NCBI GenBank assembly: GCA_002698995.1
Contig: PAAX01000035.1
Span: forward strand, 5,050-69,049
Reading direction: 5' to 3'
Length of the DNA stretch: 64,000 nucleotides
From: Ignavibacteriota bacterium
GTDB lineage: Bacteria; Bacteroidota; Ignavibacteria; Ignavibacteriales; Melioribacteraceae
Part shown: positions 1 to 64,000 of the stretch, in pieces
How positions within the stretch are numbered: the stretch's first letter is position 1
How the letters are laid out: each line of letters opens with the position of its first letter
Program-made: the position numbers and the translations under genes
The notes under the pieces: model-generated
The model's input: only the letters and a program-made list of their open reading frames with translations
Database searches by the model: none
Told to the model about the DNA's origin: nothing

Positions 1-2
1 CG

Positions 3-761
3 AAGATCGATAAATTAAATTGGGCTCAATTTAATAATCTCGATGCCGTTGTTATTGCTATAAAAGAAAGATATGACCCCCGTATTTTGAATACTAATAC
101 ATTACCAGATTGGCTACCTAAAAATATGCGCTATGTTGGTATTTTTAACGATTTCCCAATTTTAAGAGAAATTTGCAACTTACTTATAAACTTCAAGGGT
201 AAGGTGATTATTCTAACAAATCCTGTTGACATTATGACTTCCTTAGCAAAAAGATGGCTAAAAAATAGTACTGTAATTGGTCTTGGCACAACATTAGATT
301 CTGCACGCCTCACTTACTACTTAAATAAATTATATAGTATTAAAGTTGACTATAGCAAAGTGCTTTTATTTGGCGAGCATGGAGCTGATCTATTTCCAAT
401 TTATGAATATTGGGACAACAGCTTAATCAAAATGATTGATAAAACTGAAATTCAAAGGATAATTAAAGAGGTACAAAAAGTCGGTTTTGATATTGTGAAG
501 AATCTAGGCTATTCTTTGCAAGATTGTGCACTAATTTTCTCGCACGACATTTCCTGGTTATTAGAAATTGACAATCATCATACCATAACTTCTTTATCAT
601 ACTACTATGAGAATGCATGTTTAGGACTCCCAGTAAGCATCCAAAATGGAAATATAATCTTTGATAAAAATCATATACCAAAGAAAGAATTGATTAAGCT
701 AAAGAACATTGAATTGCAAATTGCTAATATTGTTAAAAATTTAGTTCAATATTTTAATTGA
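3..761 (+). CDS. Lactate/malate dehydrogenase-like protein, 5' end outside the window
   Basis: The reading frame is open from the first bases of the window (DAVVIAIKERYDP upstream of the first possible start, a TTG at 87), so the gene begins outside and is partial. Hallmarks of the NAD-dependent LDH/MDH family are visible in order: ILTNPVD, GLGTTLDSARL (family form GT.LDSAR) and GEHGAD, which carries the catalytic His. The rest is divergent: the segment after the Rossmann half lacks the usual glycine-rich text, and Asp-Ser after GEHG is replaced by Ala-Asp. It may therefore act on another 2-hydroxy acid or have lost activity. Family assignment is good; substrate is unknown. Confidence 0.75.
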   Translation, partial: KIDKLNWAQFNNLDAVVIAIKERYDPRILNTNTLPDWLPKNMRYVGIFNDFPILREICNLLINFKGKVIILTNPVDIMTSLAKRWLKNSTVIGLGTTLDSARLTYYLNKLYSIKVDYSKVLLFGEHGADLFPIYEYWDNSLIKMIDKTEIQRIIKEVQKVGFDIVKNLGYSLQDCALIFSHDISWLLEIDNHHTITSLSYYYENACLGLPVSIQNGNIIFDKNHIPKKELIKLKNIELQIANIVKNLVQYFN

Positions 762-1462
762 ATCAGAAAGGCAATATAACCAGTGCCTGCCAATGACCAC
801 TATTGAAAAGAGCTGAAGGTGAGTTAAAAGGAGTTCCCTAAAATTTGAAGAAATTTAATAATATAGAGATGGTCATTTACTTTTTGAATAAAGACAAAGT
901 CTTTATGGTGGACTCAACCCGACCGCTAATTACGATTCGGCAATTTCCAAATTTTGGGTTTGTAGTTTTCGTTAAAAATTGTTGATCTAATTTTGTTGTA
1001 AATGTAAGCAGGGTCGTCGGCCTTGCGACTGAATTTACTAGCAGCTTCAAATAGAGAATCAAGTCACAACTTTGGTCAATGTGAAAAAGAGGTTTTCAAG
1101 ATATAGAATTAATTTTTAGATACGTCTTAATCTAGCGGGTTTATTGAACTTGATTAATGTGGGCGAATTCCATCGAGTGAACACGATGATACTCTTGAGA
1201 TCTGCAAAAAAGCTTTTGTATAGGCTCCCCATCTAGATCGGTTGCCCGATCAAGCTTTTTGGTTCCATAACCCCACCCCGGGTCGACCCTACTTACCCGC
1301 TCAGAGTTGCTTTTCAAATTGCTCTACTAGGAGGTGCCCCCCTTGGATGTAAATCTTCAAAAGAAAAGGATAGTACTATTCGGATAGAAAACGGATTTCA
1401 AAAATTTTTTTCTGGGATTTTGAGAAGGGCTATTTAGGTTTTTCAAATAAATAAAAGCCCCA
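762..1462. other. 700-base stretch without a supportable gene
   Basis: No frame here has a plausible start, length and composition. The segment 1225-1350 is clearly richer in G+C than its surroundings. A nested inverted repeat lies at 1206-1260: outer arms AAAAAGCTT / AAGCTTTTT enclose a 6-bp hairpin GATCGG-TTGC-CCGATC at 1236-1251, followed by a T run. This could be a terminator or part of a structured RNA. I do not recognise tmRNA, 6S, RNase P or a tRNA. Confidence 0.4.
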
Positions 1463-1477
1463 CTAATCGAGGCTTTT
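1451..1477 (-). terminator. Rho-independent terminator overlapping the stop codon of the phage-type cassette
   Basis: On the minus strand the end of the last cassette gene folds as AAAAGCC, 10-nt loop, GGGCTTTT, followed by ATTTATTT. The TAG stop of the gene at 1463 lies in the loop, so coding end and terminator are merged. This closes the minus-strand transcript that starts near 5100. Confidence 0.65.
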
Positions 1478-1714
1478 AATCTGCTGATCTAACGCACAAA
1501 CGGCTTCTAAGTATGTCATATAAATCTTATCAACTGACATATCTGGAAACTCTCCAACAAAGTCCGACAGAAAATATGTAATCCCATCACTGTCATATTC
1601 AACGCTTTTTACAATCTTTTCTTTTACTTTGTCTTCATCAACAACAAATACTTTTCTGTGAACAAGAAGATCTCGGAGAGTTTTATTTATTAATCTCAAT
1701 CTAGCTATATCCAT
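1463..1714 (-). CDS. Small hypothetical protein, last gene of the phage-type cassette
   Basis: 83 residues, no recognised family; central hydrophobic/acidic stretch and a C-terminal helix. The start at 1714 (MDIARLRL) is chosen because AAGGAG lies 8 nt upstream; a longer frame to 1777 would lack that signal and overlap the previous gene more. It overlaps the upstream gene by 14 nt, so translation is probably coupled. Function cannot be inferred; its place after a Gam-like protein suggests a phage-derived accessory role. Confidence 0.5.
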   Translation of the reverse strand: MDIARLRLINKTLRDLLVHRKVFVVDEDKVKEKIVKSVEYDSDGITYFLSDFVGEFPDMSVDKIYMTYLEAVCALDQQIKSLD

Positions 1715-2147
1715 TAGTCTTGCTCCTTGCAATAAATAATGTAACAGCAATATTTTTAGCATCCATAAGTCCGCCAAGCTCTTGCTGTATCTTTATTGCA
1801 TCTCTGCATGAGTTCAGCATTAGCTCATAATAATTGTCTATATGAGTCTCTGGGAGCCTCTCTGGGGCTTTTTGTTGTGTAGGGTGCACTTCATACCTAG
1901 TAATAATTTTAGCCCCCTTCTGCTCAGCTAATTTAGTGATCGTAAATCTATCACCTCTATTCAGCTCTTTTAACTTTTCATGAACATCTTCAGTTGCAAA
2001 GAATGATAACTCATCCGGTCCGCCGTTTCTGACTGCATAAAGGTAATATTCTCCATACTGTGACTGTCCGATCTTGGGCTCATCATACAACAGCTCTAAG
2101 CTCACCGGTTTGTTCAACTCCAGCTCCAGCTTCTTTCTCTCCGGCAT
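1701..2147 (-). CDS. Hypothetical phage-type protein, possible OB-fold nucleic-acid binder
   Basis: 148 residues. The N-terminal half (KPVSLELLYDEPKIGQSQYG through RGDRFTITKL) has alternating hydrophobic strands and aromatic residues, as in small OB-fold ssDNA-binding proteins of phages; this is a resemblance, not a family match. The C-terminal half is helical. The start is supported by CGGAGGA 7 nt upstream. It overlaps the 3' end of the Gam-like gene by 65 nt, and the pairing with Gam fits a role at DNA ends or single strands. Inference only. Confidence 0.5.
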   Translation of the reverse strand: MPERKKLELELNKPVSLELLYDEPKIGQSQYGEYYLYAVRNGGPDELSFFATEDVHEKLKELNRGDRFTITKLAEQKGAKIITRYEVHPTQQKAPERLPETHIDNYYELMLNSCRDAIKIQQELGGLMDAKNIAVTLFIARSKTNGYS

Positions 2148-2643
2148 TTGTATCCTCCGTTTTAATTAAATAACTAAATTCATCTTTTCCTTCTATAACT
2201 TTAACTCCTTCCGGTACTTTGGTTGTCATTTTTATAAAGTTCTTTATTCCCTTGAGGTTTGGCTTTATCTGTTCCGGAATAACGGTAATCAAATCACTTG
2301 TTGCTTTTTTCAAGAACAACTCCAAATCCACAACTTCAGCTTTATCCGGTGATTTTCTAATCTTCAGTATTCCATTTGGAAGATCGATTGTTTTCTTATC
2401 TGAACTTCTAGCAAACTGTTCTAATTGTTTTTCTATAAGATTTATTCTTTCTTGAAGAACTGTATTTTTGCTTAATGCCCAATTCTTTATGATTTCTATT
2501 TCTTTGTCTGCATTTGAGAAATTATCAGCTATTTCATCTTGAAGAGATTTTATTCTAAGTAACAACAGATCAATAAACACTTCAGTCTGTTGATCTTCCT
2601 TTTGTTCTACTTCTTCTAATAATTCATCGAGAAAGTTCTTCAT
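2083..2643 (-). CDS. Phage Mu Gam-like host-nuclease inhibitor
   Basis: 186 residues. An N-terminal coiled-coil segment (about 1-90) is followed by KTIDLPNGILKIRKSPDK and, later, VPEGVKVIEGKDEFS, which match the pattern of the Mu Gam / bacterial Gam-like family. These dimeric proteins wrap around double-stranded DNA ends and shield them from exonuclease. Usual length is about 170-190, so it looks complete; the C-terminal 20 residues are a low-complexity Gly/Glu tail. The start codon follows the stop of a 26-residue gene with no useful gap. Here it would protect phage or element DNA from the host nuclease. Confidence 0.75.
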   Translation of the reverse strand: MKNFLDELLEEVEQKEDQQTEVFIDLLLLRIKSLQDEIADNFSNADKEIEIIKNWALSKNTVLQERINLIEKQLEQFARSSDKKTIDLPNGILKIRKSPDKAEVVDLELFLKKATSDLITVIPEQIKPNLKGIKNFIKMTTKVPEGVKVIEGKDEFSYLIKTEDTNAGEKEAGAGVEQTGELRAVV

Positions 2644-2724
2644 TTACTTTCCCCCTCTCTTCAGCACTTTAATGACTTCTTCAATTATATCAAGTATGAT
2701 ATCCCAAATGTCTTTTTCTTTCAT
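2644..2724 (-). CDS. 26-residue amphipathic small protein
   Basis: Begins MKEKDIWDIILDIIEEV and ends KRGGK. The ATG has a good AAGGAG sequence 7 nt upstream, and the stop TAA is directly followed by the Gam-like gene's ATG (TAAATG), which argues for coupled translation. The sequence is one amphipathic helix with alternating acidic and aliphatic faces and a basic tail. It may be a leader/coupling peptide or a small partner protein. No family recognised. Confidence 0.45.
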   Translation of the reverse strand: MKEKDIWDIILDIIEEVIKVLKRGGK

Positions 2725-2848
2725 TACTCTTTCTCCTTAAATATTCAGTAACAGCTTCGTTAACTATTTTTGTCATTGGTGTTTTTGATTTTATTTTCAG
2801 CAGATACAATTCACGAACCAGTTCTTCTTTTATCTTAGGACTATACAT
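2690..2848 (-). CDS. Small ribbon-helix-helix-like protein
   Basis: 52 residues starting MYSPKIKEELV; the start at 2848 is picked because AGGAGG sits 6 nt upstream. The segment SKTPMTKIVNEAVTEYLRR has the pattern of the two helices of CopG/Arc-type RHH DNA-binding proteins. The C-terminus is strongly basic (RRKSNERKRH). It overlaps the glutamine amidotransferase gene upstream and the 26-residue gene downstream. A role as a regulator of the cassette is plausible but not shown. Confidence 0.5.
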   Translation of the reverse strand: MYSPKIKEELVRELYLLKIKSKTPMTKIVNEAVTEYLRRKSNERKRHLGYHT

Positions 2849-3749
2849 AAACATCCTCCTCATTAAGAATCTGTCCGCAGTAAGAACATCTGTTAAATAA
2901 TTTCCCTTCATCATACTCAGTAACTGAATAGCAGTAAGGACATTCAATAAAATCATAATCATCTAATGAGTAATTATTTCTGTAATGCCATGATTCTCTT
3001 TTAGGAAAGTATTTCTTGTAGATCTCAACTCCGTCAGTGTTAATTATAAGTGCATGATTGTTCTCAAGCTCATAATGATGATAACTATTCTCACCCAAAT
3101 TAAACCCTCTCTTTGATGATTTACTTATTCCCAGTGCTTCTTGCATTATCCTTCGTTCAGAACAGAAATAAAGGATATCTTCAGATGAGTCATAATAAAG
3201 TTCTATGGGGTTATCTTTTCTAAAAAGGACTAATTCTGAGGGTTCATTTATATTTATACTTGCAACAGCAAAACCCCCTTCAAGTCTGTCAAAGACATGT
3301 TTTATTTTATCTTCGACTGATTCATTTGTTTTCTTCCCCTTACCGGCTAATACAGCAAGTATTGCTTCAGAATCAACTTCTGCATCTCGTTTTTCTTTCT
3401 TTCCGAAGATTTCTTTGTCGTTGAATATCATTCCGTTATGAACAATACATAATCCATCTTTTGTAAATAATGGATGATTATTCATATTGTTAGTTGGTTC
3501 CCCTTGAGTTTTAGCTCTGGTATGAAGTATCATTATTTTTGGTAAGACTAAAGACTTCCAATCGGCTTCTTTAACAAAATCTGATGATTTAACAGCAGCT
3601 TTACTAACAACTAATTTGTTTTGGTTATTTATGTAAGCAAATCCAGAGGCATCTCTTCCTCTGGATTCAAGTAATACAAACATCTTTTCTATTTTATTCT
3701 TATTGGGCATAGTTCTCCCAAAGGAATAATATCCCATTATTCCGCACAT
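2841..3749 (-). CDS. Class II glutamine amidotransferase with C-terminal zinc ribbon
   Basis: 302 residues. Cys2 (MCGIMGY) becomes the N-terminal nucleophile after Met removal. Ntn-hydrolase GAT-II landmarks follow: SRGRDASG, ILHTRA, NNHPLF, VHNG and DSEA. The domain releases ammonia from glutamine for a partner enzyme. There is no synthase domain; instead the last 35 residues form a zinc ribbon (C270-x2-C273, C288-x2-C291). Two genes away is a phage-type amidoligase, so ammonia or glutamine-linked chemistry for protein or peptide modification is likely. GAT-II/amidoligase pairs are described in phiEco32-like phages (family knowledge); the use here is inference. Confidence 0.8.
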   Translation of the reverse strand: MCGIMGYYSFGRTMPNKNKIEKMFVLLESRGRDASGFAYINNQNKLVVSKAAVKSSDFVKEADWKSLVLPKIMILHTRAKTQGEPTNNMNNHPLFTKDGLCIVHNGMIFNDKEIFGKKEKRDAEVDSEAILAVLAGKGKKTNESVEDKIKHVFDRLEGGFAVASININEPSELVLFRKDNPIELYYDSSEDILYFCSERRIMQEALGISKSSKRGFNLGENSYHHYELENNHALIINTDGVEIYKKYFPKRESWHYRNNYSLDDYDFIECPYCYSVTEYDEGKLFNRCSYCGQILNEEDVYV

Positions 3750-3774
3750 ATAAAACTCCGTTTGTTTTTATTAA

Positions 3775-4368
3775 TTATTTAGTGAAGGTAATTTCTTTAA
3801 TGAGGTTAATTACATTTTCTCGTTTTGCTTCTCTTAAATGCTTTGATATTCCTAATCTGTTTGCTCCAACATCTTCAACCGTCTTTATATTCCAGCTATT
3901 AAGAGTTGTGTATTGTGATACAAGGTTATAAATATTCGGGCTGGCTTTGATCTGGTATTCATCTCTATCTAAAAGACCATATAAGTAAAGAGGCTTTTTA
4001 ATTAATCCCACTTTTTCTCTGATATCTGTTAATAAAAAATCATTTCTGTTGATATTAAGTCGGTGACTAACTTCCTTTATTCCTTTTAACCAGTTATGGG
4101 ATAAACATACTACATGTTTAATATCTTCTGTATCTACATCGGGATTATCGGGACAATCATCGTCATTGAGATTACTATAACATTCATCACAGAATGGATT
4201 TCCATCGTCGTCCCAGTTTGTATCTTCCCGATGTATTAGAGCATCACAGTTAGAGCAGTAATTATATCTCTCATCAAAACAATCTTCACAGTAACGATAA
4301 TCATGTCCCCAACGGATTTCATGTTCTTCAAGATGACGACCGCAGTCTTCACAATAAATAGAGCTCAT
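3775..4368 (-). CDS. Zinc-finger protein of the amidoligase cassette
   Basis: 197 residues. Residues 1-75 contain at least three CxxC pairs (CEDC, CEDC, CSNC, CDEC) with intervening His, a tandem treble-clef/LIM-like zinc module. The remainder is an uncharacterised alpha/beta region ending ENVINLIKEITF. ATGA overlap with the amidoligase stop shows the two are translationally coupled. The start has GGAGG 5 nt upstream. A target-recognition or scaffold role for the neighbouring enzymes is an inference; no specific family recognised. Confidence 0.6.
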   Translation of the reverse strand: MSSIYCEDCGRHLEEHEIRWGHDYRYCEDCFDERYNYCSNCDALIHREDTNWDDDGNPFCDECYSNLNDDDCPDNPDVDTEDIKHVVCLSHNWLKGIKEVSHRLNINRNDFLLTDIREKVGLIKKPLYLYGLLDRDEYQIKASPNIYNLVSQYTTLNSWNIKTVEDVGANRLGISKHLREAKRENVINLIKEITFTK

Positions 4369-5078
4369 GCTGCCTCCTTGAAGATCCCCCAGTTTGGTAA
4401 TATATCTTCATTCCAGTTAATAGATTTCATAGACAGAATAAGATTAAGTTCAGATAATCCTTCTTTACAGTCATTTGGAACTGTAACTAAATAATCAGAG
4501 AAGTTTCGAAGAAAAGTATATGAATGTTGACGTCCTTTAAGCTCTGAGAAATCAAGATTATCTTCTGTAACACCAAGAGCAGTTAATTTAGCAAGAGTAA
4601 ATGTGACTAAAGCAGTTGTTGGACTTAAGAGCCAACTTCCGGGAGTGCGGTATTCAATTCCGTAGGATTTACGACGGTAGGCTTTACGTTTTCCGTATCC
4701 TGTGCGCTCTCTTTTATAACGCTGATCTTTATCATCAATGCAGTTAGAGAATGAGTATAGTACAGTATCAAGTGAATCAATAAGAACATCGGAGGGGGGG
4801 ACGGATAGATGTAGATGGCCGCCTATCGGATAATCATCAACATATTGGCCGGAATAAAATTCAAGATCGGGATGTTTTTCATGGCCGTATTCTAAGACGA
4901 GTTGAATCTTAGCGGTAAGATCAAGGGGAGATTCAGAATAACCGGGACGAAGTTCACAGATAGAATTATTTCCATCAAGACCGAAAGAGGAATTTTGTTT
5001 GAAGTAATGATGAGCATGAACAAACTGTCCGTTACGACGGCAGACAAGCTCTGGATCACATCCAATGGTGAAAGACAT
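4365..5078 (-). CDS. Phage-type COOH-NH2 ligase (amidoligase, glutamine-synthetase-like fold)
   Basis: 237 residues. Motifs typical of the phiEco32-like putative amidoligase family are in order: IGCDPELV, AHHYF, GLDG, ELRPGYSESP, GGHLHLSVP and GIEYRTPGSWL. The conserved Glu, Arg and His residues form the metal-nucleotide site of the glutamine-synthetase fold. Such enzymes form amide or isopeptide bonds using ATP. It is the first gene of the minus-strand cassette (AGGAG 5 nt before ATG) and overlaps the zinc-finger gene by 4 nt. Substrate unknown; likely a phage or host protein or a peptide. Confidence 0.75.
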   Translation of the reverse strand: MSFTIGCDPELVCRRNGQFVHAHHYFKQNSSFGLDGNNSICELRPGYSESPLDLTAKIQLVLEYGHEKHPDLEFYSGQYVDDYPIGGHLHLSVPPSDVLIDSLDTVLYSFSNCIDDKDQRYKRERTGYGKRKAYRRKSYGIEYRTPGSWLLSPTTALVTFTLAKLTALGVTEDNLDFSELKGRQHSYTFLRNFSDYLVTVPNDCKEGLSELNLILSMKSINWNEDILPNWGIFKEAA

Positions 5079-5506
5079 AGTAACTCCTATTGATAGTGGT
5101 TAGTATTTCTTTCTTATACCAGAATTTGTGAATTGATTATATTGTATTTACGGCTAATCTTATTGAAAAAAGGTCGCTAACTGTAAATTATATCCGACAA
5201 TTTGTCATACGTAGTTAAACATCAAAAAAACCATTAAAAAGGGTATTTTATGGACACTTTTGGCCAAAAAATGTAACCTTTTTGTTACCCCAAAAAAACG
5301 AAAAAAATTTAAGGACGAAATCGTGGAAAGGCTTATTAATATTGACTTCTATATAGGCTAGTTGTCCATAAAATAATCGAATATTTGGACAAAAAAATGG
5401 CAAAAACACAAAAAATTTGTTACCCTTTTTGTTACCCACCCTATTTTATGGACATGCTTTAAACTAAAAAAGCCTTGCAAGTTATTGTCTTACAAGGCTT
5501 TAGAGA
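5079..5506. promoter_or_regulatory. Regulatory gap with repeated ATGGAC and GTTACCC motifs
   Basis: Contains the promoter side of the minus-strand cassette. A 12-base motif, TATTTTATGGAC, occurs at about 5245 and 5443 (direct) and as GTCCATAAAATA near 5363 (inverted); the inverted form recurs at about 33865. TTTTTGTTACCC-type repeats occur near 5280 and twice near 5420. Such iteration suggests binding sites (repressor, replication or transposition protein). No gene seen. Confidence 0.4.
5469..5501 (-). terminator. Terminator behind the left tRNA-Asp fragment
   Basis: Minus-strand hairpin with arms AAAGCCTTG / CAAGGCTTT and further pairing toward the loop, followed by TTTTTTAG. It sits immediately 3' of the tRNA fragment, as expected for the native tRNA transcription terminator. 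Confidence 0.6.
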
Positions 5507-5554
5507 GCGGGGCCGACGAGACTCGAACTCGCGACCTCCTGCGTGACAGACAGT
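5507..5554 (-). repeat. Left attachment site: 48-bp 3' half of tRNA-Asp (GTC)
   Basis: On the minus strand it reads from the anticodon loop CTGTCAC through GCAGGAGGTCGC, the T arm GAGTTCGAGTCTC and the acceptor CGGCCCCG. No D arm or 5' acceptor precedes it, so it is a tRNA fragment, not a gene; no CCA is encoded. The same 48 bp occur without a mismatch at 35784-35831. This is the usual att core left by a tRNA-targeting tyrosine integrase. Confidence 0.8.
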
Positions 5555-5597
5555 GGGATTTCTGCATTTCTGCCCTTATTTCAAGGAATTTCTCCCA

Positions 5598-5617
5598 GTC
5601 GGTACATTTTCGGTACA
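5598..5617. promoter_or_regulatory. Phased integrase arm-type repeats, left end
   Basis: Two copies of a CGGTACA repeat (GTCGGTACA at 5598, TTCGGTACA at 5609) lie exactly 11 bp apart, one helical turn, between the att core and the integrase start. Matching triplets occur at the other end of the island. The placement suits integrase arm binding or autoregulation. Confidence 0.45.
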
Positions 5618-5636
5618 TCCTTAAAGGAGTATTCTT

Positions 5637-6671
5637 ATGTTTCTTTCTAAGGATTCCAAATCACCATACTTTCAAGTCATTTATTTTGTTAACGGAAAAA
5701 GAACAAAGATTTCAACTAAAACAAAGAATAGGAAGGAAGCTGCAAAATTTCTTAAATCATTTGTACCTAAATCTAAGGAACAACCACAACAAGAAGCACA
5801 GCTCAAAGAAAAAATTACGACCATAAAACTGAATGAGTTTTACGAGGAATACAAAACCTTTATCAATAATACGTATTCCGAAAAATACTTTTTGAAAGCT
5901 GTTAAACCATCATTTGCAGCACTTAAAAAACATATTAATGATTTGCCTTTGCAAATGATTACAACCAGAATAATCGATCAATTTATTTCGGCATCTGCTG
6001 CCAGTTCTAAACACTCAGCCTCTCTATATTATCGCACACTTAAAGCAGCATTTAATAAAGCAATAGTTTGGAATTACATTCAAGAAAACCCATTCAATAA
6101 AATCAAAGCTCCAAAGGTCCCTAAATCATTTCCGGTATTTATTTCAGAGAGTGAGCTTTTAATAATACTTAGCAATACACAAATGCAATTAATGAAAGAC
6201 ATTTTCACAACTGCATTTTATACCGGTATGCGGCTGGGGGAACTGTTAAATATGCGCTGGAACTGGATAAACTTTTCAGAGAATATCATCACAATTAAAA
6301 ATTCAAGTGAATTTTATTCCAAAAATAAGCGTGAACGTATAATTCCAGTTCATCCAAAAGTTAGCAGCATTTTACAATCAATTTATCAATTCGGCAAAGA
6401 TCAAAATGATTTAGTCTTTTTCCGTAAAAAAAATATCAAGCTAAATGAAGATTTTGTAAGCAAGCAATTTAAAAAAGCAGTTAGGGAAGCAAACCTAAAT
6501 GATAAAATTCATTTCCATTCTTTGCGCCATTCCTTTGCTTCGGCTTTGGTTCAACGTGGTATTTCTCTCTATGCAGTTAAAGAATTATTGGGGCATGGCA
6601 ACATCAAAACAACTCAAATTTATTCACACTTGCAAAAAGATAATTTAATGGCAGCAGTAAATTTATTGTAA
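5637..6671 (+). CDS. Tyrosine recombinase (site-specific integrase) of the island
   Basis: 344 residues. N-terminal arm-binding region (YFQVIYFVNGKRTKIST), a SAM-like core-binding domain at about 63-160, and a catalytic domain with R199 (TGMRLGEL), H294-x2-R297-H298, H320 (LLGHGN) and the nucleophile Y329 (TQIYSHL). All catalytic residues are present. ATG is preceded by AAAGGAG. It lies directly beside the tRNA-Asp att core, pointing into the island, so it is the enzyme expected to move the 5507-35831 element. A paralogue sits beside the second att copy. Confidence 0.92.
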   Translation: MFLSKDSKSPYFQVIYFVNGKRTKISTKTKNRKEAAKFLKSFVPKSKEQPQQEAQLKEKITTIKLNEFYEEYKTFINNTYSEKYFLKAVKPSFAALKKHINDLPLQMITTRIIDQFISASAASSKHSASLYYRTLKAAFNKAIVWNYIQENPFNKIKAPKVPKSFPVFISESELLIILSNTQMQLMKDIFTTAFYTGMRLGELLNMRWNWINFSENIITIKNSSEFYSKNKRERIIPVHPKVSSILQSIYQFGKDQNDLVFFRKKNIKLNEDFVSKQFKKAVREANLNDKIHFHSLRHSFASALVQRGISLYAVKELLGHGNIKTTQIYSHLQKDNLMAAVNLL

Positions 6672-6680
6672 TAATTACGC

Positions 6681-6718
6681 ATTAAGCGTACTCTTTTTAA
6701 TTAAGAGTACGCCTTAAT
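6681..6718. terminator. Bidirectional terminator between integrase and convergent gene
   Basis: Near-perfect hairpin with arms ATTAAGCGTACTCTT and AAGAGTACG(C)CTTAAT around a short AT loop. It serves the plus-strand integrase and the convergent minus-strand gene, whose TAA stop lies inside the hairpin. Confidence 0.65.
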
Positions 6719-6919
6719 ATTTATACCTATTTGTTCGCTCTTTTGTCTCAAAACATTACTTGAGCCGTTGTTTTTTATCCCTTTCCTATTTGGATTTTTA
6801 CCCATCCGGTAGGGATATAGAGGACAATTATTAATTAAACATTCTCTTACTTCTTTCTTCGAATTTCCCGAACATTCAAGACAGTGTTTTTTAATAGCTT
6901 TTACTGGAGTTAAATGCAT
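6701..6919 (-). CDS. Small phage-type Cys-rich protein
   Basis: 72 residues. KAIKKHCLECSGNSKKEVREC followed by CPLYPYRMGKNP is the signature of a small, widespread phage/prophage protein family with four Cys (CLEC, C, C) that should bind zinc. Its biochemical function is not known to me. It is last in the minus-strand replication/integration module, downstream of the primase, which fits phage early-region companions. Confidence 0.65.
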   Translation of the reverse strand: MHLTPVKAIKKHCLECSGNSKKEVRECLINNCPLYPYRMGKNPNRKGIKNNGSSNVLRQKSEQIGINIKAYS

Positions 6920-7039
6920 TTTTTTATTCCTTATTTATATTCAAAATTTTTTGGACGCTTATCTTCTATAGAATTTTTTCCGTTTTATTTTCTATGTTAT
7001 TTCCGTCCATTCTGTCCTTATTCATTTTTAACTGCAATT

Positions 7040-9415
7040 TTATGCTGCTTCTTTCTCTCTGCTTATGTATCTAATAAATCTCTTTCCGCCCGATTTACTT
7101 TCACTCACATCTAACTTTTTCAACTTTCCCCAAACCTTTAGCCACCTCGTAAACTTGCTTTGAGTTAATTTTTCAAAATCCTCAAACTCTTTCTTAAAAC
7201 TTTCATACAGTCCTTTCTTTTCATATTCCTTACCAACCACAATTTCATCTTCAGCAAATTCTATAAACTCCGGCGAGGTCTCATCAATCATTTTCTTTTT
7301 ATCAAGATTTACAAACTCATATTCTACTAATCCGTTTTTTAGATAATGCTGCAAACAGCTAATCATAAAGATGTCAAAGTCGCTCCACTCTTCAGTATTC
7401 CAAGCACCAAAAAAAGGTTTTCCAAAATCATCAACTGGTCTATGTGATTTATTATAGTAATCTGAAAACTCAATGATATACTGTCTATCTATAGTTGAAT
7501 CATCAACACCCGAAATTGAAAAGTTAGTTGATATTACTACTTTTGGTGATTCTTCATGGCGAATATGAATTTCATCTTTATTCTTCCTTTCTATTGTGAT
7601 ACCATCAGTTATCAAAGAGAAAAGTCTATCAAAAGGAAATTTCTCTCTTATGTCTTCAAAGCCTATGATGTTTGTATCAGCTTTTACACGTTGAAAGGCA
7701 AAATTCTTTGAAGGATTAAAATTTCTTCCGTCTTCTATTACAACATTCCTTACATGGGATATAGCCTTAATTACTAATCCCTTTCCGCTTCGTCCAAAGG
7801 CACCTTCGCTCATTTTCTCATCAATAAATACGATTGATTTTGAAAACGATGGATCTTTATAAGTATGTAGTAAATACCCAATCCCGCTTTTTAATGCCTC
7901 AAATCTTTTTACTTCATTGCGGCAAACATTAAATAGAAATTCTTCAAAAACACTTCTTTGTGTGCTTTCAATAAAGTCCCGATTAATTATCTGCTTTTTC
8001 CAGATATGCTTTGTTAGTTTGTCGTAATTGTAAAACTCAATACTTCCTCTTTTAACTTCTACTAATCCGTTTTTGAAATAGAAATATCCCTTATCTAAGC
8101 TATCTCTATTAAATTCTATATTTCGTGTTATCAAGAATTCGAGAAAAGATTGAGTAAATAATTGATTTGCAGATTTTATTAATGTGTCAATAATTTCATT
8201 CCTATTTGTACCATCGTATTCTTCTATTGCCATTTTATGCAGAAAATTCATTACATATTCTTTTACATCTACGCTGTCAATTTCTTCAACAATATTATTC
8301 TCAACTCTTACAAATAAATGATTCGAACCGGTACCACTTTCTGAATCCATTTTATATTTGCAAAATCCTTCACTTTCCAAAAACTTCTTAAAGCGTACTC
8401 TGGATATTTTTAATCTATCTTTTTCATGATACCAAAACTTTATTATTGGTTTTTTCCAACCAAGCATTTCAGCTATATGATAAATTGTTCCGATTGTAAC
8501 ACTGCCGTTATAATCTTTAACAAGAGATTCATATTTTTTCTTTAACTCCATCTCAGTGTCATTGTAGCTTGGATTTTTAAGACTCATTTCTATGAAGTAT
8601 TTTTCACCATCCTCTCCCAATGGAACTAAACCAAATCCTATCTTATACCAATCATCATAACTACCATCCGGCAGATTCTTTGAAAGAAAATCAAGCGCAC
8701 TCTCCAACTTCGCCTTATCATAATAAATCCTTTCAGTCTTTTGCTCCCTCTCCCTCTGGGAGAGGGTTGGGGTGAGGGTATTAACTACACAATACTTCTC
8801 CAAACACTCAATCACTGTTTCAAGCTCAACATAACTGGGTGGTTCATCCGGTTCATCAAAACAAAAATTGTAAACGCCTCCACTTTCATGTAATGAATAG
8901 GGTAAAGCGGTTTGACAATTCATCCATCTCAATTCAATATGTTTACAGTATCCATTTTCTCTCTCATTGCTTCCGGTAGGGGAGAGAGGTTTCATGCTTA
9001 ACTTATAAACCGCCTTCTCACCACCAAACTTTTCAATCAACAAATTACTTTCATCTCCTGTCTCAACGTCTTTACTTTTCAACGCTTCAATTCTAACATA
9101 AATATGAAATCCCGACCCGCTTCCACTCTGTACAACCCACTTATATTTTTTCGGCAGTCCTAAATCATTCAAGATCAGTTCAACAATCTCAAAATCTTCT
9201 GCACCATCAATATCGATGCAGCGCCAATTGTTAATTCCTTGTATGTTGCCAAGTCCCGTGCTATTTACCCAGTTCATATCAGTAATATCTTTTTCAGTCT
9301 GGATTTCAGTCTGCCATCTATCCCACTCAATCATTGGTCTTTTACCCCTAAGTGGTAAAACATTGATCTGAAATTTTCTATTATAAAGTTTTGCAGTTTC
9401 CAAAAACTTATTCAT
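7040..9415 (-). CDS. Bifunctional primase-helicase (prim-pol plus D5/SF3-type helicase)
   Basis: 791 residues. Residues 1-180 look like a prim-pol domain: PLRGKRP, the acidic CIDIDGAED motif at about 67-74 and a GFHIYVR motif near 103. A PriCT-like segment spans about 232-320 (DDWYKIGFGLV). The C-terminal half has an SF3-like NTPase: Walker A GRSGKGL at 541-547, Walker B NIIGFEDI at about 582-589, and a sensor-like VVISTNF. Such proteins start replication of phages, satellites and integrative plasmids. A repetitive palindrome is inserted in frame at about 8741-8782 between the two halves. The gene precedes a small phage-type gene in the same transcript. Confidence 0.82.
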   Translation of the reverse strand: MNKFLETAKLYNRKFQINVLPLRGKRPMIEWDRWQTEIQTEKDITDMNWVNSTGLGNIQGINNWRCIDIDGAEDFEIVELILNDLGLPKKYKWVVQSGSGSGFHIYVRIEALKSKDVETGDESNLLIEKFGGEKAVYKLSMKPLSPTGSNERENGYCKHIELRWMNCQTALPYSLHESGGVYNFCFDEPDEPPSYVELETVIECLEKYCVVNTLTPTLSQREREQKTERIYYDKAKLESALDFLSKNLPDGSYDDWYKIGFGLVPLGEDGEKYFIEMSLKNPSYNDTEMELKKKYESLVKDYNGSVTIGTIYHIAEMLGWKKPIIKFWYHEKDRLKISRVRFKKFLESEGFCKYKMDSESGTGSNHLFVRVENNIVEEIDSVDVKEYVMNFLHKMAIEEYDGTNRNEIIDTLIKSANQLFTQSFLEFLITRNIEFNRDSLDKGYFYFKNGLVEVKRGSIEFYNYDKLTKHIWKKQIINRDFIESTQRSVFEEFLFNVCRNEVKRFEALKSGIGYLLHTYKDPSFSKSIVFIDEKMSEGAFGRSGKGLVIKAISHVRNVVIEDGRNFNPSKNFAFQRVKADTNIIGFEDIREKFPFDRLFSLITDGITIERKNKDEIHIRHEESPKVVISTNFSISGVDDSTIDRQYIIEFSDYYNKSHRPVDDFGKPFFGAWNTEEWSDFDIFMISCLQHYLKNGLVEYEFVNLDKKKMIDETSPEFIEFAEDEIVVGKEYEKKGLYESFKKEFEDFEKLTQSKFTRWLKVWGKLKKLDVSESKSGGKRFIRYISREKEAA
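8744..8779. repeat. Palindromic chromosomal repeat inside the primase gene
   Basis: Perfect arms CCCTCTCCC / GGGAGAGGG around TCT at 8746-8766, followed by TTGGGGTGAGGG. The text encodes TPTLSQREREQ, residues 215-225 of the primase, a peptide typical of this repeat family when it lands in genes. It preserves the frame and lies in the linker between the prim-pol and PriCT domains. Confidence 0.7.
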
Positions 9416-9466
9416 TGTTTAACTCCTCTATTTTCTTTTCTAATTCTTATTTCCTAATTCTTAATT

Positions 9467-10522
9467 CTACATTGCATTTACCGCATCCCTAAGCTCATCC
9501 AAATCAACATTAGCATAAAATCTAGTTGTTACATTTACAGTTGAATGACCAAGTAATTTAGACACAGTAAATATTGGCACTTTCTTACTAGCCCATCTTG
9601 TTGCGGCTGTTGCCCTTAAGCAATGCCAATGCAGTTCATCCGGTAATCCATTTTCTTTTATAACTTTCTTTAATGACCTTGAAACAGTATCCTTTTTATA
9701 CTGCTTTCCATTACTCTGAACAAAAACAAACTCTCTTAATATCTTTCCTTTATTAAGCTGTCTTGCTGAGTTTCTTTTTAGTATTTCTTCCATCTTATCA
9801 TTCATTGGAATGCGTCTTATCTTTTTAGATTTGGTTTTAAATAACTTGTTACCAATAGTTATTACCTTATTTCTAAAATCTATATCACTCCACCGCAGAT
9901 TATTTTCTTCATCCAATCGCATCCCGGTTTCCACAGCAAACAAAACCATATCAGCAATTACATCTTTACCTTTTGCAATTAAGCCTTCATAAACAATATT
10001 TAATTGTTCATTGGTAAATGAAACCGGGTCTTCTTTTTGTCTTTTAGGTAGTTTTACTTTTAAGAAAGGATTGCTTGAAATGTAATTCCAATCAACAAAA
10101 ACATTAAACATCGTTCTAAATATTTTCAGATAGTTATAACAACCAAGCGGGGCAGACTTAGAAATCTTCATCATTAAATTTTCTGCATCTTTTCGCTCAA
10201 TGGTTTTTAATGCTCTATTTCCCGGAATGTATGTCAAAAATCGTCTCTCTGCTGTTTTAGCAGTATCAACAGATTTTTTACTAAGATTAAACTCAATCAA
10301 TTTATTATACTCGTTAAAAGCCTGTTCGACAGTAACTTGTTCTTTAACGTGTTGCTGCACAATTTGTCCTTGTGCTGTATTCGAAGAACCAATCCCAAAC
10401 AAACCCGCAAGAACCTTTATCTTTTCAATATCCTCTGCAGAAAAGTTCTTAAACACTTCCATAGGATCGCCTATTGATTGGTTCCCTAATCCATTGTTTG
10501 ATATGTTATCTATTCCAGCCAT
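9467..10522 (-). CDS. Tyrosine recombinase of the nested replication module
   Basis: 351 residues. An N-terminal extension (1-62), a core-binding domain at about 63-160 and a catalytic domain with R202 (ETGMRLDE), H300-x2-R303, H326 (LLGHST) and Y336 (TRFYANV). The residue after R303 is Ala rather than His, tolerated in many integrases. It is not closely related to the two tRNA-linked integrases. With the HTH gene upstream and the primase downstream it forms an integration/replication block, perhaps the remains of a separate element captured by the island. Confidence 0.88.
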   Translation of the reverse strand: MAGIDNISNNGLGNQSIGDPMEVFKNFSAEDIEKIKVLAGLFGIGSSNTAQGQIVQQHVKEQVTVEQAFNEYNKLIEFNLSKKSVDTAKTAERRFLTYIPGNRALKTIERKDAENLMMKISKSAPLGCYNYLKIFRTMFNVFVDWNYISSNPFLKVKLPKRQKEDPVSFTNEQLNIVYEGLIAKGKDVIADMVLFAVETGMRLDEENNLRWSDIDFRNKVITIGNKLFKTKSKKIRRIPMNDKMEEILKRNSARQLNKGKILREFVFVQSNGKQYKKDTVSRSLKKVIKENGLPDELHWHCLRATAATRWASKKVPIFTVSKLLGHSTVNVTTRFYANVDLDELRDAVNAM

Positions 10523-10682
10523 TTTGTTTTATACTCTTAATCCAATTCTTTTTTTAACTATCCTTACCATTTCGACCAAAGGGAGAAATCTTCCAGCTTT
10601 CTGTCATTCCGGTTTCCGAAGGAATACCGGAATCTATCTTTTGTCTTTCATTCATAATTCAACATTCCTAATTCCACATTAA
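10523..10682. repeat. Intergenic REP-like palindrome
   Basis: Around 10602-10638 lies CATTCCGGTTTCCGAAGGAAT followed by ACCGGAAT: imperfect arms TTCCGGT and ACCGGAA with an inner TTCC/GGAA pair. This looks like a dispersed repetitive palindrome between the HTH and integrase genes. No gene seen in the gap. Confidence 0.45.
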
Positions 10683-10985
10683 TTAAGGTGGTTCCTCTTC
10701 CTCATCCTCTTCCAATTTTTCATTTGTAATTTTTAATTTTTCATTGCTACAGATCCACTCATTCAGCTCGTGCTCAAAAAAGTAGATATATCTATTTGAT
10801 GGTTTGTGAAATGGTATTTTACGTTGACTTGTTAATCTGTACAAATGCTGCAAGCTAATGCTCAAATATTCAGCAGCATCAACAGCATTAAGGGGTTTTG
10901 ATTTGAACTTCTTTAGATGTGTTTCAATTGCATCGAGTCTTTTTTTGATTTCTAAATATTCTGTTGTTTTTTTGTTGCTTCCCAC
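10683..10985 (-). CDS. Excisionase-like helix-turn-helix protein
   Basis: 100 residues with a GTG start at 10985, chosen because AAGGAGG sits 9 nt upstream; the longer frame has only a TTG without a signal. After a short coiled coil comes NAVDAAEYLSISLQHLYRLT then KIPFHKPSNRYIYFFEHELNEWI, the HTH_17/excisionase pattern with recognition helix and wing. The tail is acidic. It is encoded just ahead of a tyrosine recombinase on the same strand, as recombination directionality factors often are. Confidence 0.7.
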   Translation of the reverse strand: MGSNKKTTEYLEIKKRLDAIETHLKKFKSKPLNAVDAAEYLSISLQHLYRLTSQRKIPFHKPSNRYIYFFEHELNEWICSNEKLKITNEKLEEDEEEEPP

Positions 10986-11083
10986 TTCTATTTCCCTCCT
11001 TTTTTTACCTTGCAATAAAAGGGGGATGTTAAAAGGGAACAAATTGGGATTATACGGGGATTATGGGGGATGATCCTTTTTTC

Positions 11084-11647
11084 TTATCGTGATATTTTGT
11101 TTTTTACAATTTTCAGTTTACCTTCTTTATCTCTCCTTAACTCTAGTTCAAATTTTCTGTAATAGTCACTTATAGTATTTTCATTTCTTTTTGTTACATC
11201 ATAACCTTCCGTTTTCAGTTTTTCCACAACCATACTGCTTATTTTTCTGTCCTTTTTCCCTTCAGTTAGTACTTCTGTTATTTTTCCTTCTATTATTAAT
11301 TTCTCTCCGGCTTCTTTGGCTAATTTCTTTAGTCCCCTTATAGGTATCTGTTTTAGCCCTCCTTCTTTTTCAGATTTCTCTATTGCAGTATCTTCATATT
11401 TTACCGGGTTATTTGCAACTTCATTATACGGTTCCTCATATTCCAAACCTATACTCTTTCTCAAATTATCAATATATACCTCAAACTTGGGCTTCAGCCC
11501 AACATTGCAATCTATTCTTGGTGGTCTTATCAAGTATTCATATTTTACCCAATGCAGATAATTTAATTTATCTTCAACATTTTCTAACCTTTCAAAGTAG
11601 ACTACTATCTTTTTTCTATCAAAATTAAAAGTTTCTTTTTGCCACAT
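11084..11647 (-). CDS. Hypothetical protein at the head of the replication module
   Basis: 187 residues, no family recognised. The N-terminal third has aromatic and acidic residues (RLENVEDKLNYLHWVKYEYL), the middle is a charged linker, and the C-terminal part (GYDVTKRNENTISDYYRKFE) could be a small winged-helix or resolvase-like HTH. It is divergent from the defence cluster, sharing a 102-bp promoter region. Probably a DNA-binding accessory of the element. Confidence 0.45.
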   Translation of the reverse strand: MWQKETFNFDRKKIVVYFERLENVEDKLNYLHWVKYEYLIRPPRIDCNVGLKPKFEVYIDNLRKSIGLEYEEPYNEVANNPVKYEDTAIEKSEKEGGLKQIPIRGLKKLAKEAGEKLIIEGKITEVLTEGKKDRKISSMVVEKLKTEGYDVTKRNENTISDYYRKFELELRRDKEGKLKIVKNKISR

Positions 11648-11749
11648 TTTCTACCTTTTAGTTTTGTTTATTTGAAACCATTACCTTATTTTAAAATAAT
11701 AATTTAGATTTTAGCAAACATTAGCAATTTATAAAATATTGGTGGTATT

Positions 11750-12712
11750 TTGTCAAATGCTTCTGGAACAAATAAAATTGTAAATTTCGATTTCATTGAA
11801 TTATGTAAAAGCTACTTAAAAATTGCTTATCCTAATCTATCAGTAATTGATGCAAATTCCTCTGTTCCAATTAATGCTTATGCTTTTAATTCCGATTCCA
11901 TTTTTAGTATCATATCTCTAAATTCATCTCATCAGATTAGTAAATTTATTTCCAAGGATATTTCTACATTAAACAGTTCAAAATATGCTTCTACTTCTTT
12001 AATTTATTTTGTTGATTTAAAGGATGAAGCCGATAAGAGCACTCTTGATTCGTTAGCTTCATCTCTCTCTAATAATGATTATAATGTATCAATTTATTCT
12101 TCTTCTTTTTTATATCAAAATATTGCTCGTTATTTAAATCAATTCCACTCTAAATCAAACAAATTACTTTCTGATGATTACAGTTTACTGAATGACACCG
12201 ATGAAGATGTTGAATCAGTTTTTCTTTCAATGGTTAAATTTGTTGCTTCTAAAAAGGATTTTAATAAAGTTATCCCCATCCCTTCAAATAATTTAATTCA
12301 GCTGAGAGACAAAATACGCCTAAACTTTTCTCCTCATTTACAAATATCCGTTTTAAATAATTTCCATAAACACTGGAATATCAAAATGAAGCTGGATAAT
12401 TTCATCTCAAATAACTTTCATAATTATGAAGCACAGCTGTATTCAATACTTTTAGATATTCAAAACTCCTTTATATTCTATGAATATAATCGTGACGCTG
12501 ATGTTGAGTATCCTGTCAATAATCCTCAGTTTTTTCATATTGCAGCTGATAATCTTGGCCCTAATGAATTTAAGCATGATCCTCGATATAGATTAACTTC
12601 TATGGCTTTAGTTCTTTATTTCTTTGAGTATTGTGATTTTGGAACAAAATCAAATTTAGATGCACCTTCTCTTTTTACAACTTATGTGAGTGAAGATGAT
12701 AATTCCAAGTAA
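11750..12712 (+). CDS. ABC-three-component system, first component
   Basis: 320 residues with a TTG start preceded by a weak GGTGG. Ser/Asn-rich, no catalytic motif seen; the C-terminal 90 residues (ADNLGPNEFKHDPRYRLTSMALVLYFFEYCDFG) look like the conserved C-terminal domain of ABC-3C component proteins. The gene overlaps the middle-component gene. Components of this type are thought to be effectors or sensors bound to the ATPase. Assignment rests mainly on gene order with the two following genes. Confidence 0.6.
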   Translation: MSNASGTNKIVNFDFIELCKSYLKIAYPNLSVIDANSSVPINAYAFNSDSIFSIISLNSSHQISKFISKDISTLNSSKYASTSLIYFVDLKDEADKSTLDSLASSLSNNDYNVSIYSSSFLYQNIARYLNQFHSKSNKLLSDDYSLLNDTDEDVESVFLSMVKFVASKKDFNKVIPIPSNNLIQLRDKIRLNFSPHLQISVLNNFHKHWNIKMKLDNFISNNFHNYEAQLYSILLDIQNSFIFYEYNRDADVEYPVNNPQFFHIAADNLGPNEFKHDPRYRLTSMALVLYFFEYCDFGTKSNLDAPSLFTTYVSEDDNSK

Positions 12713-12947
12713 ATACGAATTACTTAAGCATAATTCGCTCTTTATCGGGGCACTCGTTTTAGATCTGCTTAAACAACAACCACTAAATTTCTTTTCACTA
12801 TACAACAAAATATATTATGACAAGAGGAGAAAAATTTCTTATCTGAACTTACTCGATACTCTTACTTTTCTTTTCTTAGCAGATTTAGTCTATTACTCCA
12901 ACAATAAAATTCACTTTAAATATGATTCTCAAAAAACTTTATTTTAA
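12696..12947 (+). CDS. ABC-three-component system, middle component
   Basis: 83 residues, beginning MIIPSKYELLKHNSLFIGA and ending as a small winged-helix-like fold (LTFLFLADLVYYSNNKIHF). This matches the short middle component, probably of the MC6 type, that lies between the effector and the DUF2326 ATPase. It overlaps the preceding gene by 17 nt and the following one by 26 nt, so the three are translated as a unit. Confidence 0.65.
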   Translation: MIIPSKYELLKHNSLFIGALVLDLLKQQPLNFFSLYNKIYYDKRRKISYLNLLDTLTFLFLADLVYYSNNKIHFKYDSQKTLF

Positions 12948-14706
12948 ACCAAAAAAATTCTTTGACGTTATCGAGTTCAAACCCGGTCTCAATGTAATTT
13001 ATGCTCATTTTGATGATGATACTCCAGATGTAAAAAGAAGTAGCGACTCTCTCCATGCAATTGGGAAATCTACTTTCTTAGATTTAATTCTTTTTGCATT
13101 AGGCTCTGATTTTAATGAAAAATCTCTAAGCCGCCTTTATAACGCTTATCAAAAAAGAATTATTAGTGGGTTATATGTTGTCCTTGAATTTTCACATAAC
13201 AATATTAACTATATAATTCAAAGACCATTTTATAATGATCGCAGTAACATATTGTTTGGCTTTACTAAGGGGTCCTTAAAAAAAATGACTCTGTATCAAA
13301 TCAGAAAAGAACTCTTCAACATCTTCTTCTTTAAAGAGGAATACAAAAATTACTTCGATCACAATTGGTATCAGCGTTTACTTAGCTTTTATGTTAAAGT
13401 TAAAAAAAGGGATGAGCTTTTTAATGATCCATTAAGGTTTTCAAAGAATATTAAGGAAGCTGATATAATTCCATTTCATTTTTTCTTATTAAATATTGCC
13501 AACTCACTTCCTCTGCAAATTAAAGAGGTCAACCAATCTCTAAGTGATCTTAACAGTCTAATAAATGTCAATGAAAAATACTTAAAGACTAAATCCGGTA
13601 TTAGAAACATTAACGAAATAATCATTCAGCGTGATAAATTATTAAAGAAATTAAATGCTGCTAAAAAAAGGTTATTAGATTTTGAACTCATAGAAGATTA
13701 TAAATCTTATGAACTTGAAGCCGATGAAATAACTAAACATATCAAGGAACTTTGGTTCTTGAATTCTCTTGATAATAAAAGAATCTCAGAGCTTAACCAA
13801 TTAAGCAACGAGGCTTCCATTGCCGCTTTTAATGATAGAGACTATGTAATAAAGATATACGAACAAGTAAACTCACTTCTTGCTGAAAATGTTGAAAAGG
13901 AAATATCTGCAGCAATAAAATTTAGGCAATCTCTCTTTTCTTCTCGTAAAGTTTTTATCCAAAAAGAAATAAAAAATCTTAATGGTAAAATTCTTAAAAG
14001 AGAAGAAGCAATAAAAAAACTTAGCGATAAACGTAAATCTATTTTTGATACTCTTACTAAACTTGATGCTCTTGGTGATATTAAAGAGGCTTTCAAAAAA
14101 ATTGAGTCCCTTCAAGCAGAAATTTCTGTTTATGATTCTGATTTAAGTGCTATAAATAACTTCAAAAAAGGTCTTAGCAAGGAACATGAAAAAGCAGATA
14201 AACTCCACCAAAGCATTCCTAAATATTTAAGTGAGGTTCAGCCTCAAATTGATTCATTTAATAATACTCTTAATGAAGTGAAGAAAAGAATTATTCCCGG
14301 CTCTCATAATATTTCCCTTTTAGATATTACTAATTCTACTGTAAATAATTCATTATCTCTTTCCCTTCTTGAAGGCAGCATTATGGATTCAACCGGTATT
14401 AATCAATGTCGTACTTTGATTTATGATATTTCTATACTTCTTAATAATCTTGATAGTAATGCAAATTCTCCATCGTTTCTCATTCATGATGGTATTTTTG
14501 AAGGTCTAAATGATACACATTTTTCTGCTTTCCTAAAACTCTGGGAAGATTTATTAGAAAATAAGCAGCAGTTCCAATATATTTTAACTCTTAATGACCA
14601 TAATTTTTTTAATGATAAACATGAACTTAAAAAGAAGTTCTTCAATGATTACGTTATTAAAGAACTTACTCCAAACAAACTTCTTTTTGGTGAGAAATTT
14701 GAATAA
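12922..14706 (+). CDS. ABC-three-component system ATPase (DUF2326-type, SMC/Rad50-like)
   Basis: 594 residues. The N-terminal ATPase half has the Walker A variant AIGKST at 46-51, long helical coiled-coil segments lie at about 190-440, and the C-terminal ATPase half holds SFLIHDGIFEGLND (Walker B region, about 518-530) and the YILTLND that follows. This split layout is that of SMC/Rad50-like ABC ATPases with the DUF2326 domain. In ABC-3C systems it senses nucleic acid or invasion and triggers the partner proteins; the defence role is known only by association. Confidence 0.75.
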   Translation: MILKKLYFKPKKFFDVIEFKPGLNVIYAHFDDDTPDVKRSSDSLHAIGKSTFLDLILFALGSDFNEKSLSRLYNAYQKRIISGLYVVLEFSHNNINYIIQRPFYNDRSNILFGFTKGSLKKMTLYQIRKELFNIFFFKEEYKNYFDHNWYQRLLSFYVKVKKRDELFNDPLRFSKNIKEADIIPFHFFLLNIANSLPLQIKEVNQSLSDLNSLINVNEKYLKTKSGIRNINEIIIQRDKLLKKLNAAKKRLLDFELIEDYKSYELEADEITKHIKELWFLNSLDNKRISELNQLSNEASIAAFNDRDYVIKIYEQVNSLLAENVEKEISAAIKFRQSLFSSRKVFIQKEIKNLNGKILKREEAIKKLSDKRKSIFDTLTKLDALGDIKEAFKKIESLQAEISVYDSDLSAINNFKKGLSKEHEKADKLHQSIPKYLSEVQPQIDSFNNTLNEVKKRIIPGSHNISLLDITNSTVNNSLSLSLLEGSIMDSTGINQCRTLIYDISILLNNLDSNANSPSFLIHDGIFEGLNDTHFSAFLKLWEDLLENKQQFQYILTLNDHNFFNDKHELKKKFFNDYVIKELTPNKLLFGEKFE

Positions 14707-14826
14707 TATTCTATAAAATATATTGCTGTTCAAATAATCGTTAGATCTAATTGTGGTAATAACGTTTTACTGATATCTTGTTTTTTTATTTCTTTTAATA
14801 GTAATTAAAATTAAATAAGTATTATA

Positions 14827-16632
14827 ATGACGGAAAATATCTTAAAAAATATTAATACGTTTTTGCAAACAAATAACACTGATTATTCTCTGCTTATAAA
14901 TGGTTTATGGGGCAGCGGCAAAACACATTTTCTCAAGAATAAAATAATTTCCCAAATTGAAGCGTTAAAGGTTAGACCAGTTTATATTTCATTAAATGGT
15001 ATTTCAGAAATCACTCAATTAGAACAAAATATTCTTTTTGAACTTCTACGTTTACCTGGTAATAACAGTATAGTCAGTTCTTTATTTAATAATCTTGGTC
15101 TTGGTTTAAAAAAAGTTACTAGTTTTTTTTCGAAAGGATATTTTAGTCTCGATATTACCAAATTAAATCTAGTAAGTTTGTTTCCACTTGACAAAGCAGT
15201 ACTAATTTTTGATGACCTTGAAAGAATAAGTAGTAAAGTGGGAATAGATGAAATTTTAGGTTATATAAATAAAAATTTTGTTGAGCACAAACATGTAAAA
15301 GTTATCTTAATAGGTGATATAACAAATATTACTGACAAAGAAAAATATGATAGTATTAAAGAAAAATTAATTGGAAGAGAATTTAACTTTTATTATAACC
15401 CGCATGAAATTACCACCCTCATCAAACAAAAATATTTAGACCAAGAAAAATTTTTAAATTTTCTAAAAAGAAATGAAGAGAGCATTGCTATACTGATTGA
15501 AGGATACAGCGTTTATAATTTACGATCTATATTCTTTTTTACAGAAATACTTTTGAAAATCTTTTCTTATATACCGGCCAAAGATAAAATTCATGAACAA
15601 GTAATATTGTTTTCATTTCTGCTAACTCTTGAATTCAAAAAGGGTTCATTTCATTTAGATGAATTAAAAAAGAGAAAAGATCTTATAGATTTAGCTAGTA
15701 ATTTGATGTACTATGATATAATAAAAAGAAATACCAGTGAAGATTACATACCTAGTTCATATGGAGAACTGTTTGCTTATAATTACTTAAAAAATACTCG
15801 CAGTTATTATAAATTTTTCTATTCAATTTACAATCTTATTGTACTGGGGATATTTGATGAAGAATCTACTAAAAAAGAATTTTCTGAAAATCCACATGAT
15901 ACTTATAATGAAGCATTGCATAAGTTAAATGAGTTTCTTCTTCTTTCGCAAAAAGAAATAGATGATAATTGCAATAAAGTTTTTGAAGGTCTAAAAAACG
16001 GTATATTCAATGTTTATACACACCAGTACGTTTTTGATACGTTATATCCTTTAGTCTCTAAGCAAATAATTCCTACTACAATGCCAGAATTAAAGGACAA
16101 AGTATTTTCTTCTCTTGATATAGCAAAAAAAAGAAATGAATTTGATCAATTTCATCTTGACTCTGGCGAAATGAACTTTTTATTAAATGACGATTCAAAG
16201 GAAGTTTTCAATCATATTAAGAAATTGCATATTGATTATTTTAATCAACAAAAGAACTCCCTAATCAATACCATTCTTGCTAAACTTGAGAAAGATAAAG
16301 CAGATTACTCGAAAATTATTCATTCCTTCCTTAATGTGAAATTTTCAACCTATTTTATTTCAGCAACAATTATTACAAAATTATCTAATGCTACAAATTA
16401 TAGTATTATTAAATTTGCTAGATTTTTAGCAGAAAAATATAGGTATGATGATTATAGGACAATTGCAGATATCCCCTTGCTAGAGGAAATTAAAAATTAT
16501 AACGATAATGTTATTGTAGATACAAATACTTCTCCTTTGCTTAAAGAAGTTTGTATTGATTTTAACAGAATGTTAAATATTGCTTTATCTGAGTTGAAGA
16601 AGCGTGTACCACAACAAATTACTAATAATTAG
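14827..16632 (+). CDS. KAP-family P-loop NTPase
   Basis: 601 residues. Walker A GLWGSGKTHF at 26-35 and Walker B KAVLIFDDLER at 123-133 match the KAP NTPase family, as does VILIGDIT further on. The C-terminal 350 residues are helical and without recognised domain; no transmembrane insertion is evident, although many KAP proteins have one. It ends 12 bp before the methyltransferase gene, so it is probably co-transcribed with the restriction-modification set. KAP NTPases are frequent in defence islands as signal-transducing ATPases. Confidence 0.75.
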   Translation: MTENILKNINTFLQTNNTDYSLLINGLWGSGKTHFLKNKIISQIEALKVRPVYISLNGISEITQLEQNILFELLRLPGNNSIVSSLFNNLGLGLKKVTSFFSKGYFSLDITKLNLVSLFPLDKAVLIFDDLERISSKVGIDEILGYINKNFVEHKHVKVILIGDITNITDKEKYDSIKEKLIGREFNFYYNPHEITTLIKQKYLDQEKFLNFLKRNEESIAILIEGYSVYNLRSIFFFTEILLKIFSYIPAKDKIHEQVILFSFLLTLEFKKGSFHLDELKKRKDLIDLASNLMYYDIIKRNTSEDYIPSSYGELFAYNYLKNTRSYYKFFYSIYNLIVLGIFDEESTKKEFSENPHDTYNEALHKLNEFLLLSQKEIDDNCNKVFEGLKNGIFNVYTHQYVFDTLYPLVSKQIIPTTMPELKDKVFSSLDIAKKRNEFDQFHLDSGEMNFLLNDDSKEVFNHIKKLHIDYFNQQKNSLINTILAKLEKDKADYSKIIHSFLNVKFSTYFISATIITKLSNATNYSIIKFARFLAEKYRYDDYRTIADIPLLEEIKNYNDNVIVDTNTSPLLKEVCIDFNRMLNIALSELKKRVPQQITNN

Positions 16633-16644
16633 AATTGACAAATT

Positions 16645-18357
16645 ATGCCCACACTTAACTGGATTGGTAAAGAAGCCGTTGAAAAACATCATTTAGAAAT
16701 CCCTTACCGGCTTTTAGAATATGACGATACTTACTCTACCGGTGATTTAGAAAGCGGTAATCTCCTTATTCAAGGCGATAACCTTCATGCACTTAAAGCT
16801 CTTCTCCCTTATTATACCGGTAAAATAAAATGTATCTATATCGATCCGCCTTACAATACTGGAGAAGAAAAATGGCGTTATAATGATAATGTTAATTCCC
16901 CAGAAATTAAGAAATGGCTCAATGAAATCGTAGGAAGAGAGGGTGATGATCTAACACGCCATGATAAATGGCTTTGTATGATGTATCCGCGATTACAATT
17001 ATTATCTAAATTTTTAAGAAGGGATGGTGTTATTTTCATAAGTATTGATGATAACGAATATGCTAATCTCAAGTTATTGTTAGATAATATCTTTGGTACA
17101 CAAAATATGCTAGCCTCATTAATTTGGGAAGGTGCTCTAAAAAATGACTCCAAGTTTATATCTGTATCCCATGATTATATATTATGTTACGCAAAATCAA
17201 AAGAACATTTAAGGGTTAATAAAACAAAGTGGCGCACGAGAAAAGAAGGTATAGACGAGATATACAATGAAGTTGAAAAACTTAGACAGAAATACGGCGA
17301 GGACTACGATCAAATTTCATCGGAACTACAAGACTGGTATAAGAGTCTGTCAAAAAATCATTCTGCTTGGCAACATCGTCATTACAAAATGGTTGATAAG
17401 GTAGGTGTTTTTTTCCCTGGAGATATTTCGTGGCCTGGCGGGAATGGTCCTAATTATGAAGTCCTTCACCCGATTTCAAAACAACCCGTAAAACAACCAA
17501 AGGGCGGCTGGCGTTATGCGAAATACGAAACAATGCTTGATGAAATGAAAAAAGGTAAAATACTTTTTGGTGAAGATGAGAATAAAGTTCCTAATGTTAA
17601 AAGATATCTACACGAAACAGAAGGCCAAGTATTGCCTAGTGTTATTTATAAGGATAGAAGATCAGCAATGCAAAGATTACGATCATTATTCGATTCAGAT
17701 GTATTTGAAAATCCTAAAGATGAAGAAGTGTTATTAAAATTATTTGAAGCTGTAACAAATAATAACGATATAATTTTGGATAGTTTTGCCGGCAGTGGTA
17801 CTAGCGCACATTCAGTTTTGAAGTTAAATCAGCTAGATGAGGGTGAGCGTAAATTTATTTCAATTGAGTTAGAAGAAGACATTGCAAAAAACGTTACCGC
17901 AGAAAGATTAAAGCGAGTAATCAATGGTTATGAAGTAAAGAAACAAAATGGTACTTTAGAAAAGGTTGAAGGTCTAGGAGGTGGTTTCCGTTATTGTAAA
18001 CTTGCTGAACCATTATTCGACCAATTTGGTAATGTTCGGGATGGTGTCACTTTCAAACAGCTTGCTTATCATATTTTCTTTTCAGAAACCGGAGTACCAT
18101 TAAAAGAAAACTCAAGACTTAATACGCCCTTAATTGGTAAATACAAAGGCAAAGCATATTACTTATTATTTAACGGTATTCTTGGTGATAAAACTGTTAA
18201 TGGCGGAAATGTATTAACCAGCAAAGTTTTAGAAGCTCTTCCTAAGTACAATGGTGAAAAAATAATATTTGGTATGGCTAATCGCGTAAGTGCAAACAGA
18301 CTTAAAAAAGAACAAATAACTTTCAAACAAATTCCAGTAGAAATTAAAACAAGTTAA
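16645..18357 (+). CDS. mod: Type III-like adenine-N6 DNA methyltransferase (Mod)
   Basis: 570 residues. DPPY at 67-70 (catalytic motif IV) comes before FAGSGT at 381-386 (AdoMet motif I), the beta-class order of type III Mod subunits. IFISIDDNEYANLK and HDKWLCMMYPRL are also typical. The region between, about 180-370, should contain the target recognition domain. The last bases overlap the DUF3800 start (TAATG). It should methylate one strand of a short site and guide the Res subunit two genes on. Confidence 0.85.
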   Translation: MPTLNWIGKEAVEKHHLEIPYRLLEYDDTYSTGDLESGNLLIQGDNLHALKALLPYYTGKIKCIYIDPPYNTGEEKWRYNDNVNSPEIKKWLNEIVGREGDDLTRHDKWLCMMYPRLQLLSKFLRRDGVIFISIDDNEYANLKLLLDNIFGTQNMLASLIWEGALKNDSKFISVSHDYILCYAKSKEHLRVNKTKWRTRKEGIDEIYNEVEKLRQKYGEDYDQISSELQDWYKSLSKNHSAWQHRHYKMVDKVGVFFPGDISWPGGNGPNYEVLHPISKQPVKQPKGGWRYAKYETMLDEMKKGKILFGEDENKVPNVKRYLHETEGQVLPSVIYKDRRSAMQRLRSLFDSDVFENPKDEEVLLKLFEAVTNNNDIILDSFAGSGTSAHSVLKLNQLDEGERKFISIELEEDIAKNVTAERLKRVINGYEVKKQNGTLEKVEGLGGGFRYCKLAEPLFDQFGNVRDGVTFKQLAYHIFFSETGVPLKENSRLNTPLIGKYKGKAYYLLFNGILGDKTVNGGNVLTSKVLEALPKYNGEKIIFGMANRVSANRLKKEQITFKQIPVEIKTS

Positions 18358-19178
18358 TGTCGGTACAAAATTCAAATATTATAAATAATTATTTCGTTGA
18401 TGAAGCTGGTGATCTAACTTTATTTGATAAAAAAGGTAGAATTATTGTTGGCAATGAAGGTATATCAAAATGCTTTATGGTTGGTTTCGCTTATGTTCCC
18501 GAACCAACTTTAGCTAAATCTAAGCTGGAAAATCTCAGAAAAGAACTTTTGGCCGATCCTTATTTTAAAGATGTTCCTTCTATGCAGCCTCATGCAAAAA
18601 AAACTGCTCTTATTTTTCATGCTAAAAACGATCTACCTGAAGTAAGAAGAGAAGTCTTTAAGATTCTACTTTCTCTCAATGTTAAAGTGCAAATTGCTAT
18701 TCGTCGTAAAAAGGATTTAGCTCTAAAACTAAAGTGGTTGTTTGAGACTAAAAAAGAAAAATTAAGTGATAACGATATATATGATGATTTAGTAAAAAGA
18801 CTTTTTCGCAATTCTTTGCATAAAGCTGACGAAAATATAATCCATTTCGCTAGAAGAGGTAACTCCACTAGAAATACAGCATTGCAAAGCTCTATCGATA
18901 AAGCAAAAGCCAATTTTCAAGCTAAATACAACAAAACTATCAATAAACCCGTAAAGATAATTCCAGCTTATCCTAATGAGTATATCGGTCTGCAAATTAT
19001 TGATTATTATTTATGGGCAGTTCAAAGGCTTTATGAAAAAGGGGAAGATAGGTTTTTCCAATTATTGGCTAATGATTTTAGATTAATTATGGATTTAGAT
19101 GATATTCGCAATAAAGATTATGGTGAATGGTACAGTGATCAAAATAAATTGGATTTAAAAAAAATAAAGCCCGTTTAA
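18357..19178 (+). CDS. DUF3800 protein
   Basis: 273 residues. Starts with NNYFVDEAGDLTLF, the conserved DE(S/A)G motif of DUF3800, followed by acidic and His residues (FHAKND, DYYLWAVQR). DUF3800 is thought to have an RNase H-like fold with possible nuclease activity; it is frequent in defence loci. Translationally coupled to Mod by a TAATG junction, so it seems a dedicated accessory of this restriction-modification set. Confidence 0.75.
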   Translation: MSVQNSNIINNYFVDEAGDLTLFDKKGRIIVGNEGISKCFMVGFAYVPEPTLAKSKLENLRKELLADPYFKDVPSMQPHAKKTALIFHAKNDLPEVRREVFKILLSLNVKVQIAIRRKKDLALKLKWLFETKKEKLSDNDIYDDLVKRLFRNSLHKADENIIHFARRGNSTRNTALQSSIDKAKANFQAKYNKTINKPVKIIPAYPNEYIGLQIIDYYLWAVQRLYEKGEDRFFQLLANDFRLIMDLDDIRNKDYGEWYSDQNKLDLKKIKPV

Positions 19179-19288
19179 GGCTAGGTAAAAAGAGACATGC
19201 TCAATTTACACCCGGCTTGTAGCCGACTTTCACCTTAGCGAGCATTAGAAAAGTAATAATACTCTATTTAATAGTCAAGAGAATTCAC
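19179..19288. other. Structured spacer inside the restriction-modification operon
   Basis: The gap between DUF3800 and Res holds a perfect 5-bp hairpin CGGCT-TGT-AGCCG enclosed by outer arms ATGCTC and GAGCAT about 40 bases apart. It is the only sizeable structured gap in an otherwise tight operon. It may be an attenuator or mRNA processing site, or the scar of an insertion. Confidence 0.35.
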
Positions 19289-21919
19289 ATGCTAAAAAAA
19301 TATCAAATTAGGTCTCTCGAAGTATTAACATCTTTTTTACAAAATTGTTCCAGCAACAAAAATGTTGAAAGGGCTTATTCACAAACAACTCAACAAGTAT
19401 TTAGGCAGCATGGAGTTTATAATGATGCTGGCTTTTCAAATATTCCATACGTTTGCTTAAGACTCCCTACTGGCGGTGGTAAAACTGTTTTGGCTGCATA
19501 CTCTGTTGGTATAGCTTCTAAAGAATTTTTAGGTAGAGATTTCTCTTTGGTCATTTGGCTGGTTCCAAGCAATCAAATATTAGAACAAACCTATGATGCT
19601 CTTTCCAATACTCATCATCCATACAGAATTGCTCTCAACCAATATTTCAATGATAGTGTTGAAGTGCTAAAAGTAGACGAAGCCAAAAGTATTTCAAAAG
19701 GTGCGCTCCAATCAAATACAACAATTATTATTTCCACTTTTGCCTCTTGGCGTGTAGATAGAACTGACGGTAGAAAAGTATATGAGAACAATGGTGGTTT
19801 GTCCTCGCATTTTGAAAACTTGAAATCTTTCCAAATTGAAAACCTTGAAAAAATTGAAGGAACTAATAAACCGATTCATTCCCTTGCAAATGTTGTCCAT
19901 CTCAATAACCCAATTTTCATTATAGATGAAGCCCACAATGCAAGAACAGAACTAACTTTTGAAGTAATTAAAAGATTAAATCCCTCTTGCGTTATTGAAT
20001 ATACGGCAACCCCTAAAACAAAGGGAAGTGATAGAAGTAATGTTTTATTTTCTGTTTCTGCAGCCGAACTTAAAGCCGAAGATATGATTAAAATGCCAAT
20101 AGAATTGATCGCAATTCCGGAATGGCAGAATACACTAAAAAATGCTGTTGAAAAACAAAAGGAATTAGAAATTATCTCAAAAAGGGAAGAAGAATCAACT
20201 GGTGAATATATTCGTCCTATTGTTCTAATTCAATCGCAGCATGATAGCAAAACAGAAAGTACTATAAATGTTGAGGAAGTAAAAAATTTCTTACTAAACA
20301 CATTAAATATACCCGCAGATCAAATTGCAGTTGCTACTGGTAAAGATAGAGAAATTGAAGGTAAAGACCTTTTATCATCTTCTGAACCTATCCGTTTCAT
20401 TATTACCAAACAAGCCCTTAAAGAAGGTTGGGATTGTCCTTTTGCTTATATATTCTGCTCTGTTGCTAAAGTAAATTCCAGCAAAGATGTTGAACAATTA
20501 TTAGGCAGAGTGCTTAGAATGCCTAATGTAAAAAAGAAAGCAAACCAAGAACTGAATAGAGCCTATGCTTTTGTTTCCTCAAATAATTTCTTTGAAACTG
20601 CAAGAAATCTAACCGATTCACTTATTGATTCTGGATTTACTTCTAAAGAAGCAAGCGAACTTATTGAAATTTCTAAATCACAATTAGAACTTGGTCGTTT
20701 CTTTGGTAATGTAAAAATTAGTTTAACTGAATTGCCGGATACTTCTTCAGTTGATAACGATCTTAAAAATAAAATCGAGTTCTTACCTGAAAATTCAGAA
20801 TTGGTTTTAAAAGAAAACATTACAGAAGAAGAAAAAAATACTTTAATAAGTATTTGCAATAATAAAGCAGACAAAGAAAATATTGAAAAGGTCTATAACG
20901 AAATTCAATCCATTCTAAAAGTTAAACTTTCTCCACAAAAACAAGGTAAAGTACTTTCACTCCCTCAACTTTTGCTTAATTTTGATGGCGAAACTAGAGT
21001 ATTTGATGATGAAGTTTTAATTCCGCTGGATTGGAATTTAGCTTCTTGTGATTATAAATTAACTGATTCTGAATTTCCTCCCAAAATTGATTCTGGAACT
21101 AAAGGTCTGATTGATATTGATAGCTTTGGGAAAGCATATTCGTATAATGCTTCAACCATACAAGAAGAACTTTCTTCTATTATTATATCAAGCACCATGG
21201 ATAAAAATGATTTAATACAATGGCTTGTGAGAGAATGCCGTCATCAATCAATACCTTTTCCCCAAGTAATTGTTTATATAAACAAAGTAATTGATAATCT
21301 AATTGAAACACGTTCATTAGAAGTTTCACATCTTGTTTTTATGCGCTTTAAACTAAAAGAAGCATTAAAAAGAAAAATACAATCACTATTTGTACAAGCT
21401 AAAAAAACTGGTTATCAGCAACTGCTTTTTCCAGATTCGGGTGTAGTCAAAGAAGAATTAACCCCCTTTTCAGTTGGTGAAGATTTTTACTTCCCGGAAT
21501 TATATCCGGCTTCATCATTTTATAATGGCTCAATTAAATTCTCAAAGCATTTCTATAATTCTATTGGTGATATGAATACTGAAGAAGAAGAATGTGCACA
21601 TATCATTGATATAAGTCCTAATGTTGAATATTGGGTTAGAAATATTGAAAGACAAGAATTCCATTCTTTTTGGTTACAAACATCAACCGATAAATTTTAC
21701 CCCGATTTTATTATAAAATTAACTGATGGCACTATCGTAATAATTGAATATAAAGGCTCTGATAGATACTCCAATGATGATTCAAAAGAAAAACGTTTCA
21801 TTGGTGAATTTTACGCTTCCTTAACAAATGGTAAATGCCGTTTCAAAATGCTAAATGGCAAAGAATGGACTGAATTAAATAATATTATATCGCTGAATCC
21901 AAAAACAAAATATGATTAA
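19289..21919 (+). CDS. res: Type III restriction endonuclease Res subunit (SF2 helicase plus nuclease)
   Basis: 876 residues. SF2 motor: Walker A LPTGGGKT at about 59-66, DEAH near 213 (IIDEAHNAR), TATPK, and a motif VI region LLGRVLRMP. The C-terminal domain shows PDFIIKLTDG then IVIIEYKG at about 803-825, the D...E-x-K pattern of a PD-(D/E)XK nuclease. ATP-driven translocation with cleavage by paired Res-Mod complexes is the family mechanism. Length fits the family (about 850-1000). Confidence 0.82.
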   Translation: MLKKYQIRSLEVLTSFLQNCSSNKNVERAYSQTTQQVFRQHGVYNDAGFSNIPYVCLRLPTGGGKTVLAAYSVGIASKEFLGRDFSLVIWLVPSNQILEQTYDALSNTHHPYRIALNQYFNDSVEVLKVDEAKSISKGALQSNTTIIISTFASWRVDRTDGRKVYENNGGLSSHFENLKSFQIENLEKIEGTNKPIHSLANVVHLNNPIFIIDEAHNARTELTFEVIKRLNPSCVIEYTATPKTKGSDRSNVLFSVSAAELKAEDMIKMPIELIAIPEWQNTLKNAVEKQKELEIISKREEESTGEYIRPIVLIQSQHDSKTESTINVEEVKNFLLNTLNIPADQIAVATGKDREIEGKDLLSSSEPIRFIITKQALKEGWDCPFAYIFCSVAKVNSSKDVEQLLGRVLRMPNVKKKANQELNRAYAFVSSNNFFETARNLTDSLIDSGFTSKEASELIEISKSQLELGRFFGNVKISLTELPDTSSVDNDLKNKIEFLPENSELVLKENITEEEKNTLISICNNKADKENIEKVYNEIQSILKVKLSPQKQGKVLSLPQLLLNFDGETRVFDDEVLIPLDWNLASCDYKLTDSEFPPKIDSGTKGLIDIDSFGKAYSYNASTIQEELSSIIISSTMDKNDLIQWLVRECRHQSIPFPQVIVYINKVIDNLIETRSLEVSHLVFMRFKLKEALKRKIQSLFVQAKKTGYQQLLFPDSGVVKEELTPFSVGEDFYFPELYPASSFYNGSIKFSKHFYNSIGDMNTEEEECAHIIDISPNVEYWVRNIERQEFHSFWLQTSTDKFYPDFIIKLTDGTIVIIEYKGSDRYSNDDSKEKRFIGEFYASLTNGKCRFKMLNGKEWTELNNIISLNPKTKYD

Positions 21920-22020
21920 GGTCATAAATTCCATTTTAATTATATTAGTATTTGAAATTGACATGATCGAGTTTTCTACAAAATATAAATAGATCAGTTG
22001 GAAGTAATTAGAAGTTTATT

Positions 22021-23037
22021 ATGGTACTTTATTATCAAGACAAAAAACTGTCAGAACAACAATTCAAATCAGAAGCAGAGTTTGAAAACATAATTGTAGA
22101 AAACTCTAAGCTCTTTTTTGGTGATTCATCAATATTCATTGAAACTAAGAAGAAAATTGATTCAAAATTTCTTGGCGGTACTATTCCCGATGGCTTTCTA
22201 ATTGACCTTTCAGATATTGACAATCCCGAATTCTACATTGTAGAAGTAGAATTAGCCAACCATGATTTTTATAAACACATTTTCCCCCAGATAACAAAAT
22301 TCTTCTCTTTTTTCAAGAATCCACAAAGTGTCTCAGAACTCGTAGAAAAAATATTTAACATTATCAATAAGGATTCTTCTTATAAGAAAAGATTAAAATC
22401 ACTTATTAAGTCTCAAGAAATTTACAAATTCTTAAAAGACCTTATAGAAAGTAGCCATAATATTTTATTAATAATTGATGGTGATAAGGACGAGCTTCCT
22501 GAAATCATGGAAACCTATACTGATACTTGGGGATCTATGGTTACTCTAATGCTAATAAAAAAATTCAAATACAAAGATGAAATCATATATTCAGTTCAGC
22601 CAGATTTTAACGACATTCAGTATGGCGATGCTGAATCTACAACACTAAAACGATCCAATAAAGTATTTTATCTAACAGAAGAAGAAAAACTTAACCAAAC
22701 ATCACAAGAAGCTAAAGCAGCATATCTTAAAATCAAATCTGAATTGCTGAAATTAAATGATGAAATTATTTTTAATCCTCAGCGTTACTATTTGTCAGTA
22801 TCATTTATAAGAAATATTGCGTTTTATAAATTCAGAAGGAAGAAAATAAGATTAATAATAAAATTACCAATTGAAGAAGCGAACAAAATAATAAGTAATC
22901 ATAAAATAATTCCGCTATCAGCCTCGGTTCAAAAGTTTTATAATGGTTCTAGTTGTGCAATAGATATCCATAACTCTGATAATCTGGAAGAAATAATAGA
23001 CGCTTTCAAAATATTAATTGAAAAACAATCGACATAA
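22021..23037 (+). CDS. Putative PD-(D/E)XK nuclease-fold protein
   Basis: 338 residues. Residues 15-85 show an E-rich first helix (EAEFENIIVENSKLFF), then IPDGFLID and FYIVEVELANHDFYKHIFPQI, arranged as in DUF91/NucS-like restriction-endonuclease folds (D, then E-x-E). The usual E-x-K Lys is replaced, so activity is uncertain. The C-terminal half is unassigned. Stop and the next ATG are 6 bp apart; it is the first gene of the TIR/Septu operon. Confidence 0.55.
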   Translation: MVLYYQDKKLSEQQFKSEAEFENIIVENSKLFFGDSSIFIETKKKIDSKFLGGTIPDGFLIDLSDIDNPEFYIVEVELANHDFYKHIFPQITKFFSFFKNPQSVSELVEKIFNIINKDSSYKKRLKSLIKSQEIYKFLKDLIESSHNILLIIDGDKDELPEIMETYTDTWGSMVTLMLIKKFKYKDEIIYSVQPDFNDIQYGDAESTTLKRSNKVFYLTEEEKLNQTSQEAKAAYLKIKSELLKLNDEIIFNPQRYYLSVSFIRNIAFYKFRRKKIRLIIKLPIEEANKIISNHKIIPLSASVQKFYNGSSCAIDIHNSDNLEEIIDAFKILIEKQST

Positions 23038-23043
23038 AAGAAC

Positions 23044-23508
23044 ATGAGCTATTCAGTATTTATAAGTTACTCTACAAAAGATCTTGAGACTGTTAATTAT
23101 GTTAAAGATTTATTAGAAAAATATTCTATTCAAGTATATGTTGCAGAATATTCAACTCCTATTGGTGTTGATTTGACAAATCATATTAAAAACAGTATTA
23201 CAAACTGTGATTTATTTGTTTTACTTTGGAGTTCTAATTCTAAAAATTCTGAGTGGGTAACTCAAGAAATTGCACTTGCTCGTGCAAATGATAAAACAAT
23301 AATTCCAGTTGTACTCGAACCTAATTTGGATTTACCGGTTTTCATCAAAAACTTAAAATATCTTGAAGCATATACAAATACTCAGAACGCTTTCGATTAC
23401 TTAAAAAGTTATGTATATGATGCTGCCGAAAAGAAAAGTCGAGTTGACGGCTTAGTTATGTTGGGGCTTGGAGCTGCCTTTTTTTATTTATTAACTTCGG
23501 ATAAATAA
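23044..23508 (+). CDS. TIR-domain protein with C-terminal membrane helix
   Basis: 154 residues. TIR domain 1-125: VFISYSTKD, VAEYSTPIG, LFVLLWS and SEWVTQEIALA, where E75 is in the place of the catalytic Glu of NAD-cleaving TIRs. A short hydrophobic helix (VMLGLGAAFFYLL) ends the protein, so it may sit on the inner membrane. Bacterial TIR proteins deplete NAD or make cyclic ADP-ribose signals on infection. Lies between two putative nuclease genes, with no gap before the next ATG (TAAATG). Confidence 0.82.
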   Translation: MSYSVFISYSTKDLETVNYVKDLLEKYSIQVYVAEYSTPIGVDLTNHIKNSITNCDLFVLLWSSNSKNSEWVTQEIALARANDKTIIPVVLEPNLDLPVFIKNLKYLEAYTNTQNAFDYLKSYVYDAAEKKSRVDGLVMLGLGAAFFYLLTSDK

Positions 23509-24990
23509 ATGCCGTCCCCCTCAGTTATTAAATATTATACTTTTTCAGAAGAAACTCAAATTAAAATAACGGAAGAATTTTGTGTCCACTATATCAAAAC
23601 AATTATTAAAACTTACTCCAGAGAAATACTCCTTCGTGCAATTAGTCAAATCTCTCAAGACCTTGGAATAAGTAATGATCTATCTCGAATAAAAGAACTT
23701 CAGTATAAACATCTGAATATACCAACTGTAAAAAATTTATTTGTTATACATCGTCAAGCCATTCTGGTATTGTTACAATTTATTTTCTCAGTTCCTGAAA
23801 AAGATTTTTCTGATGAAAACAAAATATCTCCTCGTGATATATTTCTTCTTTTTGCTATTATTAATGATTATTTAGATTTTCATGAACATGTAAATGCAAA
23901 AATAGCTTTAAGAAAAAAAATATTTTTTACCTCAATTAAATCAGTCCACCTAATGATGAATGAGAATGATTTGAATGCGTCATTTGAGTTCTTTAAAAAA
24001 TATTATGAAAGAATCATAGAGTTAGGTAGAAAAAATTATTCAGAGCTAATAAAAAGTTATTTGGATGAAGATCTCAATTCGATTCTAAGCATTTTTGATA
24101 AAGTAAGAAACTATAAATACCCAGAAATATTTTCCTTCTTTGATAAATTTGCTGTTATCGAGTATGATAAGATTGACACATTTTGGCAAAATAGAAACCC
24201 TCGTTTTGACATTCCGTTCGAGTATAATTTGCTTGCTCAATATCCTCTTATCAAAAAAGATGACAATTATTTGGTTGCTGATATTTTTAATCTTCTAAAC
24301 TCTTTATTTGTAATTGTTTATGAAATATTAGTTGAAGATGATCGTGAACAATTTAAGGGTTTATTTGGAAAGGAAATAGCGGAACACGTAATAATTAAAT
24401 TTATGGAAAGGATTTTTGCATGTGAACAAATAAGATTTATTAAAGTGGGCTCTAAATCTCGTGAATTCGCTGATGTTGGTATAATTATGGACAACGACAT
24501 TTTTCTTTTTGAAATAAAAACATCAATATTTTCTCGTAAAATGCTTTATTCAACAGATTATGAGAGCTTTATAAAAGCATTCAATAAAAAATTTGTTCTT
24601 GCGGAAGGAATTACTCAACAAATAAAACAGCTAACAGATGTTGATAAAAATTATACTTCGTTTTGTGAATTAGCAGCCATAGACAATTCAAAAGTCTATA
24701 AAATTTATCCAATATTATTAGCATTCGATGAATGTCTCCAATCGTTCTGCGCCAATTGGTATTTATCAACCAGATTTGATAATATTAAAAGAGCTCGACA
24801 TTTAGAACCTTCAAAATATACCTTGTCAAACAACCACATAACAATAACATTCAATGAAATATTCAAACTGAATATGATGAATTATGCTCCAATAGATAAA
24901 TTAAATCTTATTAAAAAATATGCGGATTCTGAAAACAAAGAACCAATGTCATTTATACTTTTTCTACAACACAATAATTTACTTAGATAA
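23509..24990 (+). CDS. Large protein with possible restriction-nuclease domain
   Basis: 493 residues. About 1-290 are helical with no family recognised. At about 320-350 the text KSREFADVGIIMDNDIFLFEIKTS shows a D...E-x-K arrangement typical of restriction-endonuclease folds. The gene is squeezed between TIR (0 bp) and the PtuA-like ATPase (10 bp), so it belongs to that operon. It may be the effector nuclease recruited by TIR or the ATPase. Function is inference. Confidence 0.5.
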   Translation: MPSPSVIKYYTFSEETQIKITEEFCVHYIKTIIKTYSREILLRAISQISQDLGISNDLSRIKELQYKHLNIPTVKNLFVIHRQAILVLLQFIFSVPEKDFSDENKISPRDIFLLFAIINDYLDFHEHVNAKIALRKKIFFTSIKSVHLMMNENDLNASFEFFKKYYERIIELGRKNYSELIKSYLDEDLNSILSIFDKVRNYKYPEIFSFFDKFAVIEYDKIDTFWQNRNPRFDIPFEYNLLAQYPLIKKDDNYLVADIFNLLNSLFVIVYEILVEDDREQFKGLFGKEIAEHVIIKFMERIFACEQIRFIKVGSKSREFADVGIIMDNDIFLFEIKTSIFSRKMLYSTDYESFIKAFNKKFVLAEGITQQIKQLTDVDKNYTSFCELAAIDNSKVYKIYPILLAFDECLQSFCANWYLSTRFDNIKRARHLEPSKYTLSNNHITITFNEIFKLNMMNYAPIDKLNLIKKYADSENKEPMSFILFLQHNNLLR

Positions 24991-25000
24991 AGGTTTTAGT

Positions 25001-26503
25001 ATGTTTAAACTTCTCACTTTGCAACTACAAAATCACCCCTTCCTAGGCAATTTAAAACTTAAATTCACTGACATAGATGAATATAAAAATGGTCCGTATA
25101 CTACAGTGATAATTGGTCCAAACGGCACTGGTAAAAGTCAAATTCTTAGAATGATTGTAAACATTTTTCGTGAATATGATGAATCGCTAAAACTTAATCC
25201 AAATTCTATTCCGTCTTATCCTGATTATAAACAAATCAACAGATATGCAGATACAAAATTCATGATCAGTTTTTCAGTAAATGAAACTGAATTTCTGTTT
25301 ACCAACTACTCAAAATCAAGTCAAGATAAAGAGAACGATTTTAACACACACATGAAGAGTAAATACTTCCACCCAAACAGAGTAATAGCTAATTCAATAC
25401 TGCTCAACGATCGATTCCCTATGATCAATAGTTCAGAAGACAATATTTATCAATACATGGGCGTGAGACGTAGTCCACAAGTTGCTGGTACTCGAGATTA
25501 TATAAAGAAAATTGTAAATGATTTTTCCAAAATTGCAAATAAGCCAAATTTCCAAAATCAAATTGTCCAAATGCTTCAATTCTTGGGATTCAAAAAAACA
25601 TTTTGGATTTCACATTACCCAAAGAGAAAAAATATTTTCTTTACTGGTAAGTTAACAAAAGAATACTTTCATAAATATTTTACAAATTGGCAAGCATTTT
25701 CAAGTCGTAGGACTGAACCATGGAGCATTTCATATTACCAGAAGATTCATAAAAATAAAATATTAATAAGCGAATTGGTTGATTTTATTAATTTTATTAC
25801 AATGAAGAAAAAACATATAAGTAGCAGAACTTGGGTCTTTCTATACAATATACTTGACAATAATATTGACTTGAAACATCGATTTGAACTTTTAGATCAT
25901 TTAAGGAAACTAGATATTTTAAGTTATCCTGGTATAGAAGTAGAAAAGGGTGATCATTTTGATATAGAAGAAACAAGTTCTGGAGAATACCATTTTTTGT
26001 TATCATTTTTAGGTATCCTTAGCCGCATACAAGAAAATTCTTTAATTCTTTTAGACGAACCGGACATAAGTTTGCACCCCAACTGGCAAATGAAATATAT
26101 AAATGCATTAAAATCTATTTTCTCTGAATATAATTCATGTCATTTTATAATTGTTACACACTCTCATTTCCTAATATCAGATTTGAAACCTGAAAGCTCA
26201 TCTTTAATTGCATTAACAAAAGATCAAGAAGGAATAATTTCTCAAATTGAAGTTCCCAAGAACACTTATGGTTGGTCTGCTGAAGAGATTTTATATAGTG
26301 TTTTTAATGTTAAGTCAACGCGAAACTCCTACATTGAGTATGACCTTACTAAGTTATTGACGCTTATCAATAAAAATTCAGATGATATTGAAAGTATCGA
26401 GAGTATACTCCAAAAACTTTATCATCTTAAAATAACTGAAGGTGATCCATTAAATATTATTATTGAAAAAACCGAAAAATATTTAAAGGACTTCAATGCT
26501 TAA
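25001..26503 (+). CDS. ptuA: Septu-like ATPase (PtuA-type AAA/ABC ATPase)
   Basis: 500 residues. The start at 25001 (MFKLLTLQL) is chosen because it opens the typical N-terminal strand; the frame runs open further upstream inside the previous gene. Walker A IGPNGTGKS at 38-46, a signature-like SSGEYHFLLSFLGI near 326, and Walker B LILLDEPDISLHPNWQ near 346 with a VTHSHFL switch. Overlap of 8 nt with an HNH nuclease gene is the standard Septu order. PtuA forms oligomers that hold PtuB and release it when ATP falls (family knowledge). Confidence 0.75.
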   Translation: MFKLLTLQLQNHPFLGNLKLKFTDIDEYKNGPYTTVIIGPNGTGKSQILRMIVNIFREYDESLKLNPNSIPSYPDYKQINRYADTKFMISFSVNETEFLFTNYSKSSQDKENDFNTHMKSKYFHPNRVIANSILLNDRFPMINSSEDNIYQYMGVRRSPQVAGTRDYIKKIVNDFSKIANKPNFQNQIVQMLQFLGFKKTFWISHYPKRKNIFFTGKLTKEYFHKYFTNWQAFSSRRTEPWSISYYQKIHKNKILISELVDFINFITMKKKHISSRTWVFLYNILDNNIDLKHRFELLDHLRKLDILSYPGIEVEKGDHFDIEETSSGEYHFLLSFLGILSRIQENSLILLDEPDISLHPNWQMKYINALKSIFSEYNSCHFIIVTHSHFLISDLKPESSSLIALTKDQEGIISQIEVPKNTYGWSAEEILYSVFNVKSTRNSYIEYDLTKLLTLINKNSDDIESIESILQKLYHLKITEGDPLNIIIEKTEKYLKDFNA

Positions 26504-27098
26504 TATTACTCGACGTTTTTCTCTTTCTAAAAAGTCTAAGGCTATTATCAAAAAACATAAAATAAAGAATGGGGGTATATTAAAGATTCAGTCATGGGAT
26601 AAGATTAGTAAGAAGGTTAAAAATGAAATATCAAAAAAGCTTTTTTCAATTAATGGATTTAAATGCACCTACTGTGAAAGAGATTTGGTAGGTTTGACTC
26701 CTGGTATTGATCATTTAGCGAACAAAGCTGCTTATCCTGAATTCACATTTGTACCTGTAAATTTATTCTATAGCTGTAATTATTGTAACTCCTCATCAGT
26801 CAAAGGTCAAAAAGAAACCATCAATAAATTATCACCGTTTTATTCTCATTGTGACTTCAAAATAGTCCACCCCTATTATGATAATCCAGATTCAGAAATA
26901 TTTTATCAAGATATAGATAGAATATTTATTGATTATGCAAGGTGTACCCAAAAAGGGAAAAATACTATAGATTTTTTTAATCTTTCAAGTTATATAATGA
27001 CAAATATTAGATCAAGGCAATTAATATTGGAGAGGCTTAATCCACTACTTCCATCAGATGAAAAAAAACTTATAAATGAAACAATAGCTTATAAATAA
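26496..27098 (+). CDS. ptuB: Septu-like HNH endonuclease (PtuB-type)
   Basis: 200 residues. HNH fold with zinc Cys pairs C57-x2-C60 and C94-x2-C97, the active-site DH at 72-73 (GIDHLANKA) and N89 (PVNLFYSCNYC). Length and the position just behind the ATPase match PtuB. Expected to cut DNA or tRNA once released by the ATPase. The last gene of the five-gene operon; a 82-bp gap follows. Confidence 0.78.
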   Translation: MLNITRRFSLSKKSKAIIKKHKIKNGGILKIQSWDKISKKVKNEISKKLFSINGFKCTYCERDLVGLTPGIDHLANKAAYPEFTFVPVNLFYSCNYCNSSSVKGQKETINKLSPFYSHCDFKIVHPYYDNPDSEIFYQDIDRIFIDYARCTQKGKNTIDFFNLSSYIMTNIRSRQLILERLNPLLPSDEKKLINETIAYK

Positions 27099-27180
27099 AG
27101 CTAATAGCGTTTTAATGAATCTATATAAAAAATAAGTAATGAATAATTTATAGAAACAATCAAATTAGGCAAGTATTATA

Positions 27181-27624
27181 ATGTCGACTAAAGACAAAGT
27201 TAAAACTAAAACTAACGGCTACAACACAAACCTCGCATCAGAATATTACGTTCTCTCAGCCCTATACCGCTTAGATTTCGATGCCTATATTACACTCGGC
27301 AACAAAAAAAGTATAGACATTATCCTAAACCTCAACGACAAAAAACAAATTACAATAGACGTAAAAGGACTAAAGGGAAATGGCATGTTCCCAATAGATA
27401 ATGTTAATACAGATATTAAAAAACCGAATCATTATATAGTCTTCGTCAATTATCTTAACAAAATTAAAGACCCAACGTCAGTGCCGGAAATCTTTATTTT
27501 ACCACACAACGAAATCAAAAAATACATTTACATAAATCCCAAAGGAAACAGAAAAGGCATTTACCCCAGCAGACTCCGTAAAGAATGCAGCAAATACAAA
27601 AACAACTGGGCTATATTAAATTAA
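27181..27624 (+). CDS. Small PD-(D/E)XK-like protein
   Basis: 147 residues. Layout as in restriction-endonuclease folds: E21 in the first helix (NLASEYYVLSALYRL), D46 after a GN-x-K turn (NKKSIDIIL) and D60-x-K62 (ITIDVKG). It has no other domain and may be a standalone nuclease. Codon use is more C-rich than its neighbours, hinting at a different origin. It is followed after 24 bp by the cold-shock-domain gene, so the two probably form a unit. Confidence 0.6.
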   Translation: MSTKDKVKTKTNGYNTNLASEYYVLSALYRLDFDAYITLGNKKSIDIILNLNDKKQITIDVKGLKGNGMFPIDNVNTDIKKPNHYIVFVNYLNKIKDPTSVPEIFILPHNEIKKYIYINPKGNRKGIYPSRLRKECSKYKNNWAILN

Positions 27625-27648
27625 TTTTAATTAAAATAAGGGCAATAA

Positions 27649-30114
27649 ATGTTTACTCATAAAGGCAAAATTAAGTTTTTCGATAAACGAAAAAACAATT
27701 TTGGTTTCATCACTGATATCATTTCTCAGAATGGAGCAATTGAAGCCGATATTTATTTTAGTGGTAATGATATAATCTGTCCTAAAAATCTTATCTCTGA
27801 AATGTCTATAGTTGTTTTCTCTACTATTGTTCGTTCTAATAAATTGAATGCAATAAATATTTCTAGTTTTCAAAATTTATCTCTTTCTGAAAAAAAGGGT
27901 GTTTTATTTTTACTTTCGGGTGAAGATCTATTATATCTATCCATAAATTTAATTATCAATGGGTTTAGTTTTTCTGAAAAAGAAAAGAATTTTATTTTAG
28001 ATAATGCTATTGATGCTTTTCGAAGTAGTCCAAATTCAATTTCTTATAGAATAATTAATTTTCTAGATAGTTCTTCTCAAAAAAAATTACTTCTAGAATT
28101 TCTAAACAACTGTTCTGATTTTGATAAAATAAAACTTATTAATGATTCTTCTCTACTAAATATTGTTTCCGCACATTGGCAATTTGAAAAAGAACATTTT
28201 ACTGACAATTTAATCAGAGAGTTTTTAAAAGATGATAACTCTAAGCTAATATCAGAAAGCTTTATAAAGAAATATTTATCACTTTGCAATAATTATTCAG
28301 TATGGACAAACGTTAGATTCTTTTCATTAACTAATGACTATATGCAATTTTATAATTATTTATCTTCACTTAATAACATTGATGTCGAGTTTACTACTAA
28401 TCTTGTAAAAGCTATTCAACAAATCACTCCAAAACAATCTCATATTTCTTTCTTTAAAGTCTTTCTCAAAGTTTATAAACAAATACCAACTAAACTTACT
28501 TTTTTGGCTGCCATCAATTTGTTGAAATTTTTAATAATCGAGTTTTCACTGGATCCACTCAAAAGGGAGTTGTATGAACTTATTATTAATACAGACTTTA
28601 ACACTTCAGCTGATTTTATGGCGGCAGCAGAATGCGCTTCTTTAGTCGATGAATATGAATTAATTTTTAAACATTTGGCTAGATTTTATTCAGTAATAAA
28701 TCAACAATTGACTGATAAACATAAAATAAGTTTGTTGACTAGTTCAAATAGTGAGTTAATTCAAAAAATTCTATCTTCATGGGAATTTTCAGATAATTTA
28801 TCTTCTACAAACTTGTTTTCAATAATATATAAAAATAAAAAGTATTTACCTTTTGCTAAAGAAGTTAAACGCATAGTGCATAACCTTTTTCCACAAATGC
28901 CATATTACAGTGGGTCTTCTTACTTTGTTAATGAATTTCTTGAATACGTGAAGTTCTATAATGATACTGAATCATTCGAACTTTTTATCAATACTACTGA
29001 ATACTTTACCGCTGAAATAATTGCTATTTTCGTTGAATACAGTTCCAAAACTTATTTTAGTGATCTACTTCGTGATATATATGTTGCCACTTCAAGTGAT
29101 TCTCTTAAAGCAAAAATTGAATTATTATCTTTTCTAACAAAGTCTTCTTTTTTTCCCAAAAAAGATTATCTTCTATATGTCACTTCTCTTTGCAATTCTT
29201 TTTTACAACAGCTAATAATAAAAAGAATCGTTTATTACTTTAGTATGAATAAGAATTCATTTCAAGAATTCCATGATTTAGTAGAGTCTATTAATTTTAC
29301 TGACCTCAGTAGCTTATTATTAAAAAATTATATTATTTCAAAACCTGCAGATAAAATATCTGCTTTAAATATGCTTTCTAATGTATTTAAGTTGCATTTA
29401 GAGAGGCTTAAAACTATTTCAAAAAGTAATGATACATTTGAAAACTTATATCACATAAATATACTAGTAAAGGATTGCCATGGACGCAAATTATATAATA
29501 AAAATTTATGGCAGAAAGAAGGTATTAAAAGGTATTATGTAGATAAATTTAATTTTGTAGAACCCTCTGTCAATCTAAATATATTTTGTGAAGGTCGTTT
29601 TTGGAAAACTGAAGAACTTTATGATTCTGTTACAAAAAAATCTTTTCAAACTAATATTTATTGGTGTCGTGGTGATATTTGTTATTGTCCCAATAACTCA
29701 GTTGACACTAAACTACCTTCAGCAGATTGGACTTTATTAGAAATTTCAAAAATATTAAAGATTAGTTTAGAACCATTATTAGTTAGTTATATCGCTGGTT
29801 GGGCAAATAGAATGAATGAAATAGTCGATAAACTTAAATGTACAACCTGTAATTCCTTTTTGAGACCCAAACCATTTGATCCCAAAATTTTAGGCCATTA
29901 CGCAGTCCCACTTTTTTATTGTTTGAATGATCAGTGCCAAGATTTTAAGAAAGATATTCGTTTTACGCATTGTCTTAATAGCAAGTGTGGATGTTTACTT
30001 GACAGCCGTGAACTTAAACAATGCACAAATAATTGGTTAATCTGCCCACAATGTGGTTCTTGTTGCCCAGAACATTCTGGTATCGAATATTCTTCTAAGT
30101 TTGTTGAGAAATAA
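27649..30114 (+). CDS. Large protein with N-terminal cold-shock domain and C-terminal zinc ribbons
   Basis: 821 residues. Residues 1-67 resemble a cold-shock/OB domain (HKGKIKFFDKRKNNFGFI is the RNP1-like strand). Residues 70-620 are helical, Leu/Ser/Phe-rich and without recognised motif. The last 100 residues hold Cys pairs: CTTC, CLNDQC, CLNSKC, CPQC and a closing CC, enough for two or three zinc ribbons. I do not recognise this architecture. A single-strand nucleic-acid sensor at one end and a zinc module at the other, beside a putative nuclease and inside a defence cluster, suggest an RNA/ssDNA-sensing immune protein. Inference. Confidence 0.6.
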   Translation: MFTHKGKIKFFDKRKNNFGFITDIISQNGAIEADIYFSGNDIICPKNLISEMSIVVFSTIVRSNKLNAINISSFQNLSLSEKKGVLFLLSGEDLLYLSINLIINGFSFSEKEKNFILDNAIDAFRSSPNSISYRIINFLDSSSQKKLLLEFLNNCSDFDKIKLINDSSLLNIVSAHWQFEKEHFTDNLIREFLKDDNSKLISESFIKKYLSLCNNYSVWTNVRFFSLTNDYMQFYNYLSSLNNIDVEFTTNLVKAIQQITPKQSHISFFKVFLKVYKQIPTKLTFLAAINLLKFLIIEFSLDPLKRELYELIINTDFNTSADFMAAAECASLVDEYELIFKHLARFYSVINQQLTDKHKISLLTSSNSELIQKILSSWEFSDNLSSTNLFSIIYKNKKYLPFAKEVKRIVHNLFPQMPYYSGSSYFVNEFLEYVKFYNDTESFELFINTTEYFTAEIIAIFVEYSSKTYFSDLLRDIYVATSSDSLKAKIELLSFLTKSSFFPKKDYLLYVTSLCNSFLQQLIIKRIVYYFSMNKNSFQEFHDLVESINFTDLSSLLLKNYIISKPADKISALNMLSNVFKLHLERLKTISKSNDTFENLYHINILVKDCHGRKLYNKNLWQKEGIKRYYVDKFNFVEPSVNLNIFCEGRFWKTEELYDSVTKKSFQTNIYWCRGDICYCPNNSVDTKLPSADWTLLEISKILKISLEPLLVSYIAGWANRMNEIVDKLKCTTCNSFLRPKPFDPKILGHYAVPLFYCLNDQCQDFKKDIRFTHCLNSKCGCLLDSRELKQCTNNWLICPQCGSCCPEHSGIEYSSKFVEK

Positions 30115-30147
30115 TTATTTCCTTAGTTAATCTGTGCAAATTATATT

Positions 30148-30834
30148 TTACTTAAAATAATCTATTGGTTGATTTTTTTTTGACTTTTTTAAAACACTAT
30201 TTAATTTTTCATCTAATATCTTGGTTATTTTCTGTGCTAATTTATAAACCTCAGTTTCACCATAATTTGGCGTGGCTTTTTTGTTTACATAATTTGTCTT
30301 TGCATTTTGTATTGCGTATTTGATGAAAAAAACATGTTTGTCAGCACAAAAACCACCATTAATCTTATCATTTAGCAATTTTTTCCATTCACCACATAGC
30401 TCCAATTCATTAATTTCTGCATTCGTATTAAAAAAGTGATAATATAACCAAACCTCAAAACATGGATTGCTTTGCGCGATAAACCATCCTTTTTCCCTTT
30501 TTACTTCTTCTCTTAATTTCGTAATTTTTTCGAACCATGTATCTGTGTCAATCAAGAACCATAATTCATCTAAGTCTTCAATAAATTCGAATTCTTTACC
30601 ATTGATTTCTTTTCTTTTTATACATTCATCTGCTGATTTTAATAATCCAATTGGTGAATTGTCTTCTGTATGTTGCAAATCATATACAATTAAACTTAAT
30701 CTTGAATCCAAATCTTTTAGTTTATTAAAATAATCAACTTCTCTTTTCATACCTTCCGCAAATATTATAATCTTCTTTGCGTCCCGATGGGGTTCTACTC
30801 TTGTATAATTTCTAGTTGTTAGTAGCATACTCAT
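30148..30834 (-). CDS. rloB: RloB-like protein with Toprim-type motifs
   Basis: 228 residues. Matches the RloB family: IIIFAEGMKREVDYF with E27, then LWFLIDTDTW with D96 and D98, and FEVWLYYHF. The E...DxD set is that of Toprim-like metal sites, so a nuclease role is likely. It overlaps the upstream ATPase gene by 23 nt. RloB proteins are regularly paired with AAA ATPases in restriction-linked loci. Transcribed toward the plus-strand defence genes. Confidence 0.78.
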   Translation of the reverse strand: MSMLLTTRNYTRVEPHRDAKKIIIFAEGMKREVDYFNKLKDLDSRLSLIVYDLQHTEDNSPIGLLKSADECIKRKEINGKEFEFIEDLDELWFLIDTDTWFEKITKLREEVKREKGWFIAQSNPCFEVWLYYHFFNTNAEINELELCGEWKKLLNDKINGGFCADKHVFFIKYAIQNAKTNYVNKKATPNYGETEVYKLAQKITKILDEKLNSVLKKSKKNQPIDYFK

Positions 30835-32179
30835 TCCAGTTTAATTCGTGTAATTTCCCAAGGATAGGTATCGAACCATATCTGCCTCCTAAATATCCTT
30901 TGCGTATATCAATTGTTTTGTGTTCTTTATATTCATCTAATGAATAAAGTTTTGTTTTACCTTCCTTGTTCTTTTCTGCAAACCATACTTCATCTCTTCT
31001 TATTATTTTCTGATCCAACAAATTTGAATCATGTGTTGTAAAAATCAATTGTCCTTTAGTTTGTTTATTCAAAGAATATTTTGTTATCAATTCTTTGATT
31101 AAAACGGTATGTATACTTCTTTCTATTTCGTCAACAACTACAACTTTATCTTTTATAAGTAATTCCATAAATGCTGGTATTAAATCTAATAGTCTTTTAG
31201 TTCCATCAGATTCTTCTCCTAAATAAAAATCAATATTTTTATTCAGCGTCTCATGTATCAGTTTTAACCTTTTAACTTTTACTTCGTTATTTTCTTTTAG
31301 TATCACTATTTCGTCCAATTCTTTATTTCTTAGCCCTACTATACTATCCGGCTTGTCTTCTAACTTCTGTAAGAAATTATCAATTATTTCTTTGCTTTGG
31401 CTGTTTTCTCCTATTGTGTTTGCATCAAGTTTTTGAGTTTCTGTTTGCAAGTTATTAATCCCAATATCTAAGGTTTTTATAGTATCTTCGATATATTTCT
31501 TTAACTCCGGTTCCTTTTCTATTCTATGTGCTAAAGCATTAATTCGTGAGTTTGGATAAATAATCTTTAGGTTATTTTTAAACCAGTTGTAAACTTCTTT
31601 TATTTCCGTAAATTTTTCATTTTCTCTATCAGCAAGTAACTTTAGTACTGTAGCATTAGGTTTGGTAAATTCCTTAGTTAAAACGTCCTTAATTATTTTT
31701 ACTTCCTCATTTTTATCTATTCTTTCATTGAATTTAATTGTCGTTTTATTGTTTCTGTTTGTTTTTCTTTCATAAATAAGCTTGTCTTGTTTTTTCCCTA
31801 AACCAGATTCATATAATTCTTCATCTGTTATTACATTATCCTTTATTTTTATAGCATAATAGTAAGGCTTTTCATTTGAAAAAAATTCTATTGCTATCAG
31901 TTGTCCCTTTTTTCTGTCTCCTTGGAACTTAAATACATTTTTTGTTATTTCTAATGGCAACCTATCATCTAAAACTGATTGCTTTAATAAACCAAATATT
32001 TTAATTAAGTTTGATTTGCCTGCTCCATTTGCTCCATATATAGCTGCCATCTTTAATAACTCAAACTTTCTTTTCTTGTATTTATGCTCAACCAGATTTT
32101 GTTCTCTTCCTGGAATCATACTAAATTCTGTTATATCTCCAAACGAATATATATTTTCTACAACTATTCTTATTATCAT
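30812..32179 (-). CDS. AAA/ABC-type ATPase of a RloA/RloB-like pair
   Basis: 455 residues; the start at 32179 (MIIRIVVENIYSFGD) fits the family better than the frame's earlier initiators. Walker A YGANGAGKS is at about 48-56. The segment IPAFMELLIKDKVVVVDEIERSIHT holds Walker B, and FTTHDSNLL the switch His. The helical region between is the coiled-coil insertion usual for OLD/RloA-like ATPases. Works with the RloB-like protein, most likely as ATP-gated sensor and nuclease. Confidence 0.78.
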   Translation of the reverse strand: MIIRIVVENIYSFGDITEFSMIPGREQNLVEHKYKKRKFELLKMAAIYGANGAGKSNLIKIFGLLKQSVLDDRLPLEITKNVFKFQGDRKKGQLIAIEFFSNEKPYYYAIKIKDNVITDEELYESGLGKKQDKLIYERKTNRNNKTTIKFNERIDKNEEVKIIKDVLTKEFTKPNATVLKLLADRENEKFTEIKEVYNWFKNNLKIIYPNSRINALAHRIEKEPELKKYIEDTIKTLDIGINNLQTETQKLDANTIGENSQSKEIIDNFLQKLEDKPDSIVGLRNKELDEIVILKENNEVKVKRLKLIHETLNKNIDFYLGEESDGTKRLLDLIPAFMELLIKDKVVVVDEIERSIHTVLIKELITKYSLNKQTKGQLIFTTHDSNLLDQKIIRRDEVWFAEKNKEGKTKLYSLDEYKEHKTIDIRKGYLGGRYGSIPILGKLHELNWNEYATNN

Positions 32180-32961
32180 TTTAGCAAAACCTCTCTTGTG
32201 TGTGAAAATTTCACGTAAAGATACCAATACTCTAATCAATATCAAAATATTATTTTGTTTCTAGTGAAAATATTCCGTCTTTCACTTTTTCTTTAATCCC
32301 AGTTTATAAAACAAAATGCTTTAAAATCTTCATTCTCAACCAAACTTTCATGGGTAATACTAGTTCACCCGAACATGGGACAGCCAGTTTTACATAATTG
32401 GCATTATACAACACAATGTGAACAGTCCCAACAAAACCCATTGGTAGTTCTATCAGTGTCTTATAATGCGAAATTATGCAAACTCGGCACGAAAAGAATA
32501 TTGGTCAGTTAATCATCGTTCCATTTCAGCGGGTTAAAAAGCATTTGCCCGCTTCCATTCCACTTACATGTGGTAAAAGGGCTCGGGTCGCTATTGCTTC
32601 CGCTCATTCCGCAAAAGTATTAAAAACCAATACCTTTGCTCCATTTCGCCTGCCTCGCCCTCGCTTAAAAATTTAACTCCGCAAGAGACTTTACAAACTT
32701 CATAACTTTACAAACTTTTAACTGCTGTCCACTTTGGACGCAATTTCCATCACTTTTTAATTGCAATTTGTATTACAATAAATTTCTGCCCACTCCGTCC
32801 TATTTCTATTAAATTTTTCCTTTTGCCTTCTCACTTCTGCCGTTTTACGTCTTTCGTCTAAACTTCTCAACATTTGTCAACCAAAAGCAAACAAAACACA
32901 AACACCGCTCGTTGCATAAAATACCATACATTTGTATGTTGTTCCTAAAACTGGAGTAGTA
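32180..32961. other. 780-base gap with a long imperfect inverted repeat
   Basis: Arms at 32383-32408 and 32462-32488 (core TATAATGC and AATTATG on the right arm) pair with a few bulges across a 53-base loop, giving a large hairpin. A second, G+C-richer stretch (32520-32680) shares the AAAAGCAT...TTGCCCGCTT text with the gap at 34575. A 66-codon open frame here has the low-value look of such sequence and is not called. The promoter of the thermonuclease gene should lie near 32900. Confidence 0.4.
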
Positions 32962-33483
32962 ATGTCATACCAAAAAATTCTAAAACTAATAATTTACCTT
33001 TGGCTTATACTATTTGCTCTAGCAATAATTCCAAATAATCTTAAAGCACAAATTCCATATCAAGTACCTTATGGATATACAACAACAGAAAAAGTTTCCC
33101 GAATAATTGACGGCGATACATTCGTTATTTCAGATTCATCCAGAGTAAGGCTTCTTGGAATTGATACACCAGAATTAAACTCAAAAGATACCTTTTATAT
33201 CCCTTACGCAAATCATTCCAAGCTATTTCTGGATTCACTGATAAACAATAAAGTAGTAAAACTAACATTCGAAACAAAAACCAGAGACATGTTCGATAGA
33301 ATCTTAGCCTATGTATGGCTAAGAAATTCCACCGGACAAGATTCACTTTTCATACAAGCAGAAATGCTCAAAAAGGGATTGGCAAGAATAAAATATTATC
33401 CAAAAGAATCTCGTTATTATGAAATCTTTTATAACCTAAGAGCAACAGCAATGAAAAACAATCTAGGAATCTGGTCTAAATGA
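32962..33483 (+). CDS. Membrane-anchored or exported thermonuclease (SNase family)
   Basis: 173 residues with ATG at 32962, preceded by GGAG. N-terminal signal/anchor helix (KLIIYLWLILFALAII), then the staphylococcal-nuclease fold: RIIDGDTFVI, VRLLGIDTPELN and DMFDRILAYVWL, with the Arg, Asp and Glu/Arg positions of the Ca-dependent active site. Acts outside the cytoplasm if the signal is used. Cargo of the island; 4-nt ATGA overlap with the next gene. Confidence 0.82.
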   Translation: MSYQKILKLIIYLWLILFALAIIPNNLKAQIPYQVPYGYTTTEKVSRIIDGDTFVISDSSRVRLLGIDTPELNSKDTFYIPYANHSKLFLDSLINNKVVKLTFETKTRDMFDRILAYVWLRNSTGQDSLFIQAEMLKKGLARIKYYPKESRYYEIFYNLRATAMKNNLGIWSK

Positions 33484-33731
33484 ATCTAAACAATTCAATA
33501 GAATCAATATCACAAATAATTTCAGATCCCAAAATTCCCGAACTGCAGCAAATTGGATTAATAGATGAAATTGCATTAAGAAATTATAAAATCAAATTGG
33601 AATACCACAAACTCCGCAAAACCAAACCAATCATGGATGCAATATTTGATTTATCGGATAAGTACAACCTCTCATTCGACACAATAAACACAATCCTCTT
33701 CCGACCAAGAAACAAAAAATCCCTAAACTAA
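33480..33731 (+). CDS. Small helical hypothetical protein
   Basis: 83 residues, no family recognised. All-helical pattern with a charged middle (KIKLEYHKLRKTKP) and a basic C-terminus (RPRNKKSLN). ATGA overlap with the thermonuclease gene indicates co-translation; it may assist or inhibit that nuclease, but nothing in the sequence proves it. Confidence 0.45.
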   Translation: MNLNNSIESISQIISDPKIPELQQIGLIDEIALRNYKIKLEYHKLRKTKPIMDAIFDLSDKYNLSFDTINTILFRPRNKKSLN

Positions 33732-33890
33732 ACCTCCAAATGTAAATTGTACATTATAAATTGCTCCTCAGTCTTTAAACAGTCTCTGTATAGTATCTAA
33801 GTAGTGTTCACTGTAACCACCATTACATTAATTTAATCTCCATTCTAAATTAATTTGCAGCGTCCATAAAATAAAAAGGAGGGATTTACT

Positions 33891-34574
33891 ATGGCACGCG
33901 TAACTGGTAATGTACTCGGTAACTTGAGAGGCAGACTCGGAAACCTTTCTGCCAGAACTGTTAACGGACAAACTATTCTTTCTGCTCGTCCAGAATCTTA
34001 CACATTAAGCCTATCTCCTGAAGCAATAGAAGCTAGAAGCAAATTCGGTGTAACCGGAAGTATCTCTAAACAAATTGCAGAAGTTGATTTACTTAATACA
34101 ATCTGGACAAAAGTAAAACTATCTGGTATGTCGGTTTTCAATACCATATTCAAAAAGAACTATCCGTTCAGTTCTGCAGAACGCCCTACAGCTGATAACA
34201 TCATAACTCCTGGCGGATTCTCGGTTCCGGTTCAAGCTGCAACAGTTCTTACTGATAACCTTACAGTAGAATTGTTGGCATTAACATCAGCAGCAGTATT
34301 TTCACCGGAAGAAGTTGATCTATCTGCTAGAGCAATCATTTGCTATTATGATCCAATCAATCCAGATGATTTACCTTACCAATTCATTTCACTCCAAAGC
34401 GATGTTGAAGCTTATAACTTCGCTCAAACTTTCGAAATGAATATGGGATTCAATGTAAATCAACAAAACATAGCAGCTAAATATCAGCATTCAATATTGT
34501 ACTTTGCAGTTGCTTCCAAAAACGCAGATGGTAAAGTAGTTCAATACTCTGCTACATATACCTCATCTAACTAA
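33891..34574 (+). CDS. DUF6266-like protein
   Basis: 227 residues. The N-terminus MARVTGNVLGNLRGRLGNL...TVNGQTILSARP resembles the conserved start of the DUF6266 family of Bacteroidota, where a Gly-rich repeat and an RP motif recur; the rest is beta-rich and Thr/Ser-rich. No signal peptide. A strong AAGGAGGG sits 9 nt upstream, and a strong hairpin follows the stop, so it is a well-expressed single gene. Function unknown in the family. Confidence 0.55.
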   Translation: MARVTGNVLGNLRGRLGNLSARTVNGQTILSARPESYTLSLSPEAIEARSKFGVTGSISKQIAEVDLLNTIWTKVKLSGMSVFNTIFKKNYPFSSAERPTADNIITPGGFSVPVQAATVLTDNLTVELLALTSAAVFSPEEVDLSARAIICYYDPINPDDLPYQFISLQSDVEAYNFAQTFEMNMGFNVNQQNIAAKYQHSILYFAVASKNADGKVVQYSATYTSSN

Positions 34575-34583
34575 TCCAGTTCT

Positions 34584-34612
34584 AAGGTTCCCTCATCCAG
34601 CGGGGGAACCTT
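34584..34612 (+). terminator. Strong hairpin after the DUF6266-like gene
   Basis: Nine-bp perfect arms AAGGTTCCC / GGGAACCTT around an 11-base loop, beginning 10 bases after the stop codon. No clean T run follows, so it may be an mRNA-stabilising 3' hairpin rather than a classical terminator. Confidence 0.5.
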
Positions 34613-35213
34613 ACATATAGCGCACTAATCATCACTTCACCCTATAAAAGCTCGTACCTCACTTTTACAAGGTTCGCAATCAATCCTAAAATAATCACCA
34701 TAAAAACATAGTTGTTTGCTGAAAACCACAAACACCTATTATCATTAAATCCTAACATGGGTAATGTTAATCGCTACCTTCGCCCTATTCTCATTCACTC
34801 ACAAGTTCATTCATTCGCACAAGGCTCTCAGTAACTCCCAGCATTAGCGCCAAAAAGCAAGGGCTGTCTCACTCCGTTCCACAACCCTTTACCAGTTGGT
34901 TCAGTTTTGCTTTCGCAAAACAATAAAAGCATCTTTTGCCCGCTTACACCGCAAGCTTAGTGTTAAACTGACATGGAGCGTAAATCGGGGCAAGGGTATA
35001 CGGCTTCGCCGTGCCTACGGCATAAACGGTTAAGCTCTATTTTCTATTTTAGTTTGATACGCTTAACCGCCCTTGCCTTAAATGGGTAAAGCAACTTACA
35101 CCATCAATAACACCTAACATAAAAATCGCAAAGAAGTTTATAAGCGGGCAAAATATGTTTTTGGCGGGGAAGTCCGTTTCATTTGAATTATCAAACCAAT
35201 AATAGGAGATATA
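34613..35213. ncRNA. Gene-free stretch with a multi-helix inverted-repeat structure
   Basis: Nested helices: 34904-34921 GTTTTGC-TTTC-GCAAAAC; outer arms TTTTGCCCGCTTA (34934-34946) and TAAGCGGGCAAAA (35141-35153); GGCAAGGG (34989-34996) with CCCTTGCC (35070-35077); ACGGC-TTC-GCCGT (35000-35012); CGGTTAAGC (35027-35035) with GCTTAACCG (35061-35069). Also TTAGTGTTA (34957) with TAACACCTAA (35108), one bulge. No coding frame. Either a structured RNA, a recombination hairpin or an insertion remnant; which one is not decidable by eye. Confidence 0.35.
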
Positions 35214-35426
35214 ATGAATACTAATCAAACCATCAATGAAGTTAATTCATTAATTGATCATTGCGAAAAATCCGGCTGGATTCCACAGCATGATTGCAGA
35301 AAGAACCTAAAACTTTTATCTCAAACGCACTCAGTTAATACATTGCATAATATTGTAATTGCACAAACTAAACAATGCAAAATATGCGGTAAAAAGTTTG
35401 AAGAATTTGATCCGAGAGGTTTATAA
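35214..35426 (+). CDS. Small CxxC protein upstream of a SymE-like gene
   Basis: 70 residues; helical N-terminal part and a terminal QCKICGKKFEEFD knuckle with only one CxxC plus His/Cys elsewhere (HDC), so zinc binding is possible. AGGAG lies 6 nt before ATG. The stop overlaps the next start (TAATG), coupling it to the SymE-like gene; it might be the antitoxin or partner of that protein. No family recognised. Confidence 0.5.
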   Translation: MNTNQTINEVNSLIDHCEKSGWIPQHDCRKNLKLLSQTHSVNTLHNIVIAQTKQCKICGKKFEEFDPRGL

Positions 35427-35605
35427 TGAAAGTATATGAGAGCAGCAATTCAACAAATTGGAATAATTCTAAAATTCCTCAGATCAAAATCAAAAATAAA
35501 AAACTAATTAGCTGTGGTTTTGAAATAGGAAAGGAGTACAAAGTAATATATCAACACAATAAAATAATTTTAATAATTATTGCAAATGAAAAAAGCAAAA
35601 GCTAA
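35426..35605 (+). CDS. SymE-like small protein
   Basis: 59 residues: KIPQIKIKNKKLISCGFEIGKEYKVIYQHNKIILII follows the SymE pattern (P.I.L.G.WL..AGF..G..V.V....G.L.I), a SpoVT/AbrB-like fold. SymE was described as an RNA-degrading or nucleoid-condensing type I toxin. It is coupled to the preceding CxxC gene. The strand and turn pattern is clear, but the usual Trp is Leu; about 20 bases of AT-rich text follow before the phased CGGTACA repeats. Confidence 0.6.
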   Translation: MKVYESSNSTNWNNSKIPQIKIKNKKLISCGFEIGKEYKVIYQHNKIILIIIANEKSKS

Positions 35606-35681
35606 GTTTAACTAAATTATGTCACTAATTTTAAATAACCATATTAACCAACCTAAAAATCAAAGGATGTACCAGAAAAAA

Positions 35682-35712
35682 GTCGGTACAAAGTCGGTAC
35701 ATTTTCGGTACA
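35682..35712. promoter_or_regulatory. Phased integrase arm-type repeats, right end of the island
   Basis: Three CGGTACA repeats start at 35682, 35693 and 35704, exactly 11 bp apart, about 70 bp inside the right tRNA-Asp copy. They match the pair at 5598 and 5609. The following bases (GACAGTGGGATTT) also resemble the text right of the left att core, as expected for the two arms of one attP. Confidence 0.5.
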
Positions 35713-35746
35713 ATGACAGTGGGATTTGTAAGAAGGGTATAAATGA

Positions 35747-35780
35747 AAAAAGCCTCAAAACAATCTGTTTTGAAGCTTTT
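35747..35780 (-). terminator. Terminator behind the right tRNA-Asp fragment
   Basis: Hairpin with arms AAAAGCCTCAAAACA and TGTTTTGAAGCTTTT (one mismatch), T-rich on the minus-strand 3' side, directly 3' of the tRNA fragment. Sequence differs from the left terminator, so it came with the element and not from the original tRNA locus. Confidence 0.55.
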
Positions 35781-35783
35781 ATT

Positions 35784-35831
35784 GCGGGGCCGACGAGACT
35801 CGAACTCGCGACCTCCTGCGTGACAGACAGT
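35784..35831 (-). repeat. Right attachment site: identical 48-bp tRNA-Asp 3' fragment
   Basis: Base-for-base copy of 5507-5554, again lacking D arm and 5' acceptor, so it is also a fragment. Immediately right of it is a paralogous integrase with its own phased repeats GTGGGTACA at 35874 and 35886, which makes this point both the right end of one element and the left end of another. Confidence 0.78.
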
Positions 35832-35913
35832 CGCATTCCTTCATTTTCTCTCTAATTTCCCAGCATTTCACCAGTGGGTACACTTGTGGGTACATCCGGA
35901 AGGAGTATCTAAA

Positions 35914-36951
35914 ATGTTTCTTACACCACCTAATTCAACAAGACGCTACTATCAATTAGTTTATTTCGTAGATGGTAAGAGAACCAAAATTTCAACAAGA
36001 ACAACTGACAAAAGGGAAGCGGAAAAATTTCTAAAATCTTTTGTCCCTAAACCGAAAGAAAAGAGAACCGAATCAGAAGCACCCAAAAAGAAAAATGATT
36101 CCATAAAACTCAGCCTCTTTTTTGAAGAATATAAAACTAATGTACGCAACACATATTCTGAAAAATATCTTAAGAAAGCAGTCAAACCTTCTTTTGCAGC
36201 TTTACAAAAACACATAAAAGATATGCCCCTTAATCAGATTTCAACAAGAATCATAGATCAATTTATATCCTCAGCCTCAGCAAGTTCAAAACATTCAGCT
36301 TCACTTTACCACCGCACCTTAAAAGCAGCATTTAATAAAGCTGTAGTTTGGAATTATCTTGAAGCTAACCCTTTCAATAAAATTAAAGCTCCCAAAGTTC
36401 CGAAATCCTTTCCTGTGTTTATTTCAGAAAGTGAACTAATTATGATTCTTAACAATACTCAAATGCAGCTAATGAAAGATATTTTCACAACTGCCTTTTA
36501 TACCGGAATGCGTCTTGGTGAATTAGTTAATATGAAATGGAACTGGATTGACTTCACAGAAAATATCATCACAATTAAAAACTCAAGCGAATTTAATTCC
36601 AAAAACAAACGCGAAAGAATAATCCCAATTCATCAAAAAGTACAAACCATTTTGCAAACTCGTTTTCAACTTGGCAAGCTTACAAATGCCCTTGTCTTTA
36701 ATAGGTATAAAAGTATAAAATTAAATGAGGATTTTGTAAGCAAACAATTTAAGAAAGCCGTAAGAGCGGCAAAATTAAATGATAAAATTCATTTCCATAC
36801 ACTTCGTCATTCTTTTGCTTCTGCTCTTGTTCAACGTGGAATTTCTCTTTATGCTGTAAAAGAATTGTTAGGTCACGGAAATATTAAAACAACTCAAATT
36901 TATTCACATCTTCAGAAAGATAATTTGTTGGATGCAGTAAATCTACTATAA
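35914..36951 (+). CDS. Second tRNA-linked tyrosine recombinase, paralogue of the island integrase
   Basis: 345 residues from the ATG at 35914, which has GGAAGGAG 8 nt upstream. Closely similar to the integrase at 5637 along its whole length (for example YHRTLKAAFNKAVVWNYLE and the C-terminal HFHTLRHSFASALVQRG are near identical). All catalytic residues are kept: Arg in TGMRLGEL, H-x2-RH, LLGHGN and Tyr in TQIYSHL. The upstream repeats have diverged to GTGGGTACA, so it may use its own arm sites. No cargo follows before the flanking genes, so its element seems truncated. Confidence 0.9.
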   Translation: MFLTPPNSTRRYYQLVYFVDGKRTKISTRTTDKREAEKFLKSFVPKPKEKRTESEAPKKKNDSIKLSLFFEEYKTNVRNTYSEKYLKKAVKPSFAALQKHIKDMPLNQISTRIIDQFISSASASSKHSASLYHRTLKAAFNKAVVWNYLEANPFNKIKAPKVPKSFPVFISESELIMILNNTQMQLMKDIFTTAFYTGMRLGELVNMKWNWIDFTENIITIKNSSEFNSKNKRERIIPIHQKVQTILQTRFQLGKLTNALVFNRYKSIKLNEDFVSKQFKKAVRAAKLNDKIHFHTLRHSFASALVQRGISLYAVKELLGHGNIKTTQIYSHLQKDNLLDAVNLL

Positions 36952-37365
36952 AAAACAAAGAACTTGAAATCTCAACCCAAAAACTTTTTATTTTCACTTA
37001 TGCCTTTGTAACTTATATTATATACAACTAACTCAGTACGCCAGAAGGATTCTTTCGAAGAAATGCCTTTGGCAGAACCACCAAACCTCTGATCCGAAGT
37101 CAGATACTCTATCCAATTGCCTATCCGCCGTAGTCCTTCTTTAGACGGACGAAGGAGGAAGTTACGGGTGCGGATTTTCTTTATTCAAATATAGTGTAAA
37201 TAAAAAAGAACCGAACAAAATAAGATCTTGACAGAATCCGTGAATCTTTTATAAGGATATTTTGCAATCATTAAAACAAATTTCTTCAAACCCGATTACC
37301 TGATTGACGAAACAAGATTTTAATTGTGAATATTTTAATAGAGTAGTTCCCTGTTTTTATTTTTT
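36952..37365. other. Island-chromosome junction
   Basis: Between the second integrase and the crotonase-like gene. Holds the endonuclease-tail remnant described separately; the remaining 180 bases are AT-rich and I see no further gene, tRNA or att copy. The intact tRNA-Asp that should close the array is missing here. Confidence 0.5.
36972..37184 (-). pseudogene. C-terminal remnant resembling a GIY-YIG endonuclease tail, overlapping tRNA-Arg-like sequence
   Basis: A 70-codon minus-strand frame without any start codon reads RTRNFLLRPSKEGLRRIGNW, then EYLTSDQRFGGSAKGISS and FWRTELVVYN. I know this text as a C-terminal tail of GIY-YIG-type proteins in related bacteria; the catalytic N-terminus is absent. 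The DNA AATTGGATAGAGTATCTGAC and the following CTTCGGATCAGAGG match the D and anticodon arms of a tRNA-Arg (TCG), with the T loop interrupted. The tail is thus probably derived from a tRNA gene copied by a mobile nuclease. Confidence 0.5.
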
Positions 37366-38148
37366 CTAATGCAAAGCCATATTAGATTCAATATCAACAT
37401 AGGCATTGAATTCATTCAATAATATATGGTTTACTAATTTTTTTGTGTAAAAGAAATATTCTACGTCAGTGGAATTTATAATCTCAATTGCAATTGAAAG
37501 TACATCGTTTCTATAATTATCAACAGAAGTCAAATAATTGAGTAAGCCCATCTCTTTGGCATCGTTTACTTTTATAAATCTTTGACTGTACAATATTTCC
37601 TGTGCTTTAGAAAGCCCAATATGTTTCATTAAAAAAAGTGGTACGCCGCCGGAAGGATGAAGTCCGTATTCTTTGGAGTTCATATGTATTACTAAATTGG
37701 GGCTCGCAATTCTAAAGTCAGAAACTAAGCTTATACCAAAAAAGGGAGAAACAACGCAGCCCGTTAATGCTATAAAAACCATTTTAGGGAATTCGATTAT
37801 TTTTCGTATGTAGTTATTAAGCATATTAATCTGAATTTCCCGTTTTCTTTTGTCAACAAATTCTGTTACAAATCTCGGCTGCTGAGGATCAATATATTGT
37901 TCTGTTATAGAGGACATATATTTTGAATAAACATTATTCGAAAAGCACTCCTCATTACCTATAAAAAGAATTCCTTTAATTGAATTATCTTTCGCTATCA
38001 TATCCATCCAATCCATTAAGCCAAAACTCTCCTCAAAATTAAAAAGCGTTTTGATAGCATCAGTCTTAGGTTCAAGCACTATTAGCGTTCCAATTCTGAA
38101 ACTCCTTACATCTTCGTAATCAAATTCCATGGTTAAGTTTTTCTTCAT
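37366..38148 (-). CDS. Enoyl-CoA hydratase/isomerase (crotonase) family protein
   Basis: 260 residues. The crotonase core is visible: FPKMVFIALTGCVVSPFFGISLVSDFRIAS (oxyanion-hole region), then GGVPLFLMKHIGLSKAQEILYSQRFIKVNDAKEMGLL. The catalytic Glu positions are not obvious, so the reaction is open. The N-terminal 90 residues are divergent. It is the last gene of the minus-strand lipid run but is separated by 156 bp and a pseudogene remnant, so it may have its own promoter. Confidence 0.75.
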   Translation of the reverse strand: MKKNLTMEFDYEDVRSFRIGTLIVLEPKTDAIKTLFNFEESFGLMDWMDMIAKDNSIKGILFIGNEECFSNNVYSKYMSSITEQYIDPQQPRFVTEFVDKRKREIQINMLNNYIRKIIEFPKMVFIALTGCVVSPFFGISLVSDFRIASPNLVIHMNSKEYGLHPSGGVPLFLMKHIGLSKAQEILYSQRFIKVNDAKEMGLLNYLTSVDNYRNDVLSIAIEIINSTDVEYFFYTKKLVNHILLNEFNAYVDIESNMALH

Positions 38149-38190
38149 CTTTTACCCCATAATTTTCTAAATAAAAATTTAGTTAGAATA

Positions 38191-38275
38191 TATACCATTA
38201 ATATGAGTTACAGTTTCCTTGTTCAATAATGTTCTGAGAGTATTTTTTAATTTCATCTGCTGGATAAACAAATAA
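38191..38275 (-). pseudogene. Duplicated 3' end of the inositol-phosphate synthase gene
   Basis: On the minus strand it encodes LFIQQMKLKNTLRTLLNKET and VTHIN, against LFIQQMKLKNTLRTLMNEET and ITHIN at the end of the synthase at 39451. The DNA is about 90% identical over 76 bp, including silent positions. Only the last 27 or so codons are left; no start. A remnant of a second synthase copy or of a segmental duplication that spawned the EEP gene between. Confidence 0.75.
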
Positions 38276-38304
38276 TACAAAGAAGATAAAACAGACTCTT
38301 CATT

Positions 38305-39372
38305 TTAGCGTAACTCTAATTTTGCAAACACAGGAAAATGATCAGATACTTTTACATTTATTTTAGTATACTCAACAGGTTTTAAGCCATTCAACGAAAA
38401 AATATAATCGAGCCTTATAACCGGAAATTCCGTTCGAAATGTTGGCGAAGGGAAAAAATTATTCACATAAGCCGCGTCTTCGGCAATATTGTATAACGGC
38501 TTCACAATTTTAGCATTAGGAGGAGCATTTAAATCACCTCCAAACACAATAGGTCCCTCCAAAGTTTTTAAATAATTTACAAGCGTTTCTATTTCTTCAG
38601 TTTGTTTCTTTACTAAGTATTTGCCCCACTCAACTTGATCTTTTAACTCGTTTGTCTTCGGTCTACCAGCAATCAGCCTAACAGAAATAGCGTTTACTTC
38701 TTCATCATTAAAACAAAATTTGACATGAGAAAAAGAACGGTTAGGATTATTTATAAGAGTGTCTATATCATTCGAACCACTCAATGATGCTTGGTGAGTT
38801 GGCAATTCAATTTCTTGATAGGCTATTACCGGAAATTTCGAAAATATAGCTGTTTCATATTTTTTACCTGTAAAAATAAAATACTTTTCTTCTAAGGCTG
38901 AAAGGACTATTATGCTGTCTGCCGACAATGTATTTTCAGATAGAAGAACAATATCCGCATTAACTGAATCGATAAAATTAAAAACCTTGTCCTCACCGTA
39001 AGAGTAATATCTTACATTTAATGATAAAACAGATAACTGAGTTTCTCCATTATCAATTTTATTATTGCTGAATACTGATTTAAATGAAACATCGCCGATT
39101 AACAGAAAATATATTAAGTAAACAATAATGGTTATTAGTGAAAGTTTCTTTCTATCTAAAAAAAACAATACAAGTGAAAGCAAAAGAACAGGAAGCAGTA
39201 ACCATAAAGGAGATAAGAAACTAGTTCCAAAAAGTATAGAACTCTCATTCCAAAAATCAAAATAGTCTAATGTGCACACCACCATAATAAAGCAAAGTAA
39301 AAATGCTAAAACTGATACAGTAAATACAAGAAACCTATGTATGATTTTAAGTGCTTTAAACTGTTGAAGCAT
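38305..39372 (-). CDS. Membrane-anchored EEP-family phosphodiesterase
   Basis: 355 residues. Three N-terminal membrane helices (about 12-105), then an endonuclease/exonuclease/phosphatase fold: LSVLSLNVRYYS (Asn), IVLLSENT (metal Glu), VFGGDLNAPP (Asp-x-Asn) and a closing SDHFPVFAKL. Catalytic residues are complete. The fold includes phosphoinositide phosphatases and sphingomyelinases as well as nucleases; beside inositol-lipid genes and anchored to the membrane, a lipid head-group hydrolase is a fair guess. The active domain would face the periplasm. Confidence 0.78.
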   Translation of the reverse strand: MLQQFKALKIIHRFLVFTVSVLAFLLCFIMVVCTLDYFDFWNESSILFGTSFLSPLWLLLPVLLLSLVLFFLDRKKLSLITIIVYLIYFLLIGDVSFKSVFSNNKIDNGETQLSVLSLNVRYYSYGEDKVFNFIDSVNADIVLLSENTLSADSIIVLSALEEKYFIFTGKKYETAIFSKFPVIAYQEIELPTHQASLSGSNDIDTLINNPNRSFSHVKFCFNDEEVNAISVRLIAGRPKTNELKDQVEWGKYLVKKQTEEIETLVNYLKTLEGPIVFGGDLNAPPNAKIVKPLYNIAEDAAYVNNFFPSPTFRTEFPVIRLDYIFSLNGLKPVEYTKINVKVSDHFPVFAKLELR

Positions 39373-39450
39373 TGTCAGTCACCTTTATGCTAAGATACTT
39401 CCTATCCAATAAATTATAGTTAATGTTAATTGGTTTTAAGTTAACTATTA

Positions 39451-40761
39451 CTAAGCCAATTTTGCATTAATATGAGTTATCGTTTCTTCGTTCATTAATG
39501 TTCTGAGAGTATTTTTTAATTTCATCTGCTGAATAAACAAATCGTGTTCAGGAACAACGTTAGGAGAATGAATAGGACTTTTGAAGTAAAATGAAAGCCA
39601 TTCTTGTATTCCATTCAACCCGGCTCTCTGAGCTAAATCCATAAATAAAACCAAATCTAATACTATCGGTGCAGCTAAAATAGAATCTTTACATAAGAAA
39701 TTAACTTTAAGCTGCATCGGATAACCGAGCCAGCCGAACATATCAATGTTATCCCATCCTTCTTTATCATCACCTCGCGGCGGGTAATAATTTATTCTTA
39801 CTTTGTGATAAAAATTTCCATAAAGATCAGGATAGAGTTCAGGCTGCAAAATTGTGTTAAGCACGGAGAGTTTACTTTCTTCTTTTGTTTTGAATGAGCC
39901 GGGTTCGTCCAAAACAAGACCGTCTTTATTTCCGAGAATGTTGGTTGAAAACCAGCCCTTTAAACCAAGCATCCTGGCTTTAAACATTGGAGCCAGTACG
40001 GTTTTTATCAAGGTTTGACCGGTCTTAAAATCTTTGCCCGCAACAGGTACTGAATTTTTTTTAGCGAGTTCCAATATTGCCGGGATATCAACTGTTAAAT
40101 TTGGAGCTCCATTTATAAACGGTATCCCTTCCGCAAGTGAAGCATAAGCATATAACATACTCGGAGCGATATCGGGATGATTTTCTTTCATACCCTTTTC
40201 AAAGCTTTCTATGCTTTGATGGACTGAATTCTTCGTTATATAAATTTCAGTGCTTGCAGTCCAAATAACAACTGCCCGATTCAGCTTGTTCTCGTTTTTG
40301 AATTTTCTAATATCCTCGCGCAATTGTTCCATCAACTCATATTTATTTTTCCCTTTTTTAATATGAGTGCCGTCAATGTTTTTTACATAATTTTTGTCGA
40401 AGACACCTTTCATTGGTAAAATTCTTTCCAATTCTTTCGAAACCGATTCGGTGTCCTTCTCATTGAGAACCCTAGCTTCTTTAGCTGCTTCTAAGCAATC
40501 ATAATTATTTATATCCCAACCGCCGACTACTAAATCTTCCAATTCCGCAAGCGGAACAAAATCTTTAATCATCGGGAAATTATTCTCAATACGTTTTCCT
40601 ATTCTTATAGTTGCCATCTGTGTAAGCGAACCAAAGGGTTTACCGAATCCGTTTCTTATTTGCAGCAAACCGGCAGTAAAAGTTGTAGCAACTGCTCCGT
40701 TTAGCCCGACTAATAATATACCAAGTTTACCTTCCGGTTTTTGAATTTTGATATCAGACAT
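39451..40761 (-). CDS. ino1: Inositol-3-phosphate synthase
   Basis: 436 residues. NAD-binding GLNGAVATTF near 18-27, GGWDINNYDCLEAA, IWTASTEIYI and NKDGLVLDEPGSFKTKEESK (the active-site Lys region) are those of myo-inositol-1-phosphate synthase, which turns glucose-6-phosphate into inositol phosphate. Full length for the family. Followed closely by the EEP gene and preceded by a HAD phosphatase (31-bp gap). It supplies the head group of the lipid pathway coded by the operon. Confidence 0.92.
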   Translation of the reverse strand: MSDIKIQKPEGKLGILLVGLNGAVATTFTAGLLQIRNGFGKPFGSLTQMATIRIGKRIENNFPMIKDFVPLAELEDLVVGGWDINNYDCLEAAKEARVLNEKDTESVSKELERILPMKGVFDKNYVKNIDGTHIKKGKNKYELMEQLREDIRKFKNENKLNRAVVIWTASTEIYITKNSVHQSIESFEKGMKENHPDIAPSMLYAYASLAEGIPFINGAPNLTVDIPAILELAKKNSVPVAGKDFKTGQTLIKTVLAPMFKARMLGLKGWFSTNILGNKDGLVLDEPGSFKTKEESKLSVLNTILQPELYPDLYGNFYHKVRINYYPPRGDDKEGWDNIDMFGWLGYPMQLKVNFLCKDSILAAPIVLDLVLFMDLAQRAGLNGIQEWLSFYFKSPIHSPNVVPEHDLFIQQMKLKNTLRTLMNEETITHINAKLA

Positions 40762-40792
40762 TTTCTCTCTCCTTGACTAATAATATTTAGGT

Positions 40793-41491
40793 TTATTTTT
40801 TGGTTAAAAGATCATTTAATTCCTTGATTGAATTAATAATATTGTCGGCGCTGTATATTTCTGCCGGTTCATCCCAGCCGGCGACATTAATCCATATAGT
40901 TGAGCAGCCCAGCTCTTTAGCAGGCACAATATCATTTTTATATGAATCACCGATTACAATAGTATTTTTTGGTTCAATTTTCATTTTATTCAAAGCCAAC
41001 TCAAATATTTCTTTATCCGGTTTCCTGATACCTGCAACGGTTGAATCAATTATAACATCAAAATATTTTTTTAAGCCGGTCTCAACCAAAACAGTTTCTA
41101 AGTTACCGTAATAATTGGAGATAAGGCCCAGTTTATATTCCAGTTCCAGATGCAAAAGGATATTTTTAGTCGTTTCAATATTCATTAAAACTTTATTAAG
41201 ACAATACCGGCTCATATCATTTATAATAGCAAAAGCGAAACCCGAGAGTAAATTTTCTTTTTCGAGATATTCAAATTGATAACTCAACTGAGTTCCGTAT
41301 GTTTTTTCTAAACCGTAATCTGGTTTTATAACAGCAGGAATCTTTCTTTCCGAATAAACAAAAGCATCTTTAAGATTTTTTTTGGTTACGGGAATATGAA
41401 AATGCTGATAAGCATTCCAAAAAAATTCACTCCAATGCACACCGTCCGTATCGAGTGTGCCGCCGTAATCAAACAATAGCGCTTTTTTCAT
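40793..41491 (-). CDS. HAD-superfamily hydrolase
   Basis: 232 residues. Motif I is LLFDYGGTLDTDG, with nucleophile Asp but Gly where the general acid Asp (DxD) usually sits; motif II GLISNYYG, motif III/IV KKYFDVIIDS...IRKPDKEIFE and IVIGDSYKNDIVPAKELG. FDxGGT variants exist among phosphatases. It overlaps the membrane-protein gene by 23 nt. In this operon it may dephosphorylate a phosphatidylinositol-phosphate intermediate or inositol phosphate; substrate is inference. Confidence 0.8.
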   Translation of the reverse strand: MKKALLFDYGGTLDTDGVHWSEFFWNAYQHFHIPVTKKNLKDAFVYSERKIPAVIKPDYGLEKTYGTQLSYQFEYLEKENLLSGFAFAIINDMSRYCLNKVLMNIETTKNILLHLELEYKLGLISNYYGNLETVLVETGLKKYFDVIIDSTVAGIRKPDKEIFELALNKMKIEPKNTIVIGDSYKNDIVPAKELGCSTIWINVAGWDEPAEIYSADNIINSIKELNDLLTKK

Positions 41492-42494
41492 ATTCTTTTT
41501 CTTTTGCAGTTAATTCTTTATTTGTTTTCTTTTTGCCGGAAACAATCAAAATTAGTCCGATTAAAATCCATAATAGTTCTCTTATTCTGTTTACCAAACC
41601 GATGTAAATTCCAAGTGATGAACTTATCCTCAGTGTTTTTAGGACCAGCACAAGCCCTCCCTCACGCGAACCCAATTCCAAAGGCATAAAGAAAAAGAGA
41701 TTTATTACGAAGGACGAAAAAGCATTTATATATAACGCCTGGGAAAAAGTAATATCAATCCCTATAGCTTTTAGTATAAACAGATTTTCGAGCGAAGCAA
41801 TTATTCTTGCTAAGATTTCTAAAGATAAAGCTGAAAAAAAATCACTCTTACGGTTTAAGTAAAGGTCTTTTATCTGGTGATCGATCTGTTTTATTTTCTC
41901 GGTTTTATCAGAATACTTTATTGCAATCTTTTTTATGAATGGAATTTTGGTTGAAATGTTTAGTAATGATTCTAATATTCCATTTTTGTGCCTATTAATG
42001 AAAAAATAAACAACAATTAGAAAAGCTAAGAGGGCAACAATCAATAATATTCTTATGGTAGAAGGAAGTGTTAAAGATATTAATGCCAATAAAATTACCA
42101 TAATCCAAAAAACGAAAGATGAAAGAAAATGAATCATAGTATAAAGAAAAGTAGATGATACTGCTTTGCTCATGCCTAACGGTTTTTGTAATTCTGCAAT
42201 ACGGTAAGGTTCACCTCCTACAGCAACTGAAGGTGTAATGTAGTTTAGTGCAAATCCACTAATTGTAATTGAAAGAAGTTTACCAAATGATATCTTACTG
42301 CTATTATGGATAATCGAACGCCAAGCAAATGTATTAAATAGATAAACAAAGCCCCATACGCCAATAACAGGGATGAAGTACCATCCGGTTTTTTGTAAAT
42401 TCGTAAGAATATTATCCAAGCCGAAATCCATCACGAGATAAGTGAATACCGATATACCAATAAGAAATAATATAATTTTAGATATTTTACTCAT
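41469..42494 (-). CDS. LPG-synthase/YbhN-type integral membrane protein (flippase-like)
   Basis: 341 residues with about eight hydrophobic helices, starting IILFLIGISVFTYLVMDFGL. FALNYITPSVAVGGEPYRI and PLELGSREGGLVLVLK are the conserved loops of the UPF0104/lysylphosphatidylglycerol-synthase transmembrane family. No soluble catalytic domain follows, so a transport or flipping role for a lipid is more likely than aminoacyl transfer. Overlaps the HAD gene by 23 nt and the oxidoreductase gene by 8 nt. Confidence 0.8.
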   Translation of the reverse strand: MSKISKIILFLIGISVFTYLVMDFGLDNILTNLQKTGWYFIPVIGVWGFVYLFNTFAWRSIIHNSSKISFGKLLSITISGFALNYITPSVAVGGEPYRIAELQKPLGMSKAVSSTFLYTMIHFLSSFVFWIMVILLALISLTLPSTIRILLIVALLAFLIVVYFFINRHKNGILESLLNISTKIPFIKKIAIKYSDKTEKIKQIDHQIKDLYLNRKSDFFSALSLEILARIIASLENLFILKAIGIDITFSQALYINAFSSFVINLFFFMPLELGSREGGLVLVLKTLRISSSLGIYIGLVNRIRELLWILIGLILIVSGKKKTNKELTAKEKEYEKSAIV

Positions 42495-43509
42495 TATTCA
42501 GATCAATTGATTTTAATTCTGTAGCTGATTGATAACACCTTGTCAACAAATTAATCGTATTATAAGCCTCGTTTAATCCTTCCTTTGATATTTTTGATTT
42601 CTCAATTGCTTCTACAAATTCCGAAAACAAATCAACATAAAGACCTGTATAATGAGATTTATCCGATATGTTTGGAACAGCTATTTGCTCTTCAAAACCG
42701 TCAAAGTTTTTTGTTAAAAAATCTTCGCCATTGTAAAAAAGACTTCCATTTTTTGATATAAGTTTGGCTTCATTTCTTCTTGAGTGAAAAGACCAGGTAA
42801 GATTAATTTGAACTGTCCCTTTTTCATATTCTAAAATAACTTGTGATGTATCTTCAATTTCATTTTTAGGGTGGGACAGGTTATTGTTAATTGTTGTAAC
42901 CTTAAGCGGACTTTGTAATAACCAGTTTGAAAGGTAGAGGTAATGAAATCCTGTATCTGATAATATTCCGCCACCGCTTATTTCTTTGTTTAATCTCCAC
43001 GGCTCATCATTAGTTTTTAAGCCTGGATCTGCTCCGCTTCTAAATACATTAAATTGTATAAATACTTTCGTATCATCATGCATTTCATTAATAAACTTTT
43101 TAAACTCACTCCACACTTTGGAGTATTTATATTGATGACAAGGAACAAACAAAATATTAGAACTATTTATTTTATGATACAGTTTATCAGCTTCATCAAG
43201 AGATAAAGTAAAAGGTTTCTCGCAAATTATATGCACGTTTTTTGCAAGCGCATTTTCAATAATACTTTTATGATATTTTGGTGGGGTCGTAATATCAATA
43301 AAATCTAACTTTTCTTTCTCAAACAATTCGTCTTGAGTTTTATAAAAATTTATCCCAGTGTATTCTTTTTTTATAGTTTCTCTAATATTATCATCAATCT
43401 CTACAGCCGAGGTTATAATCACTTTATCGTTTAATCTAATATCATAAAATGCACGTAAATGATTTGTCCTAGCAATTTTCCCGAAGCCAACTATTGCACC
43501 TCTAAGCAT
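42487..43509 (-). CDS. Gfo/Idh/MocA-family oxidoreductase
   Basis: 340 residues. N-terminal Rossmann domain GAIVGFGKIARTNHLRA, then DFIDITTPPKYH, CEKPFTLSLDEA (EKP catalytic Lys) and the later GGGILSDTGFHYLYL (G...D...H). The family oxidises sugars and inositols with NAD(P). Between inositol synthase and a sugar aminotransferase-like gene, oxidation of inositol or inositol phosphate to a keto form is a reasonable idea. Gap to the next gene is 3 nt. Confidence 0.85.
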   Translation of the reverse strand: MLRGAIVGFGKIARTNHLRAFYDIRLNDKVIITSAVEIDDNIRETIKKEYTGINFYKTQDELFEKEKLDFIDITTPPKYHKSIIENALAKNVHIICEKPFTLSLDEADKLYHKINSSNILFVPCHQYKYSKVWSEFKKFINEMHDDTKVFIQFNVFRSGADPGLKTNDEPWRLNKEISGGGILSDTGFHYLYLSNWLLQSPLKVTTINNNLSHPKNEIEDTSQVILEYEKGTVQINLTWSFHSRRNEAKLISKNGSLFYNGEDFLTKNFDGFEEQIAVPNISDKSHYTGLYVDLFSEFVEAIEKSKISKEGLNEAYNTINLLTRCYQSATELKSIDLNNE

Positions 43510-43512
43510 CTT

Positions 43513-44427
43513 CTAATTCCTTTTCTTTTTTGTAAGATCAAATAAGTATTTATGAATTTTTTCTTCCTTCATCACAAAATAAACTAGTAAAATGTTGAGA
43601 ACGATGAGCTCAAATAAGAAGTAATGTAATATATTCCCCAAGAATAGGGTTATAAATAGAACAATCATCCTAGTGTTTGTTGTTAGGATGTTTTGATACT
43701 TAATCATTGGCTTGTTTAGCGATCGGTAATCTACTTTCAACCAGGAAGGAGTGACACCATTAAAATTTTCTTCTACAAAACCGTATAGCTTCCTTACACT
43801 TTTGGCAAGCAAATATTGCTGGTGAAGATAATTTATATAAACTCTTAATAAAAATTTCTTAAAAGGATTTTTTAACCAAACTAGGTTAGAATAAGTCTCT
43901 TTTACTTCAGATAGATCATCTATATCTTTATTCTTTCCTTGTACAAAGTATAGATAAAAAATACGGTAAAAATCTGCCATTGCGCTTTGGAAGGAATGAC
44001 TCATACCGGCAATAATCGCAATAAGAAATATGAATGGGGTTCCACCTTCAACAACAAATCTGGCGGACATATGTAGGTAAATACTTATAAACCAAAGATT
44101 ACCGGCAACACCGTCAAATATTCTCCCGTAACGTGAGTGTGTGTTTGTTAACCGCGCTAATTGTCCATCTGCGCCATCCAGTGCTTCGGCTGTTATTAAC
44201 ATCAATACGCCGATTAAATTTATGGTTGTGTTTTGATAGAAAAATAAATGCCCCGCTATAACACCGAATATCACGCTAATGAATGTAACATTGTTAGGAG
44301 TTAAACTCATTGCTTTGGCAGCAACTGCCATTCGGTATCCAACTTTCCGGTAGAATAAACGATCAAGAAATTCTTCAGTATCTGATGATTTATACGTCGA
44401 TTCAATTTTTGATTTGTTCTGCAGCAT
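43513..44427 (-). CDS. CDP-alcohol phosphotransferase
   Basis: 304 residues. The CDP-AP motif D-G-x2-A-R-x8-G-x3-D-x3-D is seen as DGADGQLARLTNTHSRYGRIFDG, with the last Asp replaced by Gly-Asn context, so the final metal position should be checked. Several membrane helices surround it. The enzyme would join inositol phosphate, or CDP-inositol, with a lipid alcohol. It overlaps the aminotransferase gene by 26 nt. With the synthase and nucleotidyltransferase it makes the core of an inositol-lipid pathway. Confidence 0.85.
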   Translation of the reverse strand: MLQNKSKIESTYKSSDTEEFLDRLFYRKVGYRMAVAAKAMSLTPNNVTFISVIFGVIAGHLFFYQNTTINLIGVLMLITAEALDGADGQLARLTNTHSRYGRIFDGVAGNLWFISIYLHMSARFVVEGGTPFIFLIAIIAGMSHSFQSAMADFYRIFYLYFVQGKNKDIDDLSEVKETYSNLVWLKNPFKKFLLRVYINYLHQQYLLAKSVRKLYGFVEENFNGVTPSWLKVDYRSLNKPMIKYQNILTTNTRMIVLFITLFLGNILHYFLFELIVLNILLVYFVMKEEKIHKYLFDLTKKKRN

Positions 44428-45751
44428 AGTTGAAAGCTTCCTCCATTATGTTAATTCCTTCTTCAGCAATTTCTTTGGTAATAATAAGCGGAGGGTAAAC
44501 GCGTATATCAGCATTATATCCCATTAAAATCAATCCGCGTTTTAAGCATTCCTGAAAGACCATTTCCGTATATTTTTTATCAAGTTTATCTTTTGTTCCC
44601 GGTTTTACTAATTCTATGCCAATCATTAATCCTTTACCTCTAACTTCACCAACAATAGGATTTCTTTCTTTAACTTCACTTAATTTTTGCAACATAAAAT
44701 CTCCGACTTTGGCTGAGTTTTCTACTAAACCTTCATCTAAGATTGTTTTTACAGTAGCATAAGCTGCGGTTGATGCCAAAGGATTACCACCAAAACTTGA
44801 TGAACTTCCACTTGGATTACCAAATGGTTTGGCAAAAATTATTTCTTTACGAGACATAACTCCGGTAATTGGAAATCCGCCACCAAATCCTTTTCCTATT
44901 GTAATTATATCAGGGATAATATCTTCGTGTTGAGTACCAAACATTTTGCCGGTTCTTCCAAATCCGGTTATCATTTCATCACATATCAATAAAGTACCAA
45001 TTTCGTCTGCAAGCTTTCGAAGTTCTTTGAGAAAACCTGGCGCAGGCACAACATTTCCTGCGGTTCCTTGAATTGGTTCAACAATAATAGCAGCAATATT
45101 ATTTGTTGTTTCGTATCTGATTTTTTTTCTGATGTGGTCTACACATTCCCAGTTACAACCAGGAAATGTTTTGTTGAATTCGCAATGTCTGCAATCTGCA
45201 TAAGGAGTATTGTAAATTCCTGCAGGTAATGGTCCAAGACCAAATTTAAAATTATCCCCAAGCAATCCAAGCACGCCGAGAGTTTTACCGTGGAAGCCGT
45301 TCCAGAATCCGATAAATTCTGTTTTCTTAGTATAAGATTTTGCCATTCTTAAGGCTGCTTCAACAGCTTCGGTGCCCCCGCTGTAGAACTGGCTCCATTT
45401 CAAATCGCCAATTGCAATTTCAGAAAGAAGTTTTGTAAGTTTCACTCTGTTCTCCGAAGTAAAACTTCCAACGTGAATCTTGTCAAGCTGCTCTTTCACC
45501 ATTTTGTTATATACTGGATGATTATATCCCAGACTCGCCACCCCAACACCAACAAAGAAATCTATGTAACGATTTCCATCAACATCGTAAACGAGACAGC
45601 CGTCGCCTTTTTCAATTGCAATTTTAGATCTTGTTGCTATTGTCTGAATGCCGGGGGCAATATAATTTTGTTCCTCGTTAAAAAGTGCTAATGATTTTGG
45701 ACCCGGGATTTCAGTTTTGGTTTCAGCATAAGTCAAAGTAGAAATTTCCAT
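44402..45751 (-). CDS. Class III PLP-dependent aminotransferase
   Basis: 449 residues. ICDEMITGFGRTGKMFG (PLP-binding Asp) and TIGKGFGGGFPITGV (Schiff-base Lys) are diagnostic; YSGGTEAVEAALRMAK binds phosphate. A C-x2-C-x8-C-x3-C insert (CRHC, C, C) at about 185-205 resembles one in some archaeal class III enzymes and could bind metal. Amino acceptor is unknown; the neighbours suggest a keto-inositol or keto-sugar. A 26-bp gap separates it from the ATP-grasp genes. Confidence 0.87.
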   Translation of the reverse strand: MEISTLTYAETKTEIPGPKSLALFNEEQNYIAPGIQTIATRSKIAIEKGDGCLVYDVDGNRYIDFFVGVGVASLGYNHPVYNKMVKEQLDKIHVGSFTSENRVKLTKLLSEIAIGDLKWSQFYSGGTEAVEAALRMAKSYTKKTEFIGFWNGFHGKTLGVLGLLGDNFKFGLGPLPAGIYNTPYADCRHCEFNKTFPGCNWECVDHIRKKIRYETTNNIAAIIVEPIQGTAGNVVPAPGFLKELRKLADEIGTLLICDEMITGFGRTGKMFGTQHEDIIPDIITIGKGFGGGFPITGVMSRKEIIFAKPFGNPSGSSSSFGGNPLASTAAYATVKTILDEGLVENSAKVGDFMLQKLSEVKERNPIVGEVRGKGLMIGIELVKPGTKDKLDKKYTEMVFQECLKRGLILMGYNADIRVYPPLIITKEIAEEGINIMEEAFNYAAEQIKN

Positions 45752-45777
45752 ATTTTTTTCCTTTTACAAATACAATA

Positions 45778-46620
45778 TTATTTTTCGAAATTTAGGTTAT
45801 AAACAGATTCTGTTGTAATCAATTTCTGAGAAATTAAGTTTGCTATTTGGTTACCCGCTTCTTCTCTGATTGGTGCAAAACTCGGCCAATCGTTAATGTC
45901 AATGATTGATATAGAGCCGTCGGCAGAAATAACGGCATCTCCTCCGTAAATATCGAGTCCAAGTTCTTTTGCAGATTTTACAGCGAGATCATTTAGTTCT
46001 TTTTCGCTGAAAGGCGTATGATTGTTTCCATTTAAGTAATACCAATGGAAAAGCGGGGAACCGGTTACAGAATAAAATTTAATTACGTCTCCGTCCAGAT
46101 GCTGCTGTAATACTACCTGTTTTATTCCTCTTTTTTCGAACTCTGAAAAAATATTTTTCCTTTCATCTTCGGAGTAAACCAAAGTTACATCTTCTCTGTG
46201 AACGGCGTGCACATCTCCACGTTTTATCCAGATTTTACGTGTATTAAAATCTCCAAATTTAATTTTGTCTTTTTCATCAATTGAAACGACATAACTCTTG
46301 GGAAAGGGTATTCCTTTTTGCGGTAAGATTTCCACCATATTATATCTGTAGCTATTGATGGAACCTTTTGGTGAGTTAATAATTGTTTTACCTGTCTCTT
46401 CCAGCTCCGATAATTTTTTAGTGCCTTCAATTCCCTGAGCCATAGAAAAAATAAAAGATTCTTTTATTTCAGTCGTATCTAAATCTGCTTCTTCATAAAC
46501 ATTAACCATTATATCGGATTCGTTAAGTTTTTTTACAGTTTTCTTAAAAATTAAGGCGTCATTGCTAATATGATTTGGCGAATACAATGAATGTCTTTTG
46601 ATACCAGCTATTGTTATCAA
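45778..46620 (-). CDS. ATP-grasp-fold protein, copy 2
   Basis: 280 residues. IKRGDVHAVHREDV (phosphate-binding strand with Lys), QQHLDGDVIKFY, and near the end GGDAVISADGSISIIDINDWPSF, giving the Asp/Asn metal ligands of the ATP-grasp fold. No extra domain. Its tandem neighbour shares this plan throughout. ATP-grasp enzymes ligate a carboxyl group to an amine or thiol; here an amino-acid or inositol-linked substrate is possible. Confidence 0.72.
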   Translation of the reverse strand: MITIAGIKRHSLYSPNHISNDALIFKKTVKKLNESDIMVNVYEEADLDTTEIKESFIFSMAQGIEGTKKLSELEETGKTIINSPKGSINSYRYNMVEILPQKGIPFPKSYVVSIDEKDKIKFGDFNTRKIWIKRGDVHAVHREDVTLVYSEDERKNIFSEFEKRGIKQVVLQQHLDGDVIKFYSVTGSPLFHWYYLNGNNHTPFSEKELNDLAVKSAKELGLDIYGGDAVISADGSISIIDINDWPSFAPIREEAGNQIANLISQKLITTESVYNLNFEK

Positions 46621-46625
46621 TTGTG

Positions 46626-47462
46626 TTATCTCCTCTGATTTTGAAGTTGAGTACTTTCTTTAAGTTTATTGTAGATAAAGCTTGCTATATGAATACTTGC
46701 TTCATCCCGAACTGGTGCAAAACTAGGCCAGTCGTTAATATCTATAATTGTAATATCTCCGTTTGGAGAAATTATTGCGTCACCCCCGTAAATATCCAAA
46801 CCAACAGCTTCAGCCGATTCGGCGGCATAATGTTTTAGTTTGTCTTTATCAAAATCAATATTATTGGTTCTATCAGAGAAATAAGTTTCAAAAAAATCTG
46901 TTCCATAAACTGCATAAAACTTTACCACCTTGCCTTCAATATGTTTTTGTAAAATTGCAGTATCTATTTCCCGTCTTTTGAATTCATCGAGTATATTATT
47001 TTTTTCTTCTTCGCTAAATACGGGGATAACATCTTCTTTATGAATGGCGTGCACATCTCCTCTTTTGATCCAAACTTTTCTAAGGTCAATTTGTTCGAAA
47101 GAAATTCTTTTAAGATAATCAATCTCTCCGGCTACTGTAAGTGGAAAGGGGATATTGTTTTTAGTAAGCAGTCCAACCATATTAACACGGAGGCAATTCC
47201 ACTCGGCAATTGGAGAGTTAATAATTTTTTTATTCTCACCTTCAGTTTTCAAAAGCCGGTTAATTGTTTTTTTATCGCGGGCCATAGAAAATATCAGTTC
47301 CTCCTTGATTCTTTCCACATCGTCTTCTTCATAAATTTCAACTGAAACATCCAGTTGATTGAGACGTTCAACGGTCTTAGAAAAAATCAAAGCATCATTG
47401 ATTACGTGATTCGGCGAATATATTTTTTTCCTCTTTATACCTGCTATTTTTATCATATTCAA
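46626..47462 (-). CDS. ATP-grasp-fold protein, copy 1
   Basis: 278 residues, paralogue of the next gene (MIKIAGIKRKKIYSPNHVINDALIF against MITIAGIKRHSLYSPNHISNDALIF in pieces), with WIKRGDVHAIHKEDV and YGGDAIISPNGDITIIDIND kept. The tandem copies may form a heterodimer or add two successive units. Gap of 5 nt to the second copy and 8 nt from MlaD. Confidence 0.72.
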   Translation of the reverse strand: MNMIKIAGIKRKKIYSPNHVINDALIFSKTVERLNQLDVSVEIYEEDDVERIKEELIFSMARDKKTINRLLKTEGENKKIINSPIAEWNCLRVNMVGLLTKNNIPFPLTVAGEIDYLKRISFEQIDLRKVWIKRGDVHAIHKEDVIPVFSEEEKNNILDEFKRREIDTAILQKHIEGKVVKFYAVYGTDFFETYFSDRTNNIDFDKDKLKHYAAESAEAVGLDIYGGDAIISPNGDITIIDINDWPSFAPVRDEASIHIASFIYNKLKESTQLQNQRR

Positions 47463-47470
47463 AGTCCTTA

Positions 47471-48433
47471 TCAGAAAATAGAAAGATTGATATACTTTCC
47501 CGGATCCTCTTTAATATCCTTAATCAATTTATTCAACTCATCTATAAGTGATGATAATTTTTTATACCCCTGTTTATCATTTAAAAGCCCCCCAACCAAT
47601 GTTGAATCACTATTTAAAGATTCTGAAGCTTTATTTATTTTATGAGTAAGCTCATTTAGATTAGTATAAAGTGAATCGTTACTAACCAACTTGCCAAGTG
47701 TTCCTTTACCGGATTTTATTGAATCAACAACAGTTTTCAAATTTTCAGCTAGAGATGATAGATTATTATACAATTCGTCATTGTGGGCTAACTTACCAAT
47801 CGTATTGTCTTCCTTGTTTATACTTTGTGTAAATGATTCCAGATTTCTTAAAATTGAAGTTAGTTTTTTTGTGGCTTCCGAACCGAACATTAATTTTCCA
47901 ACGCTTCCATTTCCGTTTTTAATCGTATCAGTAATTGTTTTGAGATTAGAAGTCAAGCCGTTAATATTATTTACAAGAGGTTCAATTTTTTCTGATAAAC
48001 TTTCCAGTGAAAGAGATTCTTTCACGGGTAAATATTCTCCTTCATTCAGAGCTCTTTCCGATGGATTACCGAGCGAAATATTGATTAGTTTATCGCCAAG
48101 CAAGCCACTGGTTTCGATCTTTGCAAAAGAATTAACTGTTATTTGTGAGGAATATTTTTTAACTAATGCGAGTTTTATTTTTACGAGGTTTTGATCATTA
48201 ACAGTTGTAAATTCTATTTTATCAATCTGTCCGATTTTTAATCCGCCAAGTGATACTTTACCGCCTTCAATTAATCCTTCAGTTGATTTTACTAACAAGT
48301 TAAGATTATAAGTTTTTGAAAAATAATATCCTTCGGTACCTACCATTATGATGAAAAGAAAAAATATTACTAAACCAACAAAAACTGTATATCCAACTTT
48401 TAATTTAAACTTCTTAGTATCCTTATTCGTCAT
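47471..48433 (-). CDS. mlaD: MlaD-type MCE protein with tandem C-terminal repeats
   Basis: 320 residues. One N-terminal membrane helix (about 12-32), MCE domain at 35-115 (TEGLIEGGKVSLGGLKIGQI, GLLGDKLINISLG), then a long helical tail. The tail holds three or four repeats of the pattern GxxGKLxxNDxLYxNL (GTLGKLVSNDSLYTNL is one). MCE proteins form rings that pass phospholipids between membranes. 4-nt overlap with the ATPase gene. Confidence 0.88.
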   Translation of the reverse strand: MTNKDTKKFKLKVGYTVFVGLVIFFLFIIMVGTEGYYFSKTYNLNLLVKSTEGLIEGGKVSLGGLKIGQIDKIEFTTVNDQNLVKIKLALVKKYSSQITVNSFAKIETSGLLGDKLINISLGNPSERALNEGEYLPVKESLSLESLSEKIEPLVNNINGLTSNLKTITDTIKNGNGSVGKLMFGSEATKKLTSILRNLESFTQSINKEDNTIGKLAHNDELYNNLSSLAENLKTVVDSIKSGKGTLGKLVSNDSLYTNLNELTHKINKASESLNSDSTLVGGLLNDKQGYKKLSSLIDELNKLIKDIKEDPGKYINLSIF

Positions 48434-49200
48434 TTATTAACCTCTTTTGATATCCTAATAAATGGATTGTGATTTTCTTCAATAAATCTTTTAAAAAACT
48501 CCTTTACAAATGGATTTTTTGATCTAAGTATTTTTTCCAAACTGCCAGCTTCAACAATCTTGCCTTCATTGATAACAATAAAATTATCACCAACTTCAAT
48601 TGCATCATCTAAAATGTGGGTAACTATAACCGAAGTAGTTCCATTTTGTTTTAATTTTTCAATTAGTTCTAAAACGGATTCGGTGTTGATAGGATCAAGT
48701 CCGGTTGTTGGTTCATCAAAGAGAATGACCTGAGGATTGAAGGCAAGTGCACGAGCGATGGCAACCCTTTTTTTCATCCCACCGCTAAGTTCTTCGGGAT
48801 ATAAATTTTCTGTTCCTGAAAGGTTTACAAAAGAGAGAAGCTCTTCAATTTTATATTTCGGTTCATTTTCTGATAATTTTTTCTTATCGGGCAAAAAGTA
48901 AAGGATATTTTCTGCAACAGTTAGTGAATCAAACAGTGCATTACCCTGGAATACTATTCCTACTTTTTTTCTTAGTTGCAAAATTTCATCGTCAGTCATT
49001 TTGCAAACATTTTTCCCCTCGAAAATGATTTCCCCATTGTCTGGTTTCCAAAGACCTAATATTATTTTTAGGATCGAACTTTTACCTGCGCCGCTTGGTC
49101 CCAAAATAATTGTATTCATTCCCATTTCAATACTAAGTGTAACATCATCAAGAATTACGTTATCGTTTAATGTAATTGATATGTTTTTTAATTCAATCAT
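48430..49200 (-). CDS. mlaF: MlaF-type ABC transporter ATPase
   Basis: 256 residues. Walker A GPSGAGKS at 34-41, signature LSGGMKKR and Walker B VILFDEPTTGLDP, then the switch His in VTHILDDA. Typical of the MlaF branch. It powers the MlaE/MlaD lipid transporter and sits between both genes (gaps -4 and +6 nt). Confidence 0.9.
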   Translation of the reverse strand: MIELKNISITLNDNVILDDVTLSIEMGMNTIILGPSGAGKSSILKIILGLWKPDNGEIIFEGKNVCKMTDDEILQLRKKVGIVFQGNALFDSLTVAENILYFLPDKKKLSENEPKYKIEELLSFVNLSGTENLYPEELSGGMKKRVAIARALAFNPQVILFDEPTTGLDPINTESVLELIEKLKQNGTTSVIVTHILDDAIEVGDNFIVINEGKIVEAGSLEKILRSKNPFVKEFFKRFIEENHNPFIRISKEVNK

Positions 49201-49206
49201 AAATAA

Positions 49207-49962
49207 TTATAACAACTCCCAAACAACTTTTGTAAAAATAAAATCAATTACTAAAATCAAAGCTGAAGAATAAACCACTGCGTTAATAGTATTTTTTCCC
49301 AATCCGGTTGTGCCTCCCTTTGTTGTTAAGCCAAAATAACAGCTGATCGTAGCAATAAAGAATCCAAAGAATATAGGTTTTAAAAATCCGACAAAAAGAT
49401 CTTTCATTTTTAATGATGTAACTGCAGTGTTCCAGAAAACGGAAATATCACTATGAAATGTTTGGTTGGAAACTAACATCCCTCCTAAAATTCCAACAAT
49501 ATCAGCGATTAATGTAAGGGGTAAAAACATTACAAGCGCCGCTATTGTTCTGGGTATAACCAATTTTTCTACGGGACTTGCACCGAAAGCTCTTAAAGCA
49601 TCAATTTGTTCACTTAATTGCATAGCGCCTAATTCAGATGTATTCTTGGCACCTGTGCGTGCAGCAAGTAATAATCCCGTAATTACAGGTCCAAGCTCAC
49701 GAACCATACCTAAAGAAACAGTTTTTGCAATCCAGGCAGTTGCTCCAAAAGTTTCAAGTTGATGACCGGTTTCGATAGCAAGAATAATTCCTGTAAATAA
49801 TCCGCCAAGGAAAATCAGGAAAAAAGATTTAGTACCTATCAAGTACATTTCCTGGATAGTCTCAGTCCAATTATCCTTAACAGATCCGAAATGAGCAAAA
49901 ATATCTTTAATTAAAAGCGAAAACTCCTGCAACCCAAATATCATTTTTTGAAACCGAGTCAA
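49207..49962 (-). CDS. mlaE: MlaE-type ABC transporter permease
   Basis: Five to six membrane helices. FFLIFLGGLFTGIILAIETG, RELGPVITGLLLAARTGA and the SEQIDALRAFGASPVEKLVIP element are hallmarks of the family. The start is uncertain: a TTG at 49962, one base after the upstream stop and 10 nt behind AGGAG, is favoured over the ATG at 49944 and the far upstream TTG. Moves phospholipids with MlaF and MlaD. Confidence 0.88.
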   Translation of the reverse strand: MTRFQKMIFGLQEFSLLIKDIFAHFGSVKDNWTETIQEMYLIGTKSFFLIFLGGLFTGIILAIETGHQLETFGATAWIAKTVSLGMVRELGPVITGLLLAARTGAKNTSELGAMQLSEQIDALRAFGASPVEKLVIPRTIAALVMFLPLTLIADIVGILGGMLVSNQTFHSDISVFWNTAVTSLKMKDLFVGFLKPIFFGFFIATISCYFGLTTKGGTTGLGKNTINAVVYSSALILVIDFIFTKVVWELL

Positions 49963-49963
49963 T

Positions 49964-50686
49964 CTATTTTCTCTCCTGATTTTTAGCTGCGTGATTAGAT
50001 AAAAATTCTTCAGCAATTTTTATATCACTTATATGATCAACATCTATAATTTTTGAAAAGGGGAATGCTTTTAGTTTGTAATCATTATCTATCAGTAAAC
50101 GCAAAAAATTTCTTAGTCTGATAGTTCCAATTTCTAATGCAGGTTCTATTTCATCAAATATTCCGGGAGAGAAATAATAAATTCCACCGGTTGCCCAGAT
50201 AAATCCATCTTTAACGTCACTAAATTTTGTAATATTATTCTGGTTGTCTAAATCAACACAAAGCGGTTTCTCATCATCAATAAATTGGGTAACTGCAAGT
50301 GTACCATCTGCGTCTTGATTAGAGATGCAATAATTAATGAAATCAGTAAACTCATTTTCTAAAAAAACAGAATCAGTTGTGGCTAAACAAAATGGTTCTT
50401 TGGTAAGATGTGGAGATAATGCAAATAAGCTGTGCATCGAGCTTTCTGTATCTTTTACAATCAGCTTTACCGGAATTTTGAAGTTATCTTCTAAAAGATG
50501 TTTTTTAAGTTCCTTTTCCTTTGTATTAATGATACAATATACTTTTTGAAATCCGTTCTCATAACCTATTCTTATAATTCTGTCGATAAGATACTCGTCA
50601 TTTATAGTTACAAGATGTTTAGGAACATTGAGTCCTTCTTCTTTCAAACGGGAGCTTTCTCCCGCACCGATAATTGCCAGATTCAT
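49964..50686 (-). CDS. Sugar/inositol-phosphate nucleotidyltransferase
   Basis: 240 residues. N-terminal GAGESSRLKEEGLNVPKHL is the nucleotide-binding signature of NTP-transferase enzymes, and ATTDSVFLENEF the metal Asp. With inositol-phosphate synthase and a CDP-alcohol transferase in the same run, a CTP:inositol-1-phosphate cytidylyltransferase is the best guess, giving CDP-inositol; other sugar phosphates remain possible. First enzyme gene of the run, 15 nt after a small membrane-protein gene. Confidence 0.75.
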   Translation of the reverse strand: MNLAIIGAGESSRLKEEGLNVPKHLVTINDEYLIDRIIRIGYENGFQKVYCIINTKEKELKKHLLEDNFKIPVKLIVKDTESSMHSLFALSPHLTKEPFCLATTDSVFLENEFTDFINYCISNQDADGTLAVTQFIDDEKPLCVDLDNQNNITKFSDVKDGFIWATGGIYYFSPGIFDEIEPALEIGTIRLRNFLRLLIDNDYKLKAFPFSKIIDVDHISDIKIAEEFLSNHAAKNQERK

Positions 50687-50701
50687 TTCATCATCCTATT
50701 A

Positions 50702-51094
50702 TTATACAATAAATGCCAATATTCCAACTAATAAACCGCTCAGAATAGAGTAAGCAATAATTTGATATGCCTTGCTTTTATCAAGCGACCGAAAATGTTC
50801 ATCTTCAACTTTAGTTTGCCTGCTAATCTTATCAAAATTAAAAACTGAAGCCAAACCAAAGTAAGCGCAAAAATTCATTGACGCCTGAATAAAGCCAACG
50901 GCAGCTATCATTGCCGGAATTGCAGTTAATAATCTATACCCGCGTGGAACACCTGAAACTATAAAAAATATCCACAGTAAAATTGTTGCAATAGAGCCTG
51001 TATATCCTGCATTCATTCTTTTTCTTTTTTCATCGATGCCGATATTACAAACTCCTGCCTGATATTTATTTTCACTACTCATTATATTTTCCAT
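50702..51094 (-). CDS. Small membrane protein with GVCNIG motif
   Basis: 130 residues (an in-frame ATG four codons on is an alternative start). YQAGVCNIGIDEKRKRMNAG, then two membrane helices, FCAYFGLASVFNFD, and a last hydrophobic helix. The same plan recurs in the gene at 61903, so the two are paralogues of an uncharacterised family with two invariant Cys-containing motifs. Head of the inositol-lipid run. Confidence 0.65.
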   Translation of the reverse strand: MENIMSSENKYQAGVCNIGIDEKRKRMNAGYTGSIATILLWIFFIVSGVPRGYRLLTAIPAMIAAVGFIQASMNFCAYFGLASVFNFDKISRQTKVEDEHFRSLDKSKAYQIIAYSILSGLLVGILAFIV

Positions 51095-51130
51095 CTATAA
51101 GTTTATATGAGAAAATTACAATAAATTGAA

Positions 51131-51712
51131 TTATTTGTGATTTTCTAAGAATTCTTTGAATTTATTGAAAGATGCATCCTGGTTAAGTTTATTTTCAAAT
51201 TTCTTCGCATTAACAACCACAAAAATTCCATTTGCTGCTGCAAAGAGAGTTCCTTCATCTTCCGAGACTAATCTTCCGCCGATTTTTACATTCCTTCTTT
51301 GAATGTTCTCGATGGAAAATTCTCCTAATATTTTTGTATTTAAAGGAACCGGTTTCAAATAATTTATTTCCAATTTTGCGGTCATTACTTTATGAGCATT
51401 TAACCAGGCAGTTGCTCCCATAGCTTCATCGAAAACAGAAGCAATTGCACCTCCGTGCGCAAAGCCGGGCGGTCCAATACATAAATCACCGAAAATAACT
51501 TCTAAATAACCGCTCTTGCTGTCTTTATCGAAATAAAAACTCGTGTTAATCCTATTGTTATTTCCATCACTTACAAATGTATTGTAAGGCAGTTGGTTCT
51601 CAATCTTTTGTAATTTTTTAACAATATCTTTAATACTCATCAGAATTTTTTGCTCATCATCAAACAGTTTTTTCAAGATCAACAATGTATCCGGTTTTAA
51701 TAATAAACCCAA
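51131..51712 (-). CDS. PaaI-type thioesterase (hotdog fold)
   Basis: 193 residues; the first 24 may not be translated (MSIKDIVKKL at 51640 is an alternative start). ICIGPPGFAHGGAIASVFDEAMGA-like text (GPPGFAHGGAIASVFDEAMG) is the hotdog catalytic helix with its Asp/Glu and Gly. The family hydrolyses acyl-CoA, fitting the crotonase and lipid genes nearby. 36 bp precede the small membrane-protein gene. Confidence 0.8.
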   Translation of the reverse strand: MGLLLKPDTLLILKKLFDDEQKILMSIKDIVKKLQKIENQLPYNTFVSDGNNNRINTSFYFDKDSKSGYLEVIFGDLCIGPPGFAHGGAIASVFDEAMGATAWLNAHKVMTAKLEINYLKPVPLNTKILGEFSIENIQRRNVKIGGRLVSEDEGTLFAAANGIFVVVNAKKFENKLNQDASFNKFKEFLENHK

Positions 51713-51770
51713 GTTGACCGATTGTTTTTGAAACCGTTAAAACGGTTACAGTTCTGCAATTTTTACTTAT

Positions 51771-51798
51771 TAAACCACGACTTAAGTCGTGGTTTAAA
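51771..51798. repeat. 28-bp perfect palindrome
   Basis: Arms TTAAACCACGACTT and its exact complement, with no spacer. The gap to the RND operon also holds AACCGTT-AA-AACGGTT at 51733-51748. Perfect palindromes of this text are typical of dispersed IS200-type or REP remnants; a bidirectional terminator is also possible, since the run of the efflux operon ends to the right and another run starts to the left. Confidence 0.6.
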
Positions 51799-51898
51799 GG
51801 AAAAGAAAGCTCATTTATCAACCGTTTCTCAAAAAGGGTTCTTGGGACAGCGGTTTTTTATCACCAAGGAACTAACCGGTCAACTGAAGTGAATTCAG

Positions 51899-52192
51899 CT
51901 AAATCATTTTTTCTATATTCCAAACAAAAGCGTGAATGCCTTGTTCTTCAGCATCTGCATTTATTTCTTTTACTTTTTCTAATAAACTTTCAACTAAATT
52001 ATCTTCTATAACCGTTATTACAACGGCATTTTTACTTGGCCAAATATGAGTTCCAAAATGCGGGTCGCCTTTATCGCTGCCTTGTCCGTGAACATCTAAA
52101 AATCTTGTATATCCTCTTATATTTAATTGTTCTAATGCTTCGTCAACTTCTTCTGTAATTCCATGATTATAAACTATCATTACTGCTTTCAT
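51899..52192 (-). CDS. PII-like protein at the end of the RND operon
   Basis: 97 residues, about the length of PII-type ferredoxin-fold proteins. MKAVMIVYNHGITEEVDEAL then GYTRFLDVHGQGSDKGDPHFGTHIWP: a T-loop-like segment with Gly, Ser and His. Similar PII-like genes are often found beside RND/CusA-type pumps, where they may bind metal or nucleotide. 12 bp downstream of the pump gene, same strand. Confidence 0.65.
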   Translation of the reverse strand: MKAVMIVYNHGITEEVDEALEQLNIRGYTRFLDVHGQGSDKGDPHFGTHIWPSKNAVVITVIEDNLVESLLEKVKEINADAEEQGIHAFVWNIEKMI

Positions 52193-52204
52193 TTTTTCCT
52201 CTTC

Positions 52205-55200
52205 TTAATCTACTTGTTTTTTCACTTTAACGCGTGTTTCAAAAATTGAGTAAATAACCGGCACAAGCAACAGAGTAATAATTGTAGAAACTGTTAATCC
52301 TCCAACGGTAGCCACACCTAAAGGTCTCCAAACTTCAGCACCTTCGCCGGAGCTGATAACAAGCGGCAGCGTACCGAGCATCGTTGTGAGAGTTGTCATA
52401 AGAACCGGTCTTAATCTGTTTCTCCCAGCATAGATAATTGCCTCCTTAAGTTCGTAACCTCTTGCTCTTGTAATGTTTATATAGTCAACAAGCACAATAG
52501 CATTCTTAACAACAATACCCACTAATAGTATTGCCCCGAGGAATGAAATTACGTTAAATGTTTCTCCGAACACAAAAAGTCCTAAGGCAACACCTGTGAA
52601 GGCAAAAGGAATTGAGAACATAATTATGAATGGATCTAATAAAGATTCAAACTGTGCCGCCATAACCATATAAACCAAAACTATGCTTAATACAAGCAAA
52701 AGAAGCAGATCGGTAAAAGCTTCGGATTGCTGTTCAATCTCTCCGCCATATTCAATTACAATTCCTTGCGGCATATCCATCTGAGCCACATAATTTTGAA
52801 TATCTGCTGCTATGTCGCCCAGCGCTCTTCCTTCATTAAAAGCTGTAACGCGTACAACCCGTTCCTGGTCTTCTCTTTGTATATCCGGCGGCGAATATCT
52901 TTCAACCACATCGCCAACATCTTTTAGCTTTACAATATTTCCTGCAATAGTTTTAACAGGAACATCTCCAATTAACTTTTGAGATGTTCTGTAGTTCGAT
53001 GGGAAACGAATGAATATATCGTATTCATCCCCTTCTTCTCTGTATTTTGTTGCAATTAATCCATAAACATTATTGCGCAGAGTGTTTGCAACCATTGCAG
53101 TGTTCAAACCATTTAATGCCATTTTTTCCCGATCCAGTATAACCTGCAATTCCGGTCTGAACTCGCCTCTTCCGATTTTAACATCTCTTGTACCCGGTAA
53201 TTGCGTCATAAAAGTTTTTAATTCCTCTGCAACCTTTTCGGTAGTTATCAGATTGTTTCCGATAATATTAACTTCAATGGGAGATGTTGAACCACCCGTT
53301 AGTATTGCTCCCATACCTGCTGTATTAATAACAAAAGATTTTATGCCGGGAATCGGTTCAAGTCTTTTTCTTAGTGAATCACTTATTTCAAAAATAGATC
53401 TTTCTCTTTGTGTTTTTCTCGTCAGACGCATTTGAGCAGTAAATATGTTTGAACCTTCGCTTTGTCCGAATAATATAGATGAAAATCCTTCATCATTAAC
53501 GCCGGCTCTTGTACTTGTGAATCTCACTTCCGGAAATTCTTCATTTATTATACTTTCAATTTTTTCAACATATTTATTTGTTTCTTCTAATTTTACACCC
53601 GGTTCTAATTCAACGGAAAGAGATATTGAAGCGGAATCTGAGCGTGGAATAAATCCAGTACCGATTTGTGTAAATAACGCAATTGAAGCAACAAAAATCA
53701 GAATGGCTCCCAACACAATCTTCACTTTATTTCCCAAAGCCCAGTTAAGAACTTTTTGATAGAAGGAATCTATTGCATCAAATACTTTAGCGAGTCTTCC
53801 ATCAATTGATTTTAATAATTTGTTTTTTATCGGCTTTTCTTCTTTTGTAGATTTCAGCATTTTTGAAGCAAGCATCGGGACTAGGGTTAATGAAGCTAGC
53901 AAGGATATAAGTATTGTTACAGTAACGAGGAAACCCAACTGATTAAAAAGAATACCCGATAAACCGGTAATGAACACTAACGGAAAAAATACAGCAACTA
54001 TAGTAAGGGTAGCTGCAGTTACAGCAAGACCAACTTCGGTAGAACCGAATATTGCTGCCTCTCTTGGTCTTGACCCTCTTTCGATATGAGTGGTTATATT
54101 TTCAAGAATAACAATTGCATCGTCAACAACCATTCCTATTGCTATAGACAGTGATGAGAGAGATATAATGTTGATGGTATTGCCCGTAAAGTAAAGATAT
54201 ATGAAAGCGCCAATAAGTGAAAAAGGAAGTGCGAGGAGGACGATGAAAGTAGCTCTCCACCTTCTTAAGAATATAAGCAATACTAATGAAACAAAAACTC
54301 CGCCAAGTATAACGGCTTCGGAAAGATTGGCAATTGAAGATACTATAAACTCAGAGCCGTCAACAATAACATTTACTTTAACATCTGGGGGGAGCTTTTT
54401 TTCAAGCTCATCCAATTTTGCAAAAACTGCGTCAGCTACTTCAACAGTATTTGCACCCGATTGTTTTTGTACGATAACCTGAAGCCCGTGTTTCCCGTTT
54501 AACTTCGTTTGAATCGTTCTTTCTTTAAGCGAATCGGAAACGCTTGCAACATCCTTTAGATAAACTATCCTTCCATCTTTTTGTGAAACAACAACCTTTT
54601 CTATTTCTCTAACATCGGTAAATTCTCCCGGCACTCTCAGATTATAATCTATCTTACCCATCTTAATATTGCCGGAGGGGAGATTAAGATTTTCAGCGCT
54701 TAGTATTTGTGCAATCTGAGTGGTAGTAATATTGTACGCTTCGAGTTTATTCGGGTCAACGCTTACGTTTATTTGCCGGATTGGACCGCCGAATGCCTGA
54801 ACGGTTCCTACTCCCGGTACCCGTTTAAGAGGATCAACGATCTCGTCTTGAATTAATTTATTCAATCCTTCATAGCTTGCATCGGCAGTTACACCAAGAA
54901 AAACAATCGGGAAGAAATTTGTGCTGAATTTAAAGATAAAAGGAGCTTCTGCATCCTCGGGTAATTGTCTTTTAACAAACTCTAAAGCATCTCTAATATC
55001 ATTTGAAGCCTCATCGAGGTTTGTTCCGAATTCAAACTCCAATGTAGTAACCGAAATACCATCAATAGAGGTTGATCTGATAGTTTTAAGCTCGCTTACC
55101 GCGCCAAGTCCGGTTTCCACCTTTTTAGTTACGTTAAGCTCAACGTCTTGAGCGCTTGCCCCGGGATATTGAATCAGCACACTTATAACCGGCGGTTCAA

Positions 55201-55318
55201 TTTCCGGGAAAAGATCAATAGGGAGTCTTTGAAACGATACTAAACCAATGATTAGTATCGCAATAAAAAGCATTAATGTTGTAATTGGTCTCCGTACGGA
55301 TATATCTGGCAAACTCAT
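52205..55318 (-). CDS. RND efflux transporter (AcrB/HAE family)
   Basis: 1037 residues. N-terminal DISVRRPITTLMLFIAIL, two halves with six membrane helices each and two large periplasmic loops. AIGMVVDDAIVILENI carries the paired Asp used for proton relay. Family length is 1000-1050. Forms a tripartite pump with the adaptor and TolC proteins coded just upstream; substrate unknown. The adaptor gene ends 1 bp before the start. Confidence 0.92.
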   Translation of the reverse strand: MSLPDISVRRPITTLMLFIAILIIGLVSFQRLPIDLFPEIEPPVISVLIQYPGASAQDVELNVTKKVETGLGAVSELKTIRSTSIDGISVTTLEFEFGTNLDEASNDIRDALEFVKRQLPEDAEAPFIFKFSTNFFPIVFLGVTADASYEGLNKLIQDEIVDPLKRVPGVGTVQAFGGPIRQINVSVDPNKLEAYNITTTQIAQILSAENLNLPSGNIKMGKIDYNLRVPGEFTDVREIEKVVVSQKDGRIVYLKDVASVSDSLKERTIQTKLNGKHGLQVIVQKQSGANTVEVADAVFAKLDELEKKLPPDVKVNVIVDGSEFIVSSIANLSEAVILGGVFVSLVLLIFLRRWRATFIVLLALPFSLIGAFIYLYFTGNTINIISLSSLSIAIGMVVDDAIVILENITTHIERGSRPREAAIFGSTEVGLAVTAATLTIVAVFFPLVFITGLSGILFNQLGFLVTVTILISLLASLTLVPMLASKMLKSTKEEKPIKNKLLKSIDGRLAKVFDAIDSFYQKVLNWALGNKVKIVLGAILIFVASIALFTQIGTGFIPRSDSASISLSVELEPGVKLEETNKYVEKIESIINEEFPEVRFTSTRAGVNDEGFSSILFGQSEGSNIFTAQMRLTRKTQRERSIFEISDSLRKRLEPIPGIKSFVINTAGMGAILTGGSTSPIEVNIIGNNLITTEKVAEELKTFMTQLPGTRDVKIGRGEFRPELQVILDREKMALNGLNTAMVANTLRNNVYGLIATKYREEGDEYDIFIRFPSNYRTSQKLIGDVPVKTIAGNIVKLKDVGDVVERYSPPDIQREDQERVVRVTAFNEGRALGDIAADIQNYVAQMDMPQGIVIEYGGEIEQQSEAFTDLLLLLVLSIVLVYMVMAAQFESLLDPFIIMFSIPFAFTGVALGLFVFGETFNVISFLGAILLVGIVVKNAIVLVDYINITRARGYELKEAIIYAGRNRLRPVLMTTLTTMLGTLPLVISSGEGAEVWRPLGVATVGGLTVSTIITLLLVPVIYSIFETRVKVKKQVD

Positions 55319-55319
55319 A

Positions 55320-56363
55320 TTATCTAGCTCCTTCTGTTATTTTTACTCGTGAGTCGTCCTTTAACATTCCTTGTCCTGTTGTAACTAGTACATTGCCCGC
55401 ATTTAATCCGCTTTTTATTTCAACTATCTCATCATATTCTTCACCTTTTGTTATGGTTACTCTTTTAGCGGTATTGTTCTCAATAACAAAAGCATAAAAA
55501 ACATTTGAAGCAGCCATTCTTAATATTGCGGAGCGTGGAACTGCCGTAATTTTTTCCTCGCCTATATACAATTTTGCTCTAACATACATCCCGGGTCTAA
55601 GTACATTGTTTGCATTTGGTACTTTAATTTCTACATCAAAAGTTCTCGTATTCTTATCTATTGTAGGATTTATTTTGCTTACTATTCCTTCAAAGTTCAT
55701 ATCCGGATAAGCGTCCGCTTCAAGTTTAGTTTTTTGACCGAGCTTAATATTCTTAAAGTATTTTTCACTAACACTAACTTCTAATTTTAGTGTATTTATC
55801 TGCATCAATGTTACTATTGCAGGCGCGCCGCCGGTAGGTGCAAGCATAAATACTTCTCCCTCATTCATTTTCTTTGATGTAATAACTCCGGTAAAAGGAG
55901 CCTTGAACTGAGTGTTTGTTAATAATAACTTGTAAGAATATTCAGAGCTCTCATAAGCTGCCTTAATTTTATCAATCTCTTGTTTAGAGATTGAACCTTG
56001 TTCATATAATGGTTCCATTCTGATAAAATCATCTTTTGCAATATCATACTGAATTTTTGCCTGTGCTAATTGTGTATCATCCATCTGAAAAAGAAGATCG
56101 CCTTCTTTAACTTCGCTGCCTTCTTCTACAAATATTTTTTCAATTCTTCCAGTTGTTTGTGCGCCGAGATTTGCTTCCTTCCACGGAGCTAAAGTTCCTA
56201 CTAAATCAATACTTCTTGTTATTATTGTATCCTTTACAGTGCTTACAACAACCGGGACAGCATTATTTATATTATTATTACCGGCTTCCCCTTCGTCATT
56301 TGAACAGCTTGTTAAAAGCAGTGAAATTAAAGGAAGTGTAATTAACAAAATTTTCTTTAACAT
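55320..56363 (-). CDS. RND periplasmic adaptor (membrane fusion protein)
   Basis: 347 residues. Lipoprotein signal with lipobox LLTSC near residue 19, a coiled-coil hairpin in the middle (about 95-150), biotinyl-lipoyl halves (NLGAQTTGRIEKIFVEEGSEV and FKAPFTGVITSKKMNEG) and a C-terminal beta-barrel. Links the pump to the outer-membrane channel. Same operon. Confidence 0.9.
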   Translation of the reverse strand: MLKKILLITLPLISLLLTSCSNDEGEAGNNNINNAVPVVVSTVKDTIITRSIDLVGTLAPWKEANLGAQTTGRIEKIFVEEGSEVKEGDLLFQMDDTQLAQAKIQYDIAKDDFIRMEPLYEQGSISKQEIDKIKAAYESSEYSYKLLLTNTQFKAPFTGVITSKKMNEGEVFMLAPTGGAPAIVTLMQINTLKLEVSVSEKYFKNIKLGQKTKLEADAYPDMNFEGIVSKINPTIDKNTRTFDVEIKVPNANNVLRPGMYVRAKLYIGEEKITAVPRSAILRMAASNVFYAFVIENNTAKRVTITKGEEYDEIVEIKSGLNAGNVLVTTGQGMLKDDSRVKITEGAR

Positions 56364-56387
56364 TATTTTTTCTCCTTCATCAATTTT

Positions 56388-57695
56388 TTATTTATTTCCT
56401 AAAATCAATTGCAGTTCTGCTTCGGCAATGCGTAAATCGTAAATTGCCTGAAGCCGGTTTAATCTTGCCTGTCTTAAAGCTAATTCTGCATCATTAACTT
56501 CAAGCTGTGTTCCCAGTCCGTTTTCAAATCTTGTTCTTGCAATCTCATAACCTTGCTGTGCCTGTTCAATATTTTTATCCTGCCCTTTAATTCTTATTAT
56601 TGTCTGCTCAATTACATAAACAACATTTTGCAGTTGAGTTTTTAGTGCTTCCGTTAAACCCTGCCTTTGCTCTTCAAGCTGGTTTAAGGTTATGTTTGCC
56701 TGTTCCACACGCGCCGGAGTTTTAAAACCATTAAAAATAGGTATCTGTAACTGCAATCCTACCACAAATGTACTCACCCATTTGTAATCACTGAATTTAA
56801 AATCATCCGACTGTGCCTGGTATTGATAATTTCCAAATGCCGAAAGGGAAGGGAAGTAAGCAGATTTTTCAAGAGATATCGCTCTGTTTGCTATTTCTTC
56901 CTGCTTATTTAAAATCGCCAATTGCGGGTTATTTTTCATTACATCATCAAGATACTGCTGCAGTGAAATATCATACTGGCCATCGAAATCAAATTCGTCT
57001 AAAATATTAATCTCCTGTTCTGATTTTAAGCCAATAAGCACTTTCAGATTTTCCTTAGAAATTTCATAATTGTTCTCTGCCTGAATTACCTGAGGTCTCA
57101 GATTTTCAACCTGTACCTCTGCACGCAGTAAGTCATAATCAGATGCAACTCCCTGCTTATTAAGCCGTTTAACATTTTCAAGTTGATCTAAAGAATTTTG
57201 CAAACTCTGGTTTATTACATCTTTAAATTCTCTTGCAAGAAGAACAGAATTAAATGCTTTCTTAACATTGTTGATTGTTGCGATCTCTGTAAAACGCAGA
57301 TTTTCTGAATTTAACTCTACAGATTTTGAGGCAACCCCGATGCCGTCATAAAGCCCCATTGAAAATATAGGAACTCTTGCGCCTATAGTTCCGAGATAAG
57401 AGTTGTTTGATCCTATTTCCAGAACCTCGCCGAGTGGAGATCCGGGCGGCAAAAAAATTACCGGCTTTTCTATATAACGTTGGTACTGCCCGTTTGCTTC
57501 AATGTTCGGGAAAAGACCGCTTCTTGTTTCCCTAAGTTTTTCTTCCGATTTATCAACTTCAAGTTTTGCCACTCTTATTTCTGTATTTTTTTCTAATGCA
57601 ATCTGAATTGCTTTTTGTAAATCTAAATTCATTACTTTTTCTTGCGCCGTAAGTAAGCACGTTCCTGCAAATAACATTAAAATGATTTTCTTCAC
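56388..57695 (-). CDS. TolC-family outer-membrane efflux protein
   Basis: 435 residues. Signal peptide (ILMLFAGTCLLTAQE), two repeats of long coiled-coil helices with Glu/Gln/Asn and a conserved RFENGLGTQLEVNDAELALR near the end. Outer-membrane channel of the tripartite pump. 15 bp follow the second TetR gene. Confidence 0.9.
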   Translation of the reverse strand: MKKIILMLFAGTCLLTAQEKVMNLDLQKAIQIALEKNTEIRVAKLEVDKSEEKLRETRSGLFPNIEANGQYQRYIEKPVIFLPPGSPLGEVLEIGSNNSYLGTIGARVPIFSMGLYDGIGVASKSVELNSENLRFTEIATINNVKKAFNSVLLAREFKDVINQSLQNSLDQLENVKRLNKQGVASDYDLLRAEVQVENLRPQVIQAENNYEISKENLKVLIGLKSEQEINILDEFDFDGQYDISLQQYLDDVMKNNPQLAILNKQEEIANRAISLEKSAYFPSLSAFGNYQYQAQSDDFKFSDYKWVSTFVVGLQLQIPIFNGFKTPARVEQANITLNQLEEQRQGLTEALKTQLQNVVYVIEQTIIRIKGQDKNIEQAQQGYEIARTRFENGLGTQLEVNDAELALRQARLNRLQAIYDLRIAEAELQLILGNK

Positions 57696-57710
57696 TTATA
57701 TTTTTCTCCT

Positions 57711-58328
57711 TTAATTTAGAATTCCTTCGAAGGTAATTTTTGTAAGCATTTTCAAAATTTTTCCTTTTTTCTTTGGTGAAAAATTGATTTTCATTTGTGA
57801 AAAGAAAAAACTGCTATGAAGAAGCGTAACAATATATTCCAGTTCGTCTTTGTCAAAATTTTTTAACTCTATAAATGAACTTAATTTTTTTGCAATCATT
57901 CTGTTTAATTGAATAATTCGTCTTGACAGCGCCGGATTTTCTTTTTCAAGTTCACCTTTTTGTAATGTGTAACCCTCTCTCATAAGCAGTTCATAAGCAG
58001 ATCTATTTGCATTGAAATAATCACCTAAGTTTTCAAAATATTTTTCTATACATTGCTGTGCATTTGACTGAACAAAAGATTCATCTATTATTTCTACTAT
58101 ATCATTCAAAATTTCATTAACAACTTCCAGAAACAATTCTCTCTTATTCTTAAAATAAACGTATAAAGAGCCCTTTGCATAACCGGCAGAATCTGAAATT
58201 TCGGCAGTTGTTGCTGTTTCATATCCATATTTACCAAATACTTCAACAGCAAAACACATTATATCTTTTTTATGATATAAGTATTCTTTTTCTTTTCTAG
58301 TTAATGTTTTATTGTTTTTTAATTCCAT
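57711..58328 (-). CDS. TetR-family regulator, second copy
   Basis: 205 residues. HTH: TTAEISDSAGYAKGSLYVYFKNKRELFLEVV. The C-terminal ligand domain is divergent. It overlaps the first TetR gene by 20 nt and lies before the efflux genes, so it likely represses the operon and is induced by a pump substrate. Confidence 0.88.
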   Translation of the reverse strand: MELKNNKTLTRKEKEYLYHKKDIMCFAVEVFGKYGYETATTAEISDSAGYAKGSLYVYFKNKRELFLEVVNEILNDIVEIIDESFVQSNAQQCIEKYFENLGDYFNANRSAYELLMREGYTLQKGELEKENPALSRRIIQLNRMIAKKLSSFIELKNFDKDELEYIVTLLHSSFFFSQMKINFSPKKKGKILKMLTKITFEGILN

Positions 58329-58923
58329 CGAATATTAAGTTGATTATTTCTTCAATTTGTTCTCGCACTTTATCGAAATCCGACTCTTTCATCCGCTGTG
58401 TTTCAGAATTATGAAATTCTTTAAGCCTGATTGCTTCTGAAATATTAATTATGGTTTCGGCTACCCTATCCTTGCTGCATTTTTTTAGCTCATTCTTTTT
58501 TATTCCGTTTGAAATTACTTCAGCCAAAAGCTGTTTTTCATCACACTCAATATTTTTAAAGATATCTTTAATGCTTTTTTTAATTTCGATAAACTGACTC
58601 ACTGTTAAATCAAAAGGGCTGATAGATTCTTTCAGATAATTTTCTTTTGCTCTTTCATAGCTTAACACCTTATCAAGAGTGCTTCCCTCAATTTCCAACG
58701 CTTCTTTAATACATTTTAGATATAATGATTTTTCCCGCATCATAACTTCATATATAATATCTTCTTTGTTTTTATAATAGTAATAGAGGGAAGATTTTTT
58801 TATTCCTAATGCACCTGCAATATCATCAAGTGTTGTCTTTGCGTATCCATATTGCACAATTAGTTTTTTGGTAACATCTAAGATTATACCTTTTTTCCTA
58901 TCTGCTATATTAATTTTAGTCAT
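58309..58923 (-). CDS. TetR-family regulator, first copy
   Basis: 204 residues from the ATG at 58923; a TTG five codons upstream is less likely. HTH: TTLDDIAGALGIKKSSLYYYYKNKEDIIYEVM. The two TetR proteins share only the HTH plan, so they probably respond to different ligands. The 115-bp promoter gap upstream is AT-rich and holds short inverted repeats (AATATTC, CATATG) that could be operators. Confidence 0.88.
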   Translation of the reverse strand: MTKINIADRKKGIILDVTKKLIVQYGYAKTTLDDIAGALGIKKSSLYYYYKNKEDIIYEVMMREKSLYLKCIKEALEIEGSTLDKVLSYERAKENYLKESISPFDLTVSQFIEIKKSIKDIFKNIECDEKQLLAEVISNGIKKNELKKCSKDRVAETIINISEAIRLKEFHNSETQRMKESDFDKVREQIEEIINLIFDGIKKQ

Positions 58924-59053
58924 TTTTATAATTATCAAACTTTTTAATAGAATATTCGAAACATATGAATAAGTATGATATTTGTCAAGTAGTTATACTC
59001 GCTTTCTTGCATTACAAAAAAAAATGTGTAGAATATTTGGCAGTTATATTTTT

Positions 59054-59551
59054 CTAATATAAAATCCAAAAGAAGGAAATACTTTCAGCACCGGGGTTGT
59101 AATCGGCAAATCCACCATTGGATATGTGATTAAAGCTCACACCAACGCGCAGTCCTTTTTTTATAATGTAGGAAATCTCAACTTGTGATCTAAATTCTAA
59201 GTGATTACCTAGATCTTTCCCGCCGCCCTTTTCATAAAGACCTATTGCAAAACTTGGTGTAATAAAATAGGAATCGAAGTTTATATCTTTACATAAACCA
59301 AGGTAAATATAATTGCTCATCTTTGAAGTAGTCATTATTCCAATGATTTGATTTAATGTCAGAAAGTCGGTTATATTTGCCCGAAGCTCAATTCCGCTCT
59401 CAAGTACTCCAATATCTTTCTCTAATGCATTAAATTTTCCAAATGAAAATGCAAAAAATGAAGTATTTTGTGAAAAGTTATTATTATAAAGAAAAAAGAT
59501 TAGAATTGTTATATATAACAACGCCTTCGTTAAAGTGTTTTTACTTTTCAA
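59054..59551 (-). CDS. PagL-like lipid A deacylase (acyloxyacyl hydrolase family)
   Basis: 165 residues. Signal-like N-terminus (ALLYITILIFFLYNNNFSQ), then an eight-strand barrel pattern and near the end FNHISNGGFADYNPGAESIS, matching the PagL active site His-Ser with Glu. Removes the 3-O acyl chain of lipid A in the outer membrane. 9 bp after the aldo-keto reductase stop, so possibly co-transcribed with it. Short for the family by few residues at the N-terminus. Confidence 0.75.
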   Translation of the reverse strand: MKSKNTLTKALLYITILIFFLYNNNFSQNTSFFAFSFGKFNALEKDIGVLESGIELRANITDFLTLNQIIGIMTTSKMSNYIYLGLCKDINFDSYFITPSFAIGLYEKGGGKDLGNHLEFRSQVEISYIIKKGLRVGVSFNHISNGGFADYNPGAESISFFWILY

Positions 59552-59560
59552 CGAAATACC

Positions 59561-60577
59561 TTATTGATTAACTATTCGATCTTGCTGCATAAAATCAACC
59601 ATCCAGCCGGGATATTCCGGATCAAGTTTGCTTACTTCATCTAATTTTCTCAGCCCATCTTCTGTAAAAGTTATTTCAGTGGACTTTAGATTATCTTTTA
59701 ACTGGGCTTCATTTTTAACGCCTATTATAACACTCGAAACAACTTTCTGATGTAATAACCACGCTAAAGCAACTTGAGCAACTGAAGCATTATGTGTTTT
59801 ACCTAATTCAGCCATCACATCAATAATATTAAAAGCTTTTTCTTTATTGATTGGTGGAAAGTCAAATTCTTTTCTTCTCGAATATTCTTCCGGCATTTGA
59901 TTTCTTCTGTATTTACCGGACAAAAATCCTCCAGCAAGTGGACTCCATACCATCAAACCCAATTTTTGATCTTTAAGCAATGGTACAATTTCTCTTTCTA
60001 AATCTCTCCCAGCAATCGAATAATAAGCTTGAAGCGATTTGAATTTATTGAAACCATTTTTATCAGATATCCACAAACTCTTCATCAATTGCCAGGCTGT
60101 TAAATTAGAACATCCGATGTACCTGACTTTTCCGCTTTTGACCAAATCATCTAAAGCGCGTAATGTTTCTTCAAGAGGTGTAAGTATATCGAAACCGTGA
60201 ATCTGATAAAGATCAATATATTCTGTTCCAAGTCTCTTTAAGCTTTCATCAACTTGCTGCATAATGTGAACTCGTGATAAACCAACATCATTAACGCCTT
60301 CACCCATTTTGCCTCTAACTTTCGTTGCAAGGATTACATTTTTTCTTTTCGTACCTAAAGACTTCCCGAGTATCTGCTCTGAAATACCAGTTGAATAAAT
60401 GTTCGCAGTATCAAAAAAGTTAATACCGGCGTCTATTGCAATACCCACCAATCTATCGGCTTCGTCTTGTTGTGTTTTACCAACATTAGCCCACATATCA
60501 GTGCCTCCAAAACCCATAGTGCCAAAACACAATTCGGATACCAAAACACCTGTATCTCCTAAAGTTCGATATTTCAT
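59561..60577 (-). CDS. Aldo-keto reductase
   Basis: 338 residues. Catalytic tetrad: FDTAN (Asp), IYSTG (Tyr), ILATKVRG (Lys) and YQIHGFD (His); the NADPH site WSPLAGGFLSGKY and SSVIIGVKNEAQL follow. TIM-barrel family reducing aldehydes, ketones or sugars. Alone on its strand with a normal upstream gap. Confidence 0.9.
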   Translation of the reverse strand: MKYRTLGDTGVLVSELCFGTMGFGGTDMWANVGKTQQDEADRLVGIAIDAGINFFDTANIYSTGISEQILGKSLGTKRKNVILATKVRGKMGEGVNDVGLSRVHIMQQVDESLKRLGTEYIDLYQIHGFDILTPLEETLRALDDLVKSGKVRYIGCSNLTAWQLMKSLWISDKNGFNKFKSLQAYYSIAGRDLEREIVPLLKDQKLGLMVWSPLAGGFLSGKYRRNQMPEEYSRRKEFDFPPINKEKAFNIIDVMAELGKTHNASVAQVALAWLLHQKVVSSVIIGVKNEAQLKDNLKSTEITFTEDGLRKLDEVSKLDPEYPGWMVDFMQQDRIVNQ

Positions 60578-60695
60578 ATTTTCACCTTTTTTTGAATCTT
60601 TAAAATTATTTAGTAACTATATGTTTTTTATATAATATTTGCTTGCAACCGGAGTTGCTAAAGTGATTGTGTGAGAATATATAATCAGAAAGCGA

Positions 60696-60899
60696 TTACT
60701 TCACTTCCACTTCAACAACTTCACCTTTAAACTCACATTTCTTATGAGCTCCATCGCAAAATGGTTTATTTGATGATTGCCCGCATCGGCAAAGTGCAAT
60801 CATTTTTTGAGAAAGAATCTCTTCTTTCCCATCTTTTATTAACTTTGCTTCGGTTACTTCAAGCAAATATGGACCGTTTTCAGCAGCTTTAATTTTCAT
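60696..60899 (-). CDS. CDGSH iron-sulfur domain protein
   Basis: 67 residues. CRCGQSSNKPFCDGAHKKCEF gives the C-x-C-x2-S-x3-P-x-C-D-G-x2-H signature that binds a [2Fe-2S] cluster with three Cys and one His. A short beta N-terminal half precedes it. Small redox or cluster-transfer protein; 14 bp downstream of an NmrA-type reductase gene, so probably co-transcribed. Confidence 0.88.
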   Translation of the reverse strand: MKIKAAENGPYLLEVTEAKLIKDGKEEILSQKMIALCRCGQSSNKPFCDGAHKKCEFKGEVVEVEVK

Positions 60900-60913
60900 G
60901 GTATTCTCCTTTA

Positions 60914-61774
60914 TTATTTTTTATAAACATTTAACAGAAAATCTTTAAGATCAACCGGTTTTCTTCCAAGTAATTTCTCGAGAGTAGGATCAATAAAATC
61001 AAATTCACCGGCTTTCATTGATTCTGCTATGCTTGCCATTAGTTCTGCTATTTCATTTGGCATCCCGGCTTTAACAATGTTTTCTTTTAATGCTTCAACG
61101 GGAATGTCAACATATTTAATCTGCTTTCCCGTTATCTCTGAAAGCATTGCGGCAATTTCATCAAATGTGTAAGTATTTCCAGAAGTAATTTCATAAACTT
61201 TATTCTTATAAGAAGAAGGATCAGCAAGCACAATAGCATTCGCTTCTGCCATATTAATTCTTGCGGCAAAATTAATCTTTGCATCTCCGGCAGAATAATA
61301 AATAGCTCCGCTTTCAATAGCATTGCCAATTATATCCGGTAAGAAATCGGCGTAATAAGTATTGCGCATAATTGTGTAAGGGATACCGGAATTTTTTATA
61401 TCTTCTTCTGTTTTATAATGATCTATCCCAGCAGAAAATTTTGAATTTGGATTACCTCCTAAAACACTTGTATAAACTATATGTTTTACGCCGGCTTGTT
61501 TAGCAGCTTTGATTGCGTTTGCATGCTGTGCGTGTCGGTCTCCAATTGTGCTGGAAGAAACAAGTAAAAGTGTTTCAACATCTTTCATCGCATTTAATAA
61601 AGAGTCGTAATTCAAATAATCACCAACCGCACTTTCAACACCTTTTGCTTTAAGATCTTTTCCTTTCTCTTCGCTTCGTACTAAAGCTTTGATTTTAGTG
61701 TTCGGATTTTTCTTTAGTAAAAAATCTATTGTGGCACCACCGAGATGCCCATTTGCACCAGTTATTAGTATCAT
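60914..61774 (-). CDS. NmrA-type NAD(P)H oxidoreductase
   Basis: 286 residues. N-terminal ITGANGHLGGATIDFLL dinucleotide motif, VYTSVLGG near the middle and EITSGNTYTFDEIAAMLSE, as in the QOR2/azoreductase-like NmrA group of short-chain dehydrogenase folds. The classical Tyr-x3-Lys is not clear, which is usual for NmrA proteins. Likely quinone or stress reductase; pairs with the CDGSH gene. Confidence 0.82.
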   Translation of the reverse strand: MILITGANGHLGGATIDFLLKKNPNTKIKALVRSEEKGKDLKAKGVESAVGDYLNYDSLLNAMKDVETLLLVSSSTIGDRHAQHANAIKAAKQAGVKHIVYTSVLGGNPNSKFSAGIDHYKTEEDIKNSGIPYTIMRNTYYADFLPDIIGNAIESGAIYYSAGDAKINFAARINMAEANAIVLADPSSYKNKVYEITSGNTYTFDEIAAMLSEITGKQIKYVDIPVEALKENIVKAGMPNEIAELMASIAESMKAGEFDFIDPTLEKLLGRKPVDLKDFLLNVYKK

Positions 61775-61902
61775 TTATTTTCCTCTTAATTATTGTTTTA
61801 AATTTTATTTCTCTACTTCAGTCTTTTTTTCAAATGTTATTTGAGCAAGCATTGTTATTCTTACTCATTGTTTCTTCCAAGTTTTCTTTCAAAGTCAGCA
61901 GA

Positions 61903-62283
61903 TTAAATAATGACAGCAATCAGACCAACTCCAATTCCAATTAAAACAGAATAATAAATTATTTGCCTTGCTCTTTTCTTATCTTTTCTGACAAATTCAT
62001 TATTATCTACTTTGTTTGATTTTTCTAATGAATCAAAATTGAACATCTCCGCTAATCCGTAGTAAGCACAGAAACGCATTCGTGCTTGTAAAAAACCAAT
62101 TGCAGATATTACAGCGGGAATAAAAGTAAGAAAACGAACTCCCTTTGAAACTTCAAAATAAACGAAAAGAGAATATGTAAGAACGGTTAAAATTAATCCT
62201 ACAATACCGGCTCGTTTCCGCTTATTTATTTCTTCTTTACCGATGTTACAAACACCGGGAACGTAATTAATAGTATTCATCAT
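61903..62283 (-). CDS. Small membrane protein with GVCNIG motif, second copy
   Basis: 126 residues, paralogue of the gene at 50702: YVPGVCNIGKEEINKRKRAG, two membrane helices (LTVLTYSLFVYFEV), FCAYYGLAEMFNFD and a terminal hydrophobic helix. Uncharacterised family. No close neighbour on the same strand, so likely own promoter. Confidence 0.62.
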   Translation of the reverse strand: MMNTINYVPGVCNIGKEEINKRKRAGIVGLILTVLTYSLFVYFEVSKGVRFLTFIPAVISAIGFLQARMRFCAYYGLAEMFNFDSLEKSNKVDNNEFVRKDKKRARQIIYYSVLIGIGVGLIAVII

Positions 62284-62377
62284 AATTCACTTCTTTTTAT
62301 TAACAAATGTTATTGCACAGTTCCATCTTCAGAACTGGAATAAAGACAATTTTGGATTGTATCCTACTCGCAATCTT

Positions 62378-62773
62378 TTAATTGATGCTCAACGGAACAT
62401 TTGGAACAACTTTATAAAGATACCATATCAATATAGCGGCGCCGGTTAATGCCATATTTTTCATAAACATTATCATATCGTTTTGTTTCATCATTGGATC
62501 TTTAATAGTCCAAAAGTTGTGCATCAAAAAAGAAGTTGGCACTAAAAAAACGACAATTAATAAAGCTCCAATTTCAACATAAGCTCCTAATAGAACGCTT
62601 AGTCCCCCCAGCATCAACATTATTCCGGTAACTATAACACCTAATTTTGGTGCGGGTACTTTTTTAGATGCAGCATATTGAGCCATTTGTTCAGTTTGAG
62701 TGAAATGTCCCAAACCTGAAAATAAAAATATCATTGAAAAAAGAAAACGAGCTGCTAAAACAAGTATGTCCAT
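62378..62773 (-). CDS. DoxX-family membrane protein
   Basis: 131 residues with four membrane helices. FSGLGHFTQTEQMAQYAASK and GIMLMLGGLSVLLG are typical DoxX-like loops. The family contributes to redox balance of the membrane, often with thiol or quinone enzymes. It lies 11 bp after the DsbA-like gene, with the ArsR-type site upstream of both. Confidence 0.82.
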   Translation of the reverse strand: MDILVLAARFLFSMIFLFSGLGHFTQTEQMAQYAASKKVPAPKLGVIVTGIMLMLGGLSVLLGAYVEIGALLIVVFLVPTSFLMHNFWTIKDPMMKQNDMIMFMKNMALTGAAILIWYLYKVVPNVPLSIN

Positions 62774-62784
62774 TGTACTCTCCT

Positions 62785-63426
62785 TTATGTTTGTCTTTTA
62801 AGTTGTTCATCAAATGTTTTTAGATAAACTTCAGTTGGAACTGCACCGGGGATTTTTATTTGTTGATTTATTACAACGGTGGGAACCGAATTAATATTCA
62901 TCGACCTGGCAAGTTCAAAATCCTTTGAAATTTTTTCTTTCGTTGAATCATCCTGAAAATTTTTTCCAAATTGCGCCATATCCAATTTTAATTCTGTGGC
63001 TATGTCAAATAAAACTTGTTTATCAGCAATATTTCCGCATTCAGCAGCATGAGCATATTGAACTCGATCGAAAAATTTCCAATGTAATTCTTGACCACCT
63101 TGAAGTTCTGCCGCTTTGCACGCTATAAGCCCGGGTAGCGAATGGGGATAGGGAAATGTTCTTTCACGCATTAATTCGACATTTATTTCTACCTCATTAA
63201 TAGAATGATCTTTTGCAGACTGCCAGTGTCTAAGTATTTCTTCTTTACCCAATATATGATTTCCGAACATCCGTGTAATATCGTCTTGAGTTGGTGCTAA
63301 TGCAAAACATCTGTGCTTTACTTCAATATTTCCATCAAACTGTTCGATTGCTTTTCTAAGTCGTGGTGAAGCAATATAGCACCATACGCAAAGCACATCG
63401 TGAAAAAAATCAATTTTAATTTCCAT
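62785..63426 (-). CDS. DsbA-family thiol oxidoreductase (FrnE-like)
   Basis: 213 residues. FFHDVLCVWCYIASPRLRKA has the CxxC active site (CVWC), then the helical insert and INSVPTVVINQQIKIPG with the cis-Pro loop. FrnE-like cytosolic DsbA: no signal peptide. An AATAATTGTT-type site 20 bp upstream links it to the ArsR regulator. Confidence 0.87.
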   Translation of the reverse strand: MEIKIDFFHDVLCVWCYIASPRLRKAIEQFDGNIEVKHRCFALAPTQDDITRMFGNHILGKEEILRHWQSAKDHSINEVEINVELMRERTFPYPHSLPGLIACKAAELQGGQELHWKFFDRVQYAHAAECGNIADKQVLFDIATELKLDMAQFGKNFQDDSTKEKISKDFELARSMNINSVPTVVINQQIKIPGAVPTEVYLKTFDEQLKRQT

Positions 63427-63444
63427 AAATACTTTTAATTATTA

Positions 63445-63465
63445 AATAATTGTTTGACTATTAAA
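63445..63465 (-). promoter_or_regulatory. Probable ArsR operator upstream of the DsbA-DoxX genes
   Basis: A 21-base site starting AATAATTGTT and ending TATTAAA, three differences from the site upstream of the ArsR gene. It lies 19 bp before the DsbA-like start, where a repressor would block transcription. Confidence 0.5.
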
Positions 63466-63504
63466 TTACTATGTAAAAGAACCGGTGAATACATTAATTA
63501 ACGG

Positions 63505-63798
63505 TCAAGTTTTATTAAGATGAGTTTTCTTAAAACCCGGAAGATATTTATTCAGTACTTCCATATTAAGCGAAACAAATACATGCTGTCCCTCTTTTCT
63601 GGTTATAATTAAATCAGCATTTTCTAAAATCCTATAATGATGTGATAAAGCCGATTTAGTTGATCTGAATTCTTTGTCAAAATCCATACAACCCATTTCA
63701 CCTCTTTCTAAAACCAAAGTAACAATTTGATACCTGGTTGGGTCAGCTAATGCTTTGAAAACTTTTACTGCATGATCACTAAATTTGTTGTTTGCCAT
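63505..63798 (-). CDS. ArsR-family transcriptional repressor
   Basis: 97 residues. DPTRYQIVTLVLERGEMGCMDFDKEFRSTKSALSHHYRILENADLI is the winged HTH with its recognition helix; a wing follows (TRKEGQHVFVSL). No clear metal-binding CxC site; one Cys (GCMD) could be a redox sensor. First gene of a minus-strand unit with DsbA and DoxX, which it likely controls together with itself. Confidence 0.85.
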   Translation of the reverse strand: MANNKFSDHAVKVFKALADPTRYQIVTLVLERGEMGCMDFDKEFRSTKSALSHHYRILENADLIITRKEGQHVFVSLNMEVLNKYLPGFKKTHLNKT

Positions 63799-63830
63799 TT
63801 TAATATTTCAATAATTGTTCAAATATTAAA
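63799..63830 (-). promoter_or_regulatory. Inverted repeat upstream of the ArsR gene
   Basis: Arms TTTAATATTT and AAATATTAAA around CAATAATTGTTC, directly before the start codon. The inner AATAATTGTT and right arm recur upstream of the DsbA-like gene. Expected autoregulatory operator. Confidence 0.55.
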
Positions 63831-64000
63831 GTAAAAATAAGACTTCTTATTCATTTAGTCAAGAGAAAATACTACTTTGGAAGAGGAATTGTTCTTCACA
63901 TTGTGCACAAAGGATTCGACTTAGATGGAGTTGTGCGTTTTCGCGGCATTCTTGCTCCTTTATAAATAGCTGAGAAAGGAAAAGTGAAAGCACAACTTTT

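Follow-up and report, generated by a model that had tools for sequence, protein, structure and literature searches.

An uncatalogued family of cold-shock-domain proteins found in and beside bacterial defence operons

Do two adjacent genes in a defence region of an Ignavibacteriota bacterium form a single immune unit, or do they belong to separate histories? The question is posed by a stretch of 64,000 nucleotides (G000:C4:5050-69049, contig PAAX01000035.1 of a 4.2-Mb genome), hereafter the window, in which a gene for a 147-aa protein (27181..27624, + strand) is followed on the same strand, after a gap of 24 bp, by a gene for an 821-aa protein (27649..30114, +). An initial annotation, made from the sequence, had described them as a small PD-(D/E)XK-like nuclease and a cold-shock-domain sensor of single-stranded nucleic acid that might act together, and its coordinates, reading frames, protein lengths and intergenic distance are all exact. 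Here we characterise both proteins, follow their relatives into other genomes and weigh the possible roles of the larger one.

Results

The two genes are the last in a run of same-strand genes whose first member begins no later than position 14827, and they may be co-transcribed. The run encodes an NTPase of KAP type (PDC-S49), proteins resembling PDC-S18 and TIR proteins respectively, a 493-aa protein and the Septu proteins PtuA and PtuB, and from its sequence we read a Mod/DUF3800-like/Res set as a putative type III-like restriction-modification (R-M) system; an RloB/AAA (AbiL-like) pair is convergent to the run. The Septu genes (PtuA, 24920-26503, +, PADLOC E 6.5e-108; PtuB, 26496-27098, +, E 3e-31) constitute a known system immediately upstream of the two genes, so that the proposed setting in a defence cluster is borne out. 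The PtuA reading frame as listed begins within the preceding gene, and its PADLOC alignment starts only at residue 28, where an internal Met probably marks the true start. The genes for the PDC-S18-like, TIR and 493-aa proteins (22021-24990) have almost no intergenic space and are a possible unrecognised TIR system; just upstream of the run, at 11750-14706, a 320-aa gene is followed by one for a DUF2326 SMC-like protein, possibly a further defence pair.

The defence region carrying the large gene rides on an integrative element of ~30.3 kb. Its ends are marked by a perfect 48-bp att-like direct repeat that resembles a tRNA 3' end (left copy, 5507..5554, +; right copy, 35784..35831, +), each copy being followed by a tyrosine integrase. 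The element bearing the defence cluster has its integrase at 5637..6671 (+), which shares 75.6% nucleotide identity with the integrase region at 35884-36951. Five copies of the repeat core are present in the genome, four on the window's contig (G000:C4 10564, 40841, 92024 and 130592) and one elsewhere (C21 24179), and the window's contig seems to carry a tandem stack of integrative elements of ~30, 51 and 39 kb. A separate 78-bp repeat is present in two copies with 92% identity (38196-38273 and 39465-39542), the second of which overlaps the end of the gene at 39451-40761.

The small protein is predicted to be a nuclease of the PD-(D/E)XK superfamily. It has the catalytic-type residues E21, D46, D60 and K62 that the initial annotation had singled out as E21, D46 and D60-x-K62; in a nine-member homologue alignment E21, D46, V61 and K62 are invariant, and position 60 is occupied by D, Q or S. 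The AF2 model, for which IMG/VR homologues were supplied (pLDDT 78.6), contains a restriction-endonuclease-like alpha/beta core, and its best structural match is I-Ssp6803I (Z 11.6), Hjc Holliday-junction resolvases scoring ~9. Invariant active-site-type residues and structural matches together identify it as a PD-(D/E)XK protein. With I-Ssp6803I, Hjc and further small nucleases of this fold it has the E/D/xK residues in common, at a sequence identity of only 10-16%.

Homology searches place this solitary protein in a scattered family. Matches were found in 10 of 390 genomes of the phylum, including the window's own, one of them probably spurious; further relatives occur in phage contigs (IMG/VR) and on a Pantoea plasmid, and the relative nearest to the window protein (60%) is encoded in overlap with the end of a type IIG restriction gene. 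PHROG 29029, a group of phage proteins of unknown function, matches the window protein with E 8.6e-11 and the Pantoea relative with E 4.6e-73; unlike these phage proteins, the window copy is chromosomal and lies in a defence island. A tblastn search against phages returned no match to the 147-aa protein, although PHROGs and the IMG/VR contigs contain relatives. A copy on a Klebsiella variicola plasmid (L007:7983-8429) is interrupted by a stop codon, and at L041:719-1667 two diverged PD-(D/E)XK relatives are arranged in tandem.

The large protein combines a cold-shock domain, a presumably helical middle and a Cys-rich C-terminal module, and has relatives in 10 other lineages. The claimed cold-shock-like N-terminus was confirmed with an HMM built from the relatives' N-termini only, the window sequence having been left out: it matches residues 6-76 (27664..27876, +) with E 1.5e-10, and the 821-aa protein is its sole match among 69 window ORFs. 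The Pfam cold-shock domain (CSD) model scores above cut-off in two relatives (G037 and G727) and does not match the window protein. The C-terminal module (residues 647-809; 29587..30075, +) is supported by a tree and by an alignment of nine proteins with 17 invariant columns, namely ten Cys, one His, E648, N720, R721, L729, D785 and R787, its motifs following the order CEGRxW ... C..C ... NR ... CxxC ... HC ... DSR ... CxxC. The description of a helical body followed by a Cys-rich C-terminus thus stands for the Cys module; the helical middle is suggested by amino acid composition and by a single-sequence AF2 model of very low confidence (pLDDT 38.5). This middle region varies in length, and family members range from 469 to 1308 aa. 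A HARP-like segment precedes the Cys-rich module in five relatives, in three of which Pfam PF07443 is matched at sub-threshold level, and an HMM built from the five finds no match in the window protein.

The family, which we refer to as the CSD family, is uncatalogued: none of Pfam, NCBIfam and PADLOC has a model for it. The initial annotation did not recognise the 821-aa architecture, and nothing significant was retrieved for this protein from Pfam, NCBIfam, PADLOC or PHROGs; the 147-aa protein, too, fails to match any PADLOC model, those of PtuA and PtuB included. The sole PDB profile match of the C-terminal module, to DNA polymerase alpha, has an E of 0.025 and was treated as chance. Pfam scans of family members gave no ATPase match, and no effector or catalytic domain was recognised in the large protein. 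It had no tblastn match against phages, and peptide-pattern scans of genome contigs and of viral contigs, with poor patterns that make them weak evidence, found no relatives. No description of the family was found in the open-access literature searched.

Judged from its sequence distribution, the CSD family is rare and horizontally spread: it was found in 7 of 395 genomes of the phylum in one sample, the window's genome included, and in few more in further samples. Comparison of the loci supports its description as a defence-associated family, carried as optional cargo inside or beside DNA-targeting operons of type I R-M, BREX and Wadjet systems and here beside Septu. In one relative (G323) the gene is enclosed in a type I BREX operon that also encodes PglZ and BrxL, where it lies between the pglX-side genes and pglZ, with gaps of ~30 bp; in another (G321) it directly follows Wadjet JetC and JetD. 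On Klebsiella plasmids the gene order is hsdM-hsdS-YecA-CSD-hsdR-SprT, and a relative on a Prevotella plasmid, which has no recognised CSD, lies adjacent to hsdM-hsdS-R, directly 3' of it. Other relatives neighbour the candidate defence genes PDC-S15, S02 and S05 (G227), a PD-T7-4-like gene (G343), an AbiO/Nhi-like helicase ~5 kb distant (G171) or, on a Deinococcus plasmid, a type I methyltransferase ~6 kb off, the annotated Deinococcus protein being short and lacking a clear CSD. PADLOC-recognised genes, known or candidate, were thus found near the family in 9 of 11 lineages, the window counted, compared with PADLOC matches to 0 of 10 proteins in a small control. The G037 and G727 relatives have no recognised defence neighbour, and the window copy, next to Septu, is outside any type I R-M, BREX or Wadjet operon. 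Integrase remnants and an ankyrin-repeat protein of 1655 aa are encoded near the G727 member (L059:12-4979).

E. coli offers the same type I R-M locus with and without the CSD gene. Among 5,426 complete E. coli genomes, 549 have matches to a closely related hsdR and 264 to the CSD gene, the latter covering at least 80% of the gene length in 198 and less than 80% in 66. Comparison of loci L065-L068, L021 and L022 located the YecA/SEC-C gene, with or without the CSD gene, between hsdS and hsdR and distinguished three states: M-S-R (PigCaeca_2), M-S-YecA-R (E2386 and KH_005) and M-S-YecA-CSD-R (2EC1, ATCC 8739 and 005008, the last with a broken hsdM); the annotation of ATCC 8739 gives its hsdS as frameshifted. 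Since hsdR is 93-100% identical across these states from just inside its start and the locus exists in all three, the CSD gene is an optional, exchangeable piece of defence cargo or accessory. A simple count of substitutions among E. coli and Klebsiella CSD copies gave dN/dS of ~0.10-0.20, and its product is therefore probably under purifying selection.

The nuclease and CSD genes are found together at no examined locus besides the window: none of the CSD loci of relatives has the nuclease, and none of the other examined nuclease loci has the CSD gene. A lack of co-occurrence among homologues is what the initial annotation itself had named as speaking against its proposal, and the examined loci show it for the pair. 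The nuclease gene is also foreign in codon usage, with a GC3 of 0.395 compared with 0.19-0.25 for ten other genes of the run, the CSD gene among them (z 5.6). Its own amino acids encoded with its neighbours' codons would give an expected GC3 of 0.215, and 0 of 10,000 simulations reached the observed value. Because its GC3 is so far outside the range of its neighbours, the nuclease gene most likely arrived separately. The absence of co-occurrence and the foreign codon usage leave a conserved two-gene system, the central claim of the initial annotation, unsupported; most likely, to judge from these comparisons, the two genes were independently acquired and lie on a mobile defence element.

Discussion

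What, then, might the large protein do? A precedent for its position is PrrC, a latent anticodon nuclease encoded in the EcoprrI type IC R-M operon, which is held by EcoprrI and released when a phage inhibits EcoprrI (PMC3874165, PMC2610378). In both cases an optional extra gene is embedded in a type I R-M operon, as in the E. coli and Klebsiella relatives (the Prevotella gene is adjacent, and the window copy is not so placed), and a guard logic is proposed. The two differ in that PrrC has an ABC ATPase and an anticodon-nuclease domain, neither of which Pfam scans detected in the CSD family, and in that the CSD family, for which guard activity is only a proposal, also occurs in BREX and beside Wadjet.

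Two other kinds of system resemble the protein in its parts. TOTE/TALON systems have a TPR-CSD protein (PMC12458937), in which a cold-shock domain is fused to a region of helical repeat type in a defence context, as may also be the case in the 821-aa protein. In the latter, however, the CSD is N-terminal and a Cys-rich module forms the C-terminus. For its middle, Pfam gives no significant match of any kind, and the single-sequence model is of very low confidence. TBP (PF00352) is absent from the window's genome, control genomes being positive, and no YprA-like helicase was found among the neighbours scanned with Pfam and PADLOC; identity with TOTE/TALON was rejected for want of TBP. Type I CoCoNuTs, which are McrBC-type, predicted RNA-targeting defence systems, possess cold-shock-like domains and zinc ribbons (PMC11090510) and so share a cold-shock-like domain and zinc-ribbon-type parts with the 821-aa protein in a defence context. 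The coiled-coil nuclease tandem of type I CoCoNuT is absent here, Pfam and PADLOC scans of the island proteins revealed no McrB GTPase or McrC partner, and CoCoNuT/McrBC identity was rejected for lack of McrBC. Membership of either protein in Septu was likewise rejected, as neither matches a PtuA or PtuB model and the actual PtuA and PtuB are the upstream genes.

We tentatively favour, at somewhat less than even confidence, the reading that the large protein is optional cargo in or beside DNA-targeting defence operons and serves as a nucleic-acid-binding accessory guard or adaptor, the nuclease being separate. It is favoured because the protein has a domain of single-strand-binding type at one end and, at the opposite end, a Cys-rich module that presumably binds nucleic acid, and because the family takes positions comparable to that of PrrC; we infer the role by analogy with the position of PrrC. 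The N-terminus would bind single-stranded nucleic acid and the C-terminal module DNA or RNA, while the protein as a whole would act as an accessory guard or adaptor of its host defence system. It might sense intermediates of that system, or the system's inhibition during infection, and in answer would modulate that system or set off a second line of response, much as PrrC acts from within the EcoprrI operon; the nuclease encoded next to it would not be required. The main weakness of this reading is that the large protein lacks a recognised effector domain. Also against it are the G037 and G727 relatives with no defence neighbour, the location of the window copy outside type I R-M, BREX and Wadjet operons, the small number of lineages, eleven, and the small size of the control. 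A stronger version, in which the family is a system-independent plug-in guard that docks onto type I R-M, BREX, Wadjet and perhaps Septu, monitors their intermediates or inhibition and adds a second response, is speculative and, in our estimate, rather improbable.

Two alternatives are each unlikely, and about equally so. The large protein could be an RNA-binding regulator of its host operon, its cold-shock domain acting as an RNA chaperone, antiterminator or translational regulator. The presence of that domain at the N-terminus and the location of the gene within the operons to be regulated would suit this role, but a length of 469-1308 aa with a conserved Cys-rich module far exceeds what a simple regulator needs, and the same locus has operons without the CSD gene. 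Alternatively, its gene could be a defence gene in its own right that is simply carried along in islands and operons and whose product works without the neighbouring genes, as the great differences among the host systems, the two relatives without recognised defence neighbours and the optional nature of the gene in E. coli would allow; its recurrent position within operons, flanked by hsdS/YecA and hsdR or by the pglX-side genes and pglZ, goes beyond a shared island and speaks against this. Least probable is the immune pair of nuclease and single-strand sensor, for which the common strand, the 24-bp gap and the defence element speak, but which is opposed by the lack of co-occurrence at any other examined locus, by the outlying GC3 of the nuclease gene and by nuclease relatives in phages and beside other restriction genes.

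The pair reading being unsupported, what deserves to be retained is the uncatalogued family itself, which is embedded in defence loci and has a member in E. coli that lends itself directly to testing. The locus also shows that lying side by side in a defence island does not mark two genes as a functional pair. Since the E. coli locus exists without insert, with YecA, and with YecA and the CSD gene (as in ATCC 8739), the role of the family is open to ordinary genetics. The recurrence of such a family in operons of unrelated DNA-targeting systems suggests that they have an accessory function in common which the annotation of defence genes misses, and if the plug-in guard reading is true, the family would serve bacterial immunity as a general checkpoint module.
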